Under the pieces are notes generated by a model. That model was not told the DNA's origin, did not search any database, and saw nothing but the letters and a program-made list of their open reading frames with translations. Position numbers and translations under genes: made by a program. 38,766 nucleotides of DNA. Origin: Pedobacter sp. (GTDB taxonomy: Bacteria; Bacteroidota; Bacteroidia; Sphingobacteriales; Sphingobacteriaceae). The stretch lies in assembly GCA_014377775.1 (NCBI GenBank), contig JACMOW010000170.1:1-38766 (forward strand). Direction: 5' to 3'. Positions 1 through 38,766 of this stretch are shown here, in pieces (within the stretch, counting starts at the first letter, position 1; the number at the start of each line of letters is the position of its first letter).

Positions 1-2
1 TA

Positions 3-671
3 AAAAAGAAAGACCCCTTTACGAAGGAGAAAATACACATGAAGTTGGATAGCAATACCTATATTTTTATTGATGCATTTGACAATAAAACGAATGTGGG
101 CTATCGCTTTACATTAGATAAATTTAAAGGTGATGTGCTTCAAAAGAAATTAATGGCGCAATCGATTAAGTGGGACTCGTTAAAAAGAAAATGGACATTG
201 ACAGATTATTCTGTAAGAAACATTAACGGTTTAAAGGAAAAAATGATCTTCGAAAGTTCAGTGCCTAAAGATACCACTTTAGACATGAGACCTGATGATT
301 TTTCGGCCTATGAGAATATTTTTGAAAGCTTAAGTAATAAAGAATTATCGGATAAAATTAAGAAAGAAAAAATTAGAGGCGCTGGCGTAATGAACGATCT
401 TTTGTTCGAACAATACAAGCGTTGGCTGCAGCCTTTATCCGCCTTTGTTTTAACTTTAATAGGTGTTGCACTCTCTTCTAGAAAGGTGAGAGGTGGCGTA
501 GGTTTACCATTGGGTATAGGAATTTTTTTAAGCTTTACCTACATTGTATTTAATCAATTTGCTAAAATGTTTTCGACAAAGGGAGGGCTACCTCCATTAA
601 TTGCGATTCTTATACCCACTATCTTTTTTGGACTTTTAGGCTTCTACTTACTTAAAAGAGCGCCTAAATAA
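3..671 (+). CDS. LptF/LptG-family permease, 3' part
   Basis: The reading frame is open to the left edge of the window, so this is the C-terminal part of a gene that starts outside it; the ATG at 39 is internal. The visible protein has a beta-rich periplasmic segment (codons 39 to about 420), then a basic linker and three hydrophobic helices near the end, ending in a short basic tail. This is the arrangement of the YjgP/YjgQ (LptF/LptG) permeases, which extract lipopolysaccharide from the inner membrane with the LptB ATPase. Family members are about 360 residues, so roughly 220 are present. Its stop codon overlaps the next ATG by one base (TAATG), suggesting translational coupling. Which of LptF or LptG it is cannot be decided. 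Confidence 0.85.
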   Translation, partial: KKKDPFTKEKIHMKLDSNTYIFIDAFDNKTNVGYRFTLDKFKGDVLQKKLMAQSIKWDSLKRKWTLTDYSVRNINGLKEKMIFESSVPKDTTLDMRPDDFSAYENIFESLSNKELSDKIKKEKIRGAGVMNDLLFEQYKRWLQPLSAFVLTLIGVALSSRKVRGGVGLPLGIGIFLSFTYIVFNQFAKMFSTKGGLPPLIAILIPTIFFGLLGFYLLKRAPK

Positions 672-1552
672 TGGATAATCTTCAACGAAAGAATTTAATT
701 ATACTCCATATCACTGTATTTATTTGGGGCTTTACTGGAATTCTTGGTGAGCTAATATCCATAAATGCAGTACAAATGGTATGGTACAGAGTTTTAATAG
801 CTAGTGTAAGCTTGTTCGTTTATTTCTTATGGAGCAAAACAGATATTAAAGTAAGCAAAAAACAATTTCTCCAATTCTTTTTTACGGGTAGCATAGTAGC
901 TGTGCATTGGATTTTCTTTTTTCATTCCATAAAAGTGGCTAATATATCGGTAAGCCTTATCTGTTTATCTTCTGTAACGCTATTTATTGCCATACTAGAG
1001 CCCTTAATAAAGAAGCAAAGCATTTCTAAAGGTGATATATTTATTGGCCTAGTGATTATTGCTGGCATTTATCTCATTTTCAAATTCGAGTCTAAATATA
1101 CAACAGGGATTATTTTTGGCCTTTCGGCAGCCTTGGCAGCTAGTTTATTTTCTACTATAAATTCCACTTTAGTACAGAAAACAGAGCCTAGTATTATTGG
1201 ATTTTATGAACTTTCTGGCGCATTCTTTTGGATTACCATTTACAGATTATTCGACTCTAGCTTAATAACAGAAACTTTTAACCTCTCATTAATGGATTGG
1301 TTTTACTTGATCGTTTTGGGCACCATTTGTACCGCTATGGCATACGTTGCTGGGGTTGGAGTGATGAGAACAATGTCGGCCTTTAGGGTTGCGTTAATCA
1401 CGAATTTAGAGCCTGTATATGGCGTCATTCTTGCCTTTCTATTTTTTGGAAGCAAAGAACAGATGACGGGCGGATTTTATCTTGGATCACTCTTAATTTT
1501 AAGTGCCGTATTCTTTTATCCAATCTACAAAAAGCGAAAAAACAGGGTGTAA
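671..1552 (+). CDS. EamA/DMT-family inner-membrane transporter
   Basis: This 293-residue protein is almost entirely hydrophobic, with about ten predicted membrane helices arranged as two EamA repeats (roughly residues 8-137 and 146-287) and a short basic C-terminus. The WGFTGILGELI segment in helix 1 and the Glu-Pro-containing segment NLEPVYGVILAFLFFG in the second repeat are typical of drug/metabolite transporters. The substrate cannot be read from the sequence; relatives export amino acids or small metabolites. It starts one base inside the stop codon of the upstream permease, so the two are probably co-transcribed, although no functional link is known. Confidence 0.88.
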   Translation: MDNLQRKNLIILHITVFIWGFTGILGELISINAVQMVWYRVLIASVSLFVYFLWSKTDIKVSKKQFLQFFFTGSIVAVHWIFFFHSIKVANISVSLICLSSVTLFIAILEPLIKKQSISKGDIFIGLVIIAGIYLIFKFESKYTTGIIFGLSAALAASLFSTINSTLVQKTEPSIIGFYELSGAFFWITIYRLFDSSLITETFNLSLMDWFYLIVLGTICTAMAYVAGVGVMRTMSAFRVALITNLEPVYGVILAFLFFGSKEQMTGGFYLGSLLILSAVFFYPIYKKRKNRV

Positions 1553-1871
1553 TTTCACCTCTTCCATCTTACTAAGTCGAAAGGGTAGGGGATAAGTTTT
1601 CATTCTTTTAATCATTTTTTTTTTGAAGAAATAACAGATAATAAGTGTATCTTAAACGAGAAATTAATGACTCAAATTAATTTGGATAAAAAAAGGAAAT
1701 GATTACCATAAAAAGTGGAAAAAATATAGAAAAATATATTTTTAACGTTTTATAAAAAAATAAATAATCAATTGATTATCAATTAATATAATTTATTTAA
1801 CTAATGTAATAATCAATATAATACAACGGATAATTTTCTTGAAAAACTAACCATTTTAGCAATACTACCAG
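1553..1871. other. A+T-rich intergenic region
   Basis: This 319-base stretch has no credible coding frame. It is very A+T-rich, more so than the flanking genes, and includes a perfect 16-bp palindrome (1764-1779) and repeated ATAATCAAT words at 1764-1772 and 1809-1817. It lies between the DMT transporter and the large secreted protein at 1872, so it should hold the promoter of the latter. I could not find a good TTTG/TAnnTTTG pair; TAATTTTC at 1831-1838 is the nearest -7-like word. Confidence 0.6.
1764..1779. promoter_or_regulatory. 16-bp perfect palindrome, possible operator
   Basis: ATAATCAATTGATTAT is identical to its reverse complement. It sits 93 bases upstream of the start codon at 1872, and its left half (ATAATCAAT) recurs at 1809-1817. 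Perfect palindromes of this size in promoter regions are often dimeric repressor or activator sites, but chance is possible in such A+T-rich DNA. The half-site resembles that of the palindrome at 17709-17732. Confidence 0.35.
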
Positions 1872-4688
1872 ATGATCTTTATTAAATCATATATAAAATT
1901 GAAAATCAACATATTAACTTTTTTAATATTAAGCTTAACTTCATTAAGTACTTTTGGGCAGTTATTTGATACTCGGCAAAACCCACTTAGTGTAAAATGG
2001 AGAGAGATAAATATTTCAGGTTTTAAAATTATCTACCCTACAGAGTTCGAAAAAGAGGCACAACGAATGAGTAACACACTACCTATAATTTACCCTTTAG
2101 TTGGCCGCACATTAAACCAAAAAAAAACCACCATTCCAATTGTACTTCAAAACCGCGGAACTGTAGCCAACGGCTTTGTTCAATTGGCTCCAAAAAAATC
2201 TGAATTTTACACTACCCCACCGCAGCAATTCGACAGTCAAGACTGGTTAAATAATTTAGCTGTTCATGAACTCAGACACGTTGCACAATTCGACAAATTA
2301 ACAGGTGGCAAAGCCTATCCTTTTCCTGAAGAAATTTATTTTGCCTATTTGGGCATAAGCGTTCCAACTTGGTTTTATGAGGGAGACGCCGTGAGTACCG
2401 AAACGTCATTAACTCATGCTGGTCGTGGAAGGCAACCATCTTGGATCATGCCTTTTAGAACCTCCCTCTTAAATGGAAAAAATTTCTCTTACAGCAAAGC
2501 CTACTTTGGCTCGAGTAAAGACCAAACGCCAGGTTATTATCAACTCGGTTATTTGTTGACTTCGCAACTGAGAAAAGAATTTGGAAAAAATATTGTCGAT
2601 AGCTTATTTGAAGATATTCAAAAAAGACCATTTAGATTATATCCATTTTCGAGAAGCCTAAAAAAAATTACTGGGAAAAATACCAATCAATGGTACAAGC
2701 ACGGTGTTGAACAATTTAAAAAAGAATGGCTAGTGCAAGATGAAGCAAATAAAAGCGAAGCGTATACCCCACTCAATCAAAAAGCTAAATTTGCGACCAA
2801 CTATTTTTTACCAACCGAATACAAAAACAATCAAATTTTAACTTTAAAGCACAGCAAATCCTTACCCCCTACTTTTGTATTAATAGATCAAAATAAAAAT
2901 GAAAAAAAGCTATTCGCAATTGCCTATCAAGAACAACCTTGGTTTAGTTATGCCAACTCTATTTTAATCTGGGACGAAATTAGATTTGATCCTAGGTATA
3001 AACAACGTAGCTACAGCGTAATTTGCAGTTACAATTTTATTACGAGGCATAAAACACAACTTACCTTTAAAACAAGGCTATTCTCTCCTAGCCTTTCGGC
3101 TGATGGAAAAAAGTTAATAGCAGTTCAAATTGACTTGAGTAATGAGGCTAATCTTGTTGCACTCGACCCACAAACCGGAAAAATCATCAATACCTACTCA
3201 AATGAAAAAGGTCTTATGCTGCAAAACCCAGCTTTAAATGCAGATGGGTCTAAGTTGGCTTGGGTGAGTGTAAGTGAACTCGGAAAGGCTTTATGGTTAA
3301 AAGAAGAAAACAAGTCGCCACGTAAAATTATCAACGAAACACAGCAGCAACTAAGCAGACCAGTATTTAATGGCGAGCAAATCATTTTTAACGCCCATTT
3401 AAACGGCATAGACAATCTTTTCAGCATAGACCCTCAAAATTCGAAAATAATTGCCCTGAGCGCCTCTAAATATGGGGCTTTTAATGCAAGTTTATCTGAA
3501 GACGGTAAAAATATTGTGTTTAACGACTTCAATTTAATGGGACACGATATTGTGAAAGCTCCAATTAATGCTAAAGAAATTCAAGACAATGGTTTTATTT
3601 ATTTTGGGAAAGAAGCCGAAGCGCAAGAGCAAATAGACAATGTTTTCAACGAAATCCCTAGTCAAGTTCAAGAATCGAAGCCTTATAGCCCCCTAACTCA
3701 TCTTTTTAATTTTCATAGCTTAAGCCCAAATATTGACGACTCCGATCGACCAGGCCTACAATTAAAGTCGAACGATTTGTTAAGCACATTTGATTTTTAT
3801 ACAGGCTTGGTGTATGATAGCGATTTGCGAAAACTAGAATACAATGCCGGCTTCACCTATAAAGCCCTATATCCCATTCTTAGTGCAGTGTATCGAAATC
3901 GGCCACGAACGGCTTTCTATAAATTAAAAAATGCAACACAACTCACTCAGGCAGAATGGAGGGAAAATTATATAAACATCAAAGCAAGTTTACCATTAAG
4001 TATAAACAGCTTTAATCATAATTATAGCTTTATTGCTGATATTGGAACTAGTTATACCCAAAGAAATTTAACTGAAAGCGATGCCAAAGTTATCAATAGT
4101 ACCGTGCTTTTCCCAATGAACTATCGGGTTGGCTTTACCCACACCCTACGTACTGCTGAGCGAGATTTAGCCCCAAAATTTGCACAAACTTTTAGTTTAA
4201 AATATTTCCATCAACCTTTTGATAATCGATATAAAGGGAAATTATTCGCATTTGAAAGCGGTTTATATTTTCCTGGGTTTGCCAGAAACCATACTTTTTC
4301 AATGGGTTTCAATTATCAAAATGCTAATGGCGTACTGAATGCGAATACCGAGATTTCTACAGTTTATGGCTATGCACAAATAAAAGCAAATAGCAAATTG
4401 CAAAACTCTTTATTATTAAATTATAGGTTCCCAATTGCCTTTCCAGATGCAGAAATCGGCCCTTTGGCTTATATAAGGAGTATTCGCGGCGGTTTCTTTA
4501 GCCATTATGAAAACATCATAAAGCAAACTAATTTAGTCCAACCTAAAACTTTTGGCTTCGAATTGCGTAGTAGTATGAACTTACTGCGCTATCAACCTGT
4601 AGTTGATTTAGGAGCAAGATTAATTTTTGTAAACCAAACTTATAAGCAAAACCCTATCTTAGAGGTAATTTTTAACTATAGCTTTTAA
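1872..4688 (+). CDS. Secreted HExxH / beta-propeller / barrel protein
   Basis: This 938-residue protein has a hydrophobic N-terminal segment (about residues 12-29) ending in FGQ, consistent with a signal peptide. Residues 132-136 read HELRH, a zincin HExxH motif, and WFYEGDA (167-173) follows 30 residues later with Glu170 as a plausible third zinc ligand; this is the gluzincin, peptidase MA-like pattern. Residues of about 300-590 contain repeated LSADGKKLIA, LNADGSKLAW and LSEDGKNIVF segments typical of TolB/PD40 propeller blades. The last 330 residues are rich in alternating hydrophobic strands and end in Phe, as in outer-membrane barrels. I infer an outer-membrane-anchored, surface or periplasmic metallopeptidase-like protein; activity and substrate are unknown. 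It is followed four bases later by a LapA-like gene. Confidence 0.75.
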   Translation: MIFIKSYIKLKINILTFLILSLTSLSTFGQLFDTRQNPLSVKWREINISGFKIIYPTEFEKEAQRMSNTLPIIYPLVGRTLNQKKTTIPIVLQNRGTVANGFVQLAPKKSEFYTTPPQQFDSQDWLNNLAVHELRHVAQFDKLTGGKAYPFPEEIYFAYLGISVPTWFYEGDAVSTETSLTHAGRGRQPSWIMPFRTSLLNGKNFSYSKAYFGSSKDQTPGYYQLGYLLTSQLRKEFGKNIVDSLFEDIQKRPFRLYPFSRSLKKITGKNTNQWYKHGVEQFKKEWLVQDEANKSEAYTPLNQKAKFATNYFLPTEYKNNQILTLKHSKSLPPTFVLIDQNKNEKKLFAIAYQEQPWFSYANSILIWDEIRFDPRYKQRSYSVICSYNFITRHKTQLTFKTRLFSPSLSADGKKLIAVQIDLSNEANLVALDPQTGKIINTYSNEKGLMLQNPALNADGSKLAWVSVSELGKALWLKEENKSPRKIINETQQQLSRPVFNGEQIIFNAHLNGIDNLFSIDPQNSKIIALSASKYGAFNASLSEDGKNIVFNDFNLMGHDIVKAPINAKEIQDNGFIYFGKEAEAQEQIDNVFNEIPSQVQESKPYSPLTHLFNFHSLSPNIDDSDRPGLQLKSNDLLSTFDFYTGLVYDSDLRKLEYNAGFTYKALYPILSAVYRNRPRTAFYKLKNATQLTQAEWRENYINIKASLPLSINSFNHNYSFIADIGTSYTQRNLTESDAKVINSTVLFPMNYRVGFTHTLRTAERDLAPKFAQTFSLKYFHQPFDNRYKGKLFAFESGLYFPGFARNHTFSMGFNYQNANGVLNANTEISTVYGYAQIKANSKLQNSLLLNYRFPIAFPDAEIGPLAYIRSIRGGFFSHYENIIKQTNLVQPKTFGFELRSSMNLLRYQPVVDLGARLIFVNQTYKQNPILEVIFNYSF

Positions 4689-4692
4689 ACCC

Positions 4693-4977
4693 ATGAAACC
4701 CAAAACCATACTTATTCTTATTCTTACCGTTCTGCTAACTGTATTTTTAACTGTAAATAGTGATGCGGTAGCTTTCGATTTCCTTATCGGCGAGCCTGTT
4801 TCTGTTTCAAAATTAGTGGTGATTGGAATTTGCGTCCTAATTGGATTTATACTAGGCTTTATTGTTGGTCGCCCTCGCAAAACGGTAAGCAGTTACGATA
4901 CCGAGATAGAAAAGGGATATCCTGTTAATGAAAATAAATCGACACTCAGCGATGAAGATAGAGATTACATTAATTGA
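4693..4977 (+). CDS. LapA (DUF1049)-like membrane protein
   Basis: This 94-residue protein has two membrane helices (about residues 4-22 and 40-63) and a polar C-terminal tail. The NSDAVAFDFLIGEPVSVSKLVV segment between the helices, followed by a glycine-rich second helix ending in GRPRK, matches the LapA/DUF1049 pattern of small inner-membrane proteins. In Enterobacteria LapA works with LapB in controlling lipopolysaccharide assembly; whether that role holds here is unknown. It starts four bases after the large secreted protein and ends three bases before the converging metZ stop codon. An ORF on the opposite strand is a shadow. Confidence 0.75.
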   Translation: MKPKTILILILTVLLTVFLTVNSDAVAFDFLIGEPVSVSKLVVIGICVLIGFILGFIVGRPRKTVSSYDTEIEKGYPVNENKSTLSDEDRDYIN

Positions 4978-4992
4978 GCGCTAAGCGTTCAA
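4974..4992. repeat. Hairpin at convergent stop codons
   Basis: TTGAGCGC and GCGTTCAA pair over eight positions (one G-T wobble) around a three-base loop. The structure contains both the TGA of the LapA-like gene (4975-4977) and the TAG of metZ on the other strand (4981-4983). There is no U-tract on either side, so it is at best a weak bidirectional terminator. Confidence 0.35.
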
Positions 4993-6147
4993 AGCATCTT
5001 CAATATCTTTTAAAATATCATCAATATGTTCTAATCCAATCGATAAACGAATAGAACCTTGCTCAATCCCCACTTCCAAACGTTGTTCTTCGGTTAGTTT
5101 AGAGTGCGTACTAGTAGCTGGATGCGTAGCAATAGATCGGGTATCGGCTAAATTTGCCGAAATGGAGAACATTTTTAGTCCATCCATAAATTTACGCGCA
5201 CCTTCTACACCCCCATTTACTACAATGGTCACAATTCCGCCGCCTTGTTTCATTTGTTTTTTTGCAATCGCATACTGTGGATGAGAAGCAAGAAATGGAT
5301 ATTTTACTAATTTTATTTTAGGATGTTTCTCTAAATATTCAGCAACTTTTAATGCATTTTCGCAGTGACGGTCCATACGAACGGCCAAGGTTTCCAAACT
5401 TTTCGATAAAATCCAAGCATTAAAAGGAGACATCGCTGGTCCACTGTGGCGTGCAAAAGCCTCGATTTCTAACATATTCACTTTTGAACCTAAAATTACC
5501 CCCCCTAATGTTCTGCCCTGTCCATCAATATACTTTGTTGCCGAATGGATAGAAATATCTGCACCTAATTTAATAGGCTGTTGCAGATAAGGGGTAGCAA
5601 AGCAGTTATCAACCACAAACAAAACACCATGTTTTTTAGCAATTTGAGCAATGAATGCTAAATCAATAATATCGATACCTGGATTAGATGGCGTTTCGAT
5701 AAAAATTAACTTCGTGTTCGACTGTATTAACCCTTCCCAAACCTCTGGCTGATCTAAATTGGCATATGAATAGGTAATACCCCACTTCGAGAACACATTG
5801 GTAAGTAATTGATGGGTTGAACCAAATACCGAACGGCTCGATAATACATGATCGCCACTTTTTAGGAAAGCACCAAACGTAGTAAAGATAGCGGCCATGC
5901 CAGTTGCTGTTACCCATCCCGCTTCTGCACCTTCTAAAGCGGCCATTTTATCAATCAGCTCGGTGGTATTCGGATTGGCATAACGGCTGTATACATTCCC
6001 TTCCTTTTCATTGGCAAAAAGTGCACGCATTTCTTCAGCATCATCAAATTTATAGCTCGATGTTAGGTATAATGGAACTGAATGCTCTTTGAAAGCACTT
6101 CTCTCTGCTTGTAAACGAATGGCTATGGTTTCAAAATTTTCGGACAT
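4981..6147 (-). CDS. metZ: O-succinylhomoserine sulfhydrylase-type PLP enzyme
   Basis: This 388-residue protein belongs to the Cys/Met metabolism PLP family. It probably makes homocysteine from O-succinyl- or O-acetylhomoserine and sulfide in methionine synthesis. The PLP lysine is Lys205 in SATKYIDGQGR; SRYANPNTTELIDKMAALEG and the ATGMAAIF stretch that holds the cofactor phosphate are present. The RSVFGSTHQLL segment is typical of MetZ rather than of cystathionine beta-lyase, but exact substrate choice within this family is hard to assign from sequence. Length is normal. An OsmC-family gene lies 45 bases upstream on the same strand and may share its transcript. Confidence 0.85.
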   Translation of the reverse strand: MSENFETIAIRLQAERSAFKEHSVPLYLTSSYKFDDAEEMRALFANEKEGNVYSRYANPNTTELIDKMAALEGAEAGWVTATGMAAIFTTFGAFLKSGDHVLSSRSVFGSTHQLLTNVFSKWGITYSYANLDQPEVWEGLIQSNTKLIFIETPSNPGIDIIDLAFIAQIAKKHGVLFVVDNCFATPYLQQPIKLGADISIHSATKYIDGQGRTLGGVILGSKVNMLEIEAFARHSGPAMSPFNAWILSKSLETLAVRMDRHCENALKVAEYLEKHPKIKLVKYPFLASHPQYAIAKKQMKQGGGIVTIVVNGGVEGARKFMDGLKMFSISANLADTRSIATHPATSTHSKLTEEQRLEVGIEQGSIRLSIGLEHIDDILKDIEDALNA

Positions 6148-6192
6148 TGTGTGGGATTTGAGTATTGAGATATGAGATTTGAGACAAATCCA
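6148..6192. repeat. Short TGAGATTTGAGA-type simple repeat
   Basis: Between the OsmC and metZ genes is a low-complexity run built from GATTTGAG, TATTGAGATA and TGAGATTTGAGA words. Similar degenerate short-word spacers occur elsewhere in the window (24470-24530, 13680-13728). It has no visible coding content. Confidence 0.5.
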
Positions 6193-6609
6193 TTATTTAT
6201 TTATGGTGTAAGTAAAATTTATTGTTGCAGAGCGACTTAAAATGTTTGCTACTGAGCAGTACTTATCAAATGTCATTTTTAGGGCTCTTTCTACTTTTGC
6301 AGTATTTAAATCTCCAAATAAATCAAAATGAATATCAATCACATCAAAAATTGGGGGAATTTCTTCCTCTTTTCTTGTTGCTCGAATATTTATTTTAACA
6401 TCAGTTAAGTGTTCTTTCTGTTTAGTTAATACATTTACCATATCAATACCGCTACACCCACCTAAACCCACTAGCATCATTTCCATGGGTCTAAACCCCT
6501 TTCCTTCTCCGCCAATTGCAGTTTTTGCATCTAGGCCTACTGTAAATCCACTTTCGTTGCTGGCTTCAAAATTAAATTTTCCGCTCTTGCGGATAAGGTT
6601 TATTTCCAT
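6193..6609 (-). CDS. OsmC-family protein
   Basis: This 138-residue protein has the OsmC/Ohr fold signature: a GGCSG motif with Cys52 at the start of the central helix and a second cysteine, Cys118, in FDKYCSV. Both cysteines of the peroxidatic pair are therefore present, consistent with thiol-dependent reduction of organic hydroperoxides. The sequence is nearer to the YhfA-like OsmC group than to true Ohr, so the substrate is uncertain. It reads in the same direction as metZ and ispE. Confidence 0.82.
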   Translation of the reverse strand: MEINLIRKSGKFNFEASNESGFTVGLDAKTAIGGEGKGFRPMEMMLVGLGGCSGIDMVNVLTKQKEHLTDVKINIRATRKEEEIPPIFDVIDIHFDLFGDLNTAKVERALKMTFDKYCSVANILSRSATINFTYTINK

Positions 6610-6786
6610 ATTTTAGTATCGTGTATTGGTACTGAGACATTGTGTTTTAGTTTTTAAGGTTGTTTGCTTGGCGTATTACACAGATTTTGAAATTTCATCG
6701 ATTGTTTTCTTAGTAGCCAATTTCACACTTTTCGACTTTTCAACTTCCAGAATTCCTGAATCTTAAACTTCCGAACTATTTAACGC

Positions 6787-7590
6787 CTAAACACCATAAA
6801 AAACCAAATTCTCCTTTTCCAAATCTGGAAGATGAACCCGCTTTTCAAAAATCCCGAATACCGAAGATCCGCTTCCACTCATCAATGCAAATGTAGCACC
6901 TGCAGCATAAAGCTTTGTTTTTATTTCGTCAATTTCTGGATATTTGGCAAAAACTGAGGTTTCAAAATCATTAAAAATAGCAGTTCTCCATTCTTTTAGA
7001 GGCAAATTTATTAATTTTTTCAAGGAAGTTGAGGGTTGTTTCACTTTTACATCTGTATAAGCTAAAGCTGTTGAAACATGGATAGGGGGTTTTATCAATA
7101 CGGTAAAATGGTTTGATAAGCTAATTTCCAGCGCTTCAAATTCATCGCCCTTGGCACAGGCAAAAACAGGCTTATTTTTAATAAAAAAAGCACAATCTGC
7201 TCCAAAACCGCGTGCATAGCCTTGCATTTGAGAAATGCTTAAACCGAGGTTAAATTTTTCATTAACAAGTTTGATCAAAAAGGCGGCATCAGCCGAACCG
7301 CCACCTAAACCGGCCCCTACCGGAATATTTTTCAACAAAACGATCTGCTGATTAGGCAGATTAAAATCGATCTGTAAACGTTTGAATGCTTTTAAACAAA
7401 TGTTTTCTTCATCTTTCCCTGGAATTTCTATGCCTTTGATTACACAACTTGTTTCATTTGCATCTACAAGTTCTAGTGCATCGGTTATTTGAATAGGATA
7501 AAAAACGGTTTCTAAGTTATGGTAACCATCAGACCGTTTCTCTATCAAGTTTAACCCTAAATTAATCTTAGCATTTGCAAAAGTCAGCAT
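6787..7590 (-). CDS. ispE: 4-diphosphocytidyl-2-C-methyl-D-erythritol kinase
   Basis: IspE phosphorylates CDP-methylerythritol in the non-mevalonate isoprenoid pathway. From the chosen start the protein has 267 residues. It begins with FANAKINLGLN (Lys8 in the family's conserved position), has the GHMP-kinase ATP loop PVGAGLGGGSADAA at 90-103, GADCAFF with the probable catalytic Asp132, and SGSGSSVFG near the C-terminus. The frame extends 14 codons upstream to an ATG at 7632, but the family starts right before the conserved AKINL segment, so I chose 7590. It is separated from the divergent thyA by about 200 bases. Confidence 0.93.
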   Translation of the reverse strand: MLTFANAKINLGLNLIEKRSDGYHNLETVFYPIQITDALELVDANETSCVIKGIEIPGKDEENICLKAFKRLQIDFNLPNQQIVLLKNIPVGAGLGGGSADAAFLIKLVNEKFNLGLSISQMQGYARGFGADCAFFIKNKPVFACAKGDEFEALEISLSNHFTVLIKPPIHVSTALAYTDVKVKQPSTSLKKLINLPLKEWRTAIFNDFETSVFAKYPEIDEIKTKLYAAGATFALMSGSGSSVFGIFEKRVHLPDLEKENLVFYGV

Positions 7591-7632
7591 ATTGTACTTT
7601 ATGTAGGTAATGAGAGATGGTTTTCCAAACAA

Positions 7633-7804
7633 AAAAGATTGAATATCTAGTTAGTATGGGATTTTATTTTAGCACAAAGAACGCAAAGTTTTTTACAAAC
7701 TAAAAAAGGATTAAGGTAAAATATATTTTCAATAAAAGATTTGTGGAAAAAACGAAACTCTCAGCCTCATATTTTTTTTTTAATTTTACGATAGAATTAA
7801 CAAA
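7633..7804. other. Divergent ispE/thyA intergenic region
   Basis: This non-coding spacer between divergent genes contains a CACAAAGAACGCAAAG word (a type of short sequence often repeated between Bacteroidota genes) near 7675-7690, and a run of T residues at 7771-7780 shortly before thyA. It must contain promoters for both genes, but no convincing TTTG/TAnnTTTG pair at standard spacing was found. Confidence 0.4.
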
Positions 7805-8599
7805 ATGAAACAATATTTAGACTTAATGCAATATGTGCTAGATCACGGCACACAAAAACATGATCGTACAGGAACAGGAACGATTAGTGTTTTTGGCTAT
7901 CAAATGCGCTATAATCTACAGGATGGTTTTCCGCTGGTTACGACTAAAAAATTACACCTAAAATCGATTATACATGAATTAATTTGGTTTTTAAGTGGCG
8001 ATACCAACATCAAATACCTTAAAGATAATGGGGTAAAAATTTGGGACGAGTGGGCCGATGCCGATGGAAACCTAGGGCCTGTTTATGGCTCGCAATGGCG
8101 CTCGTGGCCTAAACCAAATGGTGAAAAGATTGACCAGATTACCCAAATTATTGATACGATAAAAAATAACCCCGATTCGCGCAGAATTATAGTTTCGGCC
8201 TGGAATGTTGCCGAAATAGAAAATATGGCACTTCCGCCCTGTCATGCTTTTTTTCAATTTTATGTGGCAGATGGTAAATTGAGCTGTCAGTTGTACCAAC
8301 GCAGTGCGGATATATTTCTGGGCGTACCTTTTAACATTGCATCCTATGCGTTATTAACGATGATGGTAGCACAGGTATGCGGCTTAGCTTATGGAGATTT
8401 TGTACATACTTTGGGCGATGCACATCTATATAATAATCACATTGAGCAAGCTCATCTACAACTTAGCAGAACACCCAAAGTATTACCTAAAATGAAAATT
8501 AATTCACAAGTGAAGAACATTTTTGATTTTAAATTTGAAGATTTTACATTAGAAAATTACGATCCACATCCGCACATTAAAGGTATAGTAGCAGTATAA
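7805..8599 (+). CDS. thyA: Thymidylate synthase
   Basis: ThyA makes dTMP from dUMP using methylene-tetrahydrofolate. The protein is 264 residues, the length of the E. coli enzyme. The nucleophile is Cys146 in [29 protein letters not shown] near the N-terminus, [11 protein letters not shown], the [18 protein letters not shown] block and the C-terminal KGIVAV ending are all present. folA follows three bases after its stop codon, the classic pairing in which dihydrofolate made by ThyA is reduced by FolA. Confidence 0.98.
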
Positions 8600-8602
8600 A
8601 GA

Positions 8603-9091
8603 ATGAACAAATTATCGATAATAGTTGCCATTTCAGAAAATAATGCAATTGGCAAAAACAATCAATTGTTATGGCATTTACCAGCAGATTTAAAGCATTT
8701 CAAAGAAATTACTATGGGCCATACCATTATTATGGGGCGAAAAACTTATGATTCTATAGGAAAACCACTTCCCAATAGAAGAAGTATTGTAATTACTAGA
8801 AGCAAAGATTTAGTGATCGAAGGGGTCGAAGTGGTAAATAGTTTGGCGCATGCAATTGAACTTTGTAAACAGGATGAAGAAGCTTTTATCATCGGGGGAG
8901 CCGAAGTTTATAAACAGGCAATATCCTATGCTACAGGCATTCACCTCACCAAAGTTCATCAAAATTATGAGGCCGATACTTTTTTTCCAGAAATAAATCC
9001 CACAGCTTGGAGAGAAATCAATTCAATTACTTATCCAGCAGACGAAAAAAATAATGTAGCTTACACCTTTTCATCATTGGAGCGGATTTGA
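8603..9091 (+). CDS. folA: Dihydrofolate reductase
   Basis: The 162-residue protein begins with the usual strand LSIIVAISENNAIGKNNQLLWHLPADLKHF, with the Trp and Asp of the active site in LLWHLPADL. TIIMGRKTYDSIGKPLPNRRSIVITR (NADPH-binding) and AFIIGGAEVYKQAI follow. It reduces dihydrofolate to tetrahydrofolate and recycles the product of thyA, directly upstream at three bases. No feature suggests trimethoprim-insensitive types. Confidence 0.97.
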   Translation: MNKLSIIVAISENNAIGKNNQLLWHLPADLKHFKEITMGHTIIMGRKTYDSIGKPLPNRRSIVITRSKDLVIEGVEVVNSLAHAIELCKQDEEAFIIGGAEVYKQAISYATGIHLTKVHQNYEADTFFPEINPTAWREINSITYPADEKNNVAYTFSSLERI

Positions 9092-9328
9092 TTGATAAAA
9101 TAGGATATTAGAAAAAGGAAATGGAAAATAGGGAATAGAAAATTGACACGATGCTTAAGAACCCAATCCATTCTCCATTCCTTATTTCCCTATTTAAAGC
9201 GCTATCTAATTATTTTGCCCCCTGCCCCGATAAAATTACAATAAGAAGTCTTATTATTTAAAAAATTAATTAGATTTGCCGACTTGTTAAAAAACAGCAT
9301 ACTATAGAAAAAAATAATTTACAAACAA
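9092..9328. repeat. Spacer with 10-bp inverted repeat, folA-secDF
   Basis: AAATAGGGAA at 9126-9135 and TTCCCTATTT at 9186-9195 form ten-base inverted arms about 50 bases apart, within a run of degenerate GGAAATGG/CCATTCTCCATTCC words. These look like two copies of a short simple repeat in opposite orientation. The rest of the spacer is A+T-rich and leads to secDF, with a possible -7 box at 9271-9278. No coding frame is credible. Confidence 0.45.
9271..9278 (+). promoter_or_regulatory. Possible -7 box for secDF
   Basis: TAGATTTG matches the Bacteroidota -7 consensus TAnnTTTG exactly and lies about 50 bases before the secDF start codon. No TTTG is found at the expected -33 position, so support is limited to the -7 element. 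Confidence 0.35.
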
Positions 9329-12283
9329 ATGCAAGGTAAAGGTTTTATTAAATTTATGGCAATACTATTAGGTATTGTCTGTCTGTATTCACTCTCGTTT
9401 AATCTAGTTACTTATAATGTAGAAAAAAACGCCAAAGAGTTTGCCAAAGGCGATTTGGTTAAGGAAAAAGCTTATTTAGATTCGATGGCCACCATACCGG
9501 TATATCCCGGACTTGGTTTAACGTATCAACAAGTAAAAGGAAAAGAGATTAACCTTGGTCTTGATTTAAAAGGTGGAATGAACGTAACGATGGAGATTTC
9601 TTTAGCAGAATTAACCAAATCGTTAGCAAACAATCCAACCGATGCCAACTTTAACCAAGCATTAACAAGCGCACAAGCGCAAATGAATGCAGGCGGAAAA
9701 GATTTTATCGCCTTATTTGTTAGCGAATATGAAAAGCTTAATCCAACAGGAAAGCTTGCCGATTTTTTCTCTACTCAAGATAACGCACAACAACTAAAAG
9801 CAAACGCCAGCAACGATGATGTAAGAAGTTTCTTAACTGCAGAAGGAAATAGTGCAATTGATCGTTCATTTACCATCTTGCGTAGTCGTATTGATGGTTT
9901 TGGCGTAGTTAGTCCGAACATGCAGAAACAAGAAGGTTCGAATAGAATTTTCATTGAGATGCCAGGTGTTCAAGACAAAGAACGTATCCGTAAATTATTA
10001 CAAGGTTCTGCAGAATTACAATTTTGGCAGGTTTATCAAAACCAAGAAGTTGTTGGGATTTTAGAAAACATTAACAAAACGTTAGCCGTTACCCTTAAAG
10101 ACACGACTAATGCTGCTGTAAAAACTGTTGATACTACTAAAAAAGATGGTAAGTTGGCAGGTTTAACAAACACTAAAAAAGAAAAAGATACAATTGCTGC
10201 TAAAAAAGAAGCCCTCAAAAGCAATCCTTTATTTAGCATTTTAAATATTCCTACTTATCAATCAGAAAACGGGCAGCCTGCTCTACGCCCCGGACCAGTT
10301 GTGGCTATGGCTTTTCAAAAAGATACCGCTAAAGTAAATGCTTTATTGGCTAGATCAGAAATTAAGCCACTTATACCAGGTACCATGAAATTTATGTGGG
10401 GCCTTAAACCAACGGATGGAAAGATTTTTGAATTGTATGCCATTAAAGTAACTTCACTAGATGGAAGACCAGATTTAGGTGGTGATGCTGTCTCTAATGC
10501 AATGCAAAGTTACGATCAGAAAAACCAACCAGAGGTAACCATGTACATGACCAGTGATGGTGCCGCTAAATGGAAAAAAATTACCGCAGAAGCATCTGCC
10601 GATCCCCAAAATAAAAAAGCAATTGCAATTGTATTAGATAATACGGTGTATTCTGCTCCTACAGTTCAGAATGAAATTCCAAATGGTGTATCATCTATCT
10701 CTGGTAGTTTCTCACTCGAAGACACCAAAGATTTAGCGAATATTTTAAAAGCTGGTAAATTACCTGCCCCTGCGCGTATCGTTTCCGATTTCGTTGTTGG
10801 TCCGTCGTTAGGGCAAGAAGCAATAGACAGTGGTTTATCATCATTTGTAATCGCCTTTATCGTGATTTTAGCATTTATGGCGCTATATTATAATAAAGCA
10901 GGATGGGTTGCCAATTTAGCGTTGGTAATTAACGTATTCTTTATTATGGGTGTACTAGCTGCATTTGGAGCTGTACTAACGTTACCTGGTATTGCTGGTA
11001 TTGTGTTAACCATCGGCTTATCGGTAGATGCGAACATTTTGATTTTTGAACGTGTACGAGAAGAACTTGCACATGGTAAAAGCACAGCTATAGCGATTAA
11101 AGAAGGTTTTAAACATGCTATGTCGTCAATTATCGACTCGAATGTTACCATCTTTATCTTAGGTATAATTTTATTTGTTTTCGGTACAGGCCCGGTACAA
11201 GGCTTTGCAACTACATTATGTGTAGGTATTGCAACTTCTTTATTTGCTGCTGTGTTGATTTCACGTTTAGTATTTGAAGGCTTGTTGGCTAAAAAGGCTA
11301 ATATATCATTCGATAACAGTGTAACTAGAAACGCATTTAAAAATATTGCCTTCAACTTTGTTGGACATAGAAAACTATATTATGGCATATCTACTGCTAT
11401 TATTGTTTTAGGTATTGGTTTTTATATTAAAAATGGTGGTTTAAATCTGGGTATCGACTTTAAAGGAGGTAGAACATATATTGTTCACTTCGATAAACCG
11501 ATGAATACAGAAGATGTTAAAAGCAAGTTAGAAGTTGTTTTCGGACCAGAAGAAGAAACACAAGTTGTAACCGCAGGTTCAGCAAGTGAATTAAAAATTA
11601 CAACTACCTACCATATTTTAGATCAGGCAGAAAACGCTGATAAATTGGTAGAAGAAGTGCTAAATAAAGGTTTAGCAACTACGGGCGCAAAATATACGCA
11701 TGAAGGTGGTGCAAAAGTTACGCCTATTGTTGCGAGTGATATTGTTTATGGCGCTTACGGAGCTATTTTATTCTCTTGTATTGTGATGTTTATTTACATC
11801 TTAGTTCGTTTCAGAAAATGGCAATATGGCCTAGGTGCAGTTATTGCATTATTTCACGATGTACTTCTTGTGTTATCATTCTATACCATATTAGATGGTA
11901 TGTTGCCTTTCTCATTAGAAATTGGCCAAGATTTTATCGCTGCAATTTTAACGGTAATGGGCTATACCATGACAGAAACTGTAGTTGTATTTGACCGTAT
12001 CCGCGAAAAATTAGGAGAGAAGGGTAAAGTAGATGTTTATGGCGAAGAGCGCGACACATTAATTAATTTCGCCTTAAACAGTACATTAAGTCGTACTATT
12101 TTAACTTCATTAACCGTATTCTTTGTACTCTTAGTTATCTTCATCTTTGGAGGCGATAGTATCAGAGGATTTATATTTGCCTTATTGATCGGTCGTATCA
12201 TTGGTACCTATTCATCACTTTGTATCTCTACGCCTATTGTAATTGATTTATCGAAAAGAGAAGCGACTAAAGCAGTTAAATAA
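9329..12283 (+). CDS. secDF: Fused protein translocase SecDF
   Basis: This 984-residue protein joins SecD and SecF in one chain, the usual form in Bacteroidota. It uses the proton gradient to help proteins leave the SecYEG channel on the outer side of the membrane. The first membrane helix is at about 8-27; GLDLKGG at 77-83 opens the SecD P1 domain. SecD helices follow from about 500 with TIGLSVDANILIFERVREEL, which carries the key charged residues. SecF begins at about 670, with GIDFKGG at 708-714 and helices containing MTETVVVFDRIREKLGE. A Lys/Thr-rich linker near 270-300 lies within the large extracytoplasmic region of SecD. yajC, encoding its partner, lies at 27161. A strong terminator follows. 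Confidence 0.97.
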   Translation: MQGKGFIKFMAILLGIVCLYSLSFNLVTYNVEKNAKEFAKGDLVKEKAYLDSMATIPVYPGLGLTYQQVKGKEINLGLDLKGGMNVTMEISLAELTKSLANNPTDANFNQALTSAQAQMNAGGKDFIALFVSEYEKLNPTGKLADFFSTQDNAQQLKANASNDDVRSFLTAEGNSAIDRSFTILRSRIDGFGVVSPNMQKQEGSNRIFIEMPGVQDKERIRKLLQGSAELQFWQVYQNQEVVGILENINKTLAVTLKDTTNAAVKTVDTTKKDGKLAGLTNTKKEKDTIAAKKEALKSNPLFSILNIPTYQSENGQPALRPGPVVAMAFQKDTAKVNALLARSEIKPLIPGTMKFMWGLKPTDGKIFELYAIKVTSLDGRPDLGGDAVSNAMQSYDQKNQPEVTMYMTSDGAAKWKKITAEASADPQNKKAIAIVLDNTVYSAPTVQNEIPNGVSSISGSFSLEDTKDLANILKAGKLPAPARIVSDFVVGPSLGQEAIDSGLSSFVIAFIVILAFMALYYNKAGWVANLALVINVFFIMGVLAAFGAVLTLPGIAGIVLTIGLSVDANILIFERVREELAHGKSTAIAIKEGFKHAMSSIIDSNVTIFILGIILFVFGTGPVQGFATTLCVGIATSLFAAVLISRLVFEGLLAKKANISFDNSVTRNAFKNIAFNFVGHRKLYYGISTAIIVLGIGFYIKNGGLNLGIDFKGGRTYIVHFDKPMNTEDVKSKLEVVFGPEEETQVVTAGSASELKITTTYHILDQAENADKLVEEVLNKGLATTGAKYTHEGGAKVTPIVASDIVYGAYGAILFSCIVMFIYILVRFRKWQYGLGAVIALFHDVLLVLSFYTILDGMLPFSLEIGQDFIAAILTVMGYTMTETVVVFDRIREKLGEKGKVDVYGEERDTLINFALNSTLSRTILTSLTVFFVLLVIFIFGGDSIRGFIFALLIGRIIGTYSSLCISTPIVIDLSKREATKAVK

Positions 12284-12309
12284 GTTTAATTGTTTTTAAT
12301 TATCGTAAA

Positions 12310-12360
12310 GGCAACACTTTAGCAAACTTTGAAAGTTTGTCAAAGCGTTGCCTTTTTTTT
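12310..12360 (+). terminator. Rho-independent terminator of secDF
   Basis: GGCAAC (12310-12315) pairs with GTTGCC (12347-12352); inner CTTT/AAAG and CAAACTTT/AAGTTTG segments extend the stem, with small bulges. Eight T residues follow directly (12353-12360). Position 27 bases after the secDF stop codon fits termination of that transcript. Confidence 0.85.
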
Positions 12361-12365
12361 TATTC

Positions 12366-12373
12366 TATATTTG
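12366..12373 (+). promoter_or_regulatory. Possible -7 box for NADH dehydrogenase gene
   Basis: TATATTTG is an exact TAnnTTTG match located right after the secDF terminator and 20 bases before the next ATG, so the dehydrogenase probably has its own promoter. The -33 region overlaps the terminator stem; its nearest TTTG (12336-12339) is 26 bases away, too far for the standard spacing. Confidence 0.4.
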
Positions 12374-12392
12374 CTAAACTAATTTGTGAGGT

Positions 12393-13676
12393 ATGAATAG
12401 CAAAAAACAAAAAATTATAATTGTGGGAGGAGGCTTTGGAGGGATCGAACTTGCCAAAAAACTTCGAAATCAAAACGTTGAGGTCATCATTTTAGATAAA
12501 CACAATTATCATACTTTTCAGCCTTTGCTTTATCAAGTAGCTACCGGAGGATTAGAAGCCGACTCGATTGCATTTCCAATTCGGAAAATATTTAAAGGGC
12601 AAAAAAATATTACATTTAGGGTAACTGAGGTTGAAAAAGTTATTCCAGCAGAAAATAAACTCTTAACTACCATTGGGGCAATCGCCTACGATCATTTAGT
12701 GATTGCAACTGGTTCTACCAGTAATTTCTTTGGTCAGGCAGAAATTGAGCAAAATGCAATGCCCATGAAATCTATTCCAGAGGCACTGAACTTGAGGAGT
12801 TTGATTTTACAAAATTTAGAGGCCGCATTAATAGCAAAAGATAAGGAAAGCGAGGCTAAACTGCTAAATTTTGTTATTGTGGGAGGTGGACCAACGGGTG
12901 TAGAAACTGCTGGAGCTATTGCTGAGCTGAAAAAGCATGTATTAAAAAATGATTATCCAGAATTAGATCTTCATAAAGTAAATATTTATTTAATTGAGGG
13001 TTCTCCAGAGTTGCTGGGTCCGATGTCGAAGCAATCTCAAGTAAAATCGCAAGAGTTTTTAGAAGAACTTGGTGTAACGGTTTATACCAATGCAAGAGTG
13101 CAATCTTATGATGGAAATCTACTTTGTTTAGTAGATGGGCGATCAATTTTATCGGCCACAGTAATTTGGAGTGCGGGCGTGAAAGGAGTTGTACTTGATG
13201 GATTAAAACCAGAATGTATAGTAAGAGGAAATCGATTAAAAGTAGATCAGATCAATCGGGTTGAAGGGTATCAAAATATTTATGCCATAGGTGATGTAGC
13301 CGCTATGATAACCGATGAAACACCTAATGGGCACCCTGGGGTTGCTCCTGCTGCCATTCAACAAGGTAAACTCCTGGCTAAAAATTTAATAAATATTATA
13401 GCTGGAAAGCCTACAGAAAGTTTTAAGTATTTTGATAAGGGAGCTATGGCCACCGTAGGTAGAAATAGAGCAGTGGTTGACATTAGTAAAATACATTTTC
13501 AGGGTATATTTGCATGGTTTACTTGGATGTTTGTACATTTAATGACTTTAGTGGGCTTTAGAAATAAATTAGTTGTTTTTGTAAATTGGGTTTGGAGTTA
13601 TTTTAGCTATGACAGAGGAACAAGGTTAATTATTAGACCGTTTCATAGAGCGGAAAGTCTAAAGCGGAAAGTTTAA
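12393..13676 (+). CDS. ndh: Type II NADH dehydrogenase (NDH-2)
   Basis: A 427-residue FAD-dependent enzyme of the NDH-2 family, which passes electrons from NADH to quinone without pumping protons. The FAD-binding Rossmann motif GGGFGG is at residues 12-17, with HNYHTFQPLLYQVATGGLE following; the NADH-binding motif GGGPTG is at 164-169. NIYAIGDVA and GVAPAAIQQGK are the usual FAD/quinone-site segments. The C-terminal 50 residues are aromatic and hydrophobic with a basic end, suited to membrane attachment. It lies between secDF and an HMG-CoA-lyase-like gene. Confidence 0.88.
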   Translation: MNSKKQKIIIVGGGFGGIELAKKLRNQNVEVIILDKHNYHTFQPLLYQVATGGLEADSIAFPIRKIFKGQKNITFRVTEVEKVIPAENKLLTTIGAIAYDHLVIATGSTSNFFGQAEIEQNAMPMKSIPEALNLRSLILQNLEAALIAKDKESEAKLLNFVIVGGGPTGVETAGAIAELKKHVLKNDYPELDLHKVNIYLIEGSPELLGPMSKQSQVKSQEFLEELGVTVYTNARVQSYDGNLLCLVDGRSILSATVIWSAGVKGVVLDGLKPECIVRGNRLKVDQINRVEGYQNIYAIGDVAAMITDETPNGHPGVAPAAIQQGKLLAKNLINIIAGKPTESFKYFDKGAMATVGRNRAVVDISKIHFQGIFAWFTWMFVHLMTLVGFRNKLVVFVNWVWSYFSYDRGTRLIIRPFHRAESLKRKV

Positions 13677-13679
13677 ACG

Positions 13680-13728
13680 CCCCAATCTAAATACTAACTA
13701 CTACCCAATCTAAATACTAAGTACTAAA
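13680..13728. repeat. Two-copy direct repeat before the lyase gene
   Basis: The words CCCAATCTAAATACTAACTACTA and CCCAATCTAAATACTAAGTACTA follow each other directly, differing at one base. They fill nearly the whole spacer between the dehydrogenase and the next gene, and belong to the same class of short-word spacer as at 6148 and 24470. Confidence 0.6.
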
Positions 13729-13731
13729 AAA

Positions 13732-14577
13732 ATGAAACTCATTGAATGCCCCCGTGATGCTATGCAAGGTTTGCATCATTTTGTACCAACTGAGATAAAA
13801 GTTGCATATATTAATCTTTTACTTCAAGTTGGCTTTGACACCATTGATTTTGGGAGTTTTGTTTCTCCAAAAGCTATTCCACAGTTACGTGACACCCATG
13901 AGGTATTAGAAAAGCTAGATTTCAGTTATACTAAATCGAAACTACTTGCTATTGTGGCCAATTTAAGAGGGGTACATGAAGCGATCAAACATGAACCAAT
14001 CGATTATCTGGGTTTTCCATTTTCTATATCAGAAACCTTTCAGCAACGAAACACAAACGCTAGTATTGCACAATCAATGAATACAGTTGAAGAAATGCTT
14101 AATTTATGCGATCAGTATGGTAAAACTGCAGTTGTATACTTATCAATGGGTTTTGGCAACCCCTACGGTGATGAATGGAATATTGAAATCGTAGAAAAAT
14201 GGACTGAACAACTGGTGAATGTTGGGGTTAAAATAATATCATTAGCAGATACAACTGGGGTTTCTACGCCTGAAAAAATCAAAGCAATTTTACCGATGCT
14301 CATCAAAAAATTTAATCAAACTGAAATTGGTGTTCACTTGCATAGTACACCCGAAACAAGGATCGAAAAAATTGAGGCTGCTTATGCCGCTGGCTGCAAA
14401 CGTTTTGATAGTGCATTAAAGGGATTTGGAGGTTGCCCGATGGCTGCAGATGATTTAACAGGGAATTTAGCGACCGAAGACTTAATTTATTTCTTAGAAA
14501 GTAAAGAGGAAAAACTAAATATTAATATTACTAAATGGCATGAGTCAATGTTGTTTTCTCAAAAAATATTTAACTAA
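13732..14577 (+). CDS. Hydroxymethylglutaryl-CoA lyase-like enzyme
   Basis: The 281-residue protein has the HMGL/DRE-TIM barrel fold. ECPRDAMQG corresponds to the EVGPRDGLQN start of HMG-CoA lyases, SFVSPKAIPQLRD matches the conserved substrate-binding block, and GFGGCPMAADDLTGNLATED contains the active-site loop cysteine (Cys235). GVHLHSTPE carries the two metal-binding histidines. The usual Gly-Leu-Gln-Asn-Glu and HxHD residues are altered, so it is a divergent member. HMG-CoA lyase splits HMG-CoA to acetoacetate and acetyl-CoA in leucine breakdown; leucine dehydrogenase occurs at 28955. Related barrel enzymes with other substrates are the main alternative. Confidence 0.72.
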   Translation: MKLIECPRDAMQGLHHFVPTEIKVAYINLLLQVGFDTIDFGSFVSPKAIPQLRDTHEVLEKLDFSYTKSKLLAIVANLRGVHEAIKHEPIDYLGFPFSISETFQQRNTNASIAQSMNTVEEMLNLCDQYGKTAVVYLSMGFGNPYGDEWNIEIVEKWTEQLVNVGVKIISLADTTGVSTPEKIKAILPMLIKKFNQTEIGVHLHSTPETRIEKIEAAYAAGCKRFDSALKGFGGCPMAADDLTGNLATEDLIYFLESKEEKLNINITKWHESMLFSQKIFN

Positions 14578-14599
14578 TCTATGAAATTTATTAAAACGT

Positions 14600-15028
14600 T
14601 TAAACTCGCTTTACCATTCTAAAATGCTGAATACCTGCTTCCTCAAATTGTTCGCCTTCTGCGATGAAGCCAAATTTTCCGTATAAACTCATGGCATCCA
14701 ATTGCGAATTTAAATAAATGTAAGCTGCATCAGAAGGTAAATCATCCAAAGCAGTAGCAATTAGCGCTCTCCCTATACCTTGCCCCCTAAACTCTTTTAA
14801 AACCGCAAAGCGTTCTAATTTATACCCTTTATCAGTTTTACGCCATCTGCAGGCACCACATGGATAATGATCTGATATCGCTAAGAAATGGGTCGACTCT
14901 TCTTCATTTGCCCACTCAAGTTCAGGCGGACAACCCTGCTCATCAACAAATACAATTTTTCGGATGGAAAATACTTTTTCTAAATCTTCTTTAGTTACCG
15001 CCCTTTGTACATGAAGTATATCCATCAT
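14600..15028 (-). CDS. GNAT-family N-acetyltransferase
   Basis: This 142-residue protein has the GNAT acetyl-CoA-binding loop FRGQGIGRALI (motif A, Q/RxxGxG/A) after the strand LERFAVLKE, and the downstream YLNSQLDAMSLYGKFGF block typical of the YjcF/ElaA-like group. The acceptor is unknown. Its ATG overlaps the stop codon of the upstream permease-family gene by one base (TAATG), implying translational coupling. A second in-frame ATG follows at once (15025), so the start may be one codon later. Confidence 0.85.
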   Translation of the reverse strand: MMDILHVQRAVTKEDLEKVFSIRKIVFVDEQGCPPELEWANEEESTHFLAISDHYPCGACRWRKTDKGYKLERFAVLKEFRGQGIGRALIATALDDLPSDAAYIYLNSQLDAMSLYGKFGFIAEGEQFEEAGIQHFRMVKRV

Positions 15029-15474
15029 TATGATTTTTTAACTTTGCTTTTAAGTTCGTTTATTTCGTTGGCAGCATCTATAGAGTGAGAACAATGAATA
15101 TCATTTTCTTTCTTAGCCAAGGCAGATAATTTTACATAAAATTTATGCAATTGATCGAGTTCTGCTTCTGTTAGATCTTCAATATCTACCATACGGTTAC
15201 TTGCACGTTCATGCGCAGCAATCAATTCGTTTAATTTTAATTGTATGGCCTTACCATCTTTATTTTGTGCTTTTTGAATCAAGAAAACCATTAAAAAGGT
15301 GATGATGGTTGTTCCAGTATTAATGACCAACTGCCAAGTCTCAGAATAACCAAATAGTGGCCCACTTGCTGCCCAAAGCACAATAATTGTTGCTGCTGCA
15401 ATAAACGCTGGCGAGCTGCCCGTAAATTTTGTTGCTGCATTAGCAAAACGCTCAAATAAACTAGATAATTTCAT
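15028..15474 (-). CDS. Low-affinity iron permease-family protein
   Basis: The protein has 148 residues from the chosen start. The first part, FERFANAATKFTGSS followed by two hydrophobic helices and WQLVINTGTTIITFLMVFLIQKAQNKD, is the signature of the Iron_permease (FET4-like) family; a charged helical tail of about 75 residues follows. Transport of iron is inferred from fungal relatives only; bacterial members are uncharacterised. The frame runs 14 codons further upstream to 15516, but that stretch overlaps the fba terminator and lacks family similarity, so I chose 15474. It is coupled to the GNAT gene. Confidence 0.8.
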   Translation of the reverse strand: MKLSSLFERFANAATKFTGSSPAFIAAATIIVLWAASGPLFGYSETWQLVINTGTTIITFLMVFLIQKAQNKDGKAIQLKLNELIAAHERASNRMVDIEDLTEAELDQLHKFYVKLSALAKKENDIHCSHSIDAANEINELKSKVKKS

Positions 15475-15504
15475 GATAAACCATAAATATAATAATAAAA
15501 CACG

Positions 15505-15535
15505 CAAAAACGCCATAAGTTTTAACCTATGGCGT
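15505..15535 (-). terminator. Rho-independent terminator of fba
   Basis: On the minus strand ACGCCATA (15535-15528) pairs perfectly with TATGGCGT (15517-15510), with three further inner pairs after a single mismatch, and is followed by TTTTT. It lies 25 bases beyond the fba stop codon, in the correct orientation. Confidence 0.82.
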
Positions 15536-15559
15536 TCCTTGTGGTATTAGTTATTCAAT

Positions 15560-16639
15560 TTACAATTTATCGTTTGCATTTACGCAATTTAAGTCTTCAA
15601 AGGCAACGGTTAAGCGTTTTACAAATTCTTCTTCGCCTTTTCGTAACCAAACTCTAGGATCATAATATTTTTTATTTGGCACATCCTCTCCATCTGGATT
15701 GCCGATTTGCCCTTGCAAATACGGTTCATTTTTTTGATAATAAGCTAATATACCTTCCCAAAATGCCCATTGCATATCGGTATCAATATTCATCTTTATA
15801 GCGCCATAAGAAATAGCTTCTCTTATTTCTTCCTGTGATGAACCAGAGCCCCCATGAAATACAAAATTTATTGGTTTTTCTGCCCCTAATTTAAATTTAT
15901 CTTTCACAAAATCTTGTGAATTTTTTAAAATTACGGGTTGTAGCTTTACATTACCCGGTTTGTACACACCATGTACATTTCCAAAAGCTGCCGCAATGGT
16001 AAATCGATCATTTACCTTACTTAATTCCTCGTAGGCAAAAGCAACCTCTGAAGGTTGTGTATATAATTTAGAACTATCTACATCACTATTATCTACTCCA
16101 TCTTCTTCACCTCCGGTAACACCGAGTTCAATTTCAATGGTCATGCCCATTTTACTCATGCGTGTAAAATACTCCACACAAATTTCTATGTTTTCTTCAA
16201 TCGGTTCTTCAGAAAGATCAAGCATATGAGATGAAAATAAAGGTTTTCCAGTTTCTGCAAAAAACTTTTCTCCGTGTGTTAGAAGACCGTCAATCCACGG
16301 TAATAACTTTTTAGCCGCATGATCGGTATGTAATACAACGGCCACGCCATAATGTTCTGCTAATAAATGAACGTGCTTAGCGGCAGAAACTGCACCCAAT
16401 ATGCAAGCATTCAGATTATCATTATTTAGTGTTTTACCCGCGTAAAACTGTGCTCCACCATTAGAAAGCTGAATCATAACTGGAGAATTTACCGCCTTAG
16501 CCGTTTCCATTACAGCATTAATAGTATTCGTTCCCGTTACATTTACTGCTGGTAATGCAAATTGATGTTTTTTAGCCTGCTCGAATAATTCTTGTACAGC
16601 AGCTCCGTAAATTACGCCCTTATAACCTTTTAAACTCAT
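15560..16639 (-). CDS. fbaA: Class II fructose-bisphosphate aldolase
   Basis: This 359-residue enzyme is the zinc-dependent class IIA aldolase of glycolysis and gluconeogenesis, cleaving fructose 1,6-bisphosphate to dihydroxyacetone phosphate and glyceraldehyde 3-phosphate. HTDHAAKK places the catalytic Asp106 and zinc ligand His107; His223 (FGNVHGVYK) and His262 (FVFHGGSGS) are the other ligands. NIDTDMQWAFWEG binds phosphate. Length equals E. coli FbaA. It is transcribed alone: divergent from accD, and followed by its own terminator. A terminator-like hairpin in its leader (16669-16702) may attenuate expression. Confidence 0.97.
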   Translation of the reverse strand: MSLKGYKGVIYGAAVQELFEQAKKHQFALPAVNVTGTNTINAVMETAKAVNSPVMIQLSNGGAQFYAGKTLNNDNLNACILGAVSAAKHVHLLAEHYGVAVVLHTDHAAKKLLPWIDGLLTHGEKFFAETGKPLFSSHMLDLSEEPIEENIEICVEYFTRMSKMGMTIEIELGVTGGEEDGVDNSDVDSSKLYTQPSEVAFAYEELSKVNDRFTIAAAFGNVHGVYKPGNVKLQPVILKNSQDFVKDKFKLGAEKPINFVFHGGSGSSQEEIREAISYGAIKMNIDTDMQWAFWEGILAYYQKNEPYLQGQIGNPDGEDVPNKKYYDPRVWLRKGEEEFVKRLTVAFEDLNCVNANDKL

Positions 16640-16668
16640 TTTTATTTAGATTTGATTTTCGAAGTTAT

Positions 16669-16702
16669 AAAAAAAAACGTGAAAAACCACCTTTAATCAC
16701 GT
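16669..16702 (-). promoter_or_regulatory. Terminator-like hairpin in fba leader
   Basis: Reading the minus strand, ACGTGA (16702-16697) pairs with TCACGT (16682-16677), with further weak A-T pairing inside, and is followed by nine T residues (16677-16669). The structure ends 30 bases upstream of the fba start codon. No gene lies upstream on this strand before accD, which is divergent, so this is not the terminator of another gene; attenuation is the simplest reading. Confidence 0.45.
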
Positions 16703-16844
16703 AAATTTCAAAACATTAGACTAAGTGTATATTTTACAATATCTAAACTATATTCCGTATCCCTCCCATCTTTTACTTATCATAAAACAAGGCTATTGTT
16801 AAATATTTTTTCGTTTCTTTGTACTCGCATTTTTTAAAAGAAAT

Positions 16845-17690
16845 ATGGCTTGGTTTAAGAGAGAAAAAAAAGGTATCATTACTACAACCGAAGAAAAAAA
16901 GGAAGCTCCTGATGGTTTGTGGAACAAATGTCCAAATTGTAAAAAAGCACTACACAGTGCCGATTTAACAGAAAACAAGTACGTTTGCCATTATTGTGAT
17001 TATCATTTACGTGTTGGATCCAAGGAATATTTCGAGGTTTTATTCGATAATAATGAATACACAGAACTATTTGCAAATTTAACATCAGCTGATCCGCTAA
17101 ACTTTAACGATAATAAACCATATACAGAAAGGATTGTTGAAAGCCAAGCTAAAACTGGATTAAAAGATGCTATTCGTGCAGCGCACGGTAAACTAGGGGG
17201 TAAGGAACTAATGATTGCCTGTATGGATTTTGCATTTATTGGTGGATCTATGGGTTCTGTAGTTGGTGAAAAAATTGCACGTTCTATCGATTATAGTATT
17301 AAAAATAAAGTTCCATTTTTAATGATTTCTAAATCTGGTGGAGCAAGGATGATGGAAGCTGCTTTCTCTTTAATGCAAATGGCCAAAACATCAGCAAAAC
17401 TGGCTTTATTAGCGCAGGCTAAAGTTCCATATATCTCACTGTTAACCGACCCAACCACCGGAGGAGTTACTGCATCTTATGCCATGTTAGGCGACATTAA
17501 CATTGCTGAACCAGGTGCATTAATTGGCTTTGCCGGACCTCGAGTAATTAAAGAAACTATAAAAAAAGACCTCCCTAAAGGTTTTCAAACATCTGAATTT
17601 GTATTAGCGCATGGGTTTTTAGATTTTATCGTCGACAGAAGACAGATGAAAGCTAAATTAGCAACTTTCTTAAAAATGATGGAGAACTAA
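16845..17690 (+). CDS. accD: Acetyl-CoA carboxylase carboxyltransferase beta subunit
   Basis: AccD with AccA transfers the carboxyl group from biotin to acetyl-CoA, giving malonyl-CoA for fatty-acid synthesis. The N-terminal zinc ribbon is complete, with Cys29, Cys32, Cys48 and Cys51. [26 protein letters not shown], and [15 protein letters not shown] are the crotonase-fold oxyanion and CoA-binding segments, and [11 protein letters not shown] follows. The length of 281 residues is normal. accA is not next to it, as is common. A+T-rich DNA separates it from the divergent fba. Confidence 0.97.
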
Positions 17691-17708
17691 CAAGAGTTTC
17701 TTATATTT

Positions 17709-17732
17709 ATAAATCAATATATATTGATTTAT
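17709..17732. promoter_or_regulatory. 24-bp perfect palindrome over a start codon
   Basis: Positions 17709-17732 are identical to their reverse complement: ATAAATCAATAT followed by its mirror complement. The right end includes the first two bases (A and T of ATG) of the start codon at 17731. It could be a DNA operator for a dimeric regulator, or in RNA a 12-bp A-U hairpin hiding the start codon. It carries the same ATCAAT/ATTGAT half-sites as 1764-1779. Confidence 0.5.
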
Positions 17733-18462
17733 GAATAAAATTATCATGTTACTCTTAAGTTTCGTTCTTTTTACAAGTTTTAGTAAAACAATATCTATTT
17801 TATCTAAATCTAAGGCAGTTGTTGTTTGGCAGCCCTCTCATCAAACTGATACGGGGAAAGACTTTAGTGAAGCTAAAACTTGTAATGGAATTATTGAAGC
17901 TGCAATGGATTTTAAGCCGAAATTAAAAGAGTTTAAGGTCTGGAGTTTAAATGAACCCAATCTTCATCATCCAAATGTGGGAAGCAATACGATTATTGAA
18001 CACACTTCTGCCGTTATTGATGGTAAATTATCCGGATATGCGTACGAACTACAAGAATCCAATAAAAGAAAACCCGATGTTTTTATAGCTGTTCACAATA
18101 ATGGTGGAACAAAACGCCATGCAATATGGGGATACATTCACGAAGGGGATGAATTTGAGGCTGAAAATAAAGTACTGGCTTCTCGTTTAATCGCAGCAAT
18201 TAGTGCGGTAACTAACTTAGAAAACAGAGGTGTCCTTTTTGATAGTTCGACCGGCAGAAATGACTATACCTGCAAAAAAACCGGTAAAAAAGGGTTTTAT
18301 AGTTTAGATGAAAATGTGAATACTGCAAAGTACAGAGTTTTACTTGAGGTTGGCGATAACGGAATTAGCAAAGAATTTTTAGAAAACCCTGCTAATCAGA
18401 AAAAAATGGGACAAGCCCTAAAAGTAGAATTGGCGAAATGGCTTCATGAAAAGGGGCTTTAA
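17731..18462 (+). CDS. Secreted Amidase_3-like protein
   Basis: This 243-residue protein has a hydrophobic N-terminus (about residues 4-17), probably a signal peptide or membrane anchor. VVWQPSHQTDTG, FIAVHNNGG and YRVLLEVGDNG follow in the order of Amidase_3 zinc amidases (N-acetylmuramoyl-L-alanine amidases, AmiA/B/C type). The proposed zinc ligands are His37, Glu56 and His122, and the catalytic glutamate is Glu206. Similarity outside these motifs is low, so peptidoglycan cleavage is an inference; it could act on another wall or glycan substrate. It lies 40 bases after accD, and a 24-bp palindrome covers its start. Confidence 0.6.
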   Translation: MNKIIMLLLSFVLFTSFSKTISILSKSKAVVVWQPSHQTDTGKDFSEAKTCNGIIEAAMDFKPKLKEFKVWSLNEPNLHHPNVGSNTIIEHTSAVIDGKLSGYAYELQESNKRKPDVFIAVHNNGGTKRHAIWGYIHEGDEFEAENKVLASRLIAAISAVTNLENRGVLFDSSTGRNDYTCKKTGKKGFYSLDENVNTAKYRVLLEVGDNGISKEFLENPANQKKMGQALKVELAKWLHEKGL

Positions 18463-18505
18463 GGAGTAGATTACACTTTTAAAATTCAAGTTTTAGCAAT
18501 TGGCA

Positions 18506-19405
18506 TTATCCAACGCTGAGTTCAGCATACGCAGCATTCAAACTTCTTGCTATACCATCACCTTGCCATTCTGGAGCACCCGGAATAGTGGTTGCTTTTA
18601 AAATTTCTTCTTTGGTTTTCCCAGCTTGCATCTCCTTTTTAACAAATGCCATTAAGCTTTCTAAATAGTTTTTAAAAGCTTTAACATTCTCTTTATCACC
18701 TACCACTTTTTCTGGATCTAAGCTGTGTCCAGTAATAACGATGGTATCTTTATCAAATTGGTTGTAGATTTTATCTAAGGCGGCAATCCAATTCCCAATA
18801 TGCGCGCCATTTGCTTGATCTATATAGGGAAAACGACGGTTAAAAACCAAATCGCCTACATGAACGATATTAGCATTCTCGAAATGATAAACTACATCCC
18901 CATTTGTATGGGCTGAGCCATAGTAATAAGAACTTATTTTTTCTTTCCCTACTCGTGCTTTCCAGCCCTTTCCAAAAGTTACATCTGGGTAAAGTTGTTT
19001 ATCTTCATTCTTTGCATTTTCGGCAGCGAGTTTCTGATTTACCAATGAATTTTGGTGGGCAACAACGTGCTCGACTAAGCCTTTAAAAGCAATATTACCA
19101 GCCGTATGATCCCCATGATGGTGGGTATTTAGTAAATACTTAAAAGGTTTTTCACTCAATTTTTTTAATTCTTCTATTACATGCGAAGCTGAGGCAGGAA
19201 ATTGCGAGTCAACCACTACAAATCCACTCGAACCATTTAACCAAGCAATAGTACCACCTTGCTCCATAAAAATGCCTACATCATTTCTTAATGCTTTAAA
19301 TTGATAAGCGCCATTTAGGGGTGAATTTGCAAAAGCATCCGACTTATAAAAGGCAAGCACAGCCACCGCTAATGCTGAGTTTTGGAGAAAATATCTTCTT
19401 TCCAT
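18506..19405 (-). CDS. Exported metallo-beta-lactamase-fold hydrolase
   Basis: A 299-residue MBL-fold protein. The chosen start gives MERRYFLQNSALAVAVLAF, a twin-arginine (Tat) type signal with a hydrophobic stretch, implying export of the folded protein. The metal-binding motif HHHGDH holds His95, His97, Asp99 and His100; YGSAHTNGD, HVGDLVF and VITGH supply the later ligands. The substrate is not evident; relatives include lactonases, glyoxalase II-like enzymes and quinoprotein-relay MBL proteins. The frame could start 7 codons earlier at 19426, but that region lies in the terminator of the upstream gene. Confidence 0.8.
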   Translation of the reverse strand: MERRYFLQNSALAVAVLAFYKSDAFANSPLNGAYQFKALRNDVGIFMEQGGTIAWLNGSSGFVVVDSQFPASASHVIEELKKLSEKPFKYLLNTHHHGDHTAGNIAFKGLVEHVVAHQNSLVNQKLAAENAKNEDKQLYPDVTFGKGWKARVGKEKISSYYYGSAHTNGDVVYHFENANIVHVGDLVFNRRFPYIDQANGAHIGNWIAALDKIYNQFDKDTIVITGHSLDPEKVVGDKENVKAFKNYLESLMAFVKKEMQAGKTKEEILKATTIPGAPEWQGDGIARSLNAAYAELSVG

Positions 19406-19419
19406 GATAAGAAAATTAA

Positions 19420-19443
19420 AAACCACGAAATATATCGTGGTTT
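19420..19443 (-). terminator. Terminator of the 68-residue orphan gene
   Basis: AAACCACGA (19420-19428) and TCGTGGTTT (19435-19443) form a nine-base-pair stem with a six-base loop. On the minus strand the stem is followed by a T-rich tail (TTAATTTTC). It begins 23 bases after the stop codon of the small gene at 19466. Confidence 0.75.
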
Positions 19444-19465
19444 AAATGTACTAAATTATTAAGGC

Positions 19466-19672
19466 TTATACTCCTGTACCCGGAATTGTACCCGGTTCAT
19501 GTCCATCACCAAACGCATTATGTACACGACCATGTTTTTTCGTAAAATTACCAGTTACTTTTGATGAAGAGTTTTTTTCTACATTTTCTTCATTTCTAGG
19601 TGTTTCTTGTTCAGCATCCGTTACCGTGGCGTCTTTAACCACTTTACGGTCTTTTTCATTATTCGTTTCCAT
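19466..19672 (-). CDS. Small hydrophilic protein of unknown function
   Basis: This 68-residue protein has no hydrophobic segment and no cysteine. The first 40 residues are very rich in charged and polar residues (Glu, Asp, Lys, Asn, Ser), and the rest contains KKHGRVHNAFGDGHEPGTIPGTG, a Gly/His/Pro-rich tail. I do not recognise the family. A TATATTTG (-7) box lies upstream on the same strand and a strong hairpin terminator downstream, so it is probably expressed as a monocistronic unit, which supports it being real despite its size. It may be disordered. Confidence 0.6.
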   Translation of the reverse strand: METNNEKDRKVVKDATVTDAEQETPRNEENVEKNSSSKVTGNFTKKHGRVHNAFGDGHEPGTIPGTGV

Positions 19673-19706
19673 AATCCTTGTTTTTTATTGGTAGTTAAAT
19701 AAATAA

Positions 19707-19714
19707 CAAATATA
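19707..19714 (-). promoter_or_regulatory. Possible -7 box for the 68-residue gene
   Basis: On the minus strand this reads TATATTTG, an exact TAnnTTTG match, 35 bases before the start codon at 19672. No TTTG is seen at the expected -33 spacing. Confidence 0.4.
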
Positions 19715-19727
19715 AAAACGGATTGTT

Positions 19728-20876
19728 TTACGCTAATGCATTCTGCTTCATTACCATTTTCACCTTTTCCAATACGTAATCTAAATCTTCTATAGTGGTG
19801 TATTTGCTAAAAGAAAAACGCACCGCCGGACGGTTAGGGTCAGCATTTATGCCATTTAGCACATGTGAACCAATGTTAGAACCCGACGAACAGGCACTAC
19901 CACCAGAGGCACAAATACCATTGATATCTAAATTAAATAACAACATATCTGCCATATCCATTTCTGGGAATGAAACATTTAAAACGGTATACAAGCTTTT
20001 ATCAGCGGCTGTTTCGCCATTAAACGCAATACCAGGGATTTCGGCAATTAATTGTGTTTTTAAATAATCTTTTAAGCCCTGAATATGGTTTTGGTGTGTT
20101 TCCATCTCTGCATAAGCAATTTCAAGTGCTTTCGCTAAACCAACAATTCCATAAACATTTTCAGTTCCACCACGCATGTTGCGTTCTTGTGCGCCACCAT
20201 AAATCATCGGTGGTATTTTAATATTACTGTTTACAAATAAGAAACCAACTCCTTTGGGCCCGTGTAATTTGTGTGCTGCACACACTATAAAATGCGCCTT
20301 TAGTTTACGTACATCATGAACATAATGACCCATGGTTTGTACCGTATCGGCGTGATAAATCGCATTATACTTTTCACAGATATCCCCTACCTTTTCCATG
20401 TTCGTTAAAGTACCCAGCTCGTTATTGGCTTGCATTAACGATACAAAACTACGCTCGTTATTTTGTAATAGTTCTTCAAGATGTACATAATCAATACTTC
20501 CCTTTTCGTCTATATTAACAAAACTTAGCTTTTCGATATGTCCGTCTTTAAGCAACGTATTTAAGGTGTGTTCAACCGCATGATGTTCTATTTTAGACGT
20601 AATTGCATGTTTAATGCCATAAGCAGAAATGCCACAGCGAATGGCCATGTTATCAGCCTCTGTGCCTCCAGATGTAAAAAATATCTCTGAGGGCGATGCA
20701 TTTAACAAGTTCGCAACATTCTTTCTTGCTTTCTCTAACAGCGTTCTTACTTCACGACCAAGTGCATGAATAGCGGAAGGGTTACCGAAATAATTCTCCA
20801 TCACATTGGTCATCTCAGCAATAACAGCAGGATCTAATGGAGTGGTTGCGGCATTATCTAAATAAACTCTTTTCAT
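19728..20876 (-). CDS. Cysteine desulfurase (NifS/IscS type)
   Basis: The 382-residue PLP enzyme takes sulfur from cysteine as a persulfide and passes it to Fe-S cluster assembly or tRNA thiolation. The PLP lysine is Lys203 in AAHKLHGPKGVGF, and the nucleophilic cysteine is Cys329 in GGSACSSGS, the class I (IscS/NifS) form with a flexible loop. FTSGGTEADNMAI and the RGGTEN segment are present. No iscU or suf genes are adjacent; glmM lies 23 bases upstream on the same strand. It could serve general Fe-S assembly or tRNA 2-thiouridine synthesis. Confidence 0.9.
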   Translation of the reverse strand: MKRVYLDNAATTPLDPAVIAEMTNVMENYFGNPSAIHALGREVRTLLEKARKNVANLLNASPSEIFFTSGGTEADNMAIRCGISAYGIKHAITSKIEHHAVEHTLNTLLKDGHIEKLSFVNIDEKGSIDYVHLEELLQNNERSFVSLMQANNELGTLTNMEKVGDICEKYNAIYHADTVQTMGHYVHDVRKLKAHFIVCAAHKLHGPKGVGFLFVNSNIKIPPMIYGGAQERNMRGGTENVYGIVGLAKALEIAYAEMETHQNHIQGLKDYLKTQLIAEIPGIAFNGETAADKSLYTVLNVSFPEMDMADMLLFNLDINGICASGGSACSSGSNIGSHVLNGINADPNRPAVRFSFSKYTTIEDLDYVLEKVKMVMKQNALA

Positions 20877-20899
20877 TATATTGTGATTACACAGATTTA

Positions 20900-22288
20900 C
20901 TAGTTTAACTTTAAGATTTCTTTAATATCTGAAATAATTTTATTTGCTAGATTTTCAGCTACAGTTTCATTTTCAGCCTCACTATAAATACGAATAATAG
21001 GTTCAGTGTTCGAACGACGTAAATGTACCCATTCATTGGCAAAATCAATTTTTAAACCATCAATGGTACTTGTTTTTTCATTCTTATACTTTTCTTGCAC
21101 TTTAATTAATAGTGCATCGATATCCATTTCGGGTGTAAGTGTAATTTTGTTTTTAGAAATATAGTAAGCTGGGTAAGTACTACGTAACAAAGATATCGAT
21201 TTACCAAATTTCGCCAAATGCGTTAAAAACAAGGCAATACCCACTAAGGCATCTCTTCCATAGTGCAATTCTGGGTAAATAATACCACCATTACCTTCAC
21301 CACCTATTACTGCATTACTCGCTTTCATTTGGTTTACTACATTTACTTCGCCAACCGCCGCAGCTGTGTAGTTAGCACCCGCTTTTTCGGTTACATCTCT
21401 TAATGCTCGGGTAGAGGATAAATTCGATACGGTATTTCCCGGCGTATTTTTCAATACATAATCGGCCACTGCTACCAAAGTATACTCTTCGCCAAACATC
21501 GTTCCATCTTCATTCACAAAGCACAAACGATCTACATCAGGATCGACTACAATACCCAAATCAGCACGTTTTTCTTGTACTACCTTTGCAATTTCTGTTA
21601 AATTTTCTGGCAAAGGCTCAGGATTGTGTGGAAATTCACCGTTAGGCTCGCAATACAATTCATAAACGGTTTGTACACCTAAAGCCCTTAGCAGCGCTGG
21701 GATGAAAATCCCTCCAGTAGAATTTACACAGTCGATCGCAATTTTAAAATTAGCATTTTTAATCGCCGCTACATCAACCAATGGCAAGGCAAGTACAGCA
21801 TCAATATGTTTTTGCAAATAAGTATCATTCGGCACTACTTTACCTAGATCATTTACTTCAGCAAAGACAAAATCTGCTGCTTCAGCTTTTTCTAATATAT
21901 CTTTTCCATCAGCATCGCTGATAAATTCGCCTTTCTCATTTAACAATTTAAGTGCATTCCATTGCTTTGGATTATGGCTGGCAGTTAAAATAATACCTCC
22001 CCCTGCTTTCTCTAAAGGTACTGCAATTTCTACGGTAGGCGTTGTAGATAAACCCAAGTCTATTACCTCTATACCCAGCCCTTGCAAGGTACCAATCACT
22101 AAATTATTAACCATTTGACCCGAAATACGGGCATCCCGACCCAGTACTATTTTCTTATTCTGAGTTTTATTAATTACCCATGCACCATAGGCTGCGGTAA
22201 ATTTAACAATGTCAATCGGAGTTAGTCCATCGCCTGCTTTGCCGCCAATAGTTCCCCTTATTCCTGAAATAGATTTTATTAAAGTCAA
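20900..22288 (-). CDS. glmM: Phosphoglucosamine mutase
   Basis: A 462-residue alpha-D-phosphohexomutase of the GlmM type, converting glucosamine 6-phosphate to glucosamine 1-phosphate for UDP-GlcNAc, peptidoglycan and lipopolysaccharide. TASHNP contains the phosphoserine Ser104; VDPDVDRLCF supplies the magnesium ligands Asp249, Asp251 and Asp253; GGEGNGGIIYPELHYGRDA is the sugar-binding loop, and LRRSNTEPIIRIY binds phosphate. The usual GlmM serine in the active-site loop sets it apart from phosphomannomutases only weakly, so sugar choice is inferred. The cysteine desulfurase is 23 bases downstream. Confidence 0.88.
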   Translation of the reverse strand: MTLIKSISGIRGTIGGKAGDGLTPIDIVKFTAAYGAWVINKTQNKKIVLGRDARISGQMVNNLVIGTLQGLGIEVIDLGLSTTPTVEIAVPLEKAGGGIILTASHNPKQWNALKLLNEKGEFISDADGKDILEKAEAADFVFAEVNDLGKVVPNDTYLQKHIDAVLALPLVDVAAIKNANFKIAIDCVNSTGGIFIPALLRALGVQTVYELYCEPNGEFPHNPEPLPENLTEIAKVVQEKRADLGIVVDPDVDRLCFVNEDGTMFGEEYTLVAVADYVLKNTPGNTVSNLSSTRALRDVTEKAGANYTAAAVGEVNVVNQMKASNAVIGGEGNGGIIYPELHYGRDALVGIALFLTHLAKFGKSISLLRSTYPAYYISKNKITLTPEMDIDALLIKVQEKYKNEKTSTIDGLKIDFANEWVHLRRSNTEPIIRIYSEAENETVAENLANKIISDIKEILKLN

Positions 22289-22410
22289 GTTTTATAAATT
22301 TTCTCAAAAATAATAAAAAACCCCTTCATTAATACATCATTCGGTATTTTTTTAATTGCAACATAATTGCATTAATGAAATTATTTCCAAGCTCTTGTAG
22401 TACAAAATGC

Positions 22411-22418
22411 TATATTTG
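22411..22418 (+). promoter_or_regulatory. Possible -7 box for methyltransferase operon
   Basis: TATATTTG, an exact TAnnTTTG match, would place transcription start at about 22422. This is only 8 bases before the ATG at 22430 but 26 before the ATG at 22448, which favours the second start. Confidence 0.4.
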
Positions 22419-22447
22419 TTTATCTAAAAATGTTAATAAAAAGGATA

Positions 22448-23179
22448 ATGCAGCGAAAATGGTTTCAATTCTGGTTTAATTCACCTTATTATCATATTCT
22501 TTACAGTCAGCGAAATGATGAAGAAGCCGAATTTTTAATCGATAACCTTTCTGCTTATTTAGCACCAAAAAAACACAGCAAAATATTAGATATTGCTTGC
22601 GGCAGGGGTAGGCATTCCATTTATTTGAATAAGAAGGGATATGATGTTATGGGCATCGACCTATCTGAACAAAATATTAAATATGCCCAACAATTTGAAC
22701 AGAAGAACCTACATTTTTATGTTCATGACATGCGTAAGCTGGCCTATATTAATTATTTCGATATTGCTTTAAACTTATTTACGAGCTTTGGGTACTTTGA
22801 AACTGAAAAAGATCACGTAAATGCGCTAAAATCGTTTAGAAAAGGTATAAAGGCAGATGGCACCCTGGTTATCGATTATTTCAATACGCAAAAGATTATC
22901 AAAAATTTAACGCAACAAGAAATAAAAACCATTGACGGCATTGAATTTCATCTGCATAAATTTGTTGCCGAAGGAAAAATTATTAAACACATTAATTTCG
23001 AGCATCGCCTTAAAACTTATGCTTTCGAAGAACGTGTTCAGGCCTTTTCGCTTGCCGATTTTGAGCGGATGTTAACTAAAGCAGGATTAAAAATCGTCGA
23101 ATCTTTTGGGAATTATGCATTAGAAGAATTTAGCGAGATAAAGTCTGATCGGCTAATTTTAGTATGTAAAAAAGTATGA
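22448..23179 (+). CDS. Class I SAM-dependent methyltransferase
   Basis: From the chosen start the protein has 243 residues. ILDIACGRGRHSIYL is the SAM-binding motif I, followed by VMGIDLSEQNIKYAQQF (motif II with the acidic residue), HDMRKL, and NLFTSFGYFE; these are typical of the Methyltransf_25/11 class. The acceptor is unknown. The frame also allows an ATG at 22430 (six residues longer); I chose 22448 because the likely promoter box is too close to the first ATG. Its stop overlaps the PAP2 start by four bases (ATGA), indicating an operon of three membrane-related or metabolic genes. Confidence 0.82.
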   Translation: MQRKWFQFWFNSPYYHILYSQRNDEEAEFLIDNLSAYLAPKKHSKILDIACGRGRHSIYLNKKGYDVMGIDLSEQNIKYAQQFEQKNLHFYVHDMRKLAYINYFDIALNLFTSFGYFETEKDHVNALKSFRKGIKADGTLVIDYFNTQKIIKNLTQQEIKTIDGIEFHLHKFVAEGKIIKHINFEHRLKTYAFEERVQAFSLADFERMLTKAGLKIVESFGNYALEEFSEIKSDRLILVCKKV

Positions 23180-23739
23180 TAGAAGCGTTGCAACAATTTG
23201 ATGCTGAGTTATTTTTAAAAATTAACAAAGGTTTCGGTAATGATTTTTTTGATTTCATCATGCCCTTATTTCGGAACCGCTTTTTTTGGTCGCCCTTATA
23301 TATTTTCATTATCGTTTTTTGCATCAAGCAGTATAAAAAACAGGGATATTACCTAATTTTAGGCATACTCGTTACATTTACCATTGGCGATTTAATTGCT
23401 TCCAGATTAATTAAACCAAGTGTACAGCGAATACGCCCATGTAATGAAATCGCTTTAGCAAATACGATTATAAAACGTGTTGCTTGTGGCACTGGCTATA
23501 GTTTTCCATCCGCTCATGCCACCAATCACTTTGCCATTGCACTTTTTTTAATTGGCATTTTTTATCGCAAATGGAAACCAATTTTACCATTGGCATTAAC
23601 CTGGGCCGCATTAATCGCCTTTGCCCAAATTTACGTAGGCGTTCACTACCCTATCGATACCCTTGTAGGGGCAATTTTAGGAACTTGCATTGGCTTAATT
23701 ATTTCAACTATTTATAAAAAACTACAACCCGAATTTTAA
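23176..23739 (+). CDS. PAP2-family phosphatase, membrane protein
   Basis: This 187-residue protein with five to six membrane helices belongs to the PAP2 family of lipid phosphate or undecaprenyl-diphosphate phosphatases. Motif 1 is Lys80-x6-Arg87-Pro88, motif 2 is PSAH (111-114) with the catalytic His114, and motif 3 ends in GVHYPID with His157 and Asp161. The usual Arg of motif 3 (SRx5H) is Gln151 here. The family length is about 190-240. The active-site layout suits hydrolysis at the outer face of the inner membrane; the substrate is not evident. The ZIP gene starts directly after its stop. Confidence 0.88.
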   Translation: MIEALQQFDAELFLKINKGFGNDFFDFIMPLFRNRFFWSPLYIFIIVFCIKQYKKQGYYLILGILVTFTIGDLIASRLIKPSVQRIRPCNEIALANTIIKRVACGTGYSFPSAHATNHFAIALFLIGIFYRKWKPILPLALTWAALIAFAQIYVGVHYPIDTLVGAILGTCIGLIISTIYKKLQPEF

Positions 23740-24459
23740 ATGGAAATCTGGAAATTCCTTGTTTTGTTTTTTTGCGCCTTCTTGGGAGGACTTAGTATCT
23801 TTTTAGTTAAGAATGATAAATCTCAGGTCTTAAAACTGATTTTATCCTTTAGTGGTGCTTATTTATTTGCCATTACCGTATTGCACCTCATACCTGATGC
23901 CTACAGCGGGGCGGATGCGCACGAGATTGGCATATTTATATTAATCGGATTCTTGCTACAGGTTTTTTTAGAACAATTTTCTGAAGGAGTAGAGCATGGG
24001 CACATACATAAGCATAACGAGGGTCATGCTTTTCCTTATGGTATTATGATCAGCTTATGTTTGCACGCTTTTTTAGAAGGAATGCCACTTGTTAAAGATC
24101 AAAATAATGAATTAATTTTCGGTATTTCTCTACATCATATTCCAGCAGCTTTTGCATTAGCCAGTATTTTAACTCAAAATCATTATAAGGCTAAGTCTAT
24201 CATTTTACTTATTAGCTTATTTGCCCTTATGGCACCCGCCGGGTATTATTTTAGTGAAAGCTTAAACAATGGAAGTATTAATGGTATGGAGCCCTACTTT
24301 AACAAAGTAATGGGCATTGTAATTGGTATCTTCTTGCACATTTCTACCACTATTTTATTCGAGTCGAATGCCGATCACAAAATTAATAAAAAGAAAATGC
24401 TTGCGGTATTAACTGGAATTGGGATCGCTTTAATTGGTTTTTATGGCGCAGGACATTAG
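23740..24459 (+). CDS. ZIP-family metal transporter
   Basis: A 239-residue membrane protein with about eight helices. It has a histidine-rich cytoplasmic loop (EHGHIHKHNEGHAF) between helices 3 and 4, LCLHAFLEGMPL in helix 4 (HxxxEG, as in ZIP HNxxEG) and SLHHIPAAFALAS in helix 5 (HxIPxx). These are the metal-site helices of ZIP zinc/iron uptake transporters; the usual glutamates of HEIPEE in helix 5 are absent, so ion preference is uncertain. It starts immediately after the PAP2 stop codon with no spacer. Confidence 0.83.
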   Translation: MEIWKFLVLFFCAFLGGLSIFLVKNDKSQVLKLILSFSGAYLFAITVLHLIPDAYSGADAHEIGIFILIGFLLQVFLEQFSEGVEHGHIHKHNEGHAFPYGIMISLCLHAFLEGMPLVKDQNNELIFGISLHHIPAAFALASILTQNHYKAKSIILLISLFALMAPAGYYFSESLNNGSINGMEPYFNKVMGIVIGIFLHISTTILFESNADHKINKKKMLAVLTGIGIALIGFYGAGH

Positions 24460-24466
24460 GCTAGAA

Positions 24467-24655
24467 TTAATCTTTATTCCTTGATCCTTGCTCCTTAATC
24501 TTTGTTCCTTTATCCTTAATCTTTGTCCCTTGTCCGTAATTCCAAGGACAATGTTTGCATTGATTTTTGCAACAATAACCTCTTTTGAGGTGATATGCAG
24601 CTGTAAAAACCATTAATCCATTTTCGTTAATGTAATAATCTACAAGCTCTTCCAT
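24467..24655 (-). CDS. DUF5522-like small cysteine-rich protein
   Basis: This 62-residue protein has YYINENGLMVFTAAYHLKRG followed by YCCKNQCKHCPWNYG, four cysteines that could bind a metal. This matches the DUF5522 family as I know it, in which the protein ends close to this cysteine block. Here the last 18 residues are a repetitive Lys/Gly/Asp/Thr tail encoded by a 21-bp tandem simple repeat (24493-24525), so the natural stop has probably been lost into repeat DNA. It overlaps the upstream exonuclease-like gene by one base (TGATG). Function is unknown. Confidence 0.65.
   Translation of the reverse strand: MEELVDYYINENGLMVFTAAYHLKRGYCCKNQCKHCPWNYGQGTKIKDKGTKIKEQGSRNKD
24470..24530. repeat. 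21-bp tandem simple repeat
   Basis: CCTTAATCTTTG occurs at 24493-24504 and 24514-24525, exactly 21 bases apart, among further CCTTGATCC, CTCCTT and CCCTTGTCC words. The repeat encodes the C-terminal tail of the DUF5522-like protein and also forms the boundary between the converging ZIP gene and that protein. Confidence 0.6.
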
Positions 24656-25596
24656 CAGTTAAGCAATTTAACCACCAGACTCTTTTCGAAGTAACTTTGC
24701 AATTGTATTCCGCTTCCATGTGTAGTCCAAACCTCTTTTGGATTAACCTTTGCAATGGTTTCTAAAATGGCTGCCCAATCTACATGATCGGATATGTACA
24801 GCTGAATTTCATTGTTACTTTGAAGGTGTTTCCAACCCGTTGCAAATATCCTTACAACATTTATGGCCTTAAAATAACTATGAAAAACCATTGGAGGTAC
24901 AATATAAATTAAATCGGTTTGATTATTTTTCATCACCTTTCTATCATATGCTTCATATTTACCTAAAGTAATACCTAATTCTTCATATATTTTAATAAAA
25001 GGAAGAATACTGTGGTGTATAAGGATTCTTTTCTGACTACAATGTTGGTTAATCATGGCAATTAACCGCTGACTTTTACCTAGGGCATAAGCGCCCAGCA
25101 TAATGTTACTCGTAACTGCATTTAACTTTTTTATTTCTTCAATTGCATCAGGGTGCTTCGTTTCAGGGTTAGCAAAGGTAGTTTCGGTAATCAATACATC
25201 GGCACTTACAAATTCTATAGGCTCACAAGTATCATCTGCTTCCAACTTATAATCGCCGGTATACAGGTATTTAACCCCTTTATATTCCATTAAAATCAGA
25301 GAAGATCCAAGCATATGTCCGGCAGGATAAAAACTGATGTTTACGCCATTTAATTCAAATGATTTTGAATATTCTTTAACGATAAAGTTAATTGCTGCAA
25401 ATTTCTTATACCTGTGCTGCATAAAAACCATAGTTGGCTTGGTACAATACACATTTTGATTACCTCCTACTGCATGATCGCCATGGGCATGTGAAATCAC
25501 TGCAGAAATTACTGGTTCTTTAGGGTCGAGATAAAAATTTCCATAACTACAAAAAAGACCTGTTTTAGTTTGAACGATAAAATCTTTTAATATCAT
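24655..25596 (-). CDS. MBL-fold exonuclease-like protein
   Basis: The 313-residue protein has the MBL motif SHAHGDH with His36, His38, Asp40 and His41, PAGHMLGSSLI, YTGDYK, and a C-terminal VWTTHGSG segment. These features, together with VDWAAILE in the last third, resemble the 'DNA ligase-associated' exonuclease group and other beta-CASP-like nucleases. The usual partners of that group, an ATP-dependent ligase and a DEXH helicase, are not in the window, so the group assignment is tentative. It overlaps coaE by four bases (ATGA) and the DUF5522 gene by one. Confidence 0.7.
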   Translation of the reverse strand: MILKDFIVQTKTGLFCSYGNFYLDPKEPVISAVISHAHGDHAVGGNQNVYCTKPTMVFMQHRYKKFAAINFIVKEYSKSFELNGVNISFYPAGHMLGSSLILMEYKGVKYLYTGDYKLEADDTCEPIEFVSADVLITETTFANPETKHPDAIEEIKKLNAVTSNIMLGAYALGKSQRLIAMINQHCSQKRILIHHSILPFIKIYEELGITLGKYEAYDRKVMKNNQTDLIYIVPPMVFHSYFKAINVVRIFATGWKHLQSNNEIQLYISDHVDWAAILETIAKVNPKEVWTTHGSGIQLQSYFEKSLVVKLLN

Positions 25597-26201
25597 GTAT
25601 TGTGTTTAAGTTGGAATAGCAACTTTTCATGTAAATTTAACACTTGTAAAATAATCGAATCAGACGGTGTATTGGAAATAAAATAATCAGCCATTTTTTC
25701 TTTTTGCTCATCTGTAAATTGCTTATTCATTCTGGCCATTACTTGGGCTTCGCTTACCTGGTCACGTTGCATTACTCTTGCTAATCTTAAGGCCACAGGA
25801 GAAGTAACCAGTATATTTCTGTCGCACATTTGATAAGAATTGCTTTCGAATAATAAAGCCGCTTCTTTTAGCACATAAGGTGCTGATTTCACTTTAGTTT
25901 TAGTCCATTCCTCAAAAGCCTTAAACACAGCTGGGTGCACTAAGGCGTTTAATTTATCGAGTTCTGCTTGTTGATTAAATACAATGGCCGCAATATATTT
26001 GTTATTCAAAGTGCCATCTGGATGATAACTTTCTGAGCCGAATGTTTTCTTAACGCCTTTTATTAGAGCAGAATCGCTGGTCATGGCTAATTTAGCAATG
26101 GTATCTGCATAAAAAACAGGAATGCCTAATATTTCAAACACTTTGCAAACTGTTGTTTTACCACTCCCAATACCTCCAGTAATGCCTATCTTTAACATCA
26201 T
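25593..26201 (-). CDS. coaE: Dephospho-CoA kinase
   Basis: CoaE phosphorylates the ribose 3'-OH of dephospho-CoA in the last step of CoA synthesis. The 202-residue protein has the P-loop GGIGSGKTT (Gly9 to Thr17), the YADTIAK substrate segment, LVHPAVF, KEAALLFESNSYQMCD and the RDQVSEAQVMARMNKQ helix typical of the family. It begins with two Met codons. It overlaps the upstream YbbR-like gene by four bases and the downstream MBL gene by four, so these are translationally linked. Confidence 0.96.
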   Translation of the reverse strand: MMLKIGITGGIGSGKTTVCKVFEILGIPVFYADTIAKLAMTSDSALIKGVKKTFGSESYHPDGTLNNKYIAAIVFNQQAELDKLNALVHPAVFKAFEEWTKTKVKSAPYVLKEAALLFESNSYQMCDRNILVTSPVALRLARVMQRDQVSEAQVMARMNKQFTDEQKEKMADYFISNTPSDSIILQVLNLHEKLLFQLKHNT

Positions 26202-27145
26202 TTTTCGATAATAAAATTGATTTTTGTTGGATTAACATTAACCAATTTACAATATTCAGGAAAACGTACAATTTTAACTGTTAATTGCTCATGTTTTAGT
26301 AATTTCCATTCATTTACATCTACATTGGCTACAATAAAATCTTCATCAATCTCTTCATATCTTGATAAAGCGACCATAAACGTAACTTTTACCTTTTTTG
26401 GATAGAGCTTAACATCATAAAAATCGAGGTTATTAATCAAATTTAATGGGACTTCTATGGTCTTTTCCGTAAATTCATCAACTGGCACTTTAATCCCAAC
26501 ACTGGTTGGATAAATGCTAACGTTAACCATATTATTGGTTTTAATGGCCACTCGAGTAATTGCCGAGTGCTGTAAATTTTTAAGTTTAAGCGTATCGGTA
26601 TACCATTCTTTTATTTTTGCCAATTCCTCCTGAGGACCCGATATATTTACATAAGATGGCTTTAATTGAATTTGACTTGCAATGCCGTACTGCTTAACGA
26701 ACGAAAAATCATATCTCAATTTGAGAGGTACACGCTTATTCGTTCTTTTCGAAAAATCGAAATAAAGCGTGTCTGGTTTAACTGAAATAATTTTTTGCGA
26801 AGTTTCCAATTGCTTATTAATCTGAGGCAATTGCTCGGAAAACAAGATAAAATTACGGGTATTTAATTTCTCTAAGCTAACTGTAATAGATTGAGGATTT
26901 ACCCTCAGCCTTGCAAATAACAATTGCCATCCAGTACCTTCTACCTGCAAATCAACTGTATCAGTTTGCAAGGCTTTAAAAGCCTTTTTTTGAGGAAAAT
27001 CTTTATAAATCAATACTGTTTTTGCGGTATATGCATATTTCTGATTAAGGGCCAAGAATAACCACGCACCTATTGCGCAAAGTAGACAAGCCACTAGCAC
27101 AATAAATCGTTTACGTTCTACTTTGTTTAATTTAACAATTGGCAT
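26198..27145 (-). CDS. YbbR-like domain protein
   Basis: The 315-residue protein has one N-terminal membrane helix (about residues 13-33) after a basic segment, and the rest is predicted to be extracytoplasmic beta-rich repeats: VPLKLRYDFSF, VNISGPQEEL, IEVPLNLINNLDF are YbbR-type units, with VKVTFMVALSRYEEI near the end. YbbR (CdaR) controls cyclic-di-AMP synthase in Firmicutes. No diadenylate cyclase gene is present here; in Bacteroidota this protein is often next to coaE and yajC as here. Function in this phylum is not established. Confidence 0.78.
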   Translation of the reverse strand: MPIVKLNKVERKRFIVLVACLLCAIGAWLFLALNQKYAYTAKTVLIYKDFPQKKAFKALQTDTVDLQVEGTGWQLLFARLRVNPQSITVSLEKLNTRNFILFSEQLPQINKQLETSQKIISVKPDTLYFDFSKRTNKRVPLKLRYDFSFVKQYGIASQIQLKPSYVNISGPQEELAKIKEWYTDTLKLKNLQHSAITRVAIKTNNMVNVSIYPTSVGIKVPVDEFTEKTIEVPLNLINNLDFYDVKLYPKKVKVTFMVALSRYEEIDEDFIVANVDVNEWKLLKHEQLTVKIVRFPEYCKLVNVNPTKINFIIEK

Positions 27146-27160
27146 ACCCGCCTATATTTA

Positions 27161-27481
27161 CTACGCTTTTGGCAATGCGGCAGTAGTTGCTGCTTTGGTT
27201 GCATCTAAAGATATTGCCGATTTATCGAAACGAATTTTTGTACCACCTTCTACTTCGATCAAAAAGGTAGTGTCGTTACTACCTACAATTTTACCATGAA
27301 TACCGGCTGTAGTAACAATTTTATCTCCTATTTTTAAATCTTCAACTAATCTTTTATGATCTTTAGCTTTTTTCATTTGTGGTCTGATCATAAAAAAATA
27401 GAAAACGATCATGATTAAAACCATTGGTACTATTGTACTTAAGATACTACTGTTGCCTGCTTGTAAAATTACTGAATTCAT
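27161..27481 (-). CDS. yajC: Sec translocon accessory subunit YajC
   Basis: A 106-residue inner-membrane protein with one N-terminal helix (about 16-33). The signature FYFFMIRPQMKKAKDHK is followed by the DLKIGDKIVTTAGIHGKIVG domain, typical of YajC, which joins SecDF and SecYEG in protein export. Length is normal. It lies 15 bases before the YbbR-like gene and 57 bases after the DUF1573 gene on the same strand; secDF is 15 kb away at 9329. Confidence 0.95.
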   Translation of the reverse strand: MNSVILQAGNSSILSTIVPMVLIMIVFYFFMIRPQMKKAKDHKRLVEDLKIGDKIVTTAGIHGKIVGSNDTTFLIEVEGGTKIRFDKSAISLDATKAATTAALPKA

Positions 27482-27538
27482 TATGTTTGTGTTTTTTGTT
27501 TTAGTGTAAATCGATTTTTCTTTAATCTTGATACTTAA

Positions 27539-27970
27539 CTATTTATTCGCCTTCACTTCACCTACCATGTGTACTGTGGCTAAATATGGATTAGCATTTG
27601 AAATTATGGAAACTACTTTGTCTTGTACACCAACTTTACCTTGGCTATTAAAAACAACCTTAATAATACCACTATTTCCTGGCTTAATTGGTTTGCTCGG
27701 ATATTCTGGCACGGTACAGCCACAAGTTGCCATTGCATTGCTAATAATTAAGGGTGTTTTACCTGTATTCTTAAATTTAAACTCGTACTTAACACTTTCA
27801 CCTTCCTTAATTACTCCAAAATCATATATTTCCTTTTCAAACTTGATTACTGGTGCATTAACAGCCGACACTACTTTACCAGCTGAATTGAGCACAACAG
27901 CTTTAGAAGATTCATTGTTACAAGCGCTTAAAGATAGTGCAATACTTAAAATCAAAATTAGTTTGTTCAT
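27539..27970 (-). CDS. DUF1573 lipoprotein
   Basis: The 143-residue protein has a lipoprotein signal peptide ending in SLSAC, with Cys17 as the probable lipidated residue. The mature part has one DUF1573 domain: FEKEIYDFGVIKEGESVKYEFKFKNTGKTPLII, with a TCGCTVPEYPSKPI motif (two cysteines) and a NSQGKVG stretch. DUF1573 is very common in Bacteroidota, with an ASPM/SPD-2/Hydin-like Ig fold; function is unknown. It sits 3 bases after nusB. The opposite-strand ORF over the same region is a shadow. Confidence 0.87.
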   Translation of the reverse strand: MNKLILILSIALSLSACNNESSKAVVLNSAGKVVSAVNAPVIKFEKEIYDFGVIKEGESVKYEFKFKNTGKTPLIISNAMATCGCTVPEYPSKPIKPGNSGIIKVVFNSQGKVGVQDKVVSIISNANPYLATVHMVGEVKANK

Positions 27971-27973
27971 TAT

Positions 27974-28924
27974 TTAGTCCTCTATTAAACCTCTGCCTAT
28001 TTTTTTTATACTTTTTGTTCTTTTTAAATCTGTTAAAATCTTATCTAAGATACCATTTATAAACGAATTACTTTTCGGCGTACTGTAATCTTTTGACAAC
28101 TCTAAATATTCGTTAATCGTTACTTTAACAGGAATTGAAGGAAAATTCATCATCTCACAAATCGCCATTTTCATTAAAATAGTATCCATTAGTGCAATTC
28201 GTTCTGATTCCCAATTTTTCGTCCGCTCAGCGATTAATTCCTGATATGCTTGATCGTTTTTAACGGTATAAGCAAACAGGTCCTTTACAAATCTGCTATC
28301 CTCTGCCCAATCGGCACTGATAGGGGTTAACTTATTTTTAAATGGATCTTCTGAATTGAAATTTTTAACTGTTTTTGCAATCATGCCTTTCATTACCTCA
28401 CTATCAACCGGCCAATTGATAAATTTATCTTCAAAGGCCTGAATAATATTAAGATTTTTCAATAAGACCTTTCTAAAAATGAATTTGATAATTTCTTTTG
28501 AACTTTCTAGATTTTCTTCTGTATCCGCTAAATATGCCTCATATTCCTTCGTATCTTTTAATTTAATAAAGATAGATTTTACCAATTCTGGATCCGAATG
28601 CCAATTAATCTGATATTTGTTAACCGCGGCTGTAAATTCTGGGTTTTGTTTTAATACCACAGCAAACTTATTGTTTAACAATTTTTGATTTGGACTTAAA
28701 TCTTCGGCGGTGGGCAAATATTTATTTGATCTTTCGATTGCATCAATAGCTGTATATTCAGTTACATCTACAAGAAGGGCCAACATCTGCACGTACATTT
28801 CATAAACACTATCAATGCTTTGCATTAATGCTTTCTGACCACTTACGCTATCTTTTTTTTCTGTCATTTGCCAAGCAAAAATGTTTTGCAAAGCTTTAAT
28901 CCTTAGGTGCCTTCTATTTAACAT
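27974..28924 (-). CDS. nusB: Transcription antitermination protein NusB
   Basis: NusB binds boxA RNA together with NusE (S10) and helps ribosomal RNA antitermination. This 316-residue form is twice the size of E. coli NusB, as is usual in Bacteroidota: an N-terminal helical extension (RRHLRIKALQNIFAW and following) precedes the NusB core. The core includes LMDTILMKMAICEMM, SIPVKVTINEYLELSKDYSTPKSNSFINGILDKI, which is the typical C-terminal signature. It lies 30 bases after the leucine dehydrogenase gene and 3 bases before the DUF1573 gene. Confidence 0.93.
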   Translation of the reverse strand: MLNRRHLRIKALQNIFAWQMTEKKDSVSGQKALMQSIDSVYEMYVQMLALLVDVTEYTAIDAIERSNKYLPTAEDLSPNQKLLNNKFAVVLKQNPEFTAAVNKYQINWHSDPELVKSIFIKLKDTKEYEAYLADTEENLESSKEIIKFIFRKVLLKNLNIIQAFEDKFINWPVDSEVMKGMIAKTVKNFNSEDPFKNKLTPISADWAEDSRFVKDLFAYTVKNDQAYQELIAERTKNWESERIALMDTILMKMAICEMMNFPSIPVKVTINEYLELSKDYSTPKSNSFINGILDKILTDLKRTKSIKKIGRGLIED

Positions 28925-28954
28925 GAAATGAATGTAAGAACGAGTAGTAAATTG

Positions 28955-30043
28955 TTAATATGATGATTTTATTTTTTTTATGTCTGCAATTCTTTTTTCG
29001 GCAATTCTACTTGCCGCTAAGTTTGTTGGTATATTTTCAGCTTTCGATAATTTAATCACTTCGCGCGTAGCGTTGTAAATATTTTCTGTTAGTTGCATTG
29101 TTCTCTTTTTGCCAAAACCAGTTAACTCTGAGTAACAATTAATTAATCCCCCTGCATTTATCAAATAATCAGGTGCATATAAAATACCTTTATCTAGCAA
29201 TAACTGACCATGCAATTCTTCGTCACCTAACTGGTTGTTCGCAGAACCTGCAATGATGGCAAATTTCATTTTCTTAATCGTTTTATCATTTACTGTTGCA
29301 CCTAAAGCACAGGGCGCATATATATCGGCTCCAATGGTGAAAATTTTATCGGCCTCAATTGCCTTTGCTTTATATTTTCTGGCCACTTGTTGTAAGCGTT
29401 CTTCATTAATATCGCTTACATACACCTCAACATTCTCTTTTCTCAACAAATCTACCAAGTGTTCGCCAACGTTACCGATGCCTTGTACCACAACAGAGCG
29501 ACCTGCCAACATATCGGTTCCATAAACCTCTTTAACGCAGGCTTTTATCCCTAAAAAAACACCTTTCGCAGTAATTGGCGCAGGATCTCCCGCTCCACCA
29601 ATTGATTCAGGCACACCAGTTACGTGATTGGTTTCCATACGGATATACTCCATATCTCTGGTGGTTGTACCCATGTCTTCGGCGGTTACAAACTCGCCAT
29701 TAAGATTTTTAATAAATCTACCATAACTGCGCATTAAAGCCTCAGTTTTTGCCTTTCTCGAGTCGCCAATAATTACCGCTTTACCACCACCTAAATTTAA
29801 GCCTGAAATAGCAGCTTTGTAGGTCATCGCTTTTGATAAACGAAGTACGTCTTCAAGTGCTTCAGCTTCGCTATTGTAATTCCACATTCGTGTTCCACCC
29901 AGTGCAGGGCCTAATGTAGTATCGTGAATGGCAATTATGGCTTTGAGTCCGGTATCTGGGTCGTTACAAAAAACCACTTTTTTATGGCCTGATGCACTTA
30001 ACTGATCCAATATAGAAGTAACTGAAGAACTATTACCAGACAT
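28955..30043 (-). CDS. Leucine dehydrogenase-type Glu/Leu/Phe/Val dehydrogenase
   Basis: The enzyme (362 residues from the chosen start) deaminates branched-chain amino acids to keto acids with NAD. ALGGTRMW, MTYKAAISGLNLGGGKAVIIG (with two lysines 12 residues apart, as the catalytic pair in leucine dehydrogenase), GVPESIGGAGDPAPITAKGVF and VVQGIGNVGEHLVDLL (Rossmann motif) define the family. The frame also extends to an ATG at 30088, but a perfect -7 box (30067-30074) lies within that extension, so I chose 30043. It leads a same-strand cluster ending at 24467. Confidence 0.9.
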   Translation of the reverse strand: MSGNSSSVTSILDQLSASGHKKVVFCNDPDTGLKAIIAIHDTTLGPALGGTRMWNYNSEAEALEDVLRLSKAMTYKAAISGLNLGGGKAVIIGDSRKAKTEALMRSYGRFIKNLNGEFVTAEDMGTTTRDMEYIRMETNHVTGVPESIGGAGDPAPITAKGVFLGIKACVKEVYGTDMLAGRSVVVQGIGNVGEHLVDLLRKENVEVYVSDINEERLQQVARKYKAKAIEADKIFTIGADIYAPCALGATVNDKTIKKMKFAIIAGSANNQLGDEELHGQLLLDKGILYAPDYLINAGGLINCYSELTGFGKKRTMQLTENIYNATREVIKLSKAENIPTNLAASRIAEKRIADIKKIKSSY

Positions 30044-30066
30044 GCGTGTGTTGAGTTGATAAGCTG

Positions 30067-30074
30067 CAAAATTA
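30067..30074 (-). promoter_or_regulatory. Possible -7 box for leucine dehydrogenase gene
   Basis: The minus strand reads TAATTTTG, an exact TAnnTTTG match, 24 bases before the ATG at 30043 and inside the 15-codon extension to 30088. The -33 element is not evident at the expected spacing. Confidence 0.4.
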
Positions 30075-30152
30075 AGATAAAAATCCATTATTTTACCTAG
30101 TATTAACTAAAGAATAAAAAAAAGAAAGTCTTTTGGTTAACTTTACCCATTC

Positions 30153-31943
30153 ATGAGGCACCTTTCGTTTTTAAACAAATACTTCTATAAATATAAGTGG
30201 TGGATTATTCCAGGAATCTTCTTTGTTATTATCTCTAATATATTCGGCGTAGTACCTGCTCAGGTTGTGGGTCATGCCTTTAATATCATCACCGAAAACA
30301 TCGCCATTTACAGCCTATTTGATGGTTTCGAAAGGCAAAAAATTGTATATGACATATTTAGTTACAGTTTATTCTTTTTCGGGCTACTTATTTTAGTGCT
30401 TTATTTACTAAGAGGCTTGTTTTTATTCTTTATGCGTCAAACCATTATTTTAATGTCGAGGCACATTGAATACGATGTGAAAAACGAGATTTACGCACAT
30501 TATCAACAATTAAGCCTCGGTTTTTATCGCCGTAATAATACTGGCGATCTAATGAATCGTGCCACCGAAGATGTAAATAGGGTTAGGATGTACGTTGGGC
30601 CAGCCATTATGTATGCTATTAATACTACTGTACTTTTTTGCCTGATCATTTATTTTATGTTTTCGGTAAATGTTAAACTGGCCATTTACTGTTTGTTGCC
30701 GCTTCCAATCTTGGCGGTAACCATTTATTATGTAAACACCTTAATTAATTTAAAGAGTGAAAAAATACAAGAACAGCTTTCAAAACTTTCTTCTTTTGTT
30801 CAGGAACGGTTTTCGGGCATTCGGGTAATTAAATCGTATGTAAGAGAAGAGCATAATCAGCAGATATTTGCAAACGAGAGCCAAGTGTATAAAGATAGCG
30901 CCATGGGTTTGGTTAAAATACAGGCCTTATTTTACCCTACTATGTTACTTTTAGTAGGTTTAAGCACTATTTTAACAGTTTACATTGGTGGCAAGCAGGT
31001 AATTGAGGGCGCTATTACGCCAGGTAACATTGCCGAGTTTATTGTATATGTAAATCAGTTAACTTTTCCAGTAACGATGTTAGGCTGGGTTACCACCTTA
31101 ATCCAACGTGCGGCAGCTTCCCAAAAAAGAATCAACGAATTTTTACAGTTAACACCAGAAATTACTTCTTCAAACCATTCTGAACCCAGCATTAGTGGAA
31201 ATATAAGTTTTAAGAACGTAAGCTTTACCTATCCCGATACTGGAATTGAAGCCTTAAAAAACATCAGCTTTGACATTGAAAAAGGGCAGTTTATAGCGAT
31301 CATTGGTCGCACAGGCTCTGGAAAATCCACACTTGCTAACCTTATTATGCGGATGTATGATGCCGATTCAGGACAAATATTAATTGATGGCGAAGAGTTA
31401 AGAACCATTAACCTAAACAATTACCGAAATCAGATTGGTTTTGTACCGCAAGAAGTTTTTCTATTCTCTGATACCATAAAAAATAACATTGCCTTTGGGT
31501 TGTCGGCCGTTACAGACAAACAAGTAGAACAAGCTGCACAAAATGCAGCAGTTTACAGCAACATTATCGATTTTGAGTTAAAATTTGAAACCTTGCTTGG
31601 CGAACGAGGTATTACATTATCGGGTGGACAAAAGCAGCGCGTCTCTATTGCCAGGGCATTAATTAAAGAACCTGCAGTATTGATATTTGATGATTGTTTA
31701 TCGGCGGTAGACACCAAAACTGAGGAAGAAATACTCGGAAATTTAGGCAAAATAATGCTCGGAAAAACCAATATTATCATTGCTCACCGCATTTCTACCA
31801 TTAAAAATGCCGATAAAATTATTGTTTTAAACGATGGGATGATTATAGAGCAAGGTACCCATCAAGCACTGCTTAATATGCAGGGCGTGTATGCCGATAT
31901 GTATGATAATCAATTGCTAGAAGAGGAAAAAATTTACAACTAA
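30153..31943 (+). CDS. ABC exporter, fused membrane and ATPase domains
   Basis: This 596-residue protein has a six-helix ABC membrane domain (about 1-330) and a nucleotide-binding domain. The Walker A loop is GRTGSGKST (385-393), the signature LSGGQ is at 489-493, and Walker B is VLIFDDCLSAVD with Asp513. The position after the Walker B aspartate, normally the catalytic glutamate, is Asp514. Such Asp replacement is seen in the non-catalytic half of some heterodimeric exporters (for example BmrC). No partner gene is adjacent, so it is either a homodimer with slowed ATPase or pairs with a gene elsewhere. The substrate is unknown; MsbA-like lipids or drugs are typical. Confidence 0.88.
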   Translation: MRHLSFLNKYFYKYKWWIIPGIFFVIISNIFGVVPAQVVGHAFNIITENIAIYSLFDGFERQKIVYDIFSYSLFFFGLLILVLYLLRGLFLFFMRQTIILMSRHIEYDVKNEIYAHYQQLSLGFYRRNNTGDLMNRATEDVNRVRMYVGPAIMYAINTTVLFCLIIYFMFSVNVKLAIYCLLPLPILAVTIYYVNTLINLKSEKIQEQLSKLSSFVQERFSGIRVIKSYVREEHNQQIFANESQVYKDSAMGLVKIQALFYPTMLLLVGLSTILTVYIGGKQVIEGAITPGNIAEFIVYVNQLTFPVTMLGWVTTLIQRAAASQKRINEFLQLTPEITSSNHSEPSISGNISFKNVSFTYPDTGIEALKNISFDIEKGQFIAIIGRTGSGKSTLANLIMRMYDADSGQILIDGEELRTINLNNYRNQIGFVPQEVFLFSDTIKNNIAFGLSAVTDKQVEQAAQNAAVYSNIIDFELKFETLLGERGITLSGGQKQRVSIARALIKEPAVLIFDDCLSAVDTKTEEEILGNLGKIMLGKTNIIIAHRISTIKNADKIIVLNDGMIIEQGTHQALLNMQGVYADMYDNQLLEEEKIYN

Positions 31944-31955
31944 TTTAACTTAATC

Positions 31956-31973
31956 GAAAATGATAGCATTTTC
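31956..31973 (+). terminator. Weak terminator after ABC exporter
   Basis: GAAAATG (31956-31962) and CATTTTC (31967-31973) pair perfectly around a four-base loop, 12 bases after the exporter stop codon. Only a short TATTTTG follows, so termination would be inefficient. Confidence 0.3.
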
Positions 31974-31976
31974 TAT

Positions 31977-32008
31977 TTTGAACTTTGAAAATTATTCCTT
32001 TATATTTA
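31977..32008 (+). promoter_or_regulatory. Bacteroidota-type promoter of DUF3276 gene
   Basis: TTTG at 31977-31980 and TATATTTA at 32001-32008 are separated by 20 bases, matching the phylum -33/-7 arrangement (TTTG, 19-20 bases, TAnnTTTG) with one mismatch in the last -7 base. The predicted transcription start is about 25 bases upstream of the ATG at 32039. Confidence 0.5.
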
Positions 32009-32038
32009 CTGCAACCTTAAACCTATAATAAACACACA

Positions 32039-32371
32039 ATGGGAGATTTTGACAATAAAGAGAGAGAAGAGGTTTTTTCGAAAAAAGTAAGAGCTGGTAA
32101 GCGTACTTATTTTTTTGATGTAAAAGCTACGCGCTCAGGCGACTATTACCTTACCTTAACTGAGAGTAAAAAGAGATTGGAAGATGGTGTTTTTGTAAAA
32201 CATAAAATCTTCTTATACAAGGAAGACTTCGAAAAATTTACAGAGGGCTTAACCGAAACTGTTGAGTACATTAAATCTCATCAAGAAGTAGTAGAAAAAC
32301 GCTATGAATTTTCTGAAAACGCAGAATATACACAGAGCCCAAAAGTAGATGGCGACGACTTTTCTTTTTAA
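32039..32371 (+). CDS. DUF3276 / PUR-type nucleic-acid-binding protein
   Basis: A 110-residue protein with VFSKKVRAGKRTYFFDVKATRSGDYYLTLTES and HKIFLYKEDFEKFTEGL, which is the PUR-like DUF3276 domain widespread in Bacteroidota. Members share the PUR-alpha fold that binds single-stranded DNA or RNA. The C-terminal 30 residues are acidic and probably flexible. It has a good promoter upstream and a strong terminator downstream, so it is expressed alone. The nucleic-acid target is not known. Confidence 0.88.
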   Translation: MGDFDNKEREEVFSKKVRAGKRTYFFDVKATRSGDYYLTLTESKKRLEDGVFVKHKIFLYKEDFEKFTEGLTETVEYIKSHQEVVEKRYEFSENAEYTQSPKVDGDDFSF

Positions 32372-32390
32372 GAAATAATTAATTTATTTA

Positions 32391-32420
32391 GAGTCTCTCA
32401 ATTTGAGGGACTTTTTTTTT
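32391..32420 (+). terminator. Rho-independent terminator of DUF3276 gene
   Basis: AGTCTCTCA (32392-32400) pairs with TGAGGGACT (32404-32412) as a nine-base-pair stem (one T-G pair) with a three-base loop, followed by nine T residues. It is 20 bases after the stop codon. Confidence 0.88.
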
Positions 32421-32457
32421 ATATTTTGCATATTGGCAATGGTCAATTTAAATTATT

Positions 32458-32885
32458 ATGAAAATACTTAAAAAGGAAAAAACTGATGTCAAGCTTACTC
32501 AAATTCTTACAGAAATGGCCTTCAACACACTCGTGTAAATTCGCGAACGCCCAGACGGTTAATCAGAAAAAATATGGATGGGGTCAGACTACTCCACGAG
32601 AAATAGCTATGGTATTGGTCTTAATAAGAGATGGAAAGATGATAAGTGAGGCAGCAGCTGAAGCCCTCTCTGAAATTCCGCCTTATGTAAAAGTAGCCTC
32701 TAAATCTGGCGCCGTTAATGCTTCCAGATCTGAAGTGGTTCTTGTAAATGCACCACATGGAGATTATATGGATTCACAGCAACGAAGATTTTGTACTTAT
32801 CCGAAAATTAAGTAAAACATTATGGAACCATTTCGAGACAAAATCTAAATGGGAGCCAGCTAAGGGTATAGAAAAGTATAATTAA
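32458..32885 (+). pseudogene. Relic of class-A beta-lactamase-like serine hydrolase
   Basis: Family-like segments occur in order but across changing frames: TDVKLTQILTEM (from 32458), QHTRVNSRTP after a shift near 32518, YGWGQTTPREIAMVL after a second shift near 32555, IPPYVKVASKSGAVNASRSEVVLV, which contains the KSG (third-box) motif, and after a third shift near 32767, HSNEDFVLIRKLSKTLWNHF to the stop at 32883. In-frame loss near 32660 removes about a dozen residues, and some residues of the strand after GDY are missing. The N-terminal half with the SxxK nucleophile and SDN motif is absent. It cannot encode an active enzyme. The 109-codon open frame at 32486-32815 is part of the relic, not a gene. 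Confidence 0.75.
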
Positions 32886-33350
32886 TTAACGCATACCTGT
32901 AACGGTTGTCATTACCCCAATTACGATAAATAAAATGTAAATGCTTAAGAAAACGATGGTAATAATGCCCCAAAATTTAAAAAGCGATTTCATTTTACCA
33001 AGGGCTTCATCTAAGCTAGATTGCTCGCCATATAGAACACCTATTTTTGCCTGAGCTGCATATTTAAACAATAAAAGGCTAGGATAAAAAACCGAAAAAG
33101 CACATACTAAGCAAAAGATGGTAACGCCTAGTGGGCTAAAGGCCGATGCAGCCATTGCCGCCGCTAATTTAGGATCTGTACGCATTGCAGACCCTATGGT
33201 AAAGGAAGCCAAAACTAAAAACCCAGCAATTACAAAGCCAACGATAGCCAAAAAATTAGCCCATTTAGCGCTATCGAAAATGTAGCTACGCATATCTTCG
33301 CTTACAATAAGTGGCGGCTGTTGGGCAGTTTCTTCCGTGTTTTCTTCCAT
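32886..33350 (-). CDS. DUF5362-like membrane protein
   Basis: The 154-residue protein has an acidic, Gln/Pro-rich N-terminus of about 25 residues and three or four hydrophobic helices (about 31-53, 74-97 and 124-147). LLLFKYAAQAKIGVLYGEQSSLDEALGKMKSLFKFWGI between the last two helices is the best conserved-looking segment and resembles the DUF5362 family. Function is unknown. Its stop is directly adjacent to the end of the serine-hydrolase relic on the other strand. Confidence 0.65.
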   Translation of the reverse strand: MEENTEETAQQPPLIVSEDMRSYIFDSAKWANFLAIVGFVIAGFLVLASFTIGSAMRTDPKLAAAMAASAFSPLGVTIFCLVCAFSVFYPSLLLFKYAAQAKIGVLYGEQSSLDEALGKMKSLFKFWGIITIVFLSIYILFIVIGVMTTVTGMR

Positions 33351-33397
33351 TGTGAGGGGGTATTTTTGTCAAATATAAGAATTTAAAGGGATTCACG

Positions 33398-33466
33398 AGT
33401 TCAAATTTAACCTAGTAAATCCCAACTTAAAGTTTGGATTTACTAGGTAATGTATAATTTTGAACT
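33398..33466. repeat. Large inverted repeat, possible structured RNA or terminator
   Basis: A nearly perfect core stem pairs CCTAGTAAATCC (33411-33422) with GGATTTACTAGG (33436-33447), extended inward by AACTT/AAGTT (33424-33428 and 33430-33434) after one mismatch. Outer arms AGTTCAAA (33398-33405) and TTTGAACT (33459-33466) add a second stem. It lies about 200 bases beyond the end of the DEAD-box gene. There is no U-tract on either strand, so classic termination is doubtful. Confidence 0.6.
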
Positions 33467-33595
33467 AGCTAAAGTGGTAAGGTTACTGTGCCGATATATT
33501 GGCTGTTTGAAACCGCATACCATCACCTTATCTGAGATTTTACCGAAGTTACTTTTTGAATAGGCCTAGATGAACGGCAGTAGAGCGGCTGTACA

Positions 33596-33648
33596 TTGGA
33601 CTTGAGTTGGACTTGCCTTGGACCTGGGTTGGACTTGGGTTGCATCTG
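33596..33648. repeat. 11-bp tandem repeat, 4.8 copies
   Basis: TTGGACTTGAG, TTGGACTTGCC, TTGGACCTGGG, TTGGACTTGGG and a partial TTGCATCTG follow each other without gaps, so the period is 11 bases (about one helical turn). It is just downstream of the DEAD-box gene on its strand. Copies differ at one to three positions. Confidence 0.75.
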
Positions 33649-33666
33649 TAACGAAAAAATTAAACC

Positions 33667-34968
33667 CTACCCGTGCTTCTTCTTCTTATTCATTATCGCC
33701 TTTTGCCCAATCCCATAATTAGATGTTTTGGTGTTGCTATCTTTTCGTTTATGAAATGCGGCATCTTGATAGGCTTCTTCTTCGGCTTGTTCTAACGCTT
33801 GCTTCTTTTTTTGTGCCGTAGCTTTGGTTACCTCTTCTACTAACAAACCTTCGGGTAAATCGGCAATTTCTATTTTCTGCCCTATGGCCTGCTCAATCTT
33901 TCTTACGGTCGGCAATTCTAAATCGGTAGTAAAGGTTATCGCCACCACATCTTCATCCTCTTGGTTTTTAATTATCCGATTTAAATAGATCTCCTTTTGA
34001 TCTGGCAATTCGAAATGAAATAGAAACGGAATACCCGATAAATCCAAACTAGCTAGGTTTTCATTGGCTACAATTAGCACCCTAGCTGCTGGGGTTTCTT
34101 TAAAATCTTCAACTGCATCAAAACCTGCTTCATCAAAAAACAAAGGCTTATACACAAAAATATCGGGTGCCTTGCCATCAAAAAGATCTTTAGCGAGCGT
34201 TTGCGCAGTTAAACGCGTATTTACAAAAACAACTACTTTATCAAATACATCTTCATCTTTTAACAGAAGATTTAATAGATTAAGCTTCGTCCTAAAATTA
34301 GGTACATGATACAGCAATTGGGTATGCGTTTCTACCTGCTTTTCATTTAATTCTTCAACCTCAATTAAGGTAGGGAGTTTCATAAATGGATCAATCATTT
34401 TAGCCAATCGATCGTGCATTACTTCGGTAAATATTAAATGCTGGCATTTTTGTATGCTATTGGCCAATTCGTTAATTGCCAGTTGCATCCCCGAACGCAC
34501 CATTTCGGCAGCATCATCTACCACAAAAGTTTGAATTTTATTGGTGTTTAACCCTAGTTTTAAATAAATAGCACGCGCACGAGAAGGCACGGCAACTACA
34601 ATATCAACGCCATCGGTGAGCTCATTAATTTGTTGTTCCATTGCGCCATCGGCATGAATGCCGACTATGCGGATACTGGTATTACGATTTAGGGCGTGAA
34701 ACTGATCCACCACTTCGAGCACACGCTCTTTAGTAGGCACTAAAACTAAAGCGCGTGGAGCTTCTTCAAAACCATATTTTATGCGCATTAAAATACCAAG
34801 GATATAGGTAGTAGTTTTACCACAACCCTCCGGACCAATGGCTATAATATCTTGCCCCCCTAAAATGCGAGACATACTTCTTGCTTGTATTTCTTTCGGA
34901 CTTAAATACCCAGCCGCCGTCATCGCAGAGATTAAAGGTTTACTTAATTTTAATTGTTCTAAAGACAC
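33667..34968 (-). CDS. Degenerate DEAD-box helicase-like protein
   Basis: The 433-residue protein keeps the layout of a DEAD-box protein (Q-motif, two RecA domains) but with altered motifs: Q-motif SPKEIQ (Gln28) and Walker A GPEGCGKT (45-52) are present, motif Ia is PTKERV, motif II is DDAA (151-154) instead of DEAD, motif III is FTE instead of SAT, motif V has ANENLASLD instead of ATDVAARGLD, and motif VI is LNRIIK instead of HRIGRTGR. ATP may still bind, but hydrolysis-linked unwinding is unlikely. The C-terminus is a Gln/Glu/Lys-rich tail ending in KKKKHG, suited to RNA binding. I infer an RNA-binding helicase paralogue. It is transcribed alone, divergent from the lipoprotein pair. Confidence 0.85.
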   Translation of the reverse strand: MSLEQLKLSKPLISAMTAAGYLSPKEIQARSMSRILGGQDIIAIGPEGCGKTTTYILGILMRIKYGFEEAPRALVLVPTKERVLEVVDQFHALNRNTSIRIVGIHADGAMEQQINELTDGVDIVVAVPSRARAIYLKLGLNTNKIQTFVVDDAAEMVRSGMQLAINELANSIQKCQHLIFTEVMHDRLAKMIDPFMKLPTLIEVEELNEKQVETHTQLLYHVPNFRTKLNLLNLLLKDEDVFDKVVVFVNTRLTAQTLAKDLFDGKAPDIFVYKPLFFDEAGFDAVEDFKETPAARVLIVANENLASLDLSGIPFLFHFELPDQKEIYLNRIIKNQEDEDVVAITFTTDLELPTVRKIEQAIGQKIEIADLPEGLLVEEVTKATAQKKKQALEQAEEEAYQDAAFHKRKDSNTKTSNYGIGQKAIMNKKKKHG

Positions 34969-35060
34969 GGTTTTGCTTCGTAATTAATGAAAAGACAAAT
35001 TTACAGAAAATTATTGGATCATGGTCCATGGTATATTCACCAAAAAATATATCCTACCCC

Positions 35061-35090
35061 TGTAACGTTTCCCTCCTTTAACCCGTATTA
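35061..35090 (+). promoter_or_regulatory. Possible ECF-sigma-type promoter
   Basis: TGTAACG (35061-35067) and CGTATTA (35084-35090) are separated by 16 bases. An -35 with an AAC core and a -10 with CGT are general features of ECF sigma promoters. The box is 20 bases upstream of the first lipoprotein gene. No ECF sigma gene is in the window, so this is inference. Confidence 0.3.
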
Positions 35091-35109
35091 GTATTATAAC
35101 ACTTTACAA

Positions 35110-35511
35110 ATGAAGAAACTAATTTACCTATCCCTCTTAGCATTTGCACTAACCGCATGCGAAAAAGAAGAAAACCTACCCCTTCTGGATGGCACTTATT
35201 CGGGTACATTCAGAACATTAGTAAATAAAAAGGAACAAGTAAATGATTTTGAGGTTGTTTTAGATGCAAGGCGATTTATAACAAACAAAGGTGGCGCAGG
35301 CCTCGGCCCTTTTGAATTGGGCACAAGAAACAACGTTAAATTTGTTGACGAGCTGTTTTATACCGCAAACTTTGATTGGAATACCATCTTAACAGGAGAA
35401 TATAACTACCAAATTAAAGGCGATAGTTTAATTCTAGAGAAAATTGTTGCATTACCAACAAGTGGAACTGCTGGCGCTTATTATCAATATCGATTAAAAA
35501 AAATCAAGTAG
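35110..35511 (+). CDS. Putative lipoprotein, unknown function
   Basis: A 133-residue protein with a lipoprotein signal (LTAC, lipid on Cys17) followed by acidic residues. The mature part is rich in beta-strand-like segments (GTYSGTFRTL, GEYNYQIKGDSLILEK) and has the look of a small calycin/lipocalin-like or DUF-type barrel of secreted Bacteroidota proteins, but I cannot assign a family. It is three bases upstream of a second lipoprotein gene, and the two probably form an operon. Confidence 0.75.
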   Translation: MKKLIYLSLLAFALTACEKEENLPLLDGTYSGTFRTLVNKKEQVNDFEVVLDARRFITNKGGAGLGPFELGTRNNVKFVDELFYTANFDWNTILTGEYNYQIKGDSLILEKIVALPTSGTAGAYYQYRLKKIK

Positions 35512-35514
35512 CTT

Positions 35515-35961
35515 ATGTCTGTTAAACAAATTAAAATAGTATTACGAGGTGTTATTATTTTACTTACGCTTCTAGTGTTTTTCCAAGCCTGTGAAAAATC
35601 AGATTCTACTGATTTAATGGGTTCGCTAATATTATCGGCAAACGAAACTAAAAATGTGGCACATCAAGGTAAGAATATTACAATTACAGCCTCTGATTTC
35701 AACGATAGTCGTTGTCCGCCAAATGCAAACTGCATATGGGAAGGCTATGCATCCGTAAAAATTACGTTTAAAGATGACGTAAAAACGCAAGACATAGTGC
35801 TTTGTTTGGGGGGATGCAATATTGTTACCATTCCTGTAATCGATAAAGTTACGCTAAACGGAACAACCTATAAAATTAAGCTAGAAGAAATTACTCCCTA
35901 CCCAACAACAGACAAAAATAAGCCCGAAACCTCGAAAGCCAAGATTACCTTTTCAGAGTAA
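35515..35961 (+). CDS. Putative lipoprotein with CPPNANC motif
   Basis: A 148-residue protein with a hydrophobic signal ending in FFQAC (lipid on Cys26). The mature domain contains DSRCPPNANCIWEG and a later CLGGC segment, giving four cysteines that could form disulfides after export. Similar DSRCPxxxxCxWxG domains occur in many secreted Bacteroidota proteins of unknown function. It follows the first lipoprotein gene after three bases and has no other genes on its transcript before a TATCAAA inverted repeat (35979-35994). Confidence 0.75.
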   Translation: MSVKQIKIVLRGVIILLTLLVFFQACEKSDSTDLMGSLILSANETKNVAHQGKNITITASDFNDSRCPPNANCIWEGYASVKITFKDDVKTQDIVLCLGGCNIVTIPVIDKVTLNGTTYKIKLEEITPYPTTDKNKPETSKAKITFSE

Positions 35962-35978
35962 TGACGTTTCCGTAGCTC

Positions 35979-35994
35979 TATCAAATTTTTGATA
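35979..35994. promoter_or_regulatory. 16-bp inverted repeat upstream of S9 peptidase
   Basis: TATCAAA and TTTGATA are separated by two bases. The site is 52 bases before the S9 peptidase start codon and 17 bases after the stop codon of the lipoprotein gene. It could be an operator, or a weak terminator stem; no T-tract follows. Confidence 0.35.
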
Positions 35995-36046
35995 CAAATT
36001 AAAATTTCTTTCAAAAATACGTAAGTTTAAAACTTAATGTATTGAC

Positions 36047-38470
36047 ATGAAAAAAATCATACTCAACCTCTTTTTAATTGCATCTAGTATTAGTGCTTTT
36101 GCTCAAGACGCAATAAATTATCAAATGCCACCAAAAGCAATTGTCGATTTGTTATTGGCCAAACCAACGCCTAGTGTAAGTATTGATAGCAAGGCCGAAT
36201 GGATGTTATTTAGCGAACGCAATTCCTATCCTTCGGTTGAAGAACTAGCCATGCCCGAATACCGTATCGCAGGTATGCGCATTAACCCAAATAATTATTC
36301 GCCTAGCAGGCAAACCTATATCAATAGTTTTAGTTTGAAAAATATAAAAACGGGTAAAACGATTGCGGTAACAGGTTTACCTACTCCATTATACGCAAGC
36401 GGAGGAAGTTGGAGCCCCAACCAAACTAAAATTGCGGTTATCCACACTTCACAAAGCAGAGTAGATTTATACGTTATTACTGTAGCAACTGGCAAAGCAG
36501 TAAAAATGAATAAGCAACCGCTAAATGCCATTATGGGAGGTGGTGCAACTTGGGTGGATGAAAATACCCTCCTTTATCGCATTGCAACAAAACTTGCAAG
36601 TGCAGCTCCAGCTCGTCCGTTAGCACCAAAAGGACCAACCATACAACAAAGTTTAGGTAAAGCTTCGCCAAGTGCAACTTTACAAGATTTAATTAAATCG
36701 CCGTACGACGAGCAATTATTTGATTTTTTTGCCACTTCGCAATTGATTCAAAATAAAGGAGGCATAGAAACACCTATTGGTAAACCAGCCATTTACAGCG
36801 GTGTAAGTTTGTCGCCCGATAAAAACTACATCATGACACGTACCATTAAAAAACCTTTCTCCTACCTAGTTTCTGCAGGTGGGTTTCCTTCTACGGTTAA
36901 CATTACCGACAGAATGGGGAAAGTAATTAAACTAGTGGCCGATTTACCTTCAACTGAAGTTAGACCATCGGGTAATGATAATGTGCAAAATGTACCTCGT
37001 GGTTTTGACTGGAGAGATGATGAAGCTGCAACTATTATTTGGACAGTAGCCTTAGACAGTGGATTGATTAAGAAAAATGTTGAGTATCATGATGCTGTTT
37101 TGGCATTATCGGCTCCATTTACAGCTTCACCTAAAGAGCTCTTAAAAACTAAAATGCGTTTTGGAGGAATGAGCTGGGGCAATTCAACTTTTGCATTGGT
37201 TAGAGAAAGCTCAAGAACCAAACAAACGTCGAAAATAAGCAGTTTTAATCCAAGTACAGGTATTGTAGAAACTTTATACGAGCTAAGTACTAATGATGCC
37301 TATAATAATCCTGGAAACCCAGTAACGGAGAAAAATAAATACGGACGTGAGGTAATTTTAACAACCGACAATGGCACCAAACTATTGCTAAACAATACAA
37401 CAGGTGCTTCTGCCAAAGGTGATCTGCCTTTTTTAGCCAAATTTGATTTAGCCACCAAAAAATCAGAAATTTTATGGCGTGCACAACCAGGTACTTATGA
37501 AATGGTTACCGAGGTGCTTGACCCTCAAAAACTGGTTTTATTAACCCGTAAAGAAAGTCAGAAAGATGCGCCTAATTACTTCATCAAAAACTTAATCCTG
37601 CGTATGGCCGATCAGCAAATTACCACCTTTACCAATCCTTACCCACAAATGGAAGGAGTTAAAAAAGAAAAAATCTCTTATAAACGTGCAGATGGTATCG
37701 ATTTAACAGGCGATTTATATTTACCTAAAGGATACGATAAAGAAAAAGATGGACCTTTGCCTGTTTTAATATGGGCATACCCTCGCGAATTTAACTCGGC
37801 TACGGATGCTGCACAAATTAGAGGTTCGCAAGATAAATTTACCACCATTAGTTCTGGCGGACCGTTATTTTTTGTGACGCAAGGTTATGCGGTTTTAGAT
37901 AATGCCGAAATGCCGATTGTTGCAAAAGATGATAAAAAACCAAACGATACTTTTGTGGAGCAATTAAAGTTAAATGCCGAAGCAGCGATCAATAAACTTT
38001 CTGAAATGGGAGTTGGCGATAGAAACCGGATGGCAGTTGGTGGACACAGTTATGGCGCATTTATGACAGCCAATTTACTCGCACACACCAATTTGTTTAA
38101 GGCAGGTATTGCGCGTAGTGGTGCTTATAACAGAACACTTACCCCTTTTGGTTTCCAAAACGAAGACCGTACCTATTGGCAAGCCCCACAACTTTATTAC
38201 GAAATGAGTCCGTTTAGTTACGCTGATAAAATTAAAACGCCGATCTTGTTAATTCATGGCGAAATGGATGATAATCAGGGTACTTTCCCTATTAACAGCG
38301 AGCGTTTATTTAATGCGATAAAAGGTCATGGTGGCACCACTCGTTTTGTTTATTTACCTTATGAAGCGCATGGCTATAGAGCCAAAGAAAACATCTTACA
38401 CATGCTGTGGGAGATGAATACTTGGTTAAATACGTATGTGAAGGGTGCAAAATTAACGGTTGCGAAGTAG
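36047..38470 (+). CDS. Secreted S9-family serine peptidase
   Basis: The 807-residue protein has a signal peptide (about residues 1-19, ending SISAFAQ). A long N-terminal region of beta-propeller-like repeats (about 20-560) precedes the alpha/beta-hydrolase domain. The catalytic triad is Ser668 in GGHSYGAFM, Asp741 in HGEMDDNQG and His775 in YEAHGY. GEMDDNQGTFPINSERL resembles the glutamyl-endopeptidase (S9D) branch rather than prolyl oligopeptidase or DPP4. It probably degrades peptides in the periplasm or at the surface. It is transcribed alone. Confidence 0.9.
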   Translation: MKKIILNLFLIASSISAFAQDAINYQMPPKAIVDLLLAKPTPSVSIDSKAEWMLFSERNSYPSVEELAMPEYRIAGMRINPNNYSPSRQTYINSFSLKNIKTGKTIAVTGLPTPLYASGGSWSPNQTKIAVIHTSQSRVDLYVITVATGKAVKMNKQPLNAIMGGGATWVDENTLLYRIATKLASAAPARPLAPKGPTIQQSLGKASPSATLQDLIKSPYDEQLFDFFATSQLIQNKGGIETPIGKPAIYSGVSLSPDKNYIMTRTIKKPFSYLVSAGGFPSTVNITDRMGKVIKLVADLPSTEVRPSGNDNVQNVPRGFDWRDDEAATIIWTVALDSGLIKKNVEYHDAVLALSAPFTASPKELLKTKMRFGGMSWGNSTFALVRESSRTKQTSKISSFNPSTGIVETLYELSTNDAYNNPGNPVTEKNKYGREVILTTDNGTKLLLNNTTGASAKGDLPFLAKFDLATKKSEILWRAQPGTYEMVTEVLDPQKLVLLTRKESQKDAPNYFIKNLILRMADQQITTFTNPYPQMEGVKKEKISYKRADGIDLTGDLYLPKGYDKEKDGPLPVLIWAYPREFNSATDAAQIRGSQDKFTTISSGGPLFFVTQGYAVLDNAEMPIVAKDDKKPNDTFVEQLKLNAEAAINKLSEMGVGDRNRMAVGGHSYGAFMTANLLAHTNLFKAGIARSGAYNRTLTPFGFQNEDRTYWQAPQLYYEMSPFSYADKIKTPILLIHGEMDDNQGTFPINSERLFNAIKGHGGTTRFVYLPYEAHGYRAKENILHMLWEMNTWLNTYVKGAKLTVAK

Positions 38471-38514
38471 AAAGATTTAAATAAAATTTTACTGCTTATA
38501 TCTTATCTTTAAAA

Positions 38515-38766
38515 ATGAACAAAATTATACAAGTAATAAAAGCCTGTAGATCAAAATGGTTATCGATGATAGATCAGCTAACTACTGATCAATTAAATAA
38601 AATTCCAGTAGGTTTTAACAACAACTTAGCTTGGCAATTTGGCCATGTTATTGTAAGTCAGCAAATCTTGTGTTATCGTTTGGCAGGGCAAAAATTTGTA
38701 ATTAATGAAGAGTTAATAGATCGGTATAAAAATGGTTCAAAGCCTGAAAATTATATTAGTGAGGAA
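38515..38766 (+). CDS. DinB-family protein, 5' part
   Basis: The frame runs from an ATG at 38515 to the window edge, giving 84 residues, so the gene is cut off on the right. KACRSKWLSMIDQL, NNNLAWQFGHVIVSQQILCYRLAG and NEELIDRYKNGSKPENYIS are typical of the DinB_2/DinB four-helix bundle family of probable metal-dependent thiol-transfer enzymes; the His of FGHV is the usual first metal ligand. It follows the S9 peptidase by about 45 bases. Confidence 0.82.
   Translation, partial: MNKIIQVIKACRSKWLSMIDQLTTDQLNKIPVGFNNNLAWQFGHVIVSQQILCYRLAGQKFVINEELIDRYKNGSKPENYISEE

Follow-up and report, generated by a model that had tools for sequence, protein, structure and literature searches.

A Pedobacter protein joining a predicted gluzincin zinc site, a TolB-like propeller and an Omp85-type barrel on one chain

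We have identified, in a 38,766-nucleotide stretch of Pedobacter sp. DNA (contig JACMOW010000170.1; the window), a gene whose product places a gluzincin-type peptidase domain with a complete predicted zinc site, a TolB-like beta-propeller and an Omp85-superfamily barrel on a single chain. This three-domain anatomy is well supported; the activity, topology and substrate of the protein are what we infer from it. The propeller and Omp85 half of the architecture was catalogued in 2014 (PMC4104836). An earlier note, made from the letters of the sequence, had presented the role of the architecture as undescribed. This agrees with our literature searches, confined to open-licence PMC papers, in which we found no study of the function of the three-part family; the newness that it implied holds only in part. 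The features, all on the forward strand, are:

1872..4688, +, whole gene, 938 aa: signal peptide, gluzincin peptidase, TolB-like propeller and Omp85 barrel (ORF and AlphaFold2)
1872..1958, +, likely type I signal peptide, residues 1-29 (sequence; putative cleavage site)
1959..2759, +, gluzincin (Peptidase MA-like) domain, residues 30-296 (hhalign to PF13485; ColG profile match)
2265..2279, +, HELRH, residues 132-136, two putative zinc histidines and putative general-base Glu133 (conservation; helix 125-144)
2379..2390, +, EGDA, residues 170-173, putative third zinc ligand Glu170 and Ala173 (conservation; ColG alignment)
2538..2540, +, Tyr223, likely transition-state tyrosine (conservation; aligned to ColG Tyr607)
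2769..3581, +, TolB-like beta-propeller, residues about 300-570, 23 strands, about six blades (TIGR02800; PDB profile; VIA)
3684..4685, +, 16-stranded Omp85-type outer-membrane barrel, residues 605-938, C-terminal Phe (domain model; Foldseek; VIA)
4362..4373, +, VYGY, residues 831-834, at the place of the Omp85 (V/I)RG(F/Y) loop-6 motif, no Arg (alignment; hhalign)
4693..4977, +, neighbouring gene for a LapA-like small membrane protein, 94 aa (PF06305, under cut-off)

The signal peptide lacks a lipobox cysteine, and Gln30, which directly follows it, is kept in 89 of 92 family sequences. AlphaFold2 modelled the whole chain with a pLDDT of 89.5 and a pTM of 0.87. Whole-gene dN/dS against four orthologues was 0.06-0.11, with dS near saturation. 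Pfam returned neither a peptidase nor an Omp85 match for the window protein, and its matches to DUF3909, Gmad1 and Histone_HNS were all under cut-off. When four relatives were scanned, PF13485, PF07676 and PF01103 were all found above the curated cut-offs within a single ORF in three of them, so existing domain models already reveal the fusion in part.

The family was compared as 92 distinct ORFs, the window's included, drawn from 119 loci (six without a hit at E 1e-3; duplicates and ORFs <850 aa removed), and as set A6, comprising the window protein and 46 sequences from named records (n=47), the peptidase part of which is set A7. The motifs on which the earlier note had built, HELRH at 132-136 and WFYEGDA with Glu170, are both present in the translated ORF; the distance from His136 to Glu170 is 34 positions, not the 30 it gave. 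His132, Glu133, His136, Glu170, Ala173 and Tyr223 are invariant in 92/92 family ORFs and in 47/47 members of A6, as is Gly171 in all 92, and the six site residues persist at overall identities to the window protein as low as ~16%. In the AlphaFold2 model HELRH lies within a helix (125-144), rather than in a beta strand, and Glu170 within a second helix (166-180), which is the gluzincin pattern of HExxH with a downstream Glu ligand. Conservation on this scale excludes chance as the origin of the putative HELRH/Glu170 site.

Profile comparison points to Peptidase_MA_2 (PF13485) as the same domain: hhalign of A7 against PF13485 (30 loci) gave prob 94.9, E 4.6e-8, and set A4 gave prob 99.8. Membership of M48, the family of BepA, was rejected (24 loci; prob 0.8 for A7 and 23.0 for A4, with M48 against PF13485 itself at 26.3). 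Taken singly, 0/47 A6 proteins matched PF13485 at E 0.01; in the wider family 7/44 members did at E 0.1, some above cut-off. The only solved structures matched by the peptidase profile were clostridial collagenases, ColG (an M9 gluzincin) at a weak E of 9.1e-4, with the catalytic region alone aligned. In that alignment His132, His136, Glu170, Ala173 and Tyr223 fall on ColG His523, His527, Glu555, Ala558 and Tyr607 (numbers obtained by counting from HExxH), and Q139, three residues after the second His and present in 72/92 family sequences, falls on the second-shell Gln. The alignment lends further support to the proposed His132/His136/Glu170 site. Roles for the ColG active-site residues, Glu555 and Ala558 among them, are described in PMC3711286, and contact of Tyr607 with active-site inhibitors in PMC9574867. 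The two proteins differ in spacing (28 in ColG, within the 28-30 given for clostridial collagenases in PMC3711286, against 34 here), in the second-shell Glu, which is displaced here (Val at ligand+4, Glu at +7 in 84/92), and in the propeller and barrel, which only the window protein has. The remaining chain being propeller and barrel, membership of the M9 collagenases, which are marked by a collagenase module and collagen-recruitment domains, was also rejected. The fold assignment is based on sequence, on secondary structure within the whole-chain model and on the ColG match; together these support residues 30-296 as a gluzincin-type peptidase with a complete predicted zinc site.

The PD40-like phrases picked out earlier, LSADGKKL (408-415), LNADGSKL (455-462) and LSEDGKNI (541-548), fall within a propeller of 23 strands (residues 309-564, AlphaFold2), forming about six blades. 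It matched TIGR02800 (TolB) at E 1.4e-8 and TolB in a PDB profile search at 4.3e-32, and VIA placed it on the TolB fold with Z 22.2, rmsd 3.1 and 242 aligned residues. Since the TIGR02800 match scores 34.1 bits against an equivalog score of 343, the domain is TolB-like in fold only and was rejected as TolB proper.

The possible barrel of the earlier note, named there together with a chain ending in Phe (...NYSF), can now be sharpened to a POTRA-less barrel of the Omp85 superfamily, an assignment that structural models support. In the whole-chain model the C-terminal domain is not of a soluble type, having 16 barrel strands of at least 7 residues at positions 614-936. The whole-chain fold search was filled by propeller matches, and the barrel was therefore folded as a separate domain (pLDDT 92.3; 16 strands of at least 8 residues). 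All 50 of the 50 Foldseek matches listed for it were Omp85 entries (best E 5.5e-6), at modest TMq values of 0.39-0.53. In VIA, ranks 1-41 were all Omp85 entries (Z 17.1 to 14.0), spanning BamA, SAM, TOC, TamA, FhaC and CdiB (SAM and TOC chains identified from entry titles); the first other barrel followed at Z 13.9. Searching PDB profiles with only the barrel yielded a single match, a flavoprotein at E 0.1, which was set aside. By hhalign the 44-member family matched Omp85 (28/34 reference loci usable) with prob 97.3 and E 1.9e-11, against 0.2 for PorP and 0.6 for Toluene_X. The two controls, from unrelated barrel families, gave 67.3 against each other, so barrel-to-barrel scores call for care. 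The value of 97.3 leans on distant members: PF01103 was matched by 4/44, no PF01103 or other Omp85 Pfam match was found among the 47 A6 proteins, and A6 alone gave prob 20.7 (controls 0.3 and 1.5). No POTRA was found in the window protein at E 1, residues 30-570 being peptidase and propeller; POTRA-less subfamilies are included within Omp85 (PMC4104836), so this does not bar membership.

The closest described system is the WD40-Omp85 subfamily of Heinz & Lithgow 2014 (PMC4104836), with an N-terminal propeller closest to TolB and a C-terminal Omp85 barrel, described among non-POTRA architectures and of untested function. The window protein has the same order of TolB-like propeller and Omp85 barrel (AlphaFold2, VIA, Foldseek), and the present family probably corresponds to that set. 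The main text of PMC4104836 contains no occurrence of 'HExxH', 'zinc', 'PF13485' or 'peptidase', and its separate 'Metallo' class uses PF00149. Of two recent Bacteroidota BAM papers, PMC12578637 contains none of 'metallo', 'zinc', 'peptidase', 'WD40', 'TolB' and 'Omp85', and PMC12611786 none of 'peptidase', 'propeller', 'zinc', 'metallo', 'WD40' and 'TolB'. BamI of PMC12578637, described as a lipoprotein with a six-bladed propeller, was rejected as a match. Hanson et al. 2024 (PMC11116518) describe the metalloprotease, WD40-like and patatin-like Omp85 subfamilies as little characterized, and state that, until PlpD, every Omp85 protein under study had been one that promotes assembly or translocation. 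PlpD likewise carries an enzyme domain N-terminal to its Omp85 barrel, but this is a patatin-like lipase with one POTRA in a homodimer, whereas the window protein has a predicted zinc peptidase and a propeller (PMC11116518).

The window protein may be a zinc protease of the periplasm that a repurposed Omp85 barrel ties to the outer membrane, a reading in which we place about even confidence. After Sec export the barrel would be assembled by BAM, and peptidase and propeller would hang in the periplasm beneath it, as do the POTRAs of BamA and the patatin domain of PlpD. Zinc would be held by His132, His136 and Glu170, water activated by Glu133 and the transition state steadied by Tyr223. The propeller may dock a substrate or an envelope partner, and the protease may trim or degrade outer-membrane or periplasmic proteins near the membrane. 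By analogy, PlpD offers a precedent, its enzyme domain being periplasmic and joined to an Omp85 barrel (PMC11116518). BepA of E. coli, a periplasmic M48 zinc peptidase that acts on an outer-membrane protein at BAM, would be alike in presumed working only: it belongs to another peptidase family and is no barrel protein, and the window protein would be anchored in cis.

The (V/I)RG(F/Y) motif of loop 6 is a hallmark of Omp85 proteins, and 25/28 reference barrels have it. The window protein has VYGY instead, its GY being aligned by hhalign with that of the RGY found in BamA-type barrels. Arg occupies column 832 in 35/92 family members, and three same-family rows have R, Y and K. In A6 it is present in 0/29 rows on the window's side and in 17/18 rows on the other side. 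The superfamily assignment consequently rests on fold, the Arg being variable yet present in many members. Because it is gone from the window's lineage, the barrel there may be mainly anchor and scaffold; because it varies elsewhere too, its loss is no proof of lost insertase function. The Omp85 fold (Foldseek, VIA) and the RG kept outside the window's side would also suit an assembly factor or translocase with a protease in cis, inserting or exporting in the manner of BamA, TamA or FhaC, with the propeller as a fused BamB and the peptidase processing or clearing cargo. We consider this rather unlikely, given the missing POTRAs, the loss of the Arg throughout the window's side, and five other Omp85 matches in the same genome, among which the window protein does not appear.

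Nor was a linked cargo gene, or any conserved partner hinting at a substrate, seen in the loci compared. The LapA-like gene starts four bases after the stop codon and had been taken as pointing to an envelope role. That argument is weak: the PF06305 (LapA_dom) match is 24.7 bits against a cut-off of 28, and the gene, directly downstream in 47 of the 76 loci from named records for which a next gene was called, is confined to Pedobacter/Daejeonella/Olivibacter/Desertivirga-type loci (L120-L184); in L060-L119 genes <100 aa were not called and it would escape notice. As a sign of an LPS role it was likewise rejected as weak. Genes related to the LptF/G-like, EamA-like and LapA-like ones of the window occur in 57, 53 and 47 of 134 loci, all of Pedobacter/Daejeonella/Olivibacter type but one (LptF/G-like, L093). 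Beyond this lineage, in the loci compared, neighbours are shared within small groups only, such as a lipoyl E2 and a proteasome-like gene common to five loci of other groups, and ten sampled were unrelated to one another. Neighbourhood, lineage-limited and differing between groups, was rejected as a guide to function.

Clostridial collagenases are secreted enzymes, and as the sole solved-structure matches of the peptidase profile they would fit a surface protease, whose peptidase and propeller would pass through the barrel and attack foreign or self polymers on the outside. Several copies per genome would also fit: of 99 Bacteroidota genomes sampled, 66 have the peptidase domain, with up to six occurrences in a genome. 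This reading is improbable, as ~570 folded residues would need to pass a 16-stranded barrel, and the enzyme domain of PlpD, for which a surface role was first proposed, proved periplasmic (PMC11116518).

One such copy (1039 aa) lies in the window's own genome (G000:C27, L320:1362-4478, minus strand). It resembles the window protein in HELVH...EGMAEY, PD40 repeats, an IRGYE motif, and similar length and order, but the best BLASTP segment, in the propeller, is 23% identical over 159 aa, and in the peptidase tree it lies apart from the window protein, in the other of the main branches and on a long branch of unsure placement. It scores 29.3 bits with Peptidase_MA_2 (cut-off 32.4), and Omp85 was not reported at 1e-5. 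The paralogue adjoins an ORF which, judged by eye, looks like a class A penicillin-binding protein.

That neighbour, and a propeller closest to TolB, whose complexes with Pal have been solved, would suit a cell-wall enzyme, the gluzincin cutting peptidoglycan stem peptides or lipoprotein-wall links and the propeller binding a Pal-like or wall partner. We judge this about as improbable as surface action: Pfam reported no wall-binding domain, the TolB similarity is one of fold, and the neighbour argument holds for the paralogue only. That HExxH is a relic or structural metal site in a protein that is not a peptidase is most improbable, for although the literature searched held no biochemical test of any member, the six site residues never vary, even at the lowest identities.

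The PF00149 of the 'Metallo' class is a phosphoesterase family. The predicted zinc site described here is constant across the family while the loop-6 Arg varies and is absent from the window's lineage. We tentatively suggest, as possible but doubtful, that these proteins form a phylum-wide Bacteroidota class of outer-membrane-anchored proteases, in which an Omp85 barrel had its POTRAs swapped for a gluzincin and a TolB-like propeller, and in which the Pedobacter/Sphingobacterium lineage turned the barrel from insertase into anchor. The closer set also holds a caution: for two of the three domains, the Pfam models find 0/47 of its proteins. If the suggestion is true, barrel, substrate docking and proteolysis would be united on one chain, an outer-membrane counterpart of the inner-membrane quality-control proteases. 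So large a class with a predicted zinc-protease site on a barrel would show reuse of the Omp85 scaffold, and it could put a name to the missing outer-membrane quality-control proteases of Bacteroidota.

The gene at 1872-4688 on the forward strand is intact and encodes 938 aa; its source genome comprises 339 contigs (3.17 Mb, completeness 88%). We are highly confident that its product has a three-domain anatomy, in which a gluzincin-type peptidase (residues 30-296) is followed by a TolB-like propeller (~300-570) and a 16-stranded Omp85-type barrel (~605-938). The anatomy, the conservation of the zinc site, and the propeller and barrel folds are supported by computation. Single ORFs in other genomes (loci L322, L325 and L327) carry PF13485, PF07676 and PF01103 in that order, each above its curated cut-off. 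Comparison with four orthologues gave a dN/dS of 0.06-0.11 over the entire gene, at dS values that are saturated or close to it.

Ten Omp85 subfamilies have been named, among them WD40-Omp85, for which TolB is the nearest propeller and a BamA-BamB-like role was guessed; the 'Metallo' class of the same paper rests on PF00149 (Heinz & Lithgow 2014, PMC4104836). The terms 'HExxH', 'zinc', 'PF13485' and 'peptidase' have no occurrences in its main text. The WD40-like and metalloprotease classes are elsewhere called 'not well characterized' (PMC11116518), and a literature search on the combination of peptidase, propeller and barrel found no functional work.

The peptidase domain of the window protein is named by neither Pfam nor NCBIfam, and the Pfam peptidase model matched 0 of 47 proteins in set A6 (46 proteins taken from named records, together with that of the window), all 47 of which retain the six zinc-site residues. 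In an alignment of 92 distinct ORFs, the window's included, H132, E133, H136, P165, E170, G171, A173, Y223 and G226 are identical in every row. The wider-family peptidase profile, A4, aligned with PF13485 at a probability of 99.8 (23.0 with M48). Because 7 of the 44 members of that family themselves match PF13485, the peptidase parts of A6 (A7) served as the independent test; profile-profile comparison gave a probability of 94.9 (E 4.6e-8) with 30 PF13485 loci and 0.8 with 24 M48 control loci, while M48 and PF13485 compared directly gave 26.3.

A profile search of the PDB at E <=10 returned only four matches, all clostridial collagenases (E 9.1e-4 to 6.5e-3). When aligned with ColG, H132/H136 fall on His523/His527, E170 on Glu555, A173 on Ala558 and Y223 on Tyr607, with ColG numbers counted from the HExxH in the alignment. 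The third zinc ligand has been described as a Glu 28-30 residues downstream, on a 'gluzincin helix', with an Ala three residues past it as the floor beneath the zinc; the second shell consists of a Gln that follows HExxH and a Glu that follows this ligand (PMC3711286). The collagenase second-shell Gln has a counterpart in Q139 (72/92), whereas the collagenase Glu at ligand+4 is replaced by Val in 82/92; a Glu at ligand+7 (E177) is kept in 84/92. In the AlphaFold2 model, helix 125-144 holds HELRH and helix 166-180 holds E170.

A tree of the peptidase domain (78 rows) splits the window's branch from PF13485-type proteins with support of 100/99, and Glu at ligand+4 (EGxAE) is kept in four members read from the other branch. 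A paralogue of like architecture in the window's own genome (L320:1362-4478, minus strand, contig G000:C27; 1039 aa) lies on a long branch with the PF13485-type proteins, where its placement is unsure. It carries HELVH...EGMAEY, PD40 repeats and IRGYE, scores 29.3 against the PF13485 cut-off of 32.4, and has no PF01103 match at 1e-5. It adjoins an 818-aa ORF that by eye resembles a class A penicillin-binding protein. Two further PF13485 matches (G061:C1:2965151-2965711 and G066:C1:2788755-2789315) lie in open frames of 1530 aa, ~400 aa above most others listed, and perhaps contain an extra domain.

For the propeller, TIGR02800 matched the window protein at E 1.4e-8, yet far under its equivalog cut-off. 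The family profile matched TolB structures in the PDB at 4.3e-32, VIA against TolB gave Z 22.2 (rmsd 3.1 over 242 residues), and the 23 strands of the AlphaFold2 model are consistent with six blades.

Sequence support for the Omp85 identity of the barrel is moderate. The 44-member family aligned with Omp85 at a probability of 97.3 and with two control barrel families at 0.2 and 0.6 (67.3 between the controls themselves); A6 alone gave 20.7, with controls at 0.3 and 1.5, and its own genome yielded five Omp85 matches, none of them this gene. The predicted structure offers stronger support. Folded alone, the barrel has 16 long strands (pLDDT 92.3, pTM 0.84), and Omp85 entries fill 50/50 of the Foldseek rows listed (best E 5.5e-6, query-length TM-scores 0.39-0.53). 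In VIA, ranks 1-41 come from BamA, SAM, TOC, TamA, FhaC or CdiB entries (Z 17.1 to 14.0) and the first other barrel is Fiu (Z 13.9), a margin of ~3 Z units at the top and nil at the tail.

The single-sequence search found relatives in 37/59 genomes, counting its own (34 of 35 others of the same genus, one as a fragment, and 2 of the remaining 23), and in 106/296 genomes phylum-wide; the nearest ORF among these matches shares 79% with it. The A4 profile matched in 66/99 genomes and 50/58 genera, with <=6 matches per genome; frames among the matches listed are mostly 930-1170 aa, and a part of them was checked for propeller and barrel. The best 80 of 501 confirmed named-record matches include Pedobacter, Nubsella, Daejeonella, Sphingobacterium, Olivibacter, Parapedobacter, Desertivirga and Cytophagales genera, together with Bacteroidales (1), Calditrichaceae (2) and Spirochaetes (1) bins. 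In the Spirochaetes bin (L188), the gene sits on a 5.6-kb contig beside a Cys/Met PLP enzyme of the family that also flanks it in the window; this contig is possibly mis-binned Bacteroidota-like DNA.

Upstream lie an EamA-like transporter and an LptF/G-like permease truncated by the end of the contig; downstream, a LapA-like gene follows after a gap of four bases. Relatives of the LptF/G-like, EamA-like and LapA-like genes occur at 57, 53 and 47 of 134 loci, all of Pedobacter/Daejeonella/Olivibacter type with one exception; elsewhere, common neighbours are found within small groups only. The permease match (39-671) is confined to the C-terminal portion of the profile, since the contig starts there. 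The window also contains a SecDF fusion at 9329-12283 (a single ORF of 984 aa with both SecD and SecF domains) and, at its opposite end (36047-38470), an 807-aa S9 prolyl oligopeptidase, a peptidase with a partly propeller-like region. A 109-aa ORF at 32486-32815, after a DUF3276 gene, has a weak Beta-lactamase2 match at the model end (22.2 bits, cut-off 22), which may be a fragment or noise.

A (V/I)RG(F/Y)-like loop is present in 25/28 Omp85 reference barrels and 0/27 control barrels. Its place in the window is:

4362-4373: Omp85 loop-6 motif place, from family alignments

Arg occupies the loop-6 position in 35/92 rows: 0/32 in the same-genus set (all Tyr; one further row has Asn), 20/27 in the next and 15/32 in the most distant. 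Within A6 it is found in 0/29 on the window's side (Pedobacter, Nubsella, Daejeonella, Sphingobacterium, Olivibacter, Parapedobacter, Desertivirga and bins) and 17/18 on the other (Cytophagales and the Calditrichaceae, Spirochaetes and Bacteroidales bins). Three rows from another genus of the same family have R, Y and K, and the loss is therefore not clean at family level. The Omp85 barrel hallmark thus varies while the zinc site does not.

The enzyme domain of PlpD has been shown to be periplasmic (Hanson et al. 2024, PMC11116518), and together with Omp85 topology this would place the N-terminal domains in the periplasm. There the peptidase domain may be catalytic and would trim or clear envelope proteins; BepA offers a comparison in how it works only. 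As a whole, we consider a periplasmic zinc protease anchored in the outer membrane by a repurposed Omp85 barrel to be an evenly balanced proposition. The boldest reading, a phylum-wide Bacteroidota set of such anchored proteases in which the Pedobacter/Sphingobacterium lineage turned the barrel from insertase into anchor, we regard as rather unlikely, and the variability of the loop-6 Arg lowers its odds slightly.
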